A stretch of 64,000 nt of DNA. Origin: Opitutaceae bacterium. GTDB taxonomy: Bacteria; Verrucomicrobiota; Verrucomicrobiia; Opitutales; Opitutaceae. The stretch spans positions 1-64,000 of the forward strand of contig JANQSC010000049.1 of the NCBI GenBank assembly GCA_028284235.1, written 5' to 3'. Below are positions 1-64,000 of the stretch, piece by piece (position 1 is the first letter of the stretch; each line of letters starts with the position of its first letter). The translations under genes were made by a program, and so were the position numbers. Below the pieces are notes generated by a model that was given only the letters and a program-made list of their open reading frames with translations, did not search any database and was not told the origin of the DNA.

Positions 1-222
1 GCCCGTGTCGGAGGCGGGAACGATGCCGCAGACGTAGTCGTCGGGGATGCCGAGAATCGCTTTGGACCGCTCGATCACTTCTTGTATTCGGGCCTTGGCC
101 GGTTTCGATCGGTGCGATCTGCCGACGAGGGCGTTTTCCAGACTGGCGGTGGTCCAGCCGGGTCGTTTGGAGCAGGGCCCGGAGGAAAAGAACGGGCGAT
201 TCGGCTTCTGTGTCGGTTTCAT
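1..222 (-). CDS. serC: Phosphoserine aminotransferase, N-terminal part (truncated by window edge)
   Basis: Reverse-strand translation [74 protein letters not shown], open to position 1; resembles SerC N-terminus. Not in the supplied ORF track because it is cut by the edge. Confidence 0.8.
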
Positions 223-303
223 TTCAGTAAAAGTGAAGAGACTCGGTTAGCGGGAGACGGATTGCATGTCAATGCAATCGATATGGAAATCGTATCAGAT
301 TAT

Positions 304-1071
304 CTAATACGAATTATTGTCGATGTTTTTGAAATCGATCAGCGTGTGGCTAATATTGCCGCTGTGGATGACTTCGCGGTCGGTCGGCTGGTCGCTGGCG
401 AGCGTTTCGAGCGGGTTGTAGACGAACTGGAATGTGTCGTCCACTTTCTTGAAGAGAGAGGCGGAAACGGTGCGGGCGGCGGGCGCCTTTACGAGCCGAG
501 CGTTTTCCATGTTCTCGTTCGGGAAGTTCAGGCTGTGCACTTGGCCGTAGGGGACGTGTTCGATCTGGACGAGCGTTTCGACGAACTCGACGAGGAATGC
601 GGCGGCTTGCTGCACGTGGTTCGCCATCTCGGAGGACAGTGGCTGGGAGCGGTCGCTTACGGCGTGAAACCGATCGGGGTCGAGGTACATTGAGGCGGCG
701 ATCGAGGGAATGCCTTGGAAGGCGCCTTCGAGGGCGCCGCCGATCGTGCCGGAGGAGGCGATGAAGCTGAGTCCGGCGTTGTGGCCGATATTGATGCCGG
801 AGAGAACGACGTCGGGTTTGTCGCGGCAAAGATGTCCCAGAGCGATGTTGACGCAATCGCTGGGGGTCCCCGTGAGGGCGTAGGCTTCGCAGGGAAAGTT
901 GTCGATTTTAGTTGCTTGAACGGATCCGCGTCGGCTCATGGCTTTCCCGATCCAGCTTTGCTCGTGGGACGGAGCGGCGGCGGTGACTGTATGGCGCTGG
1001 GCGAAGGTTTCGGCGAGCGGTCGGAGAAAGGGGGAGTCGATTCCGTCGTCGTTGGAAAGGAGGATGTTCAT
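304..1071 (-). CDS. surE: 5'/3'-nucleotidase SurE
   Basis: MNILLSNDDGIDSPFLRPLAE, LTGTPSDCVNIAL, DVVLSGINIGHNAG motifs typical of SurE. Confidence 0.93.
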   Translation of the reverse strand: MNILLSNDDGIDSPFLRPLAETFAQRHTVTAAAPSHEQSWIGKAMSRRGSVQATKIDNFPCEAYALTGTPSDCVNIALGHLCRDKPDVVLSGINIGHNAGLSFIASSGTIGGALEGAFQGIPSIAASMYLDPDRFHAVSDRSQPLSSEMANHVQQAAAFLVEFVETLVQIEHVPYGQVHSLNFPNENMENARLVKAPAARTVSASLFKKVDDTFQFVYNPLETLASDQPTDREVIHSGNISHTLIDFKNIDNNSY

Positions 1072-1086
1072 GGATTGCTCGAGGTG

Positions 1087-1121
1087 GAAAAAAAGGCCAG
1101 AGCGGTGCGCTCTGGCCTTTG
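1087..1121 (-). terminator. Rho-independent terminator downstream of pnp
   Basis: Hairpin AAGGCCAGAGC-GGT-GCTCTGGCCTT (read on either strand) with a T-run on the minus strand. Confidence 0.8.
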
Positions 1122-1143
1122 GGAATTGATATCCGGTTGGCGA

Positions 1144-3321
1144 CTAGTCGGTGGCTTCCGCGGTCTCGGTCTCCTCTTCCGCTTCTTTGGCAGCTTTGCG
1201 GGCTTCGAGTTCTTCGAGTGCGGCGCGGCGGCTGAGGCGGACGCGGCCTTTTTCGTCGATGCCGATGCACTTGACGACCATTTCGTCGCCCGGCTTGCAA
1301 ACGTCTTCGGTGCGCTTGACGCGGAAGTCGGCGAGCTCGGAGATATGCACGAGGCCTTCTTGTCCGGGGAGGACTTCGACGAAGCAGCCGAATTCCTTCA
1401 CGGCTTTGACGACGCCGCGGTAGATCTTGCCTTCTTCGATCTCGCCGCAGACGAGGTCGATTTCCTGAATAGCGCGGTTCATCGACTCTTCGCTGGTGGC
1501 GTAGATGTTCACCTTGCCGCTATTGTCTTCGTCGATGTCGAGCTGCGCGCCGGTGATTTCAACGATGCGACGGATGTTCTTGCCGCCGGGGCCGATGAGG
1601 GCGCCGATCTTCTCCGGATTGATCTGGACGGTCGTAATGCGCGGCGCGTTTTCGCTGACGCTGTCGCGCGGCTTGTCGATCGCTTCGGCCATTGAATCCA
1701 AAATGGCGATACGGGCTTCGCGGGACTGGGCCACGGACTCGCGTACGATGTCGAAGGGGAGTCCGTTGATCTTGAGGTCCAACTGGAATCCGGTGATGCC
1801 GTTGCGCGTTCCGGCGATTTTGAAGTCCATATCTCCGAAGTGGTCTTCCTCGCCGAGAATATCGGTGAGGATAACGCTCTTGGTGATTTTGCCATTTTCG
1901 TCGCTCTCGGAGATAAGTCCGCAAGAGATACCGGCTACGGGATCGGAAATCGGAACACCGGCGTCCATGAGGGCCAGGCAGCCGCCGCAGATCGAGGCCA
2001 TCGAGGTCGATCCGTTGGAGGACATGACTTCGGACACGATACGAATCGAGTAGGCGAAGTGGTCCTCCGCGGGGACGACTGGGAGGAGCGAACGTTCCGC
2101 CAGTGCGCCGTGCCCGATTTCCCGACGTCCGGTGAACCCGAAGCGTCCGGCTTCTCCGACCGAGAACGGCGGGAAGTTGTAGTGGAGCATGAAGGACTTG
2201 GACTCGGGGCCGCCGGTAACGGCGTCGAGTCGCTGCGCTTCGTTGGTCGGGCCGAGGGTGGCGAAGACGAGGGCCTGGGTCTCGCCGCGGGCGAAGAGGG
2301 CCGATCCATGAACGCGCGGAAGCAGTCCGACTTCGCTTTTGAGTTCGCGGAGTTCATTGGGGCCGCGTCCTCCGGAACGAACTTGAGTGTCGAGTACGGG
2401 AGCGCGGTAAGCGATCTCCTGCATTTCTTCCAGAGCCATTGCGAGCTGGGCGGGATTGTAGTTTTCCTCGCCGAGCTTTTCCTTGAGGGCTTCGCCAGCT
2501 TGTTCCTTGAGGGCGTCGATGGCGGCGTTGCGCTCTTGCTTGTCGCCGAGGCGAGCGGATTCTTTGATGCCTTCGCCGACGAGTCCTTCCACGAATTCGC
2601 GAATTTCTGGATCCAGAACCACGAGCGGGAATTCTGCTTTTTCCTTGCCGGCGATGGAGACGAGCTCCTCGATTCCGGAGATTACCGGCTGGATCGCCTC
2701 GTGGGCGTATTCGAGGGCGTCGAGGAAGTCCGCTTCGGGGAGCTGGGCGGCGCTGCCTTCGATCATGAGCATGTCGGTCTTGGTGCCGACGTAGATCAGG
2801 TCGAGCTCGGACGCGTACTGTTCCTCGAGGGTGGGATTGGTCACGAATTCGCCGTCGACGCGGCCGACGCGGACGGCGCCGATCGGGCCGTTCCAGGGAA
2901 TGTCGGAGATCGCGAGGGCGGCGGAGGCGCCGTTGAGCATCGAGATGTCGGGCTCGTTGGTTTTGTCCGTGGAAAGGAGGAAGCCGATGATTTGGACTTC
3001 GTTGAGGAAGCCTTTGGGGAAGAGCGGTCGGCAGGGCCGGTCGCAGAGGCGCGACGTCAGTATCTCCTTTTCGGTTGGGCGAGCCTCGCGCTTGAAGTAG
3101 CCTCCCGGGATGCGGCCGGCCGCCGCGTATTTTTCGCGGTAGTCGACGGTGAGCGGGAACCAGTCTTGTCCTTCGCGGACGGTGCTGGCGGCGGTTGCGG
3201 ATACGAATACGGTGGTTTCGCCGACCGTTACGGTGACGGATCCGCTGGCGAGCTGAGCGAGTTCTCCGGTGGAGATGGTCATGTTCAGCTCGTCGATTGT
3301 TACACTGTGTTTTTGTCTCAT
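1144..3321 (-). CDS. pnp: Polyribonucleotide nucleotidyltransferase (PNPase)
   Basis: 725 aa; RNase PH domains, KH ([15 protein letters not shown]) and S1 ([33 protein letters not shown]) domains. Confidence 0.97.
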
Positions 3322-3471
3322 TATTTTCCTTACAGTATCGCTGCTGGCTAGGATCGGGGCGCTTTAGAGAGATTTCCGGATGCGATCGCGGTGGATGGCA
3401 TGCGGAAATTTCCCTGGTTGCCGGGAATCCGCCAGCGGCGATTTATTTCTTTGGTGTCTTTATTGTAGAAA

Positions 3472-3509
3472 GAGCCTGATCCTCTGTCGTTTCGCGAGGA
3501 TGCAGGCTC
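3472..3509 (-). promoter_or_regulatory. Strong stem-loop in the rpsO-pnp intergenic region
   Basis: GAGCCTG ATCCTC ... GAGGAT(G) CAGGCTC inverted repeat. Confidence 0.55.
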
Positions 3510-3542
3510 GGGTTTTATGCCAGCGCGCGGGTGCGCCTGGCG

Positions 3543-3581
3543 GCAAATAGGAGGAGGGCGCAGCGCCCGCTACCTATTTGC
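3543..3581 (-). promoter_or_regulatory. Nested stem-loop overlapping the rpsO stop codon
   Basis: GCAAATAGG ... (GGGCGC/GCGCCC inner stem) ... CCTATTTGC. Confidence 0.55.
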
Positions 3582-3846
3582 GGAGATTGAGGCGCTGCAA
3601 CAGCTCGTTGTACTTGTTGAGATCGTTCTTCTTCAAGTAGTTGAGCAGTTTGCGGCGGCGGCTCGTCATGGCGAGCAGTCCGCGGCGCGTGTGAAAATCC
3701 TTGCGGTGGGCGCGAAGGTGTTCGGTCAAGTGGTTGATCCGGGCGCTCAGGAGAGCGATTTGGACGTCGCATGAACCGGTGTCTTTATCGTGCGTTTTGA
3801 ATTCGCCGATGATGTTGGTCTTATCGATTGCTTTGCTTTGTGGCAT
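3574..3846 (-). CDS. rpsO: 30S ribosomal protein S15
   Basis: [75 protein letters not shown]; start placed at internal Met of the ORF. Confidence 0.95.
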
Positions 3847-4078
3847 GTGTGTTTTTCTGATCACGGAATCTGTGATTTCTCGCTTGAGAAACCGCTAGCC
3901 AAGCGCGTCGCTGAGCTAGCCGCTGTCGTCCGGGATTTCCCGGACGTTCCGAGGAGGAGAGCGGCGTTGCCGCAGACCTCTAGCGTAAGGGGGACCACAA
4001 GAATCGATTTTTTGCCCAGCGCAATACAAAAATGGGCGGAGAGCCGGGTCTTTTGCGGGCTCTGAATCGAATGCCGCC

Positions 4079-4732
4079 TCAGGGATTTTGCATCCGCATG
4101 GCGAATCGGACGAGTTCGCTGGGGCTGGAGAGCTTGAGCTTGGATTTGATGCGGGAGCGGTGCGACTCGATGGTCTTGATGCTGATGTTCATTTGCCGGG
4201 CGATTTCCTTGTTGTCCAACGATTGTCCAATGTGTTGGACGATAAGGAGTTCGCGATCGGATAGTCGTTCGAACTGGGCGTGTTTCGATTCCGCTTCGTG
4301 TCCGCCGATGCGATTGAGAACGTGGGCTCGCATGGCGTTGCTGAGGTGAAGATGGCCTCGAGAAACGAGGTCGATCGCGGTCATCAGGTCGCTTATCGGA
4401 TCGCATTTCATGTAGTACCCTTTGGCCCCGGCCCGTAGGCAACGTTCCGCGAAAAGCGTCTCGTCGTGGAGGGTCGCAACGAGGATGGCGCTGCGAGAGA
4501 ACCGTCGTTTCAAGTCCTTGAGGGTTCCGATGCCGCGGCTCTTGTCGACGAGGATGTCGATTACGATGACGTCGGGGACGATGTCGACGCGTTCCAGCTC
4601 GTCGAGCGAGGCACAGCATCCGGAGAGAGTGAAGTCGCTGGAATCGCGGAGCAGACGACCGAGGCCGAGGTGGCAGACGGGTTGCTCGTCGATGAGGAGG
4701 ACTTGCTTTTTGTGAGTTGATTGTAGTTCCAC
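4079..4732 (-). CDS. NarL/FixJ-type response regulator (REC + LuxR HTH)
   Basis: VLLIDEQPVCHLGLGRLL receiver start; LSDRELLIVQHIGQSLDNKEIARQMNISIKTIESHRSRIKSKL LuxR HTH. Confidence 0.88.
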   Translation of the reverse strand: MELQSTHKKQVLLIDEQPVCHLGLGRLLRDSSDFTLSGCCASLDELERVDIVPDVIVIDILVDKSRGIGTLKDLKRRFSRSAILVATLHDETLFAERCLRAGAKGYYMKCDPISDLMTAIDLVSRGHLHLSNAMRAHVLNRIGGHEAESKHAQFERLSDRELLIVQHIGQSLDNKEIARQMNISIKTIESHRSRIKSKLKLSSPSELVRFAMRMQNP

Positions 4733-4995
4733 GCGATTGCTTAGAGGTTTGCGTGGAGGATACAGCGATCCGCCTTTGAAAACAATCGGGGCAGCCTCTG
4801 GTTGGCGAGTCGTGTCTGGGCGCGACTTTCGCCGGTGGATAAAAGGAGGCGAGTAGCGGAAATCGCCCAGTTCGCCCGTGGAGAGCGGCGCCTAAGGGAC
4901 GGGCGTGTTCCTCTTTGTGGATCGGCCGGTTTTTGCGGCGATCGAAGCAGGCGGTTTGGCTGTGGCTGGATTGGGCGCTCGTTCGAGCGGCCGCG

Positions 4996-5646
4996 TTACA
5001 TCACCTGCTGGTCCACCCACTGGACCGAAAACTGTACGAGTTCAGTGGCGTTTCGCAAGCTGAGCTTCTCTTTGACGTGGGCGCGGTGGGACTCGATCGT
5101 CTTGACGCTCAAGTTGAGGCTTTCGGCGATTTCCCGGCTGGAGAGCCCGCGTCCGATCAGCTGGACGACTTCGAGTTCCCGGTCGGTCAGGCGATCGACG
5201 GGAGAGGTGGAAGCGTTGTTGGGGCCGTTGACGATTTGATGCAGCACTTGGTCTGCGACGGACGGGCTCACGTAGATTTCGCCTTTCAAAATGCGACGAA
5301 TCGCGTCGACGACCTTGGAGGGCGCCTCTTTCTTCATTACGTAGGCCTTGGCGCCGGCACGCAGGGCTCGCTGGGCGTAAATGGTCTCGTCGTGCATCGA
5401 GAATACGAGAATCGGAATGTTCTCGTGGATCGCTTTGACGTTTTTGATCAGTTCCAGGCCGTTGTTTCCCTTGAGGGAAATGTCGACGATGATCACGTCG
5501 GGATTGGCTTCACCCACTCCTTTCATTGCGGAGGGGGCGTCTTCCGCCTCGCCGCAAATCTCCATATCCGCTTCGCTAGCTATGATTTGGGAGAGTCCTT
5601 GTCTAACAAGTGGATGATCATCAACGATATAGATTTTAGTGGACAT
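4996..5646 (-). CDS. NarL/FixJ-type response regulator (REC + LuxR HTH)
   Basis: MSTKIYIVDDHPLVRQGLSQII...DVIIVDISLKGNNGLELIK; LTDRELEVVQLIGRGLSSREIAESLNLSVKTIESHRAHVKEKL; start placed at MSTK. Confidence 0.92.
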   Translation of the reverse strand: MSTKIYIVDDHPLVRQGLSQIIASEADMEICGEAEDAPSAMKGVGEANPDVIIVDISLKGNNGLELIKNVKAIHENIPILVFSMHDETIYAQRALRAGAKAYVMKKEAPSKVVDAIRRILKGEIYVSPSVADQVLHQIVNGPNNASTSPVDRLTDRELEVVQLIGRGLSSREIAESLNLSVKTIESHRAHVKEKLSLRNATELVQFSVQWVDQQVM

Positions 5647-5837
5647 TTTGCAGAGGTTTGTAGTGGATTCTCGTAAAGTGACTGAGGTGAGGGCGCAGTT
5701 CAAGTCGCAATCGCTCATGCCGATCACACCCGTGAACCTCGCGTCCCGCATTAGATATTCGGATTGTAGGTCGTATTCTTAAGTGACTTGTCGGATGACG
5801 TTCTTGGTGTCTAGTCGCGTTCCCCCCTAGAGACTGT

Positions 5838-6533
5838 CTAATAAATCCGGGCGAGCTGGGCGACAATTCCGATGAGGCCTCCGAAAACCCCTCCCCAGAC
5901 TACGAGCCAGCCGAGATGTTCCCGGATGATTTTTTCGAGGATGGATTTGACTTCCTCGGGTTGCAATTGGTCGAGTTTCCCTTTGACCAGATTTTCGACC
6001 GTCGGGCGGAATTTCTTGAAATGGGAGTCGCTTTTTGTCAGGTCGAGATCCGCCACAATTTGGGTGATTCGCCGCCGAAATTCGACTTTGAAGGGAGCGC
6101 GGAGGGGCTCGAGGGCTTTGAGGCCGCCGACGAGGGCGAGCATTCCGCCAAATTTGGATTGGGCGATGACGTCGAGAAATCCGTCGAATACTTGGTCCAT
6201 GTCGACGAGTTCGTCGATCGTCTCGGGGGAGATACTCTCGTGGAGAGCGACGTCCGCGAATTGCTTGAAATTCTCCTCGGTGAAGAAATTGTCCATCACC
6301 AACCCGTGAATCCCGTTTTTGAACTCCTGAAATCGGTCGACGATCACGCCGGAGCCGTACAGTCCGGGGATTTTTTCAAAAAGCATGTGGACGGCCAGCC
6401 AATTGGTGATTGCTCCGGAAAGGGAAAACAGGCCGGCGCTGATCACATAGGGTTTGACGGCGCTTTCCGGTATCGAGAATCCGATTACGCAGATCGTAGC
6501 CGCAACTAAATTGGTGAAGAGACTTTTGTTCAT
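5838..6533 (-). CDS. DUF445 family membrane protein
   Basis: GALTNWLAVHMLF-like motif (GAITNWLAVHMLFEKIPGLYGSGVIVDRFQEFK) and C-terminal TM helix. Confidence 0.8.
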   Translation of the reverse strand: MNKSLFTNLVAATICVIGFSIPESAVKPYVISAGLFSLSGAITNWLAVHMLFEKIPGLYGSGVIVDRFQEFKNGIHGLVMDNFFTEENFKQFADVALHESISPETIDELVDMDQVFDGFLDVIAQSKFGGMLALVGGLKALEPLRAPFKVEFRRRITQIVADLDLTKSDSHFKKFRPTVENLVKGKLDQLQPEEVKSILEKIIREHLGWLVVWGGVFGGLIGIVAQLARIY

Positions 6534-6546
6534 TTAGGGAATCGAC

Positions 6547-7341
6547 TCAGTCTTCGGCAAGCGAGTTCTCGGGCGTTTCGATAGGAAGCCAGTTGACGAC
6601 GCGTCGAATTTGCGGGTCCCAGTAGTCCCAGCTGTGTTCGCCCGGGCCTTCTTCGTAGTGGATGTCCAGTCCGCTCGCGCGAGCGTGATCGAGAAAATGC
6701 TGATTGGAAGGGTAGAGATAGTCTTCGGTGCCGCAGCATTGGAAGAGCGCCAGGGGCGGATTGTCTCCTTGAGCGTATTGGGTCGCGAGGTGATTGAGGT
6801 CGTTCTCGGTACCGCTTGTGTCGTTTTCTCCGAATATCAATTTCCACTCGGGGAGGAGTGTCTCCGCTTCTTCGATACGGGAGAACGAAAGGGCTCCGGA
6901 TAGACTGGCGGCGGCACAGTACTGTTCGGGGCAACTAAACGCGATCTTGAACGCGCCGTAGCCTCCCATGGAAAGTCCGGCGACGAAGCGATTCTCTCGC
7001 TTCCTGGAAATCGGGAATAGCCGGTTGGCGATCTCGGGCAGTTCGCGAGCGAAGAAGTCGAAGTATTGGTAGCCATGACGCATGTTCGTGTAGAAGCTGC
7101 GGCGGGCGTCGGGCATGATCAAGGCGAGGCCGCGCTCGCTGGCGTAACGTTCGACCGACGAGTTCCGCATCCACGCGGTGTAGTTCGAGTGTAAGCCGTG
7201 AAGGAGAAACAGAACCGGGTAGCCGTCAATCGGCTCGGCGGTCGATTCGCTGTCGGAGGAGCGTGGCAAGGGGATGTACGCGTTGAGAGGGACGCGGGTC
7301 CCGAGCGTTTCCGAGTAGGTGTCGCATTGGAGGAACGCCAT
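6547..7341 (-). CDS. Alpha/beta-hydrolase esterase (esterase D/tributyrin esterase-like)
   Basis: VLFLLHGLHSNYTAWMRNSSVERYA; nucleophile elbow GLSMGGYGAFKIA; GEHSWDYWDPQIRRVVNWL. Confidence 0.85.
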   Translation of the reverse strand: MAFLQCDTYSETLGTRVPLNAYIPLPRSSDSESTAEPIDGYPVLFLLHGLHSNYTAWMRNSSVERYASERGLALIMPDARRSFYTNMRHGYQYFDFFARELPEIANRLFPISRKRENRFVAGLSMGGYGAFKIAFSCPEQYCAAASLSGALSFSRIEEAETLLPEWKLIFGENDTSGTENDLNHLATQYAQGDNPPLALFQCCGTEDYLYPSNQHFLDHARASGLDIHYEEGPGEHSWDYWDPQIRRVVNWLPIETPENSLAED

Positions 7342-7399
7342 GGTCAGTCAAAATTCGAGAGTTTGTGTTTGTCGCGCGGGCGCGTGTTTGAGCGAGCGC

Positions 7400-10321
<2,922 letters not shown>

Positions 10322-10366
10322 AGGGACGGAGAGTAGAATCGGAAAAGCGCAAATCAATAGGAAATA

Positions 10367-11074
10367 GTGTCAGCGAGGCGGAAAGGGTTTGCGCGGGTTT
10401 GGGTTGCGTCCACCTTTGCGGGGATGCTGAAGAAAGAGCGGGCGTTGTACGTGGATCGGGAATTGGATCGGCTTTATCCGAATCCCCCGATTCCGCTGGA
10501 CCACAGGGATTCGTATACCTTGCTGGTGGCCGTTTTGTTGTCGGCCCAGTGCACGGACGCTCGGGTGAACCAGACGACGCCTGCGCTTTGGAAATTGGCG
10601 GACACGCCGGAGGCGATGGCGGAAGTCGCGGTGGACGTCATTCGCGAGATCATCCGCCCGTGCGGGTTGTCGCCTCGGAAGTCGCAGGCCATTCGCGATC
10701 TTTCGCGAATTTTAATTGATCAATACGACGGGGCGGTTCCCGAGGACTTCGAAGCCTTGGAGTCGCTGCCGGGAGTGGGGCACAAGACCGCTTCGGTGGT
10801 GATGTCGCAAGCGTTCGGGCATCCGGCGTTTCCGGTGGATACGCATATCCATCGCTTGGGGCAGCGGTGGGGGTTGACCAACGGGCGGAGCGTGGAGCAG
10901 ACCGAGCGAGATTTGAAGGCGCTGTTTCCGAAGGATCGCTGGAACGCGCTCCACCTGCAGATCATTTACTACGGTCGCGAGCATTGCACGGCCCGAGGCT
11001 GCGACGGGCGGGTGTGCCCGATGTGTCGAGCGCTTTACCCGAATCGAAAATCGCCGGTCAAGACGCGGAAATAA
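10367..11074 (+). CDS. nth: Endonuclease III
   Basis: HhH motif [38 protein letters not shown]-terminal Fe-S Cys cluster [14 protein letters not shown]; true start may be internal MLKKERALY. Confidence 0.92.
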
Positions 11075-11109
11075 AAACGCCCCTCGACCCGATTGGGTTG
11101 AGGAGCGTT
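11073..11109 (-). terminator. Rho-independent terminator between convergent nth and prepilin gene
   Basis: ACGCCCCTCGACCC-GATT-GGGTTGAGGAGCGTT hairpin; T-run on minus strand. Confidence 0.7.
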
Positions 11110-11128
11110 GTAGAAAAGTTACGGTCTC

Positions 11129-11941
11129 CTAAGGATTATTCGGATTCTCTGCGATCGTCACTGCTGCGAAAGCGCTCGGTGCTGCCGCGATCGCTGCGTC
11201 GATGTTGCTTACCTCGTTGCCAGATCCGTTTGTCAACGCGTTGGTGAGTGTGTCGAACCAGGCGACACTGCCTCCAACGAATCCAATGTGACCTCCGTCC
11301 GTGGCGTAAATGTCATTGGCGCCCCAGGTCGCAGAACTCGTATCCGTCATTCTTGAGAAAGTTAAGGGAAGGTTGGACGGGGTTCCCGTCGTCAATCCCG
11401 TTACATACTGGTACGAGACTTGATCGCCGTCATCTCCTGCGGCTGCGGCTCCAATAAGAATGGGATTGATTGTGACATTGCCGGTTCCTGCATCCGTAAA
11501 CAGTACGGGAACGGGGCCTCGGTAGTTGGGGCCTTGTCCATCGCTGTCACTCACCCAAGTGTTGGCTTCATTGAGACCAGCGCCCGCAGCGAGTGTCACG
11601 ATGACGTCGTCGATGTCGCCAGGCGTTCCACCAGCCGCAACCACGCGGCCTGTATTATCGATGGTGTTATTTGGGCCGACGAATCGCTCGCTGTTTTGAC
11701 TCGCGAACAGAAGCGACGCGTTGACGATCTGGCGGAGGTTGTTGATGTCCTTCGTTTTCCGGGCGGTTTCACGCATCTGCGTTACCGTGGGGACGAGGAT
11801 GGCGGAGAGAATCGCGATAATGGCGATAACGGTGAGAACTTCGATAAGGGTGAAACCTCTCGAACGTCGTAGAGAGCCGTGGCGGGATTTCATAGCAAGT
11901 CGTTTTATGTGGGTTGTTGAAATAGTTACGGGATTCTCCAC
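11129..11941 (-). CDS. Type II secretion/type IV pilin-like protein with prepilin N-methylation signal
   Basis: [36 protein letters not shown]. Confidence 0.85.
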
Positions 11942-12149
11942 AGTCCGCTCGATGTCGCAATTTTACAAGAACGATTCATCTAATTTACATACGAACGGTA
12001 AACTGATTAATAGGCCGCTGGTGCAATCCACCAGGGTCGTCTAGTGGATTCCCTGATGGAACGGCGAATCTGAGAGCTCGACGTTCAAAAGCGGGGCGGG
12101 CGCATATTTTTCTTTTCAAGCGGAGGCGGAACTCCCAGTTATAGGCGGA

Positions 12150-13016
12150 ATGAAAATTTATCTGGATGGCGCCTTTGTGGACAGGGAGGATGCGAAGATA
12201 TCCGTGTTCGATCATGGTCTCTTGTATGGGGACGGGATATTCGAGGGGATTCGCGTCTACAAAAAGTGCGTGTACCGATTGGACGAGCATTTGGAGCGTC
12301 TGTGGCACTCGGCCAAGGACATCTTGTTGACTATCCCCATGACGGTGAAGGAGATGGAGGAGGCGATTTGCGAGTCGTGCCGTGTCAACGCGATTGAGGA
12401 CGGCTATATCCGTTTAGTGGTGACGCGTGGAAAGGGCGACTTGGGGCTCTCGCCGAATTCGTGTCCACGGGCGTCGGTAATCATCATCGCGGACACGATT
12501 CGGCTTTATCCGGAAGAGCACTACAGCGAAGGGCTTTCGATCGTGACGGTGCCGACGCGGCGCTCGGGTCCGGCCGCGTTGAATCCCGCGGTAAAGTCAT
12601 TGAATTACTTGAATAATATTCTCGCCAAAATGGAGGCTGCTCAAAATGGAGCGCTGGAGGCGATTATGTTGAACGACCAAGGCTTTGTCGCGGAGTGCAC
12701 GGGCGACAATATTTTCATCATTCACAAAGGGATCCTCTACACGCCCGACGTCGCCAACGGGGCGCTGCGGGGAATCACCCGCGGGGCGGTGATGGAGTTG
12801 GCGGAAGCGGCTGGCATTCCGGTGAAGGAGTGCAATCTGACACGCCACGAGATCTGGAATGCGGACGAGTGTTTTCTTACCGGAACCGCGGCGGAATTGA
12901 TTCCGGTGGTCAAGCTGGACGGCCGCGTGATCGGCTCGGGGAAACCGGGGGCGGTGACGAAGCAATTGCACGCGGCGTTCCACGAGGAAGTTTCTACGCG
13001 CGGATCGATGCTTTAA
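12150..13016 (+). CDS. ilvE: Branched-chain amino acid aminotransferase (class IV PLP)
   Basis: MKIYLDGAFVDREDAKISVFDHGLLYGDGIFEGIRVY; SLNYLNNILAKMEAAQNGALEAIMLNDQGFVAECTGDNIFI. Confidence 0.88.
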   Translation: MKIYLDGAFVDREDAKISVFDHGLLYGDGIFEGIRVYKKCVYRLDEHLERLWHSAKDILLTIPMTVKEMEEAICESCRVNAIEDGYIRLVVTRGKGDLGLSPNSCPRASVIIIADTIRLYPEEHYSEGLSIVTVPTRRSGPAALNPAVKSLNYLNNILAKMEAAQNGALEAIMLNDQGFVAECTGDNIFIIHKGILYTPDVANGALRGITRGAVMELAEAAGIPVKECNLTRHEIWNADECFLTGTAAELIPVVKLDGRVIGSGKPGAVTKQLHAAFHEEVSTRGSML

Positions 13017-13028
13017 GGGTCGTCTTTA

Positions 13029-13191
13029 GAGACTGTCCGATAAGTCCATTCCTTCGTCCTTTTGTCCTATTTGTGCTCAGAACTTATTTGCTCACGTCGA
13101 AATACCCTCCGGGTATTCCTCAGATCGCAGCCTAATTTCTGCCTCCCAAATAGAAATTCAAAGACTCGAAAGCGACTTATTGGACAGTCTC
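13029..13191. mobile_element. MITE-like non-coding element
   Basis: Terminal inverted repeats GAGACTGTCCGATAAGTC / rc GAGACTGTCCAATAAGTC (17/18) flanked by TTA on both sides (13026-13028 and 13192-13194); no ORF inside that spans it. Confidence 0.7.
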
Positions 13192-13459
13192 TTATCGACC
13201 TTCGATAGGCGCTTTCCTCCGTTGGGCGACCGGCAATTATTGCCTTGGGCCCCACTCGGGTCGCTCGCGGCGGAAAATCCGCGTCAAAAAATGTTCAAAA
13301 GCCCTCTGGGGAAACGCCGGTATTTTCCTTTGTTTGCGGGTTGCGCCATAACCTTTTTGTCCCGGATGTAATAGTTGGCGCGTCTCATGCGTTGTCTTTT
13401 TGTCCGGGCGGACGGTTTCGCGTTGGATGCGCGGAGAAATTCATCTACCTACTTGATAC

Positions 13460-13978
13460 ATGGCCAAGCCTTTGAAATGCGATTTATGCGACGAGTCCGC
13501 GACGGTTCACTTGACGCAGATAATCAACAACCAGATTCACAAGATCGACCTCTGCGAGTCTTGCGCGGAGGAGAAGGGGATCACGGACCCCAATGGCTAC
13601 TCGCTGGCGGATCTGCTGGTGAAGCCCGAGGCTGAAACCGAGGAGCTTTCGGTGTCCTTGGACGCGGCGGAGGAATGCCCGGATTGCGGCTATCCGCAGA
13701 AGGAATTCAAGAAGACGGGAAGACTGGGCTGCGAGCGTTGCTACTCGGTCTTCGCCCCTCTGCTCGGACCTGCTCTCGAGGGTATGCACAAGGGCGACAG
13801 CCACAAGGGGAAAGTTCCGGAACGGGCCCTCGAACGCAAAACCTTCGAGGATCGGCTCAACGAGCTCGAGCGCGATCTGCAAGCCGCGATCGAAGACGAG
13901 CAGTACGAGGCGGCCGCTCGGTACCGCGACGAGATCTTGGAGTTGAAGAAGTCGATTGAAACGGAGGAGCTCGCTTAG
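13460..13978 (+). CDS. mcsA: McsA-like protein arginine kinase activator (zinc-finger, UvrB/UvrC motif)
   Basis: CDLCDESATVHLTQIINNQIHKIDLCESCAEEKG; CPDCGYPQKEFKKTGRLGCERCYSVF; LERDLQAAIEDEQYEAAARYRDEI. Confidence 0.9.
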   Translation: MAKPLKCDLCDESATVHLTQIINNQIHKIDLCESCAEEKGITDPNGYSLADLLVKPEAETEELSVSLDAAEECPDCGYPQKEFKKTGRLGCERCYSVFAPLLGPALEGMHKGDSHKGKVPERALERKTFEDRLNELERDLQAAIEDEQYEAAARYRDEILELKKSIETEELA

Positions 13979-13984
13979 GATACG

Positions 13985-15118
13985 ATGCTAATCAAGAGCA
14001 TATTTGGGGGAAAGTCGGAGATGACCGAAGGCGCTGCGAAGAAGTGCCCGGTGGTCCTCATGACGCGTATCCGCTTGGCTCGCAACTTGAGCGACGAGCC
14101 GTTTCCAGGGTGGGCCAAAACGCCTCAGCGGACGCACGTACTAGAGACATGTTTGCCCGCGGTCGCGTCGCTGAACCAGATGAAACGCGGCATCACGGCC
14201 GAAGTGGAAGAACTTTCCGAGCTAGAAAAGCAGATTCTGGTCGAACGGCATTTGATCAGCCGCGAGTTGTCCGGCGCCCCGGAAAAAGCGGGAGTCGTCA
14301 TCAGCAAGGACCAGTCGGTTTCGGTGATGATCAACGAGGAGGACCACTTGCGTATCCAAGTCATCAAGTCGGGCTACCGATTCAAGCAGGCTTGGAACGC
14401 GGTCAACGGTGTCGACAGCGCTTTGGAGGACGAGCTGAACTACGCATTTTCGTCTCAAATCGGATTTTTAACGGCCTGCCCGACCAACGTCGGCACCGGC
14501 ATGCGGGCGTCCGCGATGATGCATTTGCCGGCGCTGGTGATCTCGAATCAGATGGAGAAAGTGGTTCGCGCGGTCAACCAGCTCGGGATCGCAGTGCGCG
14601 GCTTGTTCGGCGAAGGGTCCGACGCGAGCGGAAGCATTTTTCAAATATCCAACCAAACGACCTTGGGCGAATCGGAGGAGGAGATCATCAAGCGACTCTC
14701 TTCGGTATTGAAGACGATAATCGACCAGGAGATGAACGCTCGCGAGAAGATCCTCGAGAAGGATCCCAACAAGCTCTTCGATAAGATCGGAAGGGCTTAC
14801 GGGATTCTGCAAAACAGCCATTTGTTGAGTTCGGGCGAATGCATGAACCTGGCTTCATTGGTTCGCTTCGGGGTCGATTTGGAGATGTTCCCGGAGACGA
14901 CTCGCAACGTAGTCGACCGCATGTTTATCGAATGCCAGCCCGGGCACATCCAGTACCTTGCAGGTAAACCGATCGATACCAATGAACGGGATGCGTATCG
15001 ATCCGATTATCTAAGAAAACAGTTTGAGAATGTGGACAAGCCCGTATTTAGTGTTCACGCTGACCCTGCCGATGAAGACTCACCGTCTGAGGACTCGGCC
15101 GAAGGAGAAAAGGAGTAA
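13985..15118 (+). CDS. mcsB: Protein arginine kinase McsB
   Basis: VLMTRIRLARNLSDEPFPGWA; IGFLTACPTNVGTGMRASAMMHLPALV; C-terminal RDAYRS. Confidence 0.92.
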   Translation: MLIKSIFGGKSEMTEGAAKKCPVVLMTRIRLARNLSDEPFPGWAKTPQRTHVLETCLPAVASLNQMKRGITAEVEELSELEKQILVERHLISRELSGAPEKAGVVISKDQSVSVMINEEDHLRIQVIKSGYRFKQAWNAVNGVDSALEDELNYAFSSQIGFLTACPTNVGTGMRASAMMHLPALVISNQMEKVVRAVNQLGIAVRGLFGEGSDASGSIFQISNQTTLGESEEEIIKRLSSVLKTIIDQEMNAREKILEKDPNKLFDKIGRAYGILQNSHLLSSGECMNLASLVRFGVDLEMFPETTRNVVDRMFIECQPGHIQYLAGKPIDTNERDAYRSDYLRKQFENVDKPVFSVHADPADEDSPSEDSAEGEKE

Positions 15119-15126
15119 GAGAATTT

Positions 15127-17628
15127 ATGGAACCGATGAACAATTTCACACCCCGCGCCCAGCAAGTGCTCGCCCTCGCGCGTAAAGAGGCCGACCGATT
15201 TCACCACAACTATGTCGGTACGGAGCACATTCTTCTGGGCTTGATCAAGCTCGGACAAGGCGTCGCGGTCAGCGTGCTGCAGAAAATGGGGCTCGATTTG
15301 GAGACCGTTCGAAACGCGGTTGAAAAGCAAGTGGGCTCCGGTCCGGAAGGAAAGTCGTCAGGAAGCATTCCCTACACGCCGCGTGTAAAGAAAGTGCTGG
15401 CATTGGCGGGCAAAGAAGCGCGGGCGTTGAATCACAGTTACGTGGGCACCGAGCACATTCTTCTCGGACTGCTTCGCGAAGGCGAAGGCGTGGCGGCACG
15501 CGTGCTCAAGTCGCTCGACGTCGACATCGAGCGCACCCGCAACGAAATCCTCCGCGAGCTGGATCCCCAGTTCTCCGGCGAAACCGAAGAGGCCATCGCC
15601 TCTCCGCGTGGACAGGCCGGCGACGAGAAAAAGGAGACGAAGACGCCGGCGTTGAAAGCCTTCGGTCGGGATTTGACCGAGCTCGCGAAAAACGGAGAGC
15701 TCGATCCGGTCATCGGTCGCAAGCCCGAGATTCGTCGCGTGATACAGATTCTCTGCCGCCGCACGAAGAACAATCCTGTTTTGATTGGCGAAGCAGGCGT
15801 GGGCAAGACCGCGATCGTGGAAGGCCTCGCTCTGGAAATCGCGAGCGGAGTTATCCCGGAAATCCTCGTGGACAAGCGAGTCGTGACCTTGGACTTGGCT
15901 CTGATGGTCGCCGGCACAAAATACCGCGGCCAATTCGAAGAGCGCATCAAAGCAGTCATGGACGAGATCAAGCGGGCTGGAAACGTGATCATCTTTATCG
16001 ACGAGCTGCACACCATCGTCGGCGCTGGAGCGGCGGAAGGCGCCATGGACGCGTCGAACATTTTCAAGCCGGCGCTTTCGCGCGGCGAGTTGCAGTGCAT
16101 TGGAGCGACGACTCTGAACGAGTACCGCAAGTACATCGAAAAGGACAGCGCCTTGGATCGCCGTTTCCAAAGCGTGCAAGTCGACGCGCCCAGCATCGAC
16201 GACACGATTCTGATTTTGAAAGGGATCCGCCAGAAGTACGAGGAGCACCACAAAGCGGTGTTCACGGACAAGGCTCTCGAAGCGGCGGTCAAACTCTCCG
16301 AGCGGTACATTACGTCTCGGTACCTTCCGGACAAGGCGATCGACATTATGGACGAAGCCGGGTCGAAGGCTCGGATCGCGTCTTTGGCGCGTCCGCCAGA
16401 AATCGAAGTTCTGACCACGGAGATCGAAGAGGTCTGCGCTCGCAAGGAGGAGGCGATTAGCAAGCAGCATTTCGAAGAGGCGGCGAAGTTCCGCGACGAC
16501 GAAAAGCAACTGCGCTCGAAGAAAGACAGCGTTCTCGAAGAGTGGAAGAAGAACCGCGAGGAAACTCGAATCACGGTCGACGAAGACGACATGATGAAGG
16601 TGGTCGCGGACTGGACCGGCATTCCACTCACACGTATGGAGAAAAAGGAGACAGAGCGGCTCCTGCAACTGTCGACTGAATTGCAAGAAACGGTGATCGG
16701 ACAGGACGAAGCGTGCTCGACTATCGCCAAAGCGCTGCGAAGAAGCCGCGCGGATTTGAAAGATCCGAACCGTCCGATCGGGGCGTTCATGTTCCTCGGC
16801 CCAACAGGTGTCGGAAAGACTTTCCTCGCTCAGACGTTGGCCGAGAAGATGTTCGGCGATCGTGAATCAATCATTCAAGTCGACATGTCCGAGTACATGG
16901 AGAAGTTCTCCGTTTCCCGCATGATCGGCTCCCCTCCGGGCTACGTGGGCCACGAGGAAGGCGGGCAGCTTTCCGAGCAGGTTCGCCGCAAGCCGTATTC
17001 CGTTGTGCTATTCGACGAAATCGAGAAAGCGCATCCGGATGTCGTGCAGATCATGCTGCAGATTTTCGAGGAAGGGCGATTGACGGATAGCCTGGGTCGC
17101 GAAATCGATTTTCGAAACACCATCATCATCATGACTACCAACGTCGGGGCCGCCGCGATCCAGCGTCAGTCCAAGATGGGATTCGGCGCCGCCAAGAGCA
17201 TGGGCGACGACTACGAGTCGATCAAAGAGAACGTCATGGACGAGGCGAAAAAGATCTTCAAGCCGGAGTTCCTCAACCGGATCAACGACTTGATCGTCTT
17301 CCACAGCCTCGCGCGCGACGATCTCTTCAAGATCGTCGATCTGGAAATCGCCAAACTTCAGAAGCGGCTTACCGAAAAGAAGATTACGCTGCGCCTGACC
17401 GACGACGCGAAAGAGCTCATCATCGACAACGGCTACGACGAAAAGTACGGCGCGCGGCCGCTGAGACGTTCGATCGAGCGCCTGCTTGAAGACCCGCTGG
17501 CGGAAGCGCTGCTTTCCGGAGAAGTCAACGAGGCGGATGCCGTCGTCGTGGATCGAGACGGGGATGCGCTCACATTCAAATCGGAGGACTCCGCGGAGAT
17601 CGCTCCCTCGGAATCCGAGTCGTCTTGA
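15127..17628 (+). CDS. clpC: ATP-dependent Clp protease ATP-binding subunit ClpC
   Basis: [49 protein letters not shown]; Walker [16 protein letters not shown] and [19 protein letters not shown] motif between AAA domains. Confidence 0.97.
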
Positions 17629-17669
17629 CGGCGTTGACGCCCTCAATTCAACCGCGTCAGTTAAATTTC

Positions 17670-17699
17670 AAGCCGCGAGGCAAATCTCGCGGCTTTTTT
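17670..17699 (+). terminator. Rho-independent terminator of mcsA-mcsB-clpC
   Basis: AAGCCGCGAG-GCAAAT-CTCGCGGCTTTTTT. Confidence 0.88.
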
Positions 17700-17789
17700 G
17701 AATACGAACCAGTCAATCGTCCGTAGTACCTACCTAGCAACCATTCAATTCGTGAACCTCTCTCTTCCCACGAAAACAGATTGGACTAG

Positions 17790-20700
17790 ATGAACAGATC
17801 ATATGCATGGGCCGCGATCGCGGCAGGGGCGCTCCTGGCCGTAGTTTGGCAGGCGCGAACTCCTGATCGGGTCTTTGAGGGAAATCGAGAAACGGGGATC
17901 GATACGAACGGCGTTCTAGAAGGACGATCGTCCCCGCAGAAAGAGAAAGCAAACGAGCCGCTTGCGTCCAAGTCGGTTCAGACAATCGGGGAGGTCTTGG
18001 AGCCGACGGGTCGCTACAGCCAGAGCCCGGTGCGGGACAAGCGGGTCGAATTCGATCCAAATTCTCCCGGCCGAGCCACGGTCTACTACCTGCTCGAAAC
18101 CGAGAGTCCAAGGTCGCGATTCACGTTTGTGGAGGAAGTTTATTCGATCGAGGACGACGAGCCCGAGCTCATTGTGCAGCACGCGGCGACCGGGGACGAA
18201 ATAATGCTCGACGCAGACCCGGCGCACGTGGACGCGGCGGCGCTGGCCGATTTTTTGAGCGAGATCGATGGCTACGTATCCTGGCGATCGCGACTTTCGA
18301 GCTTTGTTCAAATCAAGTTGAGGCGTCCGAGTGTTGAAAGCTATCTGGGGACGATCGAGCAATTGAGTAGTTTATTTCCCAATACAACCGTTTCGCGCGA
18401 CGACCTGTACTTTACGTCTCAAACTCCGAGCGAGTACGAAGCCGCGCTGCATTGGCATTTGGATCAGATAAAGGCTCCGGACGCATGGGAGTTCGAGACT
18501 GGAAGCGAAAGCGTCGTCGTGGGAGTTATCGATACAGGCGCCCAAACCGGTCACCCGGACCTTGAGGACAACATTTTTATCAATCCCGGCGAAATTGCCG
18601 GCAACGGGATCGACGACGATTCGAACGGATTTGTCGACGATGTCAGCGGTTGGGACTTTCTCGACGACGACGCGATTCCCAACGATTTGACGGGGCATGG
18701 AACGCACGTGTCCGGTCTCGCCGGGGCGACTGGAAACAACGGGATCGGAACCGCCGGCGCCGCTTGGAATATAAAAGTACTGCCGTTGAAAGTGGGCGAC
18801 TCGACTGGACTTTCGAGCTCGGCGATCGCGGAGGCGCTTCGGTACGTATCTAATTTAGAAGGAGCGGGTATCAACATTGTCGCGACGAACAATTCGTATG
18901 GGTCGAGCACACCAAACAACGTGGCGCGCACGGAGATTCAGAATCACGAGATCGCGGGGATCCTGTTCGTCGCGGCGGCTGGAAACGACGGAGAGGACAT
19001 CGACGCCCAGGGGAATTCGCAGTTTCCTGCCGGCTTTCCCGAAGACAATGTCATTTCAGTCGCTAACTCGACACAGGGCGACGATCTTGATTTCGGTTCG
19101 AATTTCGGGAGTGAGAGCGTCGACCTGGCTGCTCCTGGCAAGGAGGTGTATTCGACCTATATCGGCGGGGGCTACAACTTTCTGACCGGCACATCGATGT
19201 CGTCGCCGCTAGTGGCGGGGGCTGCTGCCCTTTTGGCGTCGCATGATCCGGATCTCACCGCGTCGCAGATAAAGCAGCGATTATTGGATACAGTCGATCT
19301 GGACGACAGCCTGGATGGATTGATGGTGTCGGGAGGGCGACTCAATTTGCTCGCCGCTTTGGAGCCGAGCCTGACGGGTCACGATATCGAAGTGGCAAGC
19401 CATTCCGGGCATGTCGTTCTCGTTCCGGAAACGGGTTTCACAGTCGAATTCGATGTAGCGGCGCTCGACGAAGCAACGGTGAGCGTTCTACAATTTGACG
19501 GCCCGCAGAGTGTCACTATCGAACCGACTGGAGACGGATTGTTTGAAATGGTGTTCGATCAGGAAGGAGCGTATCGATTCCGCTTCCTCTCGGAACTCGG
19601 CGGGATCTCCCGGGAAATCGAAAAACTGGTAGTCGTGGGAGATCCGGAAGACGTGCGAGACGGACTGATGCACTCTTGGGAAATGGAGGGGACCGGAAAC
19701 ACGCTCGTGGACAGCGCGGGATCCGGAAACGCCACCTTAGTCGGAGCGACCCGAGTCGACGCGCCGCTCGGAGGCGGAGTCGATTTCGACGGGACTGCGA
19801 GCTACGCCCAATTCAACTCGGGTGTCTCGTCGCTTGTGACGCTGTCGGCGTTCGTGCGCTCGGACAACTTGCTATCGAGCCCCCATCCTCGAATTATCAA
19901 TACGCCCGATTATTATCTCTATTTTTCAACCCGCGGAGCAGTCGATATTCCGGACGGCAACTCCAACGTCCTAAAATTCTACGCCAATCGGACGGAGGAG
20001 TTTGGCGTCTGGAATTCGGAACCCGACTCTATCTACGAAGATGAGTGGCTGCATGTGCTAGCCACGTACGATAGTAACAATAACTCGAATACGCCAGTTT
20101 TGTACATTAACGGCGAGAAGCAAGTGACGCGTCTGCAGGGCGAGCCGGTAGGGACGCAGACTCAAACCGGAGGCGAGTCCTTCTTGGGCGACCGAGCGGC
20201 TGAAGATCGAGCCTGGGACGGGCAAATGGACGAGGTGCGGATCTACAGTCGGATTCTGTCCGATTTGGACGTTGGCCTTCTGGCGGCTCGATACGCCGCC
20301 GGCTATTGGGACGATTATTCGATCGAGGTCGTTGAGGATTCGGATACGGGCGAAGTCCTCTCGCTTCGGCTTGTAGATACGAGCGGGGGAAATCCTGCTG
20401 GAGTATTCGACTGGAGCATTGTTTCGGGAGGCGGCGCGATCACGCTGGGAGAGAACGGCGCGAGCGAGATCTCGGTGACCTCTTCGGGCTCGGTCAATGC
20501 GAGTATTGTCTTGTGCGCGGGGAGCAGTTTGGGAACGCGGTACTATCAGTACAATTTGGTTTCGGACCCACCGGAAATCGAGGCGGGCGTCTATGTGGGG
20601 TCCACTCAAAACGGAGGTCCGGTTTGGGTCGAAGTGGATGAATCACTTTCAACCGGGTATATCACGATTTTAGATACGACGGCTGGATTCGATCGCCGGC

Positions 20701-21977
20701 GGGAACCGATTTCCATCGACGTATTCGGATCCTTTACGACATCCGAGTCTTTGACTCAGGGAATAACGGGTCGAATTGACGGGGGAATGTCGGGCGAAGT
20801 CGACAGCGTGGGGCTCACTTTTTCAGGCGAGCAAGTCATACCGCTATCCGCAGTATCCGATTTCGAAGGACACTACTCGGGTGGATTGCTAGCGGAAGGT
20901 GGCGAACTGGTCGAGCTTCTCGCGCTGGGCAGCGGGCAGGTTTTCGCGTGGCTCTACGGTTCGGAGTTGGACATTGGGCGAGGAACCATTACCGATACGG
21001 GCGAGTTCTCGTTAGAGACGGAGCGCGGCTCGCAATTCGAAGGGACGATTGACGAAGAGAGCGAATCGATCAGCGCTACACTCGCGATCGACGGTGAAGT
21101 GAAGGCGGTTTTCCTGGGCGACAGCGCGGCGGACGCGGATAATCGCTATGTCAATTTGTCGACTCGAGGCTATTCCGATTCGGGCGAGCGTGTCCTCATC
21201 GGTGGATTTGTTATTTCAGGAAGCGAACCGCGCCGGTTGCTGCTGCGCGGAGTCGGCCCGGACTTGGAGTCCCGAGGAGTCGCGAACTTTATCGAAAATC
21301 CGGTGCTCAAACTCTTGCAGGGGGGAGAAGTGATCGCGGAAAACGAACGTTGGGGCGACGCCGCAAATTTGGCGGAGCTCGTTGAATTCTCTGAGCAATC
21401 GGGCGCTTCGTCGCTGCCTTCGGGGAGCAATGACGCGGCGATGTTGGTGGACTTGGATCCGGGGCTCTATACTGCGTTCTTGGAAGCGAATGGCGATCCG
21501 GGCGAAGGCTTGTTCGAGGTCTTCGACTTGTCGGGCGAGCCCGATCCCGCTTTGATCAACGTTTCCACTCGCGGCTATGTTGACGGAAATCAAACCAATC
21601 TCATTGCCGGTTTCGTGATCACGGGAACAGAGCCAAAACGCGTGTTGGTTCGCGCCGCGGGCCCGTCGTTGTCCGATCAGGGAGTGCAGGAGCCATTGGC
21701 CGATCCAATTGTCGCGATTTATTCGGCATCCGGGCAGATCGCGTCGAACGACGACTGGAGCGCAGACTCGTTGCCGATCGTTGAGGGGGCGTCGGTACAG
21801 GGCCCCGCCAAGGCGCTGAGGGAGGCGTTTGACGCGTCGGGCGCGTTCGGGTTCGAGATTGAATCGAAAGATTCCGCCATGCTGATTTGGCTGGAACCTG
21901 GCCTCTACACGGCGATTGTGAGCGGAGTCGGCGGGTCGAGCGGGATCGCGTTGGTGGAAGTGTACGAAGCTGACTAG
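17790..21977 (+). CDS. Secreted subtilisin-like (S8) serine protease with LamG-like domain and two C-terminal repeat modules
   Basis: Asp VVVGVIDTGAQTGHPDL, His GHGTHVSGLAG, Ser LTGTSMSSPLVAGAAALLA; LamG-like SWEMEGTGNTLVDSAGSGNATLVGATR...; N-terminal hydrophobic segment. Confidence 0.93.
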   Translation: MNRSYAWAAIAAGALLAVVWQARTPDRVFEGNRETGIDTNGVLEGRSSPQKEKANEPLASKSVQTIGEVLEPTGRYSQSPVRDKRVEFDPNSPGRATVYYLLETESPRSRFTFVEEVYSIEDDEPELIVQHAATGDEIMLDADPAHVDAAALADFLSEIDGYVSWRSRLSSFVQIKLRRPSVESYLGTIEQLSSLFPNTTVSRDDLYFTSQTPSEYEAALHWHLDQIKAPDAWEFETGSESVVVGVIDTGAQTGHPDLEDNIFINPGEIAGNGIDDDSNGFVDDVSGWDFLDDDAIPNDLTGHGTHVSGLAGATGNNGIGTAGAAWNIKVLPLKVGDSTGLSSSAIAEALRYVSNLEGAGINIVATNNSYGSSTPNNVARTEIQNHEIAGILFVAAAGNDGEDIDAQGNSQFPAGFPEDNVISVANSTQGDDLDFGSNFGSESVDLAAPGKEVYSTYIGGGYNFLTGTSMSSPLVAGAAALLASHDPDLTASQIKQRLLDTVDLDDSLDGLMVSGGRLNLLAALEPSLTGHDIEVASHSGHVVLVPETGFTVEFDVAALDEATVSVLQFDGPQSVTIEPTGDGLFEMVFDQEGAYRFRFLSELGGISREIEKLVVVGDPEDVRDGLMHSWEMEGTGNTLVDSAGSGNATLVGATRVDAPLGGGVDFDGTASYAQFNSGVSSLVTLSAFVRSDNLLSSPHPRIINTPDYYLYFSTRGAVDIPDGNSNVLKFYANRTEEFGVWNSEPDSIYEDEWLHVLATYDSNNNSNTPVLYINGEKQVTRLQGEPVGTQTQTGGESFLGDRAAEDRAWDGQMDEVRIYSRILSDLDVGLLAARYAAGYWDDYSIEVVEDSDTGEVLSLRLVDTSGGNPAGVFDWSIVSGGGAITLGENGASEISVTSSGSVNASIVLCAGSSLGTRYYQYNLVSDPPEIEAGVYVGSTQNGGPVWVEVDESLSTGYITILDTTAGFDRRREPISIDVFGSFTTSESLTQGITGRIDGGMSGEVDSVGLTFSGEQVIPLSAVSDFEGHYSGGLLAEGGELVELLALGSGQVFAWLYGSELDIGRGTITDTGEFSLETERGSQFEGTIDEESESISATLAIDGEVKAVFLGDSAADADNRYVNLSTRGYSDSGERVLIGGFVISGSEPRRLLLRGVGPDLESRGVANFIENPVLKLLQGGEVIAENERWGDAANLAELVEFSEQSGASSLPSGSNDAAMLVDLDPGLYTAFLEANGDPGEGLFEVFDLSGEPDPALINVSTRGYVDGNQTNLIAGFVITGTEPKRVLVRAAGPSLSDQGVQEPLADPIVAIYSASGQIASNDDWSADSLPIVEGASVQGPAKALREAFDASGAFGFEIESKDSAMLIWLEPGLYTAIVSGVGGSSGIALVEVYEAD

Positions 21978-22053
21978 ACTGAAGCTGGGTCCGAGTTCTC
22001 ACTCGTATCGGAGGGGTTGCATTCTGCGATTCGCGTCCTATTGCTTCTGCCTA

Positions 22054-23112
22054 ATGTTTGTCGACGAAACCAAAGTAAAAGTCCAAGCGGGTGACGGCGG
22101 GCGCGGCTGCGTTAGCTTCCGCCGCGAAAAGTACGAGGCGTTCGGCGGACCTAATGGCGGCGATGGCGGAAAAGGAGGCGACGTCATTCTGGAAGGATCC
22201 AACAACGAGAACAATTTGACTCGCTACCGATTCCAGCCGCACTGGAACGCGGGCCGAGGGGAGCACGGACGCGGATCGGACCAAAGTGGCGCTCAGGGCA
22301 AGAACTGCATTATCACGGTTCCGCCGGGCACTGTCGTCGTCGATATCTCGACGGGCCAGATTGTCGCTGAAATTCTCGAGCACGGGGAGCGGAAACTGCT
22401 TCTGGAAGGTGGAAACGGTGGCTGGGGAAACAAGAAATTCAAGAGTTCGGTCAACCGCGCCCCGAGGAGGGCCAATCCTGGGGAGCCAGGGGGGACAGGC
22501 GAATACAAGCTCATTCTGAAGAGCATCGCGGACATCGGACTAGTGGGCTATCCGAACGCGGGCAAATCGACTCTAACCAGTATGATTACCAACGCCCACC
22601 CGAAAGTGGCCGCTTACCCGTTCACGACGCTGCATCCTCAAATCGGGGTGATCGAGTATCCGGATCGTTTCCAGAGGCTCCAGCTCGCGGATATTCCGGG
22701 GTTAATCGACGGGGCGAGCGAGAATCGGGGTTTGGGGCACCGGTTTTTGAGGCATATCGAGCGCTGTTTTTTGCTCACTCTCATAATCGACATGTCCGGG
22801 ATCGACGGTCGCTCGCCCATGGACGACTACGATCAGCTCATCGAGGAGCTGGGAGCCTACGACGCGTCCCTTCTGGAGAAGCCTAGGTTGGTGGTAGCCA
22901 ACAAGATGGACGAGGACGCGTCCTTGGAGAATCTGCAGAATTTTCGCGAAAACCGGTCGGTTTCCATCCAGGCCATCTCCTGTTTGACTGAAGAGGGGCT
23001 TCCGGAGCTCAAAGAACTTCTATGGGAAAAGGTCTCTGCGGCTAAAGCTAGGGAAAAAGAAGCCGAGAATTCAAGTAGCGGAAACGCGAACGACGACTCA
23101 GCAACTATCTAG
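22054..23112 (+). CDS. obg: GTPase Obg
   Basis: MFVDETKVKVQAGDGGRGCVSFRREKYEAFGGPNGGDGGKGGDVIL; G1 GYPNAGKSTL. Confidence 0.96.
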   Translation: MFVDETKVKVQAGDGGRGCVSFRREKYEAFGGPNGGDGGKGGDVILEGSNNENNLTRYRFQPHWNAGRGEHGRGSDQSGAQGKNCIITVPPGTVVVDISTGQIVAEILEHGERKLLLEGGNGGWGNKKFKSSVNRAPRRANPGEPGGTGEYKLILKSIADIGLVGYPNAGKSTLTSMITNAHPKVAAYPFTTLHPQIGVIEYPDRFQRLQLADIPGLIDGASENRGLGHRFLRHIERCFLLTLIIDMSGIDGRSPMDDYDQLIEELGAYDASLLEKPRLVVANKMDEDASLENLQNFRENRSVSIQAISCLTEEGLPELKELLWEKVSAAKAREKEAENSSSGNANDDSATI

Positions 23113-23132
23113 CAACCCGATAAACCCGCAAT

Positions 23133-23645
23133 ATGGCCAGTCTTAAGCCACTTATCATGCGAGCCAATCGCCTTTTGGGAGCGAGCTTGGTGGAGCAGGG
23201 GCTTGTCTCGATCGATGATCTAGACGAGGCCAACGAACGTTTGGGCGAGCTCGTGTCGGCGCAGTCGAACGCGGTGCAGGTCAGCCTGCTCAGCATTCTC
23301 ATTTCGGAAAAGCAAGCTCTCGACGAGAACGCCCTGCTCGAATCGCTCGTCGAAGAGCACGGTCTCGGGTTGATCGACGTGCGGGATGTCGACCTGGCCG
23401 ACGATGTGAAGGCGTCGCTGGACTCGAAAGTTTGTTGGGCCACGCTCACGGTTCCGTTCGACCAGATTGAGGACATGACCTATCTGGCCACATCGTTTTA
23501 TTTGAGCCCCGCAGTTCGGACTTACTGGGAGGAACGCGTTGAAGGCGACATCGTCTGGTTCGCGACCAGTCTGGAGTCGGTGACCGGGTTTCTCGAGAAC
23601 TTCGACTCGAGCGCGACCAACGCGGCGTTAGGAGCGTCCAACTAG
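23133..23645 (+). CDS. Stand-alone GspE/PilB N-terminal-like (MshEN-like) protein
   Basis: [28 protein letters not shown]...[32 protein letters not shown] resembles T2SS E-protein N-terminal domains; directly upstream of a PilB/GspE gene. Confidence 0.6.
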
Positions 23646-23652
23646 CACGGCT

Positions 23653-25365
23653 ATGGCACTCGGAAGACTGCAAGGCGCAATCGTCGAAAATCTCGCGGGA
23701 CGGTCCTTTCTGGACTCGGAACAAGTCGAGGCTCTGAAATCGCACGAAACGGATTTGAACGGCAGTGCTTTCGACGAGCTGCTTCTCGGCGAATACCGTA
23801 TCACGCTCCACCAGCTCAACACAGCCAAGGCTAGCGCATACGGAGTGGCACCCATCAATGTAAAACGCCTGGCGATCCACAGAGGCACCTGGGAAATCTT
23901 GGACCAGGAATTTTGCGTCGAGAACTCTGTGGTTCCGGTCAGCAACGTCGGCAACTACATCGTAGTCGCGTTTTCCAACCCGTTCGAACTTTCGCTGTCG
24001 ACCAAGATCGCTGAAATCAGCGGCAAGCAAGTGATCACCCTTCTCAGTCCAGAGCAGGAGATCAAGGAAGTACTCAATCAGGACGCCAGCCCAGCCAAAG
24101 AATCGCAGTTCGACGACGTGATGGAAGCGGTGGGCGTCGAGTTCGGTACGGGTGAAGATGGCGAAGAAGACGAAGTCGACGACGAAGAATCCGCGCCGAT
24201 CATCCAGCTCGCGAACCGAATCATCGAGGACGCTTACGGACTCGGCGCGAGCGATATCCACATCGAGCCGCAAGAGAAAGAGCTGATGGTGCGTTACCGG
24301 GTCGACGGAGTCTGCCAGGAGAAACTGCGGCTTCCCACGAAAGTAGCGGGTTCGTTGATCGCGCGCCTCAAGATCATGTCGAATCTCGACATCGCCGAAC
24401 GACGACTCCCTCAGGACGGTCGTATCGTTTTCAAGCAATTTACTCGCAAGAACATCGACATCGATCTGCGCGTGTCGACCGCCCCGTTGAATCACGGGGA
24501 AGGGATCGTCATGCGTATCCTCGACAAGCAAAAGTCGACCATGCCGCTCCCGGCTCTCGGGTTCGCCGAAGAGAATCTCGCCCGCTACCGCGAAACCATC
24601 AAGCAGCCCTACGGGATGATCCTCCACTGTGGTCCGACGGGATCTGGAAAGTCGATGACGCTCTACTCGGCGCTCAACGAGATTAGCAATCCAGGAATCG
24701 TGATCCGCACTGCCGAGGACCCGATCGAATACACGCTCAACGGAATCAACCAGATGCAGATGAATCGTCAAATTGGACTGACGTTCGCGAGTTCGCTCCG
24801 GGCATTCCTGCGTCAGGACCCGGACATCATCCTCGTCGGGGAAATCCGTGACACGGAGACTGCTAATATCGCCGTGGAAGCCGCGCTTACTGGCCACTTG
24901 CTCATTAGCACGCTCCACACCAACGACGCTCCGGGGACGATCGCCCGTCTGACGGACATGAATATCGAGCCATTCATGATTTCCTCGTCGCTCCTGTGCG
25001 TTTGCGCTCAGCGATTGATGCGTCGTGTTTGTAAAACTTGTCGTATTCAGTATGAACCTACAGGTCGCGAGCAAGAGATTCTCGAGGCGGCTATCGGGTG
25101 GAGCGGAACGATTTTCAAGCACAACCCCAAGGGCTGCCCTCGTTGCAACGGCACGGGGTACAAGGGGCGAATTGGTATCCACGAATTAATGATCACCGAT
25201 GACGAACTCGTCCATGGGATCAACAAGGGCAAAGAAACCGCCGAGATTAAGAAAATCGCGATGAAAGGCGGAATGAAAACGCTCCACCAGGACAGCTTGC
25301 TTAAGGTCAAGGATGGCGTATCCACGTTGTCGGAAGCGCTTTCGACAGTTCCGATCGACATGTAG
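23653..25365 (+). CDS. Type II secretion / type IV pilus assembly ATPase (GspE/PilB family)
   Basis: Walker [54 protein letters not shown]; zinc site CKTC...[18 protein letters not shown]. Confidence 0.94.
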
Positions 25366-25396
25366 CAACCGCTCGGGACCGCACTCTCGCGACCGC

Positions 25397-25426
25397 AAAA
25401 AAAAGCTGACGATCGCACGTCAGCTT
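25397..25426 (-). terminator. Rho-independent terminator between convergent genes
   Basis: AAGCTGACG-ATCGCA-CGTCAGCTT hairpin, T-run on minus strand. Confidence 0.7.
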
Positions 25427-25481
25427 CGGAGAAAAGCGCCGGGCGCGCAGGCCTCGACCCGCGCCGCGCGATCGTCTCGCT

Positions 25482-26048
25482 CTACAGCTCGCCCCCGGTT
25501 TCCGCCGCGGCCAGCAGCAGTTTGGCGGGCATGCGGAAGCGGTAGTTGGGGTTCACGTATTGGAAGCTCACCTGCAAGTCGGGCGTAACGATAAAGACGG
25601 AAGGAACCGGCAACATGCCCCTCCGTTTGTGATCGTATCCGACGCCAAAGGCGTTCATCGCGTTGAAGTCGCTGTCCGAATAGAGCTGATAGCCGAGTTC
25701 GTATTTTCCATCGGTCACGTTGAGCGAATCGGGCTTGTCCGGGCTGATCGCCACGATTTGGTAGCCCTTGGCTTTTAGGTCGCCCTCGATCTCGGCCAAC
25801 TCGTTCAGCTGCGTATTGCAGTACGGGCACCAGCCGCCGCGATAGAAAATAACGACGGAGCGCTTTCCTTTCAGAACGTCGGTCAAGTCGCGAGAGTTTC
25901 CTTTTTGATCGGCGATTCCCGCGCTGGGCACGGTGGCGCCGATTAGCAAGGGAGTGACTTCTTCGGCCGTTTTCGCGCTCGATAGAGCGGGAGCGAAACA
26001 AATCGCGAAAATTGAAAGGACGGCGAGAGGCGTGATTGTTTTCTTCAT
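25482..26048 (-). CDS. Exported peroxiredoxin-like (AhpC/TSA/thioredoxin fold) protein
   Basis: KRSVVIFYRGGWCPYCNTQLNELAEIEGDLKAKGYQIVAISPD; signal peptide MKKTITPLAVLSIFAICFAPALSSA. Confidence 0.87.
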   Translation of the reverse strand: MKKTITPLAVLSIFAICFAPALSSAKTAEEVTPLLIGATVPSAGIADQKGNSRDLTDVLKGKRSVVIFYRGGWCPYCNTQLNELAEIEGDLKAKGYQIVAISPDKPDSLNVTDGKYELGYQLYSDSDFNAMNAFGVGYDHKRRGMLPVPSVFIVTPDLQVSFQYVNPNYRFRMPAKLLLAAAETGGEL

Positions 26049-26124
26049 AGTTCGTGTGAATTCTGAGGTTGGGTGTCGGTAATCCTTTGGAGGAGACGAT
26101 CTTCGGCATCGATTGAATGCCGAA

Positions 26125-27000
26125 TTATCCATTTCGTAAAACTAAGTCCATAATCGTGTAAACGAGCTTGGATGCGGTGAAGTCGGACGCGTGATGCGAT
26201 TCACTCGGAGCGAGCTCGACCACATCGGCGCCCACCACGGTCCGGCCATGGATCGCCTTTTCGATTCCTTCGATGGCAGTATACCAGTCGAGACCGCCCG
26301 GCTCGGGGGTGCCCGTGCTCGGCATGATAGAGGGATCTAGCCCGTCGACATCGAAGCTCAGATAAATGTTCTGGGGAAACGACGCGGGGAGCAGTGTCTC
26401 GGGGAGTCCAGAGCTGGCGATTTCCTTTGCGTCCAGAAAGGAGATCGAAGCGGCTTCACGTGTCTCGACTTCCTCTACGCAAAGCGAACGGACGCCGACT
26501 TGGAAAATGGGAACTCCCAAGTCGCGAACGCGTTTCATGACGCACGCGTGGCTGAAGGGATTGCCTTGATAGGAGTCGCGCAGGTCGGCGTGAGCGTCGA
26601 ACTGAACGACCCCGAAGTCGACTCCCAGCGACTTGAGAGCGCGAATCGGAGCGAGCGAGATCGAGTGTTCCCCTCCGAGGGTAATTGGGAATCTGCTCAG
26701 TTTCAAAGAGCGTGTGATCGATTCTTGAATACGATCGAGCGTACCCTCGGCATCTTCGTCGCAATCGACGAACGGGGCAGTATAGATGCCAGCGTCGCCT
26801 GGCGTGGACCCGTTCAAGTAGGCCTCGAGCTGAGTTGAAGCGCGTAGTATGGCGGCAGGGCCGTTTGCGGTGCCGCCGCCGTAGGAGACGCTCGTTTCCC
26901 AGGGGACGGGAATAATGTGGAAGTAGGCGTCCTCGGGATTGCTTGGTTCGAATTCGTCCGAATGAAATGGAGGGATACCGTTGTTGGTTGGTTGGGGCAT
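26125..27000 (-). CDS. speB: Agmatinase / ureohydrolase family
   Basis: GGEHSISLAPIRAL, VVQFDAHADLRDSYQGNPFSHACVM, YLSFDVDGLDPSIMPSTGTPEPGG metal-binding motifs. Confidence 0.92.
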   Translation of the reverse strand: MPQPTNNGIPPFHSDEFEPSNPEDAYFHIIPVPWETSVSYGGGTANGPAAILRASTQLEAYLNGSTPGDAGIYTAPFVDCDEDAEGTLDRIQESITRSLKLSRFPITLGGEHSISLAPIRALKSLGVDFGVVQFDAHADLRDSYQGNPFSHACVMKRVRDLGVPIFQVGVRSLCVEEVETREAASISFLDAKEIASSGLPETLLPASFPQNIYLSFDVDGLDPSIMPSTGTPEPGGLDWYTAIEGIEKAIHGRTVVGADVVELAPSESHHASDFTASKLVYTIMDLVLRNG

Positions 27001-27014
27001 CGGTTTACTTTGAT

Positions 27015-28178
27015 TTAGGAAAGCCGGTTTTTATAGTCCTGATAGTCAAACTCTCGAACGACTTCCAGTCTTTCGTCGACGGGATCCCAAGTTACTATTG
27101 AAGGATGCTTGATTCCGTTGAATGTCGTCGTTTTCACCATTGTGTAGTGGGCCATATCCAGAAAATGGATTCGATTTCCCGGTTTGAGAGGCTCGTCAAA
27201 CGAATAGTCGCCGATTACGTCGCCGGCGAGGCAGGAAAGCCCGCCGAGTTGATAGTTCCATTTTCGCTCGCCGGGCAGTCCCGCTCCGTAGATCTCCGGA
27301 CGGTAGGGCATCTCTAGCGTGTCGGGCATGTGGCAAGTCGCGGATACGTCGAGAATGGCGATAGCGCGTTCATTGTGGACGACATCCAGCACGGTGGCCC
27401 TGAGGACTCCGGTGTTGATGGCGATGGCTTCTCCGGGTTCGAGATAAACTTCGAGATGCGGGTAGCGCGCTCGGAATTGGGAGAGTGCGGAAACGAGACA
27501 CTCTCGGTCGTATTGCGGGCTAGTGATGTGGTGGCCGCCTCCGAAGTTCACCCATTTCAGTTCGGGAAGCCATTTACCGAATCGCGACTCGAAGGCATCG
27601 AGGACGCGCTCGAATGTATCCGCGTTTTGCTCGCACAGGGCGTGGAAATGAAAGCCGTCGACACCCTCGAGCGATTGCCCGTCAAACGCTTCGACGGGAA
27701 TGCCCAGTCTCGAACCGGGGGCGCAGGGGTCGTAGAGAGACACTTCGACTTCCGAGTAGGCCGGGTTGACGCGGAGTCCGCGAGAGATCGCTCTCCCAGA
27801 ACGGAGCAAAGCGTCTCGGTGCGCTTCGAATTGGGCGAATGAGTTGAAGGTGACGTGGTGGGCGATCGGAGCGATTTCCTCGATATCTTCCCGGGTGAAT
27901 GCCGGCGCGTAGACATGGACTTCCTTGCCGAAATACTCAGCCCCGAGGAGGGCTTCGTGGGGTCCGCTCGCGCAAACGCCTGCAAGCGATTCTGAGAGGA
28001 TCGGGAAGACACTGTGCATCGCGAAGCCTTTGAGCGCGCAGAGGATTTTGCAGCCGGTGGTTCGTTGAACCTCTTCGAGAGTCTCCAGATTGGATCGCAG
28101 TCGTTGAATATCGACTACAAAGCAAGGCGACGGCGCCGAGTCGGGTAAGGCTGGATCGTAATGGACGATATGGTCCAT
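27015..28178 (-). CDS. nspC: Carboxynorspermidine decarboxylase
   Basis: ILCALKGFAMHSVFPILSESLAGVCASGPHEALLG; GFHFHALCEQNADTFERVLDAFE; WVNFGGGHHIT; YLEPGEAIAINTG; CLAGDVIGDYSF. Confidence 0.93.
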   Translation of the reverse strand: MDHIVHYDPALPDSAPSPCFVVDIQRLRSNLETLEEVQRTTGCKILCALKGFAMHSVFPILSESLAGVCASGPHEALLGAEYFGKEVHVYAPAFTREDIEEIAPIAHHVTFNSFAQFEAHRDALLRSGRAISRGLRVNPAYSEVEVSLYDPCAPGSRLGIPVEAFDGQSLEGVDGFHFHALCEQNADTFERVLDAFESRFGKWLPELKWVNFGGGHHITSPQYDRECLVSALSQFRARYPHLEVYLEPGEAIAINTGVLRATVLDVVHNERAIAILDVSATCHMPDTLEMPYRPEIYGAGLPGERKWNYQLGGLSCLAGDVIGDYSFDEPLKPGNRIHFLDMAHYTMVKTTTFNGIKHPSIVTWDPVDERLEVVREFDYQDYKNRLS

Positions 28179-28193
28179 CTCAAATCTCCCTAG

Positions 28194-28220
28194 TCCTAAT
28201 CATAATCATACTCTTAATCC
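28194..28220 (+). repeat. Left inverted repeat of IVS-like element
   Basis: tcctaatcataatcatactcttaatcc. Confidence 0.85.
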
Positions 28221-28636
28221 TAATCATCATCGAATAGAAAGTTGCGAATTCCATAAGTCGCCTCCGACTCCCTCACTAAATCACCGTGCCCAAATCTCTC
28301 AATTAATCCGTGGAGCATGCGAACAATGACCAGTAGCATTTGTTTTCCTTCGGAAAGATCTTCTTCAGTTCGAAAACCTTGAGCAATGATCACATCGATG
28401 CACGCGGCGGACTCTACCGCGGACCCCTGGGCGATTTGAAAGAAACGTGAGCGATCTTTGGGCGATCGTTTCGCATTCCCCTCAGCGATGTTTAGCGGAA
28501 TGCTGATCGATGCGCGGTCGATCTGAGCGCGGATCGCTGAAGATCCTTCAGGAAGTCTGGTCTGCATTTTCTTAGTCCAAGCAACGAAATCGATCGATTT
28601 CTGGTAGACCTCTAGTTTTTCGTGAGAGAATGCCAT
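28220..28636 (-). CDS. Four helix bundle protein (23S rRNA intervening-sequence protein family)
   Basis: FSHEKLEVYQKSIDFVAWTKKMQ...IRAQIDRASISIPLNIAEGNAKRSPKDRSRFFQIAQGSAVESAACIDV matches the family pattern (RAS.SIP.NIAEG...RF..IA.GSA.E). Confidence 0.9.
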   Translation of the reverse strand: MAFSHEKLEVYQKSIDFVAWTKKMQTRLPEGSSAIRAQIDRASISIPLNIAEGNAKRSPKDRSRFFQIAQGSAVESAACIDVIIAQGFRTEEDLSEGKQMLLVIVRMLHGLIERFGHGDLVRESEATYGIRNFLFDDD

Positions 28637-28657
28637 ACGAGTTGGGAATACGGATTC

Positions 28658-28684
28658 GGATTAAGAGTAGGATTATGATTAGGA
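28658..28684 (-). repeat. Right inverted repeat of IVS-like element
   Basis: ggattaagagtaggattatgattagga; reverse complement matches left repeat at 26/27. Confidence 0.85.
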
Positions 28685-28711
28685 GAGCGCTACTGGGATT
28701 GACGCGCAATC

Positions 28712-29917
28712 TCAGTCGCGAAGGGGTTCCGGTTTCGCGTCGAGAAATTGCTCGGTCCAAGGTAGGCCGCGTTCATTGAGTTCTGCCATGAAGGGGTCTG
28801 GGTCGAATTGCTCGACGTTGAAGACGCCTTTGCCGGTCCACTTTCCAGTTAGGAGCATCATGGCGCCGATCATGGCAGGGACTCCAGTCGTATAGGAAAC
28901 TGCCTGGGAGTTGACTTCGGCAAAGCACTGCTCGTGGTCGCAGATGTTGTAGATGTAGTAGTGTTTTCGTTCCCCGTCTTTGCGCCCGTCGACAACGCAG
29001 CCAATGCAGGTGCGTCCTTGGGTCGACTCGCCGAGCGATCCGGGATCAGGGAGGATTGCTTTCAAAAACTGCAGCGGGACGATTTCCTGCCCTTGATAGA
29101 CGACGGGGTCGATCCGCGTCATTCCTACGTTTTCCAATACGCGTAGATGGGTTAGGTACTGTTCCGAAAACGTCATCCAAAAACGCATACGCTGGATTTC
29201 AGGAAAGTGCTTTGCCAGCGATTCCATCTCCTCGTGGTACATGAGGTACATTTCCTTGGGACCGATTCCCTCGGGAAAGTCGAATGAGCGATGAACGGAC
29301 AGGGGTGGTGTTTCTTGCCATTGCCCGTTTTCGAAATAACGCCCGTTGGCGGTGACTTCGCGGATATTGATTTCCGGATTGAAGTTCGTGGCGAAGTGCT
29401 TGCCGTGGTCGCCGGCATTGCAGTCGATAATGTCCAGAGTGTCGATCGAATCGAAATGGTGTTTGCGCGCGTAGGCGGTGAAGATATTGGTCACTCCAGG
29501 ATCGAATCCGCATCCAAGCAGAGCGATTAGTCCAGCGTCCTCGAATCGCTTTTGATAGGCCCATTGCCAATGGTATTCAAATTTGGCTTCGTCGATGGGC
29601 TCGTAGTTGGCCGTATCCATATAGTGGACGCCGGCTTCGAGGCAGGCGTCCATTATGGTGAGATCCTGATAGGGGAGGGCCACGTTGATCACGAGATCGG
29701 GCCGGTAGTCGCTCAGTAAAGCGACAGTTTCCGCGACGTTGTCGGCGTCGATCTCGGCGGTCGCGATTTCACGGTCAATTTCCGCGGCGATCGCCTCGCA
29801 TTTGCTCTCGGTGCGGCTCGCGAGGCAAATCTCTGAAAACACCTCGGGGATTTGGGCGCATTTATGGGTGACGACGCGGCCGACGCCTCCGGCTCCGATA
29901 ATTAGGACCTTGCTCAT
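28712..29917 (-). CDS. Saccharopine dehydrogenase family / carboxynorspermidine synthase (CANSDH-like)
   Basis: VLIIGAGGVGRVVTHKCAQIPEVFSEICLASRTESKCEAIA; ALLGCGFDPGVTNIFTAYA; adjacency to nspC. Confidence 0.9.
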   Translation of the reverse strand: MSKVLIIGAGGVGRVVTHKCAQIPEVFSEICLASRTESKCEAIAAEIDREIATAEIDADNVAETVALLSDYRPDLVINVALPYQDLTIMDACLEAGVHYMDTANYEPIDEAKFEYHWQWAYQKRFEDAGLIALLGCGFDPGVTNIFTAYARKHHFDSIDTLDIIDCNAGDHGKHFATNFNPEINIREVTANGRYFENGQWQETPPLSVHRSFDFPEGIGPKEMYLMYHEEMESLAKHFPEIQRMRFWMTFSEQYLTHLRVLENVGMTRIDPVVYQGQEIVPLQFLKAILPDPGSLGESTQGRTCIGCVVDGRKDGERKHYYIYNICDHEQCFAEVNSQAVSYTTGVPAMIGAMMLLTGKWTGKGVFNVEQFDPDPFMAELNERGLPWTEQFLDAKPEPLRD

Positions 29918-30148
29918 AGCAGATCGATTTCATCGTCTACCGCGGCTCGAATTGCAATGGCATTTGGCGGAATTCAAGTGGGCGCCAAATTGTCGTGGCG
30001 CACGAAAATGGTTTCCGCGGTCCGGAAAGGAGCAGTAAACTAGGTTCTGGACTCTACGAGCGGGCGAGTTTGTAGAGGGATTTCGGGCAGCGACAGAGGG
30101 GATTCTCTATTTATTTTGTTTCTGGAAAACTGTTATATTGTAGGCATT

Positions 30149-30346
30149 ATGGAATTACCAGCTGTACAGAACTTAGTCGATGCGACGCTAAATCCGGTAC
30201 GGTCTTTGGGCAACGACGCTTCAAGCATTACTGCTCAATCGACTGAGCCCGTGGCGACTGGCGGCGAGTCCGCGACCAGCGATTCGGGTTTCGGTTCGAA
30301 TGACGCTCAGAGCAACACCGGTTCGCATTTGAATGAAAAAGCCTAG
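30149..30346 (+). CDS. Small hypothetical protein (65 aa)
   Basis: MELPAVQNLVDATLNPVRSLGNDASSITAQSTEPVATGGESATSDSGFGSNDAQSNTGSHLNEKA; isolated ORF followed by terminator. Confidence 0.45.
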   Translation: MELPAVQNLVDATLNPVRSLGNDASSITAQSTEPVATGGESATSDSGFGSNDAQSNTGSHLNEKA

Positions 30347-30393
30347 AGCGCGTTGCTCGCTCTAACGACGCCCAGTTTACTGGGACAAAAAAC

Positions 30394-30426
30394 AAGTCCT
30401 CGCCAAATTTCAGCGAGGACTTTTTT
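30394..30426 (+). terminator. Rho-independent terminator
   Basis: AAGTCCTCGC-CAAATTTCA-GCGAGGACTTTTTT; preceded by a smaller hairpin CCCAGTTTACTGGG. Confidence 0.9.
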
Positions 30427-30450
30427 GTGTCGATTGACTGTTCGCTCGAA

Positions 30451-33400
30451 CTAGAGATCGGTGGGAGCGAATACTTCTATTAGGGCAATGCCGCTTTCAC
30501 CCGCAGCTCCGGCAACTTGTACGCCGTAAACCTTGTTGGGCTCGAGGTCGACTACCATGGCGGAATTAGTGCTTCCGAACGTGTATCCAACGGAATTCAC
30601 ATGGGCTGCCACAAGCAGGATTTCCGCGACGTTGTTCTCCGCGTCGCCCCAATCGTCGTTAGTGAAGAGCTCGACCGCGGTCCCCGTTTGATCGAGGACA
30701 CGTATATTCGGATTGGGAAGAGCAGGCGAACCAGTGGGAAGGGCCAGCCCCGGACCTTGAGCGCGGATAAGCACTTTCTGCGGCTTGTTTCCGAGAACCG
30801 TGAATCCGGCAAACAGTTTTTTGCTATCTTCGGACCCGACAAAGCTGCGAGTCGAGATATTGAACAGTGAAACATCCGCGTTGAAGTCGGACTTGTGCGT
30901 CTCGTCGTAGACTTCGACGGTGCCGATTCCAGTGCCGCCATCGACGCCTTTGATCACCGCGGTGTAGACGCCCTCAGTGACGGTCACCCGCATTGCGGCA
31001 TCGTTGGATCCAAGAGGGAGCGACGGCGCTCCTACGAGGTCGATTGCGGTTGTTATGTCGGCGTCGTCGCCCCAGGTTGTATTCGGATTTTGGGGATGAT
31101 CGACTAAGGCCGAGGTTGGTTCGTCTGGCGGGGTCACATTGAAGTCAGTCTTGTACAGTTCGATGGTCGGATTCGCGATCGCGTCTGTTAGATTGTTGGG
31201 CGGCTCCGCGAGAGTCGGGCCCACCGACATGATCAAGACGTCGAGCGCTTCGGTGCCGAGCACGGTGAATCCGGCAATCATGACGTTGTCGTTCGTCAGA
31301 ATTTCCGATCGCGAGGAAATATTCACAACGCGAGCAAATCCGGTCGGATCCGAGACTGTGGTTTGACCATTAATGGTGATCCGAAGCACGCCGGAGCTGG
31401 TATTGTCGTCGGAATCCTTGGCAGTGTAGGTGAAGGTTTCCTCCAGTGTTTCCCCGTCGTCGAGGGCGACAACGTCTGGGTCGTCCTTGTCGACTTGATA
31501 CGCGTAGCTGCCGTCGGGGGCGATGACGAGATAGCCGTGGTCGGTTTTGATGCGGGTTCCCACGTTATCGGTCTCGCCGTCGACGTTGTCGATCGTCAGC
31601 TCATCGTCGGCGGGCTTGCCGTCGTTGTCGGTGACGTTTCCTTTGATGTAGCTTTCGCCTTCGTCGATCGAGTCTTCGTCGTCGTTCGCGATGACTGACA
31701 GTCCGTTGATCGTGATTCGGAGGGTGCCGACGTCGGTGCGGTCTTCCCCGTCTTTGGCTCGATAGGTGACGCTGTCTTCGAGCGACTCTCCGTTTTCGAG
31801 GTCCTGTACGTCGGTATTGGTGTTGTCGAGCGTGTAGGTGTAGGTTCCGTTTGCGGCGATTGTGATCTGGCCGTAGGTGGTCGCGATTTGAACGCCTACA
31901 TTCGCGCCGTCACCGCCGACCTGGTCCACGACAAGGGTTTCGCCGTCCGGCTTGTCGTCATTGGCAAGGACGTCGCCTCCGACGGTGTCGCCGCCTTCGG
32001 TAATCGAGTTCGTGTCGTCATTGGCCGTGACGGTTTCGGCCGCGGCGACTGCTGAGACATTGAGAACGGTTCCCCATTCCATTTCGTAGTTGTCGTGCAT
32101 CATTCCTTGAGCTTGCAGCGATACGTCGCCGATGGCGGCCGGAGCGAAGTCAAAGGTAGTTGCCCCAGGAAGGAAAGCAGAAGTAGTGGTATCGGTCATA
32201 CTCAACACATTGGTCAGAGTGATGTCGTCGAAATACCAGCCAACTTGCGATGTCGTCTGGGGGAAGGCGATCCCGCCGATGTGGTCGAATTCAAACTGTA
32301 TGTGGATTGTGCGTCCTTCGTATTCGGAAAGGTCGATATCTTTAGTGGTGAAGGTCGTTTCCGGGGAACCGCCTGAGCCGTCCTGCGCCGTGGTGCCGGG
32401 CTGGAGAAATACGTTTATCCAGGAAACGCCATTGTCCAAAGAGATATTGACTTTGGACAGCTGTGTATCGGTCGCGGTTCGAACCATACTTTCGAATGAG
32501 AGCATAGCGTCGCTGCCCACTACATAGGCGTCCGGGAAGGTGATTGAGTTGCTGGTTCCGAGTTCGCTGCTGGTGGCGAGGTGAAAGGCGGATGTTCCAC
32601 TGGCGGCGAATGAGCTGTCGATAACGTTGTAGCCGCCAAATATGCGCACGATGAGCGACCCGATGCCGGACTCCGCGCCTTCAACGAAATCGCCGACTGC
32701 AGTGTTGAACGAGCGGAAACGGATGCCGGTCACGTTTTCGTTGCTCACTTCCTGGGCGAAATCGGGGAGGTCGACGGCGTATTCGTTCAGGATTCCCTGC
32801 TCAGGCGCGGCCGGTCCCGTTATGCTGGTGACGGTGGTTTCGCCCGTGGTCGGGACTTCAGGGTCGAAAACGATTACGTCGTACGTGTAGCTCGTTTCGG
32901 GAGCGTCTTGTATCCCTGTGATGGTTACGGAATAGGTTACATCGTCGCTCGGCTTTTCATGCGTGTGGGAGTCGTTGGCGTCGAGTCCGTCGTAAACCCA
33001 AACGAGCGTGTTGTCGCCGATGAACCCGATCGGGTTGTCGGGATCCGGGTCGAGGGTCTCCAGAACGGGGGCGTCCGATCCATCCATTGGGACGCCGTCT
33101 TTTGTCATCGTGACAACGGCGTCCTTGAAATTGGCGCCTTCAATTGAAAAGGACCAGCGTGGGTGAACCGTGCGGTAGGGCACGTAGCCCTCTTGAGGAA
33201 AGGCGACATACGGGAAATCGATGGGGGCTCTCGGGTTCGCGTTAAAGACGTCGTTTTCCGCCGAGAAAATGTGGATTGCGTTGGCGCGACGGACACTATC
33301 TCTGGGTCCACCAGATCCGGGAGGAATCGCTCCTTGGCGCGTGTCGATTTCGTCAATCGCCGCTTGGGGGATTTCGGGAACTGTCGCGGAAGGCGTGTCT

Positions 33401-34077
33401 CCGGTTCCCATTTCAACCATCGGCGGGTAGAGCAGCCAGCGACGGTGGCCGACGGCGAAATTGCCAACGCCCTTGTCTTGCATGTACCCGTTGACGGAGT
33501 CGGGTCCGTAGGAACCGATTGCGAGATTTGAGTCCCCAGCTCCCGTATTGCCAACTGCCGTAATGTAGTTGGTGAATCCGTCCAAAACCGGCGTGTGGCT
33601 AATGTCGTCATTGCCGCCCATAATAATGGCGGTTAGCTGGGCGATTTCATTCAAGTCGTCTTCTAATACAACGTCCGCTGAAATACCGGCCATGGCTCGA
33701 TAGTAGTTGATTCGCAATAGGACCGCCTCCTTGAAGAGGTCGGAGGTGTCTCCGGCGAGGCCAGGGACTACAGCTTCCTCGGTTCCGTCGGCGGGGTCGT
33801 AGGGGCTGAAGCTTCCGGTCCAACCAATCGTCGCGTACTCCGAGGCCCAGTAGATCGCGTTGAAAAAGGCGCGGACCTCTTCACGGTTCGAGTTGTCGAC
33901 CTCGAAAGACCCGATGTCCAGAGTGGCCTGGATCCCAAACGAAGACGAGCTGGGCTCGAGGATAATCTGGTTGGCTTTGTATTCGTCCAAACGAATGACA
34001 GGTTGGGCGAATAGGCTGACGCAAATAGTGGAGCTTGCGAGGAGCGCGACGAACGTTCTTAAAATTTGTCGGTTCAT
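30451..34077 (-). CDS. Secreted CAP/SCP-domain protein with two VCBS-like repeats and two C-terminal repeat modules
   Basis: LRINYYRAMAGISADVVLEDDLNEIAQLTAIIM (CAP-like); repeats VTANDDTNSITEGGDTVGGDVLANDDKPDGETLVV... and VIANDDEDSIDEGESYIKGNVTDNDGKPADDELTI...; signal peptide MNRQILRTFVALLASSTICVSLFAQ. Confidence 0.75.
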   Translation of the reverse strand: MNRQILRTFVALLASSTICVSLFAQPVIRLDEYKANQIILEPSSSSFGIQATLDIGSFEVDNSNREEVRAFFNAIYWASEYATIGWTGSFSPYDPADGTEEAVVPGLAGDTSDLFKEAVLLRINYYRAMAGISADVVLEDDLNEIAQLTAIIMGGNDDISHTPVLDGFTNYITAVGNTGAGDSNLAIGSYGPDSVNGYMQDKGVGNFAVGHRRWLLYPPMVEMGTGDTPSATVPEIPQAAIDEIDTRQGAIPPGSGGPRDSVRRANAIHIFSAENDVFNANPRAPIDFPYVAFPQEGYVPYRTVHPRWSFSIEGANFKDAVVTMTKDGVPMDGSDAPVLETLDPDPDNPIGFIGDNTLVWVYDGLDANDSHTHEKPSDDVTYSVTITGIQDAPETSYTYDVIVFDPEVPTTGETTVTSITGPAAPEQGILNEYAVDLPDFAQEVSNENVTGIRFRSFNTAVGDFVEGAESGIGSLIVRIFGGYNVIDSSFAASGTSAFHLATSSELGTSNSITFPDAYVVGSDAMLSFESMVRTATDTQLSKVNISLDNGVSWINVFLQPGTTAQDGSGGSPETTFTTKDIDLSEYEGRTIHIQFEFDHIGGIAFPQTTSQVGWYFDDITLTNVLSMTDTTTSAFLPGATTFDFAPAAIGDVSLQAQGMMHDNYEMEWGTVLNVSAVAAAETVTANDDTNSITEGGDTVGGDVLANDDKPDGETLVVDQVGGDGANVGVQIATTYGQITIAANGTYTYTLDNTNTDVQDLENGESLEDSVTYRAKDGEDRTDVGTLRITINGLSVIANDDEDSIDEGESYIKGNVTDNDGKPADDELTIDNVDGETDNVGTRIKTDHGYLVIAPDGSYAYQVDKDDPDVVALDDGETLEETFTYTAKDSDDNTSSGVLRITINGQTTVSDPTGFARVVNISSRSEILTNDNVMIAGFTVLGTEALDVLIMSVGPTLAEPPNNLTDAIANPTIELYKTDFNVTPPDEPTSALVDHPQNPNTTWGDDADITTAIDLVGAPSLPLGSNDAAMRVTVTEGVYTAVIKGVDGGTGIGTVEVYDETHKSDFNADVSLFNISTRSFVGSEDSKKLFAGFTVLGNKPQKVLIRAQGPGLALPTGSPALPNPNIRVLDQTGTAVELFTNDDWGDAENNVAEILLVAAHVNSVGYTFGSTNSAMVVDLEPNKVYGVQVAGAAGESGIALIEVFAPTDL

Positions 34078-34439
34078 GATATAAATTATGCGTATGCAGA
34101 CAATCGGGATAATTGGGGTGTAGTTTATACGTATTACCTCTAAAATTGCAGTTTTAATCCGGATTCGGGCATTCAATGCCCGTTATATTTACGAATTAAT
34201 GACCGCTATCGTCGAATTTTCCGAGAATCGGCGGGGTATTGACGGGTTTGCGGCCCGGAATTGAATTCGAAAGAAACCGTTGGGTGACAGGCGATTGAAT
34301 CTGAAAAGAGGGGCGCTGATCGTGTCAACGCGCTGGTTTTCTTAGTTGTTTCTCGCCTCCTTTTCGCTATTCCTGTCTGCCGGTCGTTGTGAATTTCAAG
34401 CGTCGACTGCAGTCTTTACCCCAAAACGCAGCATTCTGA

Positions 34440-35987
34440 ATGAAGTCGCTCACTTTACTCCTCGCAGGGCTCCTTGGCGCGTTCGCTGTCCACGCGTCCA
34501 AGCCCAACATTCTCTTCATCTACACCGACGACCAGTCGACGCGAACGGTCAGCGCCTACGAAGACGCGTATCACTGGGTGGATACGCCGAACATCGATCG
34601 ACTCGCGGATGGAGGAGTTCGATTCACCAGAGCGAATATCGGTTCCTGGTGCATGGCGTCGCGGGCCTCCATTCTTACGGGTCTTCAACAGCACAAAATC
34701 GAGTCGATGCGAATGACCGGGCCAAACCCGATGAACGTCTACGATCCCGAAGAGTGCAAATTCTGGCCGAGTGAATTTCGCGCCCAAGGCTACTACACGG
34801 CCCAAATAGGCAAGTGGCACACAGGCGTGGATTCTGGATACGGAAGAGACTGGGACCATCAAGTCGTGTGGAACCGGCCGAAGTACCCGGAAAACGCTCC
34901 CAACTACTTTTACGACCAGTTGATCGAATTCGACGGTGGCGAGGCCAAACTGGTCGAAGGGTATACGACCGACCAATACACGGAATGGGCAGTCGATTTC
35001 GTTACGGAGCGAGGCCCTGAATCCGGAAAACCATGGTACCTGTGGCTTTGCTACGGCGCGGTGCACGCTCCCTTCACCCCCGCCGATCGCCACATGGATT
35101 CCTACCCGAATGTGACCACGCCAAAAATCGAGGACGTCTATCCTCCTCGAAAAGGAAAGCCAGAGTACATGCGGACAATGGAAATGTGGAGTCCCGGTCC
35201 GGATGGAGAACCTGTTGAGGCGCCTCGAAAAGGGCCCGTGCCGGTGGGATTCAAAGACATACCCGGACGTCCCTTGAAAGATTGGATACGGCAATACCAG
35301 CAGGGCGTGCTCGCCATCGACGAAGGGGTAGGTCGGCTTTTGCGAGCGTTGAGCGATACAGGCCAAGACGAGAATACGCTCATCGTGTTCACCTCGGACC
35401 AGGGATTTGCTTGGGGACAGCACGGCTCCAAGTCGAAAGTGGCGCCCTATCGGGCGACGATCGCCGCTCCATTAATATTCAGAATGCCTCGAGCGTTCGC
35501 TTCAGGAAACAAGAGTATCGGAACTGTGGTTACGGAACCGGTTACCGCGGTCGATCTTCCGGCTACCTTTTTCTCGCTCGCCGGTTTGAAAACGCCATGG
35601 AAAATGCACGGATACGATCTGACTCCTCTTCTGCGCGATCCGGAAGCTCGCTGGGGAAAGCCCTCCTTGCTGACGCATACGGCAAAGCAATACGGGTCGG
35701 ATACGGATACGATCCCCCCGAAAGGAGATCCAAAACTCTACCATGGTCCCGGTGTGCCTTGGTATGTGCTTCTCAGTCAAGGACGATACAAGTATGTCAG
35801 AACATTGATCGAAGGCGAAATGGAGGAACTCTACGATACGGTGAGCGATTCGGACGAGCTGCGGAACCTAGCAGAGCTTGAAGCCTACCGGGAGCTACTT
35901 GCTACTTACCGGAAAACCGCAATACAAGAGCTTGAGCGGACCGGGGCCGGCTTCGTGGATAGCCTTCCGGCCGCCTCGACTGAGTGA
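34440..35987 (+). CDS. Sulfatase (formylglycine-dependent family)
   Basis: KPNILFIYTDDQSTRTVSAYED; active-site motif GSWCMASRASILTG; GKWHTG. Confidence 0.9.
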   Translation: MKSLTLLLAGLLGAFAVHASKPNILFIYTDDQSTRTVSAYEDAYHWVDTPNIDRLADGGVRFTRANIGSWCMASRASILTGLQQHKIESMRMTGPNPMNVYDPEECKFWPSEFRAQGYYTAQIGKWHTGVDSGYGRDWDHQVVWNRPKYPENAPNYFYDQLIEFDGGEAKLVEGYTTDQYTEWAVDFVTERGPESGKPWYLWLCYGAVHAPFTPADRHMDSYPNVTTPKIEDVYPPRKGKPEYMRTMEMWSPGPDGEPVEAPRKGPVPVGFKDIPGRPLKDWIRQYQQGVLAIDEGVGRLLRALSDTGQDENTLIVFTSDQGFAWGQHGSKSKVAPYRATIAAPLIFRMPRAFASGNKSIGTVVTEPVTAVDLPATFFSLAGLKTPWKMHGYDLTPLLRDPEARWGKPSLLTHTAKQYGSDTDTIPPKGDPKLYHGPGVPWYVLLSQGRYKYVRTLIEGEMEELYDTVSDSDELRNLAELEAYRELLATYRKTAIQELERTGAGFVDSLPAASTE

Positions 35988-36099
35988 TGGTGGCGACCGC
36001 TCGGCGCCAAGCGGAAAAATAGACTTTGCCTTGCAGTCAGTTTGCGCGTTTAGATGCTTCCGTTCGCCCCTTGTTTTGACCCCTTGCAAATCTATCCCC

Positions 36100-36825
36100 A
36101 TGAAAACACCTCTACCCCTCGTCGCTCTAATTGGACTACTGACTCTCGCCGGAATGACCGGTTGCGGTTCATCGGGAGGAGAGAGTTCCGGCGTCGCTTT
36201 GTTCGACGGCGAGACTCTCGATGGCTGGCAGAATTTTGGTGGCGGAAATTTCTACGTCGCCGACGGGGCGATCGTCGGAGAGGCGGCTCCGGGCTTGCCG
36301 AACAGCTTCTTGGCGACCAATGAGCAGTACGACAACTTCGAACTCGAAGTTGAATTCAAAATCGATGCGCTCTTGAACTCCGGAATTCAAATCCGAAGCG
36401 GGACTTACGCCGAAGAAACGAAAACGGTTCGGTGGGGCGGTCGTTTCAAACCGGACGGGAGTAGGGACGTCAAAGACCGTGTCTGGGAGAAAGGTCGGTT
36501 TTGGGGCTACCAAATTGAGATCGATCCGACGGAGCGCGCTTGGAGCGGCACGGTGTATGAAGAAGGCGGTCGTGGTTTTCTGCATACGCCGGGGGAAAAC
36601 GAAACTGGAATGAAGGCGTTTAAGCCAGACGATTGGAACCACTTCAGGATCGTCGCCAATGGCGATCGATTTCAGACCTGGCTCAACGGAGTTCCAGTCG
36701 CGGACGTGCGCGACGATTTGACAGCGACGGGCTACATCGCCTTGCAACTTCATGGAATCGGGAAAAACAAGGAGAAGATCGGCCAGAAAGTCCGGTGGCG
36801 GAATATTCAGCTAACGGAACTGTGA
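36100..36825 (+). CDS. DUF1080 (3-keto-disaccharide hydrolase family) lipoprotein
   Basis: MKTPLPLVALIGLLTLAGMTGCGSSGGESSGVALFDGETLDGWQNFGGGNFYVADGAIVG; lipobox LAGMTGC. Confidence 0.88.
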   Translation: MKTPLPLVALIGLLTLAGMTGCGSSGGESSGVALFDGETLDGWQNFGGGNFYVADGAIVGEAAPGLPNSFLATNEQYDNFELEVEFKIDALLNSGIQIRSGTYAEETKTVRWGGRFKPDGSRDVKDRVWEKGRFWGYQIEIDPTERAWSGTVYEEGGRGFLHTPGENETGMKAFKPDDWNHFRIVANGDRFQTWLNGVPVADVRDDLTATGYIALQLHGIGKNKEKIGQKVRWRNIQLTEL

Positions 36826-36839
36826 AACACTCCGACTGG

Positions 36840-38267
36840 ATGCGCGTTCTTCTATGCCTTGCGTTCCTCGCAGGCGCGTTAGAGGCGTCGGATCGACCGA
36901 ATATCCTGCTGATCGTATCGGACGATCAAGGCTACAATGACCTTGGTCTCCTCAACGAGAAGATCATTACGCCGAATCTGGACCGGATCGCCCGGGAAGG
37001 GACGCGACTGACGAGTTTCTACGTGGCTTGGCCCGCGTGCACGCCGTCACGCGGAGCCTTGTTAACAGGGCGATACCCTCAGCGAAACGGGATATACGAT
37101 ATGATTCGCAACGAGGCGCCGGATTTCGGTCATAAGTATACAGAAGAAGAATACGCAGTTACTTGGGAGCGAATTGGCGGCATGGATGTCCGGGAAGTTT
37201 TGATACCCGAACTCTTGAAGTCGAATGGCTACGTTTCGGGAATATTCGGCAAATGGGATCTAGGAATAAACAAACGGTTCCTTCCGTTGGCCCGCGGATT
37301 CGACGAATTCTACGGTTTGGTCAATACCGGCATCGACTACTACACTCACGAGCGATACGGCGTGCACAGTATGTATCGCGACAACGATCGAACGACTGAA
37401 GATCAAGGGACGTACGCAACCTTCTTGTTCGAGCGCGAAGCGTTGCGGTTTTTGGAAGAGCGGTCGGCAGACGAGCCATTCTTCTTGTACCTGCCTTTCA
37501 ATGCGCCGCACAACTCCTCGGCTCTAGATCCGAAGATTCGAGGAACAGTTCAGGCGCCAAAAGAGTTCGAAGCATTGTATCCAATAAAAGGTGAACCGTA
37601 CAAAATGGGTCAACGGTACGGGAAGGAGACGCTGGTACCGACCCCCGAACTCAGAAGCCAGGGCTATCGCGCCGCGGTAACTTGCATGGATGCGTCTATC
37701 GGAAAATTGCTGGACGTTCTCGATCGAAGAGGAATCGCGGACAATACCATCGTCCTGTTTTTCTCGGACAATGGCGGGAGCGGCGGAGCGGACAATGGCG
37801 ACTTGCGCGGTCGGAAGGGCCAAACTTGGGAGGGAGGAGTTCGCGTACTCTCCCTCATCCGCTGGCCCGCCGGTGGAATTCCAGCAGGCACGGTGAACGA
37901 CGCGTTCCTCACGAGTTTGGAAGTGTTTCCCAGCTTGGCGTCGGCGACGGGAGCGCGACTTCCAGAAGGAGTTGTTCTGGACGGATACGACTGGTGGTCG
38001 ACCTTGCGAGGACAGAGCGAGAGCCCGCGGAAGAACATGTATTGGCAACGCAAAGCGACGAAAGCGGCCCGAGTCGGCGATTGGAAGTGGGTTGATATGG
38101 GCGAGGGAGGAAGCGGGCTCTTCAATCTGTCCAGCGACCTGGGGGAGAATCGGGACCTGTCCGAAACTCGACCGGAGATTCTGGCTTCAATCAAGAAGCA
38201 GTTTGACGAATGGTATCGCGAAACGATGATCGAAGCGGAGCCGAGAGGACCATTTAAAGATTTCTGA
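36840..38267 (+). CDS. Sulfatase (arylsulfatase family)
   Basis: RPNILLIVSDDQGYNDLGLLNEK; AWPACTPSRGALLTGRYPQR; GIFGKWDLG. Confidence 0.93.
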   Translation: MRVLLCLAFLAGALEASDRPNILLIVSDDQGYNDLGLLNEKIITPNLDRIAREGTRLTSFYVAWPACTPSRGALLTGRYPQRNGIYDMIRNEAPDFGHKYTEEEYAVTWERIGGMDVREVLIPELLKSNGYVSGIFGKWDLGINKRFLPLARGFDEFYGLVNTGIDYYTHERYGVHSMYRDNDRTTEDQGTYATFLFEREALRFLEERSADEPFFLYLPFNAPHNSSALDPKIRGTVQAPKEFEALYPIKGEPYKMGQRYGKETLVPTPELRSQGYRAAVTCMDASIGKLLDVLDRRGIADNTIVLFFSDNGGSGGADNGDLRGRKGQTWEGGVRVLSLIRWPAGGIPAGTVNDAFLTSLEVFPSLASATGARLPEGVVLDGYDWWSTLRGQSESPRKNMYWQRKATKAARVGDWKWVDMGEGGSGLFNLSSDLGENRDLSETRPEILASIKKQFDEWYRETMIEAEPRGPFKDF

Positions 38268-38320
38268 GGTTCAGTAATTTTGTATTTGAATTAAGGATAC
38301 TAAATGAACTCGCTGTTCCG

Positions 38321-39091
38321 TTAGATTTGGGAAAACTTGGCGGGAACCAGAATGTTGTCGCTGATGGAAGAGACGGTTCCCTTGTACCGTTCGTTGGCCT
38401 TCAACTTTCCCCAAGCGGGGCTCGCGCTGAATTTCTTCCAATTCGCGTCGCGCTCGGCCATGTCCTTGAATCCTAGCATGTAGACTAGATTTGGCATTAG
38501 TGGACCGGCAAGGGTCTTGCCGAAAAACACGGGATGGAGTCCTACGTCTCGGAAAATTTGGATTTCCCCGCCTTCGTTGAACATCTCGACCTTGAGGTCT
38601 CCCTTGATGCGATTGTGGCTCTCGTAGGTACGAATTTCGAATATGCGGGATGACTTGCCGTCGATCGCTTCCGGCACTTCGACCTTAGGCATGTGGCTAA
38701 AGGCGCTCATGAGCGAGCTTTCCATGCGCTCGTAAAGTGGGGAATCCATGGAGGAGTCGGCAGCGTCCTTAAACGCGTCGCTCTCGGCCAGGCGGTCCCA
38801 GGCGGTGAGAAACGAGTCGATGGTGTCGTGAGGGACGAGCATGAATACCTCGCTCCCGTGGGCGCCGAACTTGGGTCGGAATGCGCCGATTGGACTGCAG
38901 CCCAGCTTGTTTAGTCCGGGTACGACGACATCCTTGAGAAAGGACTCGAGCGCTCCTCGTCGAGAGTTGTTTAGTACCTCGAATCGAATCCACTCCAAGT
39001 ACTGGGTGGATCCTGAATTTTTATGGTGAGCTCCAAAAAGGGCGGCGGGTGTAGCGGTCGCTGCCGCGGCGACGAATGTTCTTCTATTCAT
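38321..39091 (-). CDS. NIPSNAP family protein with Tat-like signal
   Basis: MNRRTFVAAAATATPAALFGA (twin arginine); IFEIRTYESHNRIKGDLKVEMFNEGGEIQIFRDVGLHPVFFGKTLAGPLMPNLVYMLGFKDMAERDANWKKF. Confidence 0.85.
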   Translation of the reverse strand: MNRRTFVAAAATATPAALFGAHHKNSGSTQYLEWIRFEVLNNSRRGALESFLKDVVVPGLNKLGCSPIGAFRPKFGAHGSEVFMLVPHDTIDSFLTAWDRLAESDAFKDAADSSMDSPLYERMESSLMSAFSHMPKVEVPEAIDGKSSRIFEIRTYESHNRIKGDLKVEMFNEGGEIQIFRDVGLHPVFFGKTLAGPLMPNLVYMLGFKDMAERDANWKKFSASPAWGKLKANERYKGTVSSISDNILVPAKFSQI

Positions 39092-39170
39092 AAGCCAATA
39101 CGAACCTGAATCTGACACTCTGTCAAACCGGGCCCCCTCCCATCTCTCCACCCTCAACTCAACAATCAAA

Positions 39171-39210
39171 CTACCACTTAACTTTCCAACCTTGGAATTT
39201 AAAGTGGTAG
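39171..39210. promoter_or_regulatory. 40-bp imperfect palindrome between NIPSNAP gene and paaX-like gene
   Basis: CTACCACTTAACTTTCCAACCTTGGAATTTAAAGTGGTAG. Confidence 0.7.
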
Positions 39211-39223
39211 TTCGGGAGATTTT

Positions 39224-39238
39224 CTGCCAAGTTGGCAG
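39224..39238. promoter_or_regulatory. 15-bp perfect palindrome in paaX-like leader
   Basis: CTGCCAA-G-TTGGCAG, 13 bp upstream of ATG at 39252. Confidence 0.5.
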
Positions 39239-39251
39239 GCGAATCCAATTT

Positions 39252-40031
39252 ATGAAGCTGAAAGCGAGATCGAGACGATTGCTTGAGGTTCTCCTGTTTT
39301 CCGGACTAGACGTCGTGGAGTTCACAACCTATCCGAAGAACGACATGTTTCGCTCGGTGGGCTGGTCTAGCGGTCGAAACGTGGGAGACGATCTGTTGAG
39401 GCTCCAGTCGAAAGGGCTGATTGCGTCCGAGCGAGCCGGTAGCAGAGGCTCCTGGGTCGCAACTCTTACGTCAGCCGGTAGGGAGCAGGCATTGAAAGGA
39501 ATAGACCCCGAACTTTCTTGGAGTGAAAAATGGGATGGGTTCTGGACGTCCTTTTCATTCGATTTGCCCCAGTATGCTGGCAAGGAGAGGAAGCGGTTGA
39601 ACGCCTGGCTCGCGCGTTGGCGATTCGGTCGCTTGCAAGGCAGCCTGTGGGTCTCCCACCGGTCTTTCGAGAACTGGACGAAGGAAATCGAGTCGCTCGA
39701 GGTGGATCCTCGTTCGATTCTCTTTCAGAAGGCCTGTCCGGTTGGGAAAATGTCGAATGCGGAATACGTCGCCTACGCGTGGCCGTTTGCGAAGATCGCG
39801 GAGCGATATCTGGAGTACATTAGCTTCGTTGAGAACAACTCTGGAAAACGGTCCGAATGTCCTTTCCATTGGTTCGAATTGGAGCGGGAACTTTGGAGAA
39901 TAGCGTTCGAGCTGGATCCTTTCTTGCCCGACGAATTGCTTCCGTCCGGCTATTTGGGGAAAAAGGCCTGGCGCCTCCGAAAGAGACTTTACTCAGAATG
40001 GGCGGCGGATCTAGGCGAAGCGGATCGATAG
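39252..40031 (+). CDS. PaaX-like transcriptional regulator
   Basis: MKLKARSRRLLEVLLFSGLDVVEFTTYPKNDMFRSVGWSSGRNVGDDLLRLQSKGLIASERAG...SWSEKWDGFWTSFSFDLPQYAGKERKRLNAWLARWRFGRLQGSLWVSH (wHTH plus PaaX central region). Confidence 0.75.
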   Translation: MKLKARSRRLLEVLLFSGLDVVEFTTYPKNDMFRSVGWSSGRNVGDDLLRLQSKGLIASERAGSRGSWVATLTSAGREQALKGIDPELSWSEKWDGFWTSFSFDLPQYAGKERKRLNAWLARWRFGRLQGSLWVSHRSFENWTKEIESLEVDPRSILFQKACPVGKMSNAEYVAYAWPFAKIAERYLEYISFVENNSGKRSECPFHWFELERELWRIAFELDPFLPDELLPSGYLGKKAWRLRKRLYSEWAADLGEADR

Positions 40032-40109
40032 GGAAGTCCCGGATGCTCAAGTCCATGGATCCGAAACGATTTTTGTTGGTTGAAATCAATCGAGAGAGCA
40101 CGCCTCAAT

Positions 40110-40147
40110 TCCCACTTAACTTTCCAAGGTTGGAATTTTAAGTGGGA
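40110..40147. promoter_or_regulatory. 38-bp imperfect palindrome between paaX-like gene and DUF1080 gene
   Basis: TCCCACTTAACTTTCCAAGGTTGGAATTTTAAGTGGGA; near copy of 39171-39210. Confidence 0.7.
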
Positions 40148-40215
40148 GAAGAGGGGGGCGGTTTAAGGGGGCGGTTTAGTTTTTCTGTTGGCTTTGAGCG
40201 GGGAGGTTCGCATAG

Positions 40216-40935
40216 ATGGGAGTTATGAAAAATGTTACTCTGTTATTCTTGTTTATCGTTTCGGCCGGCTCGTTTTGCTTTGCGGCTCACCATGGAGCCA
40301 AGTGGCATTCTCTATTCGATGGTAAAACGCTGGACGGGTGGACCGCGAGCAAGGAGAATCCAAACTGCTATTTCGTCGAAAACGGGAACCTGGTCGTTCG
40401 CGGCGGGCGGTCCCACTTGTTCTACACCGGTTCTGTTGGTGACGCGAATTTCAAGAACTTCGAGCTCAAGCTAAAAGTGAAGACGATGAAGAATGCGAAT
40501 TCAGGCGTTTACTTTCACACGGCCTACCAGGACAAGGGCTGGCCTTCGCAGGGGTTCGAAGCTCAAGTGAACACGAGTCACAAGGATCCGAAGAAAACGG
40601 GCAGTTTGTACGCGATCGCCAATGTCTTTGTTCCCATGGAAGAGATGGAGCCGTTTGTCGTCCGTGTCGCTAAGGCAGGCGCGGAGGTCTACCGGGAAAA
40701 AGCGCCATCGACCGATGGCGAGTGGTTCGACTACCACATCATCGTCAAGGACGACAACATCGTATTGAAAGTGAACGGCGAGACGACCGTCAATTGGACG
40801 CAGCCGGAAGGCTACGCCGGGCCGACTCCGGGCATGTCAGGTCGAAAATTGGGAAGCGGCACGATTGCTTTCCAGGCCCACGATCCGGGGTGCGAAGTGC
40901 ACTACAAGGACATCCAGATCAAGATGCTTCCCTAG
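40216..40935 (+). CDS. DUF1080 (3-keto-disaccharide hydrolase family) exported protein
   Basis: WHSLFDGKTLDGWTASKENPNCYFVENGNLVVRGG...NFELKLKVKTMKNANSGVYFHT. Confidence 0.9.
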   Translation: MGVMKNVTLLFLFIVSAGSFCFAAHHGAKWHSLFDGKTLDGWTASKENPNCYFVENGNLVVRGGRSHLFYTGSVGDANFKNFELKLKVKTMKNANSGVYFHTAYQDKGWPSQGFEAQVNTSHKDPKKTGSLYAIANVFVPMEEMEPFVVRVAKAGAEVYREKAPSTDGEWFDYHIIVKDDNIVLKVNGETTVNWTQPEGYAGPTPGMSGRKLGSGTIAFQAHDPGCEVHYKDIQIKMLP

Positions 40936-40958
40936 TTGATTCCCGCTTTTTTCAAAGC

Positions 40959-40988
40959 CGTCTCGCGATTCGCCAGACGGTTTTTTTT
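40959..40988 (+). terminator. Rho-independent terminator
   Basis: CCGTCT-CGCGATTCGCC-AGACGGTTTTTTTT. Confidence 0.85.
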
Positions 40989-41025
40989 GTATTGAAAATA
41001 TGGGGAGGAACGGTGATTGAGCGGT

Positions 41026-42441
41026 CTATTTGAAACGTTCCTTGTACGCCGATTGCATATTGCGAATCACCTCTTCCGAGATGCGGGGGGACGCGATCGA
41101 CTTTTGCAAGTAGAGATTCGCAGCGGCCTGGTCGCCGCCGAGTATGAAGAACAGAGTGATCAGCTTCAATGCGAGCGGATTACTGGGGTCAGCCTTGAGG
41201 GCGAGTTGCAGCTGCTCGAGGGCCTTTCGATTGTCGTTCAGTTTTAAGTACGCGCTGGCTAGGTAGGTGTATCCGGTCGCGTGTTGAGGCTTGTTTCGGA
41301 TCGCCGTTTGAAAGTAGGGAATCGCTTCGTTCGGTCGATTGGAGTTCAGGAGCGTCTCGCCTTTGTAGTTGTTGATCACAGGCGAATTGGGGCAATGGAC
41401 GAGCGCTTCGTCGACGATTCGGACGGCGTTGACTTGGTTTCCCGCCTTCATTTCGATCGCTATCAGGCCGGCCCATCCTTGATCGTACCCGGGCAATGCT
41501 TGGGTGCACGCTTGGTAGGACTGTTGGGCGAGCGCGGTATTTCCTTGTTCGAGGTAGAGTTGGGCGAGGTGATCGTGGGAGTAGGGATCCAAGGGGTCGA
41601 GTTCGATGGCTTTTCGCATCAGTTGGATCGCTCGATCCAGGTCGCCCGCCCTGCCTGCTTTCCCCGCGGCCATGGCGACTTCGAAGGAGTCGTAGCAATC
41701 GGCGACGATCGCGTCGACCCAAGGGTCGGGTATGTCGATGTGGCTGCTCCAGTTGAGGTCGTGCAGGAGGGCTCGCGCTTTTTCCGTTTCGCCGAGAATC
41801 TCGTAAACATCCGCAAGCAGGTCGCCCCCGATTCGGTTGTTTGAACTACGCGCGGACTCGAGCAGGAATCTAGCTTGGTTGAGGTCGTTGCGGGCGAGCG
41901 AGACGCGAGCAAGCCCGAACAAGGCGAATGGATTGGCGGGGTCGCCATCGACGACCGACTTAAACGCGGTTTCCGCGTCTTCAAGCTGGTTCAGTTTTAG
42001 CAGTGTATTTCCCAGGTGAATACGAGTTGGAACATATTCGCCATCGAGTTCGATCGACGTGCGGAACAGGAGCGCAGCGTCTTCGAGTTGTCCGAGGCTG
42101 GATACGATTACTCCCAGCCGGTGCGTCCAGAGAGGCTCGCCCTTGTCGATTTCGACGAGGATGCGGTAGGCTTGCCAAGCGCGATTCAAGTAACCATTGG
42201 CGTGATACAGCTGGGCGAGGGCAGCGAGAGACTCGGATCGTTTTGGACCGGATTTCGCCAGTCGATCGAGATCTGTTATTCTCTCCGCGAGCTCTGGATT
42301 GAGTCGCGTAACGCTCGGTGGCGATGGCAGGTGCGTCTCGATCGTTCGCGCTACGCGTTGCCCTGTGTTCCAACGGGCCCATGCGAGGGTCGCTCCCGCG
42401 ATGACGACTGCGCCCAGGACGATGTAGAGGCTCTTTTTCAT
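41026..42441 (-). CDS. TPR-repeat protein with N-terminal TM anchor
   Basis: Repeated TPR pattern (LAQLYHANGYLNRAWQAYRILVEIDKGEP; AIELDPLDPYSHDHLAQLYLEQGNTALAQQSYQ; LKLNDNRKALEQLQLALKADPSNP). Confidence 0.88.
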   Translation of the reverse strand: MKKSLYIVLGAVVIAGATLAWARWNTGQRVARTIETHLPSPPSVTRLNPELAERITDLDRLAKSGPKRSESLAALAQLYHANGYLNRAWQAYRILVEIDKGEPLWTHRLGVIVSSLGQLEDAALLFRTSIELDGEYVPTRIHLGNTLLKLNQLEDAETAFKSVVDGDPANPFALFGLARVSLARNDLNQARFLLESARSSNNRIGGDLLADVYEILGETEKARALLHDLNWSSHIDIPDPWVDAIVADCYDSFEVAMAAGKAGRAGDLDRAIQLMRKAIELDPLDPYSHDHLAQLYLEQGNTALAQQSYQACTQALPGYDQGWAGLIAIEMKAGNQVNAVRIVDEALVHCPNSPVINNYKGETLLNSNRPNEAIPYFQTAIRNKPQHATGYTYLASAYLKLNDNRKALEQLQLALKADPSNPLALKLITLFFILGGDQAAANLYLQKSIASPRISEEVIRNMQSAYKERFK

Positions 42442-43724
42442 CGTTTAGTTGATTCCTTCCAGAGGGCGAATCGGCTCGTTCGATCGTAGGGCGGCATGTT
42501 GGGGAATCCTCCGGTGACGAGTTCTCCGGCCCCGTCGCCGTCGAAGTCGGCGTAGTCGATGGTCAGTAGTTGGATGGGTTCGTGGGCGAGAGTGACTTTC
42601 GTGAAGCGACCGTCCGCGTCGTTTTGAAACCAGACGAGGGAATCCGCTTTGGGATCTTGCCAGTCGTTGAATCCGCTGACGCAAACAACGTCCATGTCGC
42701 CGTCTTTGTCCAGGTCGGCAACGACGGGGCTGTAGGCGCCTGCGAGGTTGCCGATACGGTGGTAGCTGAATTGTCCGCCACCGTTGTTTTCGAGCCATTG
42801 GACGCCGTGCCAAGGGCGAGGCCCGGGTTTGAGAGTCGGTCCGAATCCATCGCCATTGGTGAAGACGAGATCGGGGCGACCATCTTGATTGAGATCGGCT
42901 TCGGTCATTCCGCTCGTGGCGAAGTCGTGGTTGGTCGAGCCCCAGATGATTTTATCGGTGAAGTTGCCTTGGCCATCGTTTTCGAAGAGGTGAATTTCCT
43001 CCCATTGTTGGGAAAACAGAGCGGCGATGTCGGTGTGACCGTCGCCATTGAAGTCCGCGAGGGAGAGGTTAATCAATCCGGAGAGGTGGAGTAGGGATTG
43101 GCTTTCGTATTTCCAGTCGCCGATTTTTCGCATCCATCGGAGCTCTCCTTGGTCGTATCCAAATTGTCCGACAACGAGGTCGAGGTCGCCGTCGCCGTCC
43201 ATGTCGCGGGCTCGGGCGTCGGTCACGCGTTCGACGTTTTCGAGGAGGATGCGCTGAGTAAAATTCTCGTCACCGTCGTTTTCCAGGGCGATGAGGGCGC
43301 CCACTTTGTCGTTGTAGGGGAACACGATGTTCATGCACGAAACGAGGATGTCGAGGTCGCCGTCGGCGTCCAAGTCGAAGGCTTCGGCATGGACGGGGGC
43401 CTGCATGTCGGCGGCGACGCGAATCTCGCGAAATTTCCCGGGAGCGACTTGGCGCAGCCACAGGACTTCATCGTCTTTGGCTTCGCACCCGATGGCGTCA
43501 ATCAGGCCATCCTGATCGAGATCGACTGCTCGCACGTGAGCCACCCACGGGACGTCGTCCACTTCGTTCCCGATAGGATTGGGGGCGAAGCGCCCAAGAT
43601 CGGCTTCTTCGCGTGAGAACGGAGGTTCGGGAGTGTCGAGCGTCGAGCCGATGGGATTGCACGCCCATTGGAGAAACCCAAGCGAAGCGAGGGACAAAAC
43701 TTGTAGTGGGCGGGTGAACTCCAT
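42438..43724 (-). CDS. FG-GAP/VCBS-repeat lipoprotein
   Basis: Repeated DxDxDGxxD (VDLDQDGLIDAIG, FDLDADGDLDILV, RDMDGDGDLDLVVG, ADFNGDGHTDIAA, ADLNQDGRPDLVF, ADLDKDGDMDVVC, ADFDGDGAGELVT); lipobox LQWAC. Confidence 0.9.
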   Translation of the reverse strand: MEFTRPLQVLSLASLGFLQWACNPIGSTLDTPEPPFSREEADLGRFAPNPIGNEVDDVPWVAHVRAVDLDQDGLIDAIGCEAKDDEVLWLRQVAPGKFREIRVAADMQAPVHAEAFDLDADGDLDILVSCMNIVFPYNDKVGALIALENDGDENFTQRILLENVERVTDARARDMDGDGDLDLVVGQFGYDQGELRWMRKIGDWKYESQSLLHLSGLINLSLADFNGDGHTDIAALFSQQWEEIHLFENDGQGNFTDKIIWGSTNHDFATSGMTEADLNQDGRPDLVFTNGDGFGPTLKPGPRPWHGVQWLENNGGGQFSYHRIGNLAGAYSPVVADLDKDGDMDVVCVSGFNDWQDPKADSLVWFQNDADGRFTKVTLAHEPIQLLTIDYADFDGDGAGELVTGGFPNMPPYDRTSRFALWKESTKR

Positions 43725-43851
43725 CGAGTTAGAATCTATCCGAGAATTGACCGGGTATTCAAACGGGGCGGTTGAATGCGGCGCGATCTTACGACGAAAC
43801 GCGGATGTCGTTTTTTCGCAAGCGCAATAGTTTGCATCGTTTCCTGGATAC

Positions 43852-43881
43852 AAAAAAAGGCCCGGCGATTTGCCGGGCCTT
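43852..43881 (-). terminator. Rho-independent terminator of TonB-dependent receptor gene
   Basis: AAGGCCCGGC-AAATC-GCCGGGCCTTTTTTT on the minus strand. Confidence 0.9.
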
Positions 43882-43905
43882 CGAAAGGTTTGCGTTGCGC
43901 GCCGT

Positions 43906-46900
43906 TTACCAGCGGAACGTGTTGGTCAGCAAGATTTGGCGTGGCGGCGCGAAGCGAGCGCGAGCCGGGCGGCCGTCGGGCTGGAACCGGGTGATATCCA
44001 CGTCGGTGTTGTCCCAGTTGTGCACGTTGCGCAGGTTGAGCTGCAAGCGCCAGTCGACGTCGCCGATTTTCTTGCGGTAGCCGAAGGTGAGGTCGATGGC
44101 CAAGTCAGTTTCGTCTCTCCAGGGGTTTTCGACGTCCGGCTGGTAGAATCCGAGGGTCTCGTCGAAGAAGACCGGGAATCCTGCCGCGGAGTCGTCTTGC
44201 CAGCGAGCGGCGCCACCGAAGGAGAATCCGTTGAGTTTGCCTTCGCGGAACTGGTAGTTCGTCACGAGGTTGAAGCGCCATTCGCGTTGCTCAGCGGTTG
44301 GGCGGCCTTCGAGGTTTTTGACGTAGTAGTACTCGAGGAGGCGATCGCCGATTTGCTGCGTGAATGTTGCGCCGTCGACTTCCTCTGCGGGGTTGCTCCA
44401 GTCGAGCCATCCGAACTCCTGCGTGTATGGCACGAGGAAGTTGACGAATTCGGTCAAGCGCGGAGCAATATTCGACAGAGTCGTCTCTTGTTGGGCCGCG
44501 TTGAACGCGATCCGCCAGTTCTTGGTTGGATTGAGGATGATTTCCGCTTCCATACCTTTGGAGTTGATGTCCGTGGTATCGGAGATCGCTCCAGCCCACT
44601 GCGAGTTAATGTCTCCGTCCGCGAGGAAACGGAGGTTGAAGGACTCGATAAAGCGTGGATCGAATACGAACTGCTCTAGCGGCTCGCGAGCGGCGGCGGC
44701 CGCGTCGAGGTTTGGCCAAAGGGCGTCTGCTGCTTCCTCGATGGTATCGTATATCTCGTCACCCACTTCGTATTGCCCTTCTGGGTTGACATCGAATTCA
44801 TCCGCGAGGAGATCCGCGTCCCATTCGCCGTCAATTTTGAATTTGTCGGTTTCGACAACGCGGCGATTGAGGCGGCCGTACCACTGCGGGATCCGGATCA
44901 TGTTACGATTGTACACGCTGGATACCGGGGAGGTGGCGTTGATCAAGTTGGCGTCGTACCAGTTGATGCGGGCGACCACCTTGTCGTTGAACAAGTAGGC
45001 GCTGATACCCCAGTCCTTGGTGTCGCCGAATTGCGACGGGATGGGCTGGCGGAATTCGTCGACGCGGTCGAGCGAAGGCACGAAGTTGTCCGAAGTATTG
45101 TAGTGGAAGGTGATGTCGTCCACGAACTCGGGAAGCGGAATGATGTCTTTCGGCCAGTAGAGAACGGCTCCGTAGCCGAAGATGTCTTTCTGAATCTCGG
45201 TGAAGGTGCCGTCGGTCAGCAGCCAGTTTTGCGGGCTGACGTCGCTAATTTCGTCGAGGCCTATGAGAGGCGGCTCGGTGTTGAGCCAGTTTTCAACGGT
45301 GTCTTCGCGGTAGCCGAGGTTGACAACGAGGTTGCCGCCTAACATCCGGGACTGCGTGTTGAACGCGAGCGAGGAGACGGTGGTCTCTTGCAGTCGAACG
45401 TTCTTGGTGGCGGTCTCGATTGGAATCCACTGTTCCCAGGTCCACTGCTCGTTGCCGTTTGAACGGTCGGTGTCAGCAGTCAAGGCTTCTGTCGTCGCGT
45501 CCGGGCCTAGATTCCAGGTTAGCTTATCCCAGACTTTGCCGGTTGTGCTTTGCAGGTTGTAGCGAGCCGGTTCAATGATGAAATCGGTAATGCTGGTGTA
45601 GTCGTCCCAGGCGTTCAGCTGGGGCGGGCCGATGTAAACCATGTTTGGCGTATTGCGAGCATTGTTGGTCGCTTGGCGAGCGTTCGCGGGGCCGATGTGA
45701 AGCGCGGGCTCGAACCCGCCGTCGATCCCGAACGCGGCTTCGCGGAAGTTGATCAAGGTTTCGTGGTGACGCTGCTGGTCGCCCAATACCGTGAACGTGT
45801 GCTCGCCGAGGAAGTTGGCGAGGCGATCGTTGTTCATGCTGTCCTTGAAGTCGTGCTTGACGAAGCCGGTGAACCGTTTGGCGGTGCGCTGATCGTCATT
45901 GGTGCGCCGACCGGACTTGGTCATGATGACGGGGCGGCCGTAGTTGGGGTTAGGCATTGGGTTCAAGTTGCCAGACACCAAGTAGTTCGGATCTTCCGGG
46001 AGCAGGATCGTCTCGTTGACATCGAAAGTGATGACGGAGTTTCCACCGTTCAGAGCGGTGAAGCTATTACGGAATAGGTCTTGGAAGTCGTACTCAATCG
46101 AGAAACCGCCTTTCCCTTCCCAGAAGGTTTGCTCCAGCGCGAAGTTGTAGTTGAAGAAATCACGCGTGTAGAAGTCGTTGTCCCAGCCGAGATTCGCGCG
46201 GCTGAAGTCGAATGTCTCCAGGTCGGTGAATCCTTGGTCAATCCAGCCGACACCCATGATCTCGCCCAGGTTGCCCGGGTAGAGGTTTTGCGGGGCGCCG
46301 CCGTTTCGGGCGGTTCCGCCGGCCCAGTAGTTCTCAAGTTCGTCTCCACGCGCGACACGTTCGAGGGCGAGGCCTGGAATCTGGTCGGAATAAGAGAACG
46401 AAGGGTTTTCGAGACTGCCGTTGCGGCCATCCCAAACATGACCGTACGCGCCACCACCCCAGCGGATGTTTCTGTAGACAAGGTCGGGGAACTGGGCGCC
46501 TTCTGGACCGCCGGAATTGCGAATGATGTAGCCGGCGTCGATGAAGGCCTGCTTTTCTTCGTCGTTATAACGACGGTTGAAGTTGCCTCGGGTGATGCCC
46601 TCGTGGTTGCGACCTCCGGGTACCTCAGACCAGTCTCTGACAAACAGAGACGAGTTCATGACCGCGGGGGTTTCGAGGAAGGTCGAAAAGTTCTCTTGCG
46701 GAAGGAGGACGTCCGGAGCGTTTCCGACGATCTCACCGGTTTCCATGTGGCCGCGAATCACGGTGTTCGTATTGCCGAACGGACGGTAGGAGAATGACGT
46801 GTAAATGCGGTCGTCGTCCTTGTGGGTCGGACGTTGGCGGTACTGCGTACGGTCCATGAGACCGGCGACGTAGACGGCCAGCTTGTCTTCAACCACGACG

Positions 46901-47550
46901 CGATTCAGCTTGAAGCTGCCGCGGTAGGTCGGGCTGCGGCCGCCACTACCGACACGGAAGCTGACTTCGTTGCTGTCGCGGAAGCGAGCCTGGGCCATGC
47001 CGTTGTTGATCAGTCCGGCAGGCGAGCCCAGTCCGAAAAGGAAGGAGTTCGCCCCGCGGTTGATGTCGATACGCTCGGTGTTGTAGGCATCGAAGGGGAT
47101 GTCGGTGATGAAGAAGTTACGCGTCCGGTCCGGCGCGGCCATTCCGCGAATACGCGAGGTGCCGTCTGGGTCGCGGCGGGCTCCGCCGACGTTGGTCTCC
47201 CCGAGGGCGCCTTCACTCGCTCCGGTGAAGTTGCCGAGGATACCGGCGACTTCGGAGCTCGTCGTGTACTGGAGCAGCTCTTCGATACCGGTGGCTCCCA
47301 AGTCTTCCATGAATTCCTTGGTGATGACTTGTACGGCGGCTCCCGTGTCTTTCAGGGATCCGCTTAGTCGGCCGCCGGCCATGGTTTGGGATGCGTAGTA
47401 GCCTTCGTCCGACGCGGCGTCTACGGTAAAGGGCGAGAGTTCGAAGACTTCTTCCTCTTCGTCGTCCTGCGCCCAACCCGTAAAGCAGGCGCATAAAAAG
47501 CTGCATCCGACAAGGGCAGCTTTGTACTGTGTTCGATAGTTGTTTTTCAT
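43906..47550 (-). CDS. TonB-dependent receptor (1214 aa)
   Basis: Plug: FELSPFTVDAASDEGYYASQTMAGGRLSGSLKDTGAAVQVITKEFMEDLGATGIEELLQYTTSSEV; C-terminal aromatic ILLTNTFRW. Confidence 0.92.
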   Translation of the reverse strand: MKNNYRTQYKAALVGCSFLCACFTGWAQDDEEEEVFELSPFTVDAASDEGYYASQTMAGGRLSGSLKDTGAAVQVITKEFMEDLGATGIEELLQYTTSSEVAGILGNFTGASEGALGETNVGGARRDPDGTSRIRGMAAPDRTRNFFITDIPFDAYNTERIDINRGANSFLFGLGSPAGLINNGMAQARFRDSNEVSFRVGSGGRSPTYRGSFKLNRVVVEDKLAVYVAGLMDRTQYRQRPTHKDDDRIYTSFSYRPFGNTNTVIRGHMETGEIVGNAPDVLLPQENFSTFLETPAVMNSSLFVRDWSEVPGGRNHEGITRGNFNRRYNDEEKQAFIDAGYIIRNSGGPEGAQFPDLVYRNIRWGGGAYGHVWDGRNGSLENPSFSYSDQIPGLALERVARGDELENYWAGGTARNGGAPQNLYPGNLGEIMGVGWIDQGFTDLETFDFSRANLGWDNDFYTRDFFNYNFALEQTFWEGKGGFSIEYDFQDLFRNSFTALNGGNSVITFDVNETILLPEDPNYLVSGNLNPMPNPNYGRPVIMTKSGRRTNDDQRTAKRFTGFVKHDFKDSMNNDRLANFLGEHTFTVLGDQQRHHETLINFREAAFGIDGGFEPALHIGPANARQATNNARNTPNMVYIGPPQLNAWDDYTSITDFIIEPARYNLQSTTGKVWDKLTWNLGPDATTEALTADTDRSNGNEQWTWEQWIPIETATKNVRLQETTVSSLAFNTQSRMLGGNLVVNLGYREDTVENWLNTEPPLIGLDEISDVSPQNWLLTDGTFTEIQKDIFGYGAVLYWPKDIIPLPEFVDDITFHYNTSDNFVPSLDRVDEFRQPIPSQFGDTKDWGISAYLFNDKVVARINWYDANLINATSPVSSVYNRNMIRIPQWYGRLNRRVVETDKFKIDGEWDADLLADEFDVNPEGQYEVGDEIYDTIEEAADALWPNLDAAAAAREPLEQFVFDPRFIESFNLRFLADGDINSQWAGAISDTTDINSKGMEAEIILNPTKNWRIAFNAAQQETTLSNIAPRLTEFVNFLVPYTQEFGWLDWSNPAEEVDGATFTQQIGDRLLEYYYVKNLEGRPTAEQREWRFNLVTNYQFREGKLNGFSFGGAARWQDDSAAGFPVFFDETLGFYQPDVENPWRDETDLAIDLTFGYRKKIGDVDWRLQLNLRNVHNWDNTDVDITRFQPDGRPARARFAPPRQILLTNTFRW

Positions 47551-47918
47551 AGGTGATCAGCCGTTACTAGCTAGGTATGGTAGGTTACCGGCCAATCACG
47601 CGTATACCGGGAATGTCCGCCGCTCGAAAGCGGCGAACGAAATCCCTGGTACGTAGTGGTGATCAGCCAGTAGGGGATAAATTTGTGGAAGGTGTCTGGG
47701 CAGAATTTCTGCGCGTTTTGGCAGAATAAGTCTTTGTAGGTCAGTAGTTAGGCGCTTGGGGAGCGCTCGGGGGTATTTTGATAGGTGTCACGACCCTAGG
47801 TTTGTGTCGATGCCTGTCAACCGAAAGCGTCAGGATTTGTCAGATCAATGGTGGGCTCCCTATCGATCCTAGGGAATGCACTAGGCGGTAGCGCAAGTTT
47901 GCGCCCAGAGGAGGTTGT

Positions 47919-47948
47919 AAAAAAGGCCCGGCGGGTCGCCGGGCCTTT
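47919..47948 (-). terminator. Rho-independent terminator of second TonB-dependent receptor gene
   Basis: AAAGGCCCGGCGACCCGCCGGGCCTTTTTT on the minus strand. Confidence 0.9.
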
Positions 47949-47973
47949 GTGAAACTCGCTTTCGTTGGTCGAA

Positions 47974-50900
47974 TTACCAGCGGAAGGTATTGGTCAGCAG
48001 AATCTGCCTGGGCGGCGAGAAGCGGGCCCGGGCGGGGCTGCCGTCGGGCTGGAAGCGGGTGATCTCCAGGTCGGAGTTGTCCCAGTTGTCGACGTTGCGG
48101 AGGTTGACCTGCATTCTCCAGTCGACGTTGTTGATCTTCTTGCGATAGCCGAAGCTGAGGTCGATCGCCAGGTCCGACTCGACGAGGAAGGGGTTGTTCA
48201 CGTCGGGGAGGATGAGGACGCTGTCCGGGTCGTCGATCGACGGGTAGCCGCCGGCGTATTCATCTTGCCAGCGCGCGGCGCCGCCGAAGGACCATCCTTT
48301 GAGGGCGCCTTCGCGGAACTGGTAGTTCGTCACGAGGTTGAACCGCCACTCGCGCTGCTCGGAGTTGGGTTTGCCTTCGTTGCCTTTGAGGGCGAAGTAG
48401 TCGAGCAGGAAGTCGTTTCGGTTCTCCAGGGTGGTCACGCCGTTGACCGGCTCGGCGGGGGCGTTCCAGTCGAGGCCGCCGTACTGCTCCAAGTGGGGGA
48501 TCCAAAAATCTTCCAGGATCTTTTCCAGACGCGGCGCGAAGTTGGTGAGGATGGTCTCCTGCCGGGCGGCGTTGAAGGCGATTCTCCAATTCGGGTTCGG
48601 GTTGATGATGAACTCGGCTTCCATGCCTTTGGCCTCGATGTCTTGCGTGTCGGTGATCTGGCCTGCCCACTGGGTGGTGGACGAGCCGTCGGCCCGTTCG
48701 CTGAAGTTGTAGGCGACTTTCAGTTCGTCGGTCAGGAACGGAGCCACGGACGCCCGAGCGTCGTACACCTCGTTCAGGAACGGGTATTCCATGGCGACCA
48801 GATCCGCGTAGGAAATGGCCGGGCTGGTGATGCCGTCGACGGTTTGTTCCGGAACTTCGCCGGTGAAGGGCGTTTCGCCCGGAACGTATTCGAATTGCTC
48901 GGTCAGCCAGGCTTCGTCGATCATGCGGTCGCCGTCGGTATCCAGAGTTTTGATACTGCGGTTAAGCTGTCCCCAGTGGGTGAACATGCCGGAGATGTTC
49001 TGGTTGTAGTTGTTCGAAGTGGGGGCGGTGGCTCCGAGGAGTCCGGCTTCGTACCAGTTGATGCGGGCGACGAACTTGTTGTCCCACATGTAGAAGCTGA
49101 TGCCCCAGTCCTTGCTTTCCCCTTTCGGCGACGCGACGGGCCTTCTGAGCTCGTCGACGCGGTCGGTAGCGGGGATGAAGTTGTCGCTCGTGTTGTAGTG
49201 GAACGTGATGTCGTCGAACATCTCGGGCAGTTGGACCATGTCTTTTGGCCAGTAGAGGACACCGCCGTAGCCGAAAGTCGTTTCCTTGTTCTTAATGAAG
49301 TTGCCGTCGGTCAGGAGCCAGTTTTGCGGGCTCACGTCGGAAACTTCGTCGATCCCGACGAGCTGGGGCTCGGAGTTGAGCCAGTTCTCGATGGTGTCTT
49401 CGCGGTAGCCCATGTTCACGACGAGGTGGTTGTCGAAGAACTTGGAGGCGGTGTTGGCCGCGAGCGAAGAGACCGTGGTTTGCTGGAGACGCACGTTTTT
49501 CGAAGGAACGCGGGTGGGCGTGTAGGTATGCGTCAGCCATTGCTCGTCGCCGTTGGAAACGTCCTGTCCGAGGATGAGCGCCTCGTTGGTGGCGTCCGGA
49601 CCTCGGTTCCAGCTCAGTTTCTGGTAGGTGTTTCCGAGCGTGCTTCGCAGATCGTAGTACGCGGGCGTGAGCTCGAAGTCGCTCAGCTGGAAGCCGGGTT
49701 CGTAAGCGTCGAGCTGCACGGGCCCAATGTAGACGAGGTTCGGGATGTTGCGGACGTTGTTGGCCGAGAAGCGACCGTTGGGGACTCCGATATGGAGGGC
49801 GGGGTCCGGGTCGCCGTAGGAGTCTTGGGTCCAGTTGATGCGACGCTCGTCGTAGATGTTCTCGTCGCCGAGAACGGTCAGCGTGTGGTTGCCCAGGAGT
49901 CTGGCGAGGTTGTCGCTGTTGAGCGAGTCGGCGAAGTCGTATTTGACGAAGCCGGTGAAGCGGAACGACTCGCGTTGCTCGTCGATCGTAGTTTGGCCGG
50001 ACTTGGTCATGATGACTGGGCGGCCGAAGTTCGGGTTGGGCATGGGGTCGAAGTTGCCGGTTTCGACGTAGTTGGGATCCAGCGGCAGGAGCAGCGTTTC
50101 GTTCACATCGAACGTAACCACGGAGTTGGCCGCGTTGAACGCGGTGTAGTTGTCGCGGTAGAGATCCTGGTAGTCGTAGGCGAGTTCAAACCCGCCTTTT
50201 CCTTCCCAGAAAGTCTGGGTGAGGGCGAGGTTGTAGTTGAAAAAGTCGCGCGTGTAGTAGTCGTTGTCCCAACCGAGGTTGTTGCGGCTGAAGTCGAAGG
50301 TTTCGAGGTCGAGGAAGCCTTGGTCGAGCCAGCCGGTTCCGTTGATTTCGCCAAGATTTCCTGGATACAAGCCTTGCGGGGCGCCGCCGTTGTTGCCGCC
50401 GGTGCCGCCGCGAATGTTGCCGGTGGTCGGGCCGCCTGACCAGTAGTTGGGGACGGCGTCGCCGTTGGGGTTGCGCTCGATGTCGACGCCGCGGTATTGG
50501 TCGGTGTAGCCGAAGGCGGGCTGGTCGAAGCCGTTGCTTCCGTCCCAGACGAAACCGTAGGCGCCGGCGCCCCAGCGGATGTTGCGGTAGACGAGCGGGC
50601 CGCCTTCGTCGCGAAGAATGTAACCAGCATCCAAATACGCTTGCTTTTCATCCTCGGGCCACCAGGCGGCATTGTTCCACTGATTGGCGTTGGGGCCCTC
50701 GTGGTGGCGGGTGCCGAAGGGGTTGCGGGGATCGCGCACGCGTTGCGACGCGTTTTGCCGCGCGGGAAGATCGAGAAAGGTGGTCAAGTTGTTCTGCGGC
50801 AGCAAAACGTCGGGCGCGTTGCCGATAATCTCGCCGCGTTCCATGTATCCACTAACTACTGTATTCTCATTGCCGAATGGGCGGTAGGTGAACGCGGTGT

Positions 50901-51648
50901 AGATGCGGTCGTCGTTTTTGTAGGTGGGACGTTGCCGGTACTGGGTGCGGTCGTAGAGTCCGTTAACCCGGATAGCGAGCTTGTCCTCCATGATGACTCG
51001 ATTGATTCCGAAGGACGCCCGGTAGGACGGGTCTTTTCCGCCGGAGCCGATACGCGTGCTGATTTCATTGGAGTCGCGGAACTGGGCCTTGGCCATACCG
51101 TTGTTGATCAGGCCCGCGGGGGAGCCCAGTCCGAAAAGGAAGGAGTTCGCGCCGCGGTTGATGTCGATTCGCTCGGTGTTGTAGGAGTCGAACGGAATAT
51201 CCGTTACGAAGAAGTTTCGCGTACGGTCGGGGGCGGCGAGACCTCTGATGCGGGAAGTGCCGTCGGGTTCGCGTCGAGCTCCTCCCGTGCTGGTTTCCCC
51301 TTCGCCGCCTTCGTTGGCTCCGGTGAAGTTGCCGAGAATCCCGGCGACTTCGGAACTGGTTGTGTACTGGAGGAGTTCTTCAACGCCGGTGGCTCCGATG
51401 TCGTCCATGAACTCTTTGGTGACGACCTGAATAGCGGCTCCGGTGTCTTTGAGCGAGCCGCTCAGTCGTCCGCCCGCCATGGTCTGCGAAGCGTAGTAGC
51501 CTTCGTCTTGAGAGGCGTCGATAGTGAACGGGGAGAGTTCGAAAACCTCCTCCTCGTCGTTCTGCGCCCAACCGGTGAGGGAAGCGCAGAGCAAACTGCC
51601 CGCAAAGAGGGCCGCTTGGGTCGTTTTTCGGTAGTTTTGATCAATCAT
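47974..51648 (-). CDS. TonB-dependent receptor (1224 aa), paralog of the previous one
   Basis: FELSPFTIDASQDEGYYASQTMAGGRLSGSLKDTGAAIQVVTKEFMDDIGATGVEELLQYTTSSEVAGILGNFTGANEG; C-terminal ILLTNTFRW. Confidence 0.92.
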   Translation of the reverse strand: MIDQNYRKTTQAALFAGSLLCASLTGWAQNDEEEVFELSPFTIDASQDEGYYASQTMAGGRLSGSLKDTGAAIQVVTKEFMDDIGATGVEELLQYTTSSEVAGILGNFTGANEGGEGETSTGGARREPDGTSRIRGLAAPDRTRNFFVTDIPFDSYNTERIDINRGANSFLFGLGSPAGLINNGMAKAQFRDSNEISTRIGSGGKDPSYRASFGINRVIMEDKLAIRVNGLYDRTQYRQRPTYKNDDRIYTAFTYRPFGNENTVVSGYMERGEIIGNAPDVLLPQNNLTTFLDLPARQNASQRVRDPRNPFGTRHHEGPNANQWNNAAWWPEDEKQAYLDAGYILRDEGGPLVYRNIRWGAGAYGFVWDGSNGFDQPAFGYTDQYRGVDIERNPNGDAVPNYWSGGPTTGNIRGGTGGNNGGAPQGLYPGNLGEINGTGWLDQGFLDLETFDFSRNNLGWDNDYYTRDFFNYNLALTQTFWEGKGGFELAYDYQDLYRDNYTAFNAANSVVTFDVNETLLLPLDPNYVETGNFDPMPNPNFGRPVIMTKSGQTTIDEQRESFRFTGFVKYDFADSLNSDNLARLLGNHTLTVLGDENIYDERRINWTQDSYGDPDPALHIGVPNGRFSANNVRNIPNLVYIGPVQLDAYEPGFQLSDFELTPAYYDLRSTLGNTYQKLSWNRGPDATNEALILGQDVSNGDEQWLTHTYTPTRVPSKNVRLQQTTVSSLAANTASKFFDNHLVVNMGYREDTIENWLNSEPQLVGIDEVSDVSPQNWLLTDGNFIKNKETTFGYGGVLYWPKDMVQLPEMFDDITFHYNTSDNFIPATDRVDELRRPVASPKGESKDWGISFYMWDNKFVARINWYEAGLLGATAPTSNNYNQNISGMFTHWGQLNRSIKTLDTDGDRMIDEAWLTEQFEYVPGETPFTGEVPEQTVDGITSPAISYADLVAMEYPFLNEVYDARASVAPFLTDELKVAYNFSERADGSSTTQWAGQITDTQDIEAKGMEAEFIINPNPNWRIAFNAARQETILTNFAPRLEKILEDFWIPHLEQYGGLDWNAPAEPVNGVTTLENRNDFLLDYFALKGNEGKPNSEQREWRFNLVTNYQFREGALKGWSFGGAARWQDEYAGGYPSIDDPDSVLILPDVNNPFLVESDLAIDLSFGYRKKINNVDWRMQVNLRNVDNWDNSDLEITRFQPDGSPARARFSPPRQILLTNTFRW

Positions 51649-52216
51649 ATTTAATCAGTCGTTTGTGTTTGTGTAGGTAATGTCCGGAACCGCGCGGCGT
51701 GGAGCCGATGGCGAAACGACAAGAGCCGCTAAACCGACGGGCGAGGACGCGGGGAACCGGGGTCAATGGCCACAGGCCAGTGAGTTGTAGTTTGGGAATA
51801 GGGGTAGGGGGCGCCCTGTCGGATTCGCTCGTTTACACAAACGCTAGCGCGCAGGCGCAGCGGTACGGCGAACGGTGGTTTGGGTTCCGGGCGGGCTGAT
51901 CGTCTGGTATATAAAGTCTGGTAGTTGCAAGCGTACGCAGTTAAACGTTTTATCGATTAACGCGTCGGTTGAGGTAGTGGACGTTTTCGAAGAAGGTTTG
52001 AGGACTTCGAAAACCCGATGACTTTGATCAGCTGTCAGAATTTGACAGTAAGAAGAGGGGGATCGTCAACGCTTTTCTGACTCTGGGACAGTGAGGCTTC
52101 GGTTTTCGTTATTTTGACGCGGCGCGTCTAAAGTTCGAGTCGACGCGGGAATATGGAGAACTCTGGGCGGGATTCCCGTTTACATCGCTTGCCCAGCTTT
52201 AAATAGTCACTGTCTT

Positions 52217-53815
52217 ATGATGTTATCTCGAATTCAATTCTCGTCCCGCCGCGCGGGTCGAACCCTCGTTGCAGGAATTATACTTGGGGCGGCTCTGTTT
52301 GCCGCCTCTCTTAATACGGTCGGAGCCGACCGACCGAACATCGTGTTCATTTTCACGGACGACCACTGCCAGCAAGCGTTGAGCGCATACGATCCGAGTC
52401 GCACGTCGACTCCGAACATGGATCGCTTGGCGAAAGAAGGTCTTATGTTCAATCGCTGTTACGTGACCAATGCTATATGCGGGCCGGCACGGGCGGTGAT
52501 CCAGACGGGCAAGCACAGCCATCTCAATGGCTTCGCGGTGAACGGCATCGTTTTCGACGGGAGCCAGCAGACATTCCCGAAGCTGCTGCAAAAGGCGGGC
52601 TACCAAACCGCGGTGGTGGGCAAGTGGCACTTGTCGTCGACTCCGCAGGGCTACGACTACTTTGATGTATTGATCGGGCAAGGACCGTACTACAACCCGC
52701 CCATGCGCACGACGGACGACAATGGCGAAGTAGTTGTTCGTCAGCACACGGGCTACACGACTGAGATTATTACCGAAAAGGCGTTGGACTGGCTGAAAAA
52801 CGACCGTGTTGAAGGCGAGCCGTTCATGCTCATGTACCAGCACAAGGCCCCGCACCGAAACTGGCAACCGGCGCCGAAGTATTTAAACTGGCTGGACGAC
52901 ATCACCATCCCCGAGCCGGATACGCTTTACGACGACTACGAGACGCGGGCGTCGCCCGCCTACAATCAGGCGATGGAGATCAAGGCTCACTTGAATCAGC
53001 GGGATTTGAAGCTGACGCCTCCGCCGAACCTGACTCCGGAGCAGAAGGCCCTTTGGGACGCGGCTTACGATCCGAAGAACGAGGCTTATTTGAAAGCGGT
53101 CGACGGGATGACCGACAAGGAAGTGATCCAGTGGAAGTACCAGCGGTACGTGAAGGACTATCTGCGTTGCGTTAAATCCGTCGACGACGGGATCGGCGAG
53201 GTGCTCGACTATTTGGACGAGTCCGGCTTGGCGGAGAACACGATCGTTATCTACTCGTCCGACCAGGGCTGGTATCTTGGCGAGCACGGCTGGTTCGACA
53301 AGCGCTGGATGTACGAGGAGTCGCTGAAGACTCCGCTGCTTGTGCGCTGGCCGGGAGTGACGGAGGCGGGATCGGTCAATAACGACATTGTATCCAATCT
53401 CGACTTCGCCCAGACGTTCCTCGATTTGGCGGGAGCGCCCATTCCCGGCGATATGCAAGGGGCGAGCCTCGTTCCAATCTTCAAAGGAAACACGCCGAGA
53501 AACTGGCGCAACACCTTCTACTATCACTACTACGAGTTTCCGGGCGGCCATAGCGTGGCCCGGCATTACGGGGTGACCAATGGGAAGCATAAGCTTATTC
53601 ACTACTACCAGCTCGGCGAGTGGGAGCTTTTCGATATAGAGAAGGACCCGAACGAGCTGAGCAACGAGTATTCGAATCCTGAATATGCGAGTATCGTGAA
53701 GTCGCTGGAGAAAGAACTGAATCGCTTGCGCGAGCACTATAAAGTTCCCGACGAGGATCCAGATTTCGTGGAAATGAAACGCTTGGCCCGCGAGCGCCGG
53801 CAAAGAAACGGCTAG
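52217..53815 (+). CDS. Sulfatase
   Basis: [74 protein letters not shown]. Confidence 0.93.
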
Positions 53816-53957
53816 TCTTCGGGGTTCGCCGTCCGCGTTTTGCGGGCGGGCGGACGTCCCTCTGCGCTGTGGAACCGAGTTTCCCCTTGTCTAGAGCGGT
53901 TGTTCGCGGAGAATGACGGTTTTCTTCTCCTCACCTTACGCAATCCCCCATACCCCC

Positions 53958-55463
53958 ATGAATCAAGATCTAGAGCATAAAAAACTCTTCTGGGCGTGCT
54001 TTATCGCCCTGGTGGCAACTTCGTTTTTCTTCGGCCTTCGAACGGTCGTTGTGGGCGAGCTCGTAGTCGAGTTCGGCTTTACGCAATCCGAGATTGGAAA
54101 GATACTCGGAGTCGGCTTGTGGCCGTTCGCCTTCAGCATCATCTTCTTTAGTTTGGTGATCGATAAAATTGGATACAAGGCGACGGCGTATTTCGCCATA
54201 GTCGCCCATACCATCGCGGTCATCGGTACGGTTTACGCGGTGATCAACAAATCCGCTTCGGGACTTTACTGGAGCACGTTTCTTGTCGCCATTGCTAATG
54301 GCACAGTCGAGGCGTTCATCAACCCAATCGTCGCCACGATCTACAATAAAGAGAAATCGAAGTGGCTGAACATTCTCCATGCCGGCTGGCCGGCGGGGCT
54401 CGCCCTCGGGGCGGCGGCCGCGCTGCTGTTGGGCGGATTGAGTCTGACGGTTAAGTTCGGAATGTGCTTGCTGCCGGTGGTTCTCTACGCGGCTCTGATC
54501 GCCAAGCGACACTTCCCTGTCCAGGAACGCGTGGCGGCGGGCGTGAGTTTCCGCGATATGCTCAAGGAAGTGGGAGCGATCGGATTTTTCATCATCGCCT
54601 GGCTGACGGTCATGGGTGTCGTCCAGGTTATCAACACTCTCGTGTCCGAGCCATTGACGATATCGGTAGGCCTGACGCTGATTATCTCGCTGGCCGTGGC
54701 CGCCGGGGCGTTCGTGTTCACTAAGTCGATGGGGAGCTGGATGTTCGTGCTGATATTGATCACAATGCCGTTTCTCGCGACCACCGAGCTCGGAACGGAT
54801 GGCTGGATGGCGGCGCTGCTGGAGGCGGACTTTCCGAAAGCGGCGGGCTGGATTTTCGTCATGGTGTCGATCATCATGACGATTCTCCGCTTCTACGCGG
54901 GTCCGATTGTCCACAAGTTCTCGCCGATCGGATTGCTGGTCATCAGCGCGGCGCTGGCGATCGTCGGCTTGATTTTCCTGGGAATCGCTCCCGCGGGAAT
55001 CATGGTCATCGCGGCCATCGTTTACGCGTTTGGAAAGACGTTTCTTTGGTCGACGACATTGGGGGTCGTGGCGGAACAGTTCCCGCGCGGCGGGGCGTTG
55101 ACGCTGAACGGCGTATCGGCCGTTGGAGTGCTCGGTATGGGGATTTTGGGTACTCCGTTAATGGGCCTTTTTCTCGATGAGGGAATTGACGCCGATCTGC
55201 GCGAGCAAGAACCGGCCTTGCATCTGGTCGTCGATGGCGGCATTCGCTCGGGAATGTTCGGCGAAACACCGAGCTTGAACATGGAGGCGGTCGACGCGTT
55301 AAGTCCGGAAGACGCAGCCAAGCTTGGCGCCATAGTCAATGCCAATAAAAAACAGGCCTTCTTTCGCCAGGCGATGCTGCCCGGATTCCTTCTGCTTTCC
55401 TATCTCGCATTGTTTCTCTATTTCAAGTCGAAGGGCGGTTACAAGCCGATCGACTTGGAGTAA
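53958..55463 (+). CDS. MFS transporter
   Basis: Multiple predicted TM helices; start placed at MNQDLEHKKLFWACFIALVATSFFFGLRTVVVGELVVEFGFTQSEIGKILGVGLWPFAFSII. Confidence 0.8.
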   Translation: MNQDLEHKKLFWACFIALVATSFFFGLRTVVVGELVVEFGFTQSEIGKILGVGLWPFAFSIIFFSLVIDKIGYKATAYFAIVAHTIAVIGTVYAVINKSASGLYWSTFLVAIANGTVEAFINPIVATIYNKEKSKWLNILHAGWPAGLALGAAAALLLGGLSLTVKFGMCLLPVVLYAALIAKRHFPVQERVAAGVSFRDMLKEVGAIGFFIIAWLTVMGVVQVINTLVSEPLTISVGLTLIISLAVAAGAFVFTKSMGSWMFVLILITMPFLATTELGTDGWMAALLEADFPKAAGWIFVMVSIIMTILRFYAGPIVHKFSPIGLLVISAALAIVGLIFLGIAPAGIMVIAAIVYAFGKTFLWSTTLGVVAEQFPRGGALTLNGVSAVGVLGMGILGTPLMGLFLDEGIDADLREQEPALHLVVDGGIRSGMFGETPSLNMEAVDALSPEDAAKLGAIVNANKKQAFFRQAMLPGFLLLSYLALFLYFKSKGGYKPIDLE

Positions 55464-55514
55464 CGAAGAATCGTCCTGAAATCTAGGATACGTTGATTGG
55501 AGTCCAGTTACGCT

Positions 55515-56987
55515 ATGAAATCTACACTCTCTATTTTGATTCTTCTTTCGGTCGCGACACTCGCTCACGGCGCGTCGCTCGCCGGCTCTCGTCCTAATAT
55601 CATCCTAGTCATGACCGACGATCAAGGGATGGGCGACTTGAGTTGCCTAGGAAATCCGGTTTTGAAGACGCCCAATCTGGATCGGTTCTACGAAGAGTCG
55701 ACACGCTTTACCGAGTTCCACGTGAGCCCGACCTGCGCTCCGACGCGGGCGGCGCTTTTGAGTGGCCGTCACGAGTTCAAGAATGGCGTTACCCATACCA
55801 TTAAGGAGCGGGAGATCATGGCGCTCTCCACTACCACGATCGCCGACGTGCTCAGTGGCGATGGCTACGGAACTGGCATTTTCGGTAAATGGCATTTGGG
55901 GGACGAGGACGCTCACCAGCCCTACAATCGCGGCTTCACCGAGACCTTCATTCACGGGGCGGGTGGAATCGGACAGGCCTATCCCGGAAGCTGCGCGGAT
56001 TTTCCACCGAACCGGGAAAACCGGTATTTCGACAACGTGATCCTGCACAACGACACCATCGTGCAGACGCAGGGATTTTGTACGGACGTGTTTTTCACCG
56101 CCGCTTTGGGTTGGATTAAGCGTATGGATGAAAGCGATACGCCCTTTTTCGCCTTTATCACTCCCAATGCGCCGCACGGACCCATGATCGCGCCAGAGTC
56201 GTATACGAAGCGGTTTACGGAACTCGGATACGACAAGAACACGGCGGGCCGCTATGGAATGATCGAGAATATCGACAATAATTTCGGCCGGCTGATGGAC
56301 AAGCTCGACGAGTGGGAGCTGTGGGAGGACACGCTCGTTATCTTCATGACGGACAATGGTCAAGCGGGTCGTGGGGCCACGCTCAATGGCAAGCGCGTTT
56401 CGCTTTTCACGGCGGGATTCAAAACCGGCAAAGGCTCTCCCTTCGAAGGCGGAACGCACGTGCCGGCGTTTTGGCGTTGGAAAGGCAAGTTGGGAGAGGG
56501 AGTCGATATCGGGGCCTTGGCGGCTCATATTGATTTATTTAGAACGTTCGCAAGTCTTTCGGGAGCGCCGATACCGGATGGTATCCAAGATTTGGATGGG
56601 CGGGACTTGCTGCCTTTGCTCGAGGACCCGAAAGCGGAGTGGTCGGACCGGCACTTGTTTACCCACAAGGGACGGTGGGAAAAGGGAGTGGATCCGGAAA
56701 CGTTCAAATTCACAGAATGCGCGGTGAGGACGCAGCGCTGGCGTTTCGTGAACAACGAGTTGCTGTACGACATTTCCAACGACCCGTACGAGAAGGTCGA
56801 TGTGGCGGATCGCTATCCGGAGGTAGTCGCCCGATTGCGTCGCGTTTACGACGCGTGGTGGGAGGAGACAAAGCCTTTAATGGTTAATGAAGACCGTCCG
56901 TACACGGAGGAGCGTCCGCAGTGGGTCCGGTACGAGACGCAAAAGGCGGAACGCGGAATTCCGGATTGGGTCGAGCCGGCTTTTTAA
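55515..56987 (+). CDS. Sulfatase (arylsulfatase A-like)
   Basis: RPNIILVMTDDQGMGDLSCLGNPVLKTPNLDRFYEES; VSPTCAPTRAALLSGRHEFKNGV; GIFGKWHLGD. Confidence 0.94.
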   Translation: MKSTLSILILLSVATLAHGASLAGSRPNIILVMTDDQGMGDLSCLGNPVLKTPNLDRFYEESTRFTEFHVSPTCAPTRAALLSGRHEFKNGVTHTIKEREIMALSTTTIADVLSGDGYGTGIFGKWHLGDEDAHQPYNRGFTETFIHGAGGIGQAYPGSCADFPPNRENRYFDNVILHNDTIVQTQGFCTDVFFTAALGWIKRMDESDTPFFAFITPNAPHGPMIAPESYTKRFTELGYDKNTAGRYGMIENIDNNFGRLMDKLDEWELWEDTLVIFMTDNGQAGRGATLNGKRVSLFTAGFKTGKGSPFEGGTHVPAFWRWKGKLGEGVDIGALAAHIDLFRTFASLSGAPIPDGIQDLDGRDLLPLLEDPKAEWSDRHLFTHKGRWEKGVDPETFKFTECAVRTQRWRFVNNELLYDISNDPYEKVDVADRYPEVVARLRRVYDAWWEETKPLMVNEDRPYTEERPQWVRYETQKAERGIPDWVEPAF

Positions 56988-57034
56988 CGTTCTATTTCCC
57001 TGACGAGATTTATAGATATCAAATCGATCCAACC

Positions 57035-58465
57035 ATGAAGAATATACACAAACTACTCATTGCGTTAGTCGCGTTGCTTTCCGCAGCGAGACTCGGCGCA
57101 TCGACGCCAAACGTCATCCTTTGTATGGCGGACGATCTCGGCTGGGGCGACGTCGGATTCAACGGGAACGACGTGGTCCTGACTCCAGAGCTCGACCGCA
57201 TGGCTAAGGCAGGGTTGCGATTCGAGCGCTTCTACTCTGCGGCGCCGGTTTGCAGTCCGACGCGCGGTTCGGTCTTAACGGGGCGTCATCCGACTCGTTA
57301 TGGAATCCCTTCGGCGAACCGAGGGCATTTGAAGCGCGAGGAAATCACGCTTGCGGAGGTGCTGAAGGATCACGGCTACGCGACGGGCCATTTTGGCAAG
57401 TGGCATTTGGGCACCTTGGCCCCCGACTACTCGGGCAAGAAAAACCGGAATCCAGAAAAGAACTACATGACCCCGGGAATGTCCGGATTCGACGAGTGGT
57501 TCAGCACCGAGTATTCGGTATCGACGTGGGATCCTTACTCTCCGGAGAACGCTCACAATGGAATAAAGGATCCCCGTGTACTATTCTACCATAACGGCCG
57601 CAACATCGTCGACGGCCCGGGTGAAGGGCTCGTGGGCGACACGGCGAAAATGGTCATGGACAAGGCCTTGGACTTCATCGAGAAGGCGAGCGACGCGGAC
57701 GAGCCGTTTTTCGCGGTCATTTGGTTCCACGCCCCGCACTTGCCGGTTGTCGGCGGTCCCGAGTTCTTGGCGATGTATCCGAATTTGGATGAGAACACGA
57801 AGCACTACTATGCGGTGATCACTGCGGTCGATCGCCAGATGGGTCGCCTGAGAAAAACGCTCAAGGATCTGGGGGAGTCGGAAAACACGATGGTCTGGTT
57901 CGCGTCGGACAATGGCCCAGAAGGAAATCCGGGCAAGGCGGGGCGTTCGCAGGGAACGGCGGAACCGTTCCGAGGACGGAAGCGTTCTTTGTATGAGGGC
58001 GGTGTTCGTATTCCGGCTCTCTTGGAGTGGCCGAGTCGCGTAGAAGCGGGCCGGGAGACTTCGGTCGCGGCGGTGACGAGCGACTATTTCGCTACGGTGG
58101 CGGAGGTTCTTGGATACACGCTGGACGAGAAGGACCGGCGGCCGTACGACGGCGTTTCTCTGATTCCCTTGATCGACGGGAAAATGAAGCGTCGCGCGTC
58201 GCCAATCGGATTCCAGGGACATGGCATGGCGACCATGAGCGACGACCGTTACAAGCTCGTGCACAATCCGCAAAAGAAGCGACAGCGGTCCGACAATGGA
58301 ACCACACCGATCGCGGAATGGGAGTTGTACGACTTGTTGAAGGATCCGAGCGAGACCGATAACATTATCGAAAAACGCAAGTCGGTCGCGGCTAAACTCC
58401 GGGCTCAATTGGAGGCGTGGCAAGCGTCCTGCGCGGCGAGCGACGAAGGGGCTGATTATCGGTAG
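57035..58465 (+). CDS. Sulfatase (arylsulfatase A-like)
   Basis: TPNVILCMADDLGWGDVGFNGN; AAPVCSPTRGSVLTGRHPTRYG; GHFGKWHLGTL. Confidence 0.94.
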   Translation: MKNIHKLLIALVALLSAARLGASTPNVILCMADDLGWGDVGFNGNDVVLTPELDRMAKAGLRFERFYSAAPVCSPTRGSVLTGRHPTRYGIPSANRGHLKREEITLAEVLKDHGYATGHFGKWHLGTLAPDYSGKKNRNPEKNYMTPGMSGFDEWFSTEYSVSTWDPYSPENAHNGIKDPRVLFYHNGRNIVDGPGEGLVGDTAKMVMDKALDFIEKASDADEPFFAVIWFHAPHLPVVGGPEFLAMYPNLDENTKHYYAVITAVDRQMGRLRKTLKDLGESENTMVWFASDNGPEGNPGKAGRSQGTAEPFRGRKRSLYEGGVRIPALLEWPSRVEAGRETSVAAVTSDYFATVAEVLGYTLDEKDRRPYDGVSLIPLIDGKMKRRASPIGFQGHGMATMSDDRYKLVHNPQKKRQRSDNGTTPIAEWELYDLLKDPSETDNIIEKRKSVAAKLRAQLEAWQASCAASDEGADYR

Positions 58466-58740
58466 CGCGGGTTTGGATTGTGGCGCTCAGCGTATCTGTC
58501 CCGACTTTTCAAATCTCTTATCCGAGAAAACGCGCTGGGACGTCGCGTTCCACCTGACTTCACTAGCGTCTAGGGTGGAACCCGACGTCTCGGCGGGTTT
58601 AAGTTCACGTGTTTTCGACTATCGGGCTCCGTCCCGTCCCGATTGTGGATTCACGGCAAATGATTGTGGGGACGTCCTCCGTTGACTGTATTCGCGTAAT
58701 GCTATTCAGTCCCACCAACCCTATATTGAGAGTTATCCTT

Positions 58741-60531
58741 ATGCGCAAAAATAGACTGATCAAAATCGCCGGAATCGTTCTCGCGGCGCTGATTTCCAGT
58801 GGAATCCTGATGGCGGGTGAAAAGCCCAATGTTGTATTTGTAATTACCGACGACCAAGGCTACGGGGATATTTCCGCCCATGGGAATCCCATATTGAAAA
58901 CGCCCGAGTTGGACGCGTTGCACGCGGAGTCCACGCGACTGACCGACTACCACGTTTCGCCCACCTGCGCTCCGACGCGCGGGGCTTTGATGAGCGGCCA
59001 CTACACGAATCGGGCGGGACCGTGGCACACGATCATGGGACGCTCTTTTCTGCGCGTAGGGGAAATGACCTTTGGGGAAGTGTTTAAGGATAATGGATAC
59101 GCGACCGGAATGTTTGGAAAATGGCATTTGGGCGACAACTATCCCTACCGTCCGGAGGATCGCGGATTCACCGAAGTCGTGCGCCATGGCGGGGGCGGCG
59201 TGGGTCAAACGCCGGACGTTTGGGACAACTCGTATTTCGACGACACGTATTTCCACAATGGAACGTTACAGAAGTATAAAGGCTATTGTACGGACGTCTA
59301 TTTCCAGGAGGCGAGGCGATTTATCGAGGAGAGCGTAAAGGACGACAAACCGTTCATGGCGTACATATCGATGAACGCGCCTCACAGTCCCTTTCATTGT
59401 CCGGACAAATATTGGAAACCCTACGCGGCCCAGGGAATCACCGATCGCGAAGCGATTTTCTTCGGGATGATCGCGAACATCGACGAAAACGTGGGTTACT
59501 TGCGCGAGTGGCTGAAGAAAAAAGGGCTCGCTGAGAACACGATCTTCATCTTCACGACTGACAACGGCACGGCGTCCGGGGAGAAAATTTATTCCGGCGG
59601 CATGCGCGGCAAGAAAGGCAGCCAGTACGAAGGCGGCCATCGTGTGCCGTTTTTCCTCCACTGGCCGGCGGGCAATTTGGACAAAGGGCGTGATGTCGCG
59701 ACATTGACTGCCCATATCGACATTCTTCCGACGCTGATCGAGCTGTGCGGCTTGGTGGGCCCGATGGATTACAGCTTCGACGGTCGCTCGCTCGCTCCGC
59801 TTCTCTATAAGACGCCCACGCCTTGGCCGGACCGTATCATAATTACGGATTCGCAGCGCGTGCGGGATCCAATCAAATGGAAAAGTTCTTCGGTTATGAC
59901 GCAACGCTGGCGCTTGATCAACGGCAAGGAGCTCTATGACATTGAGGGCGATCCCATGCAGGAGAAGGACATCGCCAAACGGAATCCGGAAACCGTGCAG
60001 CGCCTGCGCGACGCGTACGACCGCTGGTGGGACAGCATTTCACCGAGTTTCGTGATCGACGAGCGCATTGTGGTCGGAAACGACGCCGAGAATCCGACAC
60101 AGCTCACCAGCCACGACTGGCTTACGGACGACGGAACGTCGCCGTGGAATCAGGGGCATATCCGCGCGGCGGCCCAAGGAGTGGGCTACTGGGCGATCCG
60201 CGTTGAGGAAGCGGGCACTTACACGATCGCGCTGCGCCGCTGGCCTCAGGAGCTGTCCAAGGCGATCAACGCCGAAGTCGCTCCGGGCAAGCCGGTTCCG
60301 GGTCTTACCGCGTTCCGGGAAACTCCGGGCAAGGCGATTACGGCGACGCGCGCGACTTTGAATGTCGCCGATTTCTACGAATCGAAGCCGGTCGAGAAAG
60401 GCGCGGAAAGCGTTGTTTTCACGGTCGACTTGAAGCCGGGCGATTTCAAGTTGCGCGGGAATTTTATCACTGGCCAAGGCAGCAGGAATTTTGTCAGCTC
60501 TTACTACGCGGTGGTAGAACGTATCAAGTAG
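58741..60531 (+). CDS. Sulfatase (arylsulfatase A-like) with C-terminal extension
   Basis: KPNVVFVITDDQGYGDISAHGNPILKTPELDALHAES; VSPTCAPTRGALMSGHYTNRAG; GMFGKWHLGDN; ~100-140 aa C-terminal extension. Confidence 0.94.
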   Translation: MRKNRLIKIAGIVLAALISSGILMAGEKPNVVFVITDDQGYGDISAHGNPILKTPELDALHAESTRLTDYHVSPTCAPTRGALMSGHYTNRAGPWHTIMGRSFLRVGEMTFGEVFKDNGYATGMFGKWHLGDNYPYRPEDRGFTEVVRHGGGGVGQTPDVWDNSYFDDTYFHNGTLQKYKGYCTDVYFQEARRFIEESVKDDKPFMAYISMNAPHSPFHCPDKYWKPYAAQGITDREAIFFGMIANIDENVGYLREWLKKKGLAENTIFIFTTDNGTASGEKIYSGGMRGKKGSQYEGGHRVPFFLHWPAGNLDKGRDVATLTAHIDILPTLIELCGLVGPMDYSFDGRSLAPLLYKTPTPWPDRIIITDSQRVRDPIKWKSSSVMTQRWRLINGKELYDIEGDPMQEKDIAKRNPETVQRLRDAYDRWWDSISPSFVIDERIVVGNDAENPTQLTSHDWLTDDGTSPWNQGHIRAAAQGVGYWAIRVEEAGTYTIALRRWPQELSKAINAEVAPGKPVPGLTAFRETPGKAITATRATLNVADFYESKPVEKGAESVVFTVDLKPGDFKLRGNFITGQGSRNFVSSYYAVVERIK

Positions 60532-60567
60532 TCGCCCGCCCTCGAGCGAATCGGCTCAGAACAGGTT

Positions 60568-62115
60568 ATGAAAGGTCTGACTCTTCTCGTATTCGTTTCG
60601 GCTCTCGTGTCGCTTAGCGCGGCCGAGCGGCCGAATGTCGTCCTCATTTTCGCGGACGACATGGGATTTGGCGACGTGAGCGCCTACAACGCGGATTCGA
60701 AGATTCAAACGCCCAATCTCGATCGATTGGCGAGCGAAGGTATTCGATTGACGGATGCGCACTCGGCTTCGGGCGTTTGCACGCCGTCGCGCTATGCGTT
60801 GCTGACGGGTCGATACGCGTGGCGAACTGCGTTGAAGCGGGGCGTTCTCGGCGGCTTTTCCAAGCCGCTCATCGAAGCGGGTCGGATGACGCTCGGCCAT
60901 TTGTTTCGTCAAAATGGATACGCCACGGGATGCTTCGGCAAATGGCATCTCGGACTCGACTGGACTCGACCCAGTCGGGACGACGAGGAGTATTCGATGC
61001 GCAACAGTTGGGACGGTGTCGAGTTTGGCAAGCCGATCGCCAATGGGCCCACCACGCTCGGCTTCGATACTTTTTTCGGAATCTCCGCGTCCCTGGATAT
61101 GCCGCCCTACGTTTTCATAGAGGACGACCAAGTGACGGAGCTGCCCACTTCGATGCTCGCGTTCGAAGACAAAGGCGGGCGACCCGGACCGGCGTCTCCA
61201 GGCTGGCGACACAAGTACGTGACGGCTGCGTTTGTCGACAAAGCGATCGAATTTATCGGGGCGAATCGAGAGAATCCATTTTTTGCATACGTTCCGCTGA
61301 ATTCGCCGCATACGCCGCACGCGCCGGGCGACGCGTTTGTCGGCGCCAGCGGTTTGGACGTCTATGGGGATTTCATGGTCGAGGTGGACTACCACATCGG
61401 CCGCGTTGTTCAGGCCATTGACGATCTCGGTCTCGCGGACAACACGCTCTTGATCGTGACCAGCGACAATGGTCCGGAAACGAATATGTTCCCGCGCTTG
61501 CAAAAAACGGGGCACGATAGTTCCGGTCTGCTGCTCGGCGCCAAGCGCGACAATTGGGAGGGCGGGCACCGCGTTCCCTTCATCGCTCGGTGGCCACGGG
61601 TCATCAAGCGCGGATCGGCGAACTCGGATCCGATTTGCCTGGTGGACTTTATGGCGACCTTTGCCGATATTCTGGATACGGACCTTCCTGACGATGTGGG
61701 GGGCGACAGCGTCACGATTCTTCCGCTTTTGAAAGGAGGTGACAGCTCCTACAGAAAGGACCATGCAATCGTACATCATTCGAGCGGGGGAATGTTCGCC
61801 ATTCGGCGCGGCGATTGGAAGTTGCTCTTGCACGGTGGGTCGGGCGGCAACAACTACGGGAGCGACGCGAATCGAAACCGGGCGGAGGCGTACAAGGGGA
61901 CGCAGGAGAAGCGCTTGTACGATACGGGGGAGCGTCAGCTTTTCAATTTGCGGCTCGATATCGCCGAGACGAACAATCTGGCGGATGTGTATCCGGAAAT
62001 CGTGACCGAATTGACCGCGCTGGCGAAACGCTACGTGAAGGAAGGGCGGAGCACGCGGGGTCCGCGTCTCGATTATGTTTCCGGCGATTGGGAGCAGATC
62101 GACTGGGCTCGATAG
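60568..62115 (+). CDS. Sulfatase (arylsulfatase A-like)
   Basis: RPNVVLIFADDMGFGDVSAYNADSKIQTPNLDRLASEG; ASGVCTPSRYALLTGRYAWRT; GCFGKWHLGLD. Confidence 0.94.
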   Translation: MKGLTLLVFVSALVSLSAAERPNVVLIFADDMGFGDVSAYNADSKIQTPNLDRLASEGIRLTDAHSASGVCTPSRYALLTGRYAWRTALKRGVLGGFSKPLIEAGRMTLGHLFRQNGYATGCFGKWHLGLDWTRPSRDDEEYSMRNSWDGVEFGKPIANGPTTLGFDTFFGISASLDMPPYVFIEDDQVTELPTSMLAFEDKGGRPGPASPGWRHKYVTAAFVDKAIEFIGANRENPFFAYVPLNSPHTPHAPGDAFVGASGLDVYGDFMVEVDYHIGRVVQAIDDLGLADNTLLIVTSDNGPETNMFPRLQKTGHDSSGLLLGAKRDNWEGGHRVPFIARWPRVIKRGSANSDPICLVDFMATFADILDTDLPDDVGGDSVTILPLLKGGDSSYRKDHAIVHHSSGGMFAIRRGDWKLLLHGGSGGNNYGSDANRNRAEAYKGTQEKRLYDTGERQLFNLRLDIAETNNLADVYPEIVTELTALAKRYVKEGRSTRGPRLDYVSGDWEQIDWAR

Positions 62116-62137
62116 CAGGAGAGCCGCGCTCTCGGAG

Positions 62138-64000
62138 CTAGCCTTGCATTCTTGATTCGGTCGCGGCTTCGGCGCGTATCCAGTTATCCAATATGTCGGT
62201 GAGCTCGTCGGGGAGAATGGGTTTGGTTAGGTAGTCGTCCATGCCTGCTTGGATACAGCGTTCGCGATCGCCTTTCATGTCGTTGGCGGTCAAGGCGACG
62301 ATGGGCGTGTTTTTATTCAAGCTGCCGGCGTGTTCTCGGATTACGCGAGTGGCTTCGTAGCCGTCGATTTCGGGCATTCGGCAGTCCATGAAGATCAGGT
62401 CGTATTGATTGATCGAGGCCATGATAATCGCCTCGCGTCCATTCGTGGCTTCGTCGATTTGAGCGCTCGTTTTCGACAGCAGGGCTTTGAGGACTTCCTG
62501 GTTCATCCGGTTGTCGTCGACGAGGAGAAAACGGGCGCCTTGATAGTTCGTCGCTTCGGGGAACGCGTCGGCGGGCGCGCTTCGTTTCGAGGAAAGTTCG
62601 TCCTCGGTTTGCCTGAGCGTTTTGAGGATTTGGTTGGGCCGTATGGGGTAGTTGGCGTAGTGCGCGATTTGATCGGATTCGGGGACGGTGTGTTTGATGC
62701 TGTCGGCTAGGTTCTGCAGAAGGATGGTCCGGAGTTTCGCGTCTGGATGCGTACGTTTGGTGAGGTTCCGAACGGTCTTGTCGAAAAACTGCTTGTCTAT
62801 GATGAGGTTGGCGTGGTCCGAATTCAACGAGCGGACGACTCCATCGACGCTGTTGCAAGCGGATACGGGAACGTCGTTTTTCTCCAGCCATGACTGAAGC
62901 CAACGGCTGATTTCGGCGTCGGGGAGGGCGATTAAGGTGGGGCCGACTTTCGCGGGAGCGGTCCGATTCTCGAGGCTGGGATGTTCTTCGGCGAGCGGTA
63001 GTTCGAATGTGAATGTGAACTCGCTGCCGACGCCTACTTTGCTTTCGAATCGAACATCGCCGTTCATTGCTTTGACGAGGTTCTTGGTGATGGCCAGTCC
63101 CAGGCCGGTCCCTCCGAATTTTCGAGTGGTGGTGGAGTCGGCTTGAGTGAAGGCGTCGAAGAGATTGGACCAGGCTTTTTTGGGAATTCCGATTCCGGTA
63201 TCGATCACGGAGCATTCGAATCGGGCGACATCGTCTTTTTGGTCGAGAAGGCTCAAGTACACGGACACGGATCCTTGGGCGGTGAACTTCACCGCGTTGG
63301 AGACTAAGTTCATCACGGCCTGTTTCACGCGTAGCGGGTCGCCGGTCACTAGTTTCGGGAGATTTGTGTCGGGGAAGGACCTCAGATCGACGCCTTTTTC
63401 CTGGGCTTCCACGATGAAGAGCGAGATCGCGTCTTCCACGGTGGATTGAATGTCGAAGGGCTCGTTTTCCAACTGGAATTTTCCCGACTCGATTTTGGAT
63501 ATGTCGAGAATGTCGTTGATGAGGGCGAGCATGGACTCGGCGCTGCGTCCGACGGTGCGGGCGTATTCGTCGAGCTCCGGCTCGAGGTTGGCTTCCAAGA
63601 GCATGTGGTTCATGCCGATGATGCCGTTCATGGGTGTGCGGATCTCGTGGCTGACGCTGGCGAGGAAGTCGGACTTGGCTTGATTGGCCCGCTCGGCTTC
63701 GTCGCGCGCGAAGATGGCTTCCTCTTTACTTTTTTCGAGCTCGAGGGTGCGGTCGGCGACGAGTTGCTCGAGCCGTTTGTTTATTTTGCTGATGGAGCGT
63801 GTCCGCTGGCGAATGTAAAGGGCAATCGACGCGGCGAGGAGTATCAGAACAATGGCTACAAATGTGCTGGTTCTCCAGAACGGCGGGAGAATCGCGAATT
63901 GGATATTGGATTCCGCGCTGCTGAGGTTTCCGTTTTTGTTGAGGGCTTTGAGCCTGAAAACGTACTGGCCCGGCGGCAGGCTGGGGAAGCTGAGCTCGTT
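62138..64000 (-). CDS. Hybrid sensor histidine kinase (Y_Y_Y-like sensor end, TM, HisKA, HATPase, REC), truncated by window edge
   Basis: Frame stays open to 64000: [66 protein letters not shown]...[41 protein letters not shown]; receiver [39 protein letters not shown]. Confidence 0.93.

Follow-up and report, generated by a model that had tools for sequence, protein, structure and literature searches.

What does a gene for a small helical protein do between two inverted repeats in the middle of a polyamine operon? The protein belongs to PF05635, a common family whose function is unknown and whose structure has been solved since 2006. The locus lies in the window analysed here, a 64,000-nucleotide stretch of DNA from an Opitutaceae bacterium, and an earlier note made from the sequence alone had read it as a free-standing element, either mobile or acting at the RNA level.

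The element and its protein

The whole element covers 491 bp (positions 28194 to 28684, minus strand) and consists of a PF05635 gene enclosed by inverted hexamer arrays. It is preceded by a saccharopine/carboxynorspermidine dehydrogenase-like gene (CANSDH; 28712 to 29917, minus strand) and followed by an nspC-like carboxynorspermidine decarboxylase gene (27015 to 28178, minus strand); an arginase/agmatinase-family gene (26125 to 27000, minus strand) comes next in the polyamine cluster and is mentioned for context only. The earlier note had placed the unit between the CANSDH-like gene and nspC, on a strand common to all three and disrupting neither gene, and this is indeed the arrangement. It had also described a 27-bp inverted repeat with 26 of 27 matches whose left copy reaches the stop codon of the ORF; the 27-mer does have a single mismatch, and the TAG stop falls within the left arm. 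Rather than a single fixed 27-mer, each arm is a run of about five degenerate hexamers (TCHTAM) in tandem. The left arm, downstream of the gene (28194 to 28225, plus strand), is composed of the five TCHTAM hexamers TCCTAA, TCATAA, TCATAC, TCTTAA and TCCTAA, followed by TC, and the right arm, upstream of the gene (28653 to 28684, minus strand), is its inverted copy, so that two arms of 32 nt each are 94% complementary. Their pairing score is 26, whereas none of 2000 geometrically equivalent random intervals from the 64-kb window scores above a maximum of 11. No Rfam match was found between positions 24000 and 34000 of the window, and the site is located between two polyamine genes and not in an rRNA gene. 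There is no obvious target-site duplication at the element, the intergenic DNA of congeners being too diverged for alignment.

The ORF (28220 to 28636, minus strand) encodes 138 amino acids and, as the earlier note had recognized, a four-helix bundle of the IVS/Avd fold family. In profile searches the protein matches PF05635 with an E-value of 6e-24 (84.7 bits against a curated cut-off of 33.8) and TIGR02436 (23S_rRNA_IVP) with 80.6 bits against a cut-off of 24, PF05635 being its sole Pfam match. Compared with XCC0516 (2gsc), the AlphaFold model of the monomer (pLDDT 91) matches each of the five chains, with a TM-score of up to 0.93; it also resembles 2rld, the second solved PF05635 member, and is more remotely similar to Avd of diversity-generating retroelements (4dwl, 8ub7; TM about 0.8), a fold that structure comparison places within solved retroelement ribonucleoproteins. 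XCC0516 is reported to be a toroidal homopentamer (Lin 2006, as cited in PMC4990558 and PMC10053308). The window protein has no recognized catalytic domain, and movement of the element would therefore need another enzyme.

Gene-free hairpins and empty sites

The earlier note proposed searching for further copies of the repeat, and these exist in abundance. The 27-mer has 42 matches in the source genome at no more than three mismatches (reversed control, 0), while four consecutive TCHTAM units with at most one mismatch match 302 times (control, 5). The matches inspected lie mostly in gene-free hairpins, in which two inverted arms surround a loop of 12-48 nt. We examined 37 of these hairpins and roughly estimate the genome total at about 60 or more. 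All 37 occupy intergenic DNA, many of them no more than 30 nt from a stop codon; both neighbouring genes were called for 36, and at 16 of these they are convergent. The modal arm in the genome is that of the window element, 32 nt or five hexamers plus TC (39/72 arms). Each of the 37 hairpins differs from all the others, and the similarity between the two arms of a hairpin does not significantly exceed that between arms of different hairpins (18.5 versus 17.9, permutation p 0.09), which speaks against a simple MITE copied from one master. The loops have nothing in common but a C-rich beginning and a T-rich end. The source genome contains a second PF05635 gene (L002; C13:41974-42288), which lies between inverted arrays of another type, GTGAATN.

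The TCHTAM unit has zero copies in the congeners G048 and G078. Since the intergenic DNA of the congeners is not alignable, hairpin sites were compared by gene order. At all seven sites with locatable flanking genes the gap is shorter in the congeners, although some differences are smaller than the hairpin for one congener and an eighth site was alignable only in part: the source gap measures 103 nt versus 21/21 in congeners, 132 versus 26/26/5, 145 versus 36/43/40, 218 versus 125/131/189, 162 versus 8/8/62, 151 versus 89/95/65 and 643 versus 510/508/620. At the level of gene order this is strong evidence that the gene-free hairpins represent a lineage-specific gain.

The history of the gene-carrying element is less straightforward. 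The earlier note had viewed it as free-standing and proposed looking for empty sites in relatives. This holds to the extent that the PF05635 element is absent from all eight orthologous CANSDH-nspC gaps, one of them in a congener, which measure 4-135 nt compared to 536 nt (stop codon included) in the source genome. It is, however, weakened by an occupied equivalent site: the closest protein relative, at 54% identity and in a genome of another genus (G410), is also encoded between CANSDH and nspC (L240) and has arms of the TCHTAA type. The site may have gained the element in both lineages, or an old presence may have been followed by repeated loss. Two of the orthologous gaps without the gene (L230 and L228) contain apparent gene-free hairpins of other types, GAAGAAT and AAAGTCAC.

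Repeat arrays around PF05635 genes in other bacteria

Packaging between inverted arrays is not a peculiarity of the window. Among 100 genomes sampled from the bacterial family, 82 carry PF05635 genes, with as many as 15 in a single genome. When a strong inverted flank is defined as a pairing score of at least 14 and random intervals from the same loci serve as controls, 62 of 93 PF05635 genes from genomes of the family are flanked (controls, 3/372), as are 46 of 77 in an independent sample that drew on named organisms of many phyla (controls, 3/308). Strong inverted flanks accompany 60-67% of the combined sample of 170 genes and about 1% of controls; by the same test about a third of the genes have none. 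The earlier note had named a repeat always absent around homologous genes as the outcome that would count against it, and the flanks found here are the opposite. The arms are short tandem arrays, mostly with period 7 and within a range of 6-8 nt, and their units vary widely (AGTTGAG, AGTAGCG, TAAGCNN, TCAGCNN, AGGAGTC, GGGAATC, GTGAATN and others).

Several sites recur. In Xanthomonas, Luteimonas and Dokdonella the gene lies between accB and accC, names that we assigned by reading the encoded proteins, within inverted GGGAATC/GGGATTC arrays, and the site is thus retained in three Xanthomonadales genera; in five such loci (L124, L125, L126, L127 and L128, positions about 3950-4420) the last arm touches the accC start codon or ends a few bases short of it. 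Elements of the AGTAGCG type occupy one conserved site in six loci (L059, L067, L077, L079, L084 and L088), where, as read in L059, the downstream gene appears to be gyrA and the upstream one probably gyrB. Elements with unrelated repeat units are found in different phyla at an apparent dTDP-sugar (rfb) operon (L034, L037, L039, L050, L053, L082, L090, L097, L099, L110, L129, L130, L134 and L150; the operon was read in L150). That this cross-phylum site might be 23S rRNA was ruled out by the lack of Rfam matches and by the rfb proteins of L150. One of these loci (L034; G027:C122:12882-14712) contains a pair of PF05635 genes separated by 1.5 kb, one of which is interrupted by a stop codon, possibly as a result of tandem duplication and decay. 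Of 38 loci with codirectional flanking genes, 32 have the PF05635 gene on the strand of the operon, which would agree with its being expressed from host operons. Phage are unlikely to be the main vehicle, as only 11 relatives were found among 2.9 million viral contigs. In three viral contigs (L307, L310 and L311) PF05635 genes lie within short-repeat arms, some of them heptameric, and in L311 the arms, of ACGTTCA units, are identical across 33 nt.

The dispersed unit is that of the resident gene in each of the three cases in which we tested this, with 10-14 genomes per pattern search. The 302 TCHTAM matches of the source genome compare with none in the other genomes searched, the two congeners and 11 more, except for G017, whose five matches are essentially all perfect TCTTAA tracts. 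GGGANTN occurs 314 times in Xanthomonas, 138 times in Luteimonas and 0-6 times in other genomes, and GTTGANN 112, 35 and 25 times in three genomes with a GTTGANN flank at their PF05635 genes and 0-8 times elsewhere. High counts of a unit were, in all three tests, confined wholly or overwhelmingly to genomes in which a PF05635 gene bears that unit. Repeat period likewise follows the protein. In a tree of 132 proteins, built from a short alignment with a quick method, the 27 period-6 elements of the window protein's subfamily form one clade with a support of 100 that spans several genomic sites and several families; one more period-6 call (L097) falls outside it. Mapping period on this tree takes 7 label changes compared to 36.3 when labels are shuffled. 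At common sites, units diverge while arms stay matched: at the best-sampled one, arms within one element match better than arms across orthologues (median 18 versus 9), a contrast that is biased upward by the choice of best-matching segments and to which unit homogeneity within a locus contributes.

A proposed two-component repeat system and its relatives

We consider it reasonably probable that these features reflect a two-component system, with a protein that binds the repeats flanking its own gene as well as, in trans, the repeats of gene-free copies spreading alongside it. According to this proposal, a four-helix-bundle protein of a homopentameric family, encoded between two inverted arrays of about 4-5 degenerate repeats of 6-8 nt, would bind the repeats on single-stranded or hairpin nucleic acid, DNA or RNA, formed from the arms, perhaps with one repeat unit per subunit of the ring. 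It would act in trans on the gene-free arm-loop-arm copies, and these would spread with it through intergenic regions much as REPINs do with RAYT, albeit with an unrelated protein. A ring holding one unit of 6-8 nt per subunit could account both for the link between period and protein lineage and for the frequency of five-unit arms in the source genome; in the published Xanthomonas arrays four units are commonest (PMC4692102). Binding and mobility are what we infer from the architecture and from the match between unit and gene, and the lack of any identical pair among the hairpins counts against the proposal insofar as it is unlike recent copy-and-paste from one master. Moreover, long-kept sites such as accB-accC and the species-conserved repeats of Xanthomonas would fit a resident function as well as a parasitic one.

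A resident function is central to the alternative that the protein is a domesticated regulator, which would bind hairpins near stop codons and control RNA stability or termination while its own arms autoregulate its expression, the repeats having expanded by selection or slippage and not by mobility. We regard this as unlikely. It is in keeping with the intergenic hairpins, often close to stop codons and in many cases between convergent genes, with the positional conservation of Xanthomonas repeats (PMC4692102), with the long retention of an essential-operon site and with arms that stay matched within a gene-carrying element as units change between orthologues. Tolerance of insertions predicts intergenic placement too, however, and the complete absence of TCHTAM copies from both congeners, the extra length at seven hairpin sites and the presence of up to 15 PF05635 genes in one genome all speak against it. 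Less probable still is a conventional REP/REPIN or MITE family that owes its mobility to a Y1 (RAYT) or IS transposase and carries the PF05635 gene as a passenger, a reading to which we give very little credence. The repeats are palindromic, dispersed and intergenic as it would require, and the source genome has three weak Y1_Tnp matches; but the loci of these matches bear no TCHTAM arrays, which speaks against a RAYT partner, unit and period track the PF05635 gene, and identical copies are lacking among the 37.

The earlier note had favoured an element whose transcript would fold around the ORF and could be excised by RNase III as in rRNA IVS. The corresponding alternative is a free-standing IVS with mobility at the RNA level via a reverse transcriptase. 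Its appeal lies in a protein family shared with the ORFs of rRNA IVS, in a terminal stem that is also present in the predicted RNA fold (z -2.7), in the operon-strand orientation of the gene and in the Coxiella IVS, which has heptamers and a terminal stem as well (PMC4990558). The pattern of arm mismatches points the other way: read on the sense strand, A.C mismatches outnumber G.U pairs by 118 to 55 (p 2e-6), and a conserved sense-RNA stem predicts the reverse. The excess is driven by period-7 elements, with an upstream-arm A opposite a downstream-arm G position 78 times and the reverse 24 times, and is absent from the period-6 group alone (13 versus 10); as selection near the start codon could also yield such a bias, the argument against a sense-RNA stem is suggestive only. 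Many gene-free copies are, moreover, situated between convergent or divergent genes, and a reverse-transcriptase partner is made unlikely by the lack of any RVT_1 match in the source genome, which is 97% complete, in G003, in G052 or in Xanthomonas, all of them repeat-rich. On balance an excised IVS at this locus seems to us distinctly improbable.

With the two-component system as our preferred reading, we put forward tentatively, and with more doubt than confidence, a broader one: that free-standing PF05635 genes and orphan intergenic repeat families of 6-8 nt could form one system across many phyla, in which a pentameric, non-catalytic ring protein with unit-reading subunits and a lineage-set repeat length would spread itself and gene-free hairpins without a known transposase or reverse transcriptase, the rRNA IVS being a special case. 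The family itself, rRNA IVS with heptamers and a stem, individual repeat families and the logic of RAYT/REPIN were already known. We found no report linking a PF05635 gene to such repeats in the open literature, subscription journals being mostly outside our coverage, and within that literature the general packaging of free-standing PF05635 genes in inverted short-repeat arrays, the match between dispersed unit and resident gene in the genomes tested and the agreement of period with protein clade are new. The heptamer repeats GGGAATC and TAACTGA were published without a known partner, and a repeat-binding protein has been called for (PMC4679880); for several bacterial repeat families that are still orphans, the PF05635 protein is a good candidate partner. 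The link also provides a testable function: a given protein is expected to bind its own unit, with a difference in register between proteins of period 6 and period 7.

Several described systems resemble the one in the window. The GGGAATC repeats of Xanthomonas, which number 183-186 per genome, include 70-75 inverted pairs and for the most part persist from one species to another (PMC4692102), are likewise dispersed, often inverted heptamer arrays and flank the PF05635 gene at accB-accC; they were described as G-quadruplex SSRs, in a paper whose main text has no mention of four-helix or 23S genes (PMC4692102). The TAACTGA repeats of Beggiatoaceae are also dispersed intergenic heptamers but are mostly direct, and their authors propose an unidentified repeat-binding protein, which may be the mobile element (PMC4679880). 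In one Phycisphaerae locus (L180, positions about 3700-4110) the arrays on either side of a PF05635 gene consist of TCAGTTN, which is TAACTGA in its reverse-complement type. RAYT/REPIN systems (PMC3116915, PMC2817692) share a resident gene in inverted repeats and many gene-free palindromic intergenic copies; they differ from the window system, in which the protein is unrelated, there is no Y1 nuclease, and tandem arrays of 6-8 nt take the place of a fixed REP sequence. Avd of diversity-generating retroelements (DGR) has the four-helix fold in common, whereas the source genome has no reverse transcriptase. The 23S rRNA IVS with an S23p/IVP ORF, as in Coxiella and Leptospira (PMC4990558), is similar in its PF05635 protein, its unit of about 430-490 nt, its terminal inverted repeats with a stem of about 28 bp and its heptameric repeats just upstream of the ORF; in Coxiella, tandem heptamers (GACAGAT) precede the S23p start codon and the terminal stem is 28 bp (PMC4990558). 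Unlike it, the window element is located in a protein-coding operon, has period-6 arrays on both sides and is accompanied by many dispersed gene-free hairpins. As rRNA IVS, RAYT/REPIN and DGR each fail a tested defining feature, we class the window element with none of them. The parallel with the rRNA IVS is nonetheless closer than expected, and through the link between PF05635 proteins and their repeats the rRNA IVS comes to be seen as a single instance of a more widespread repeat system.
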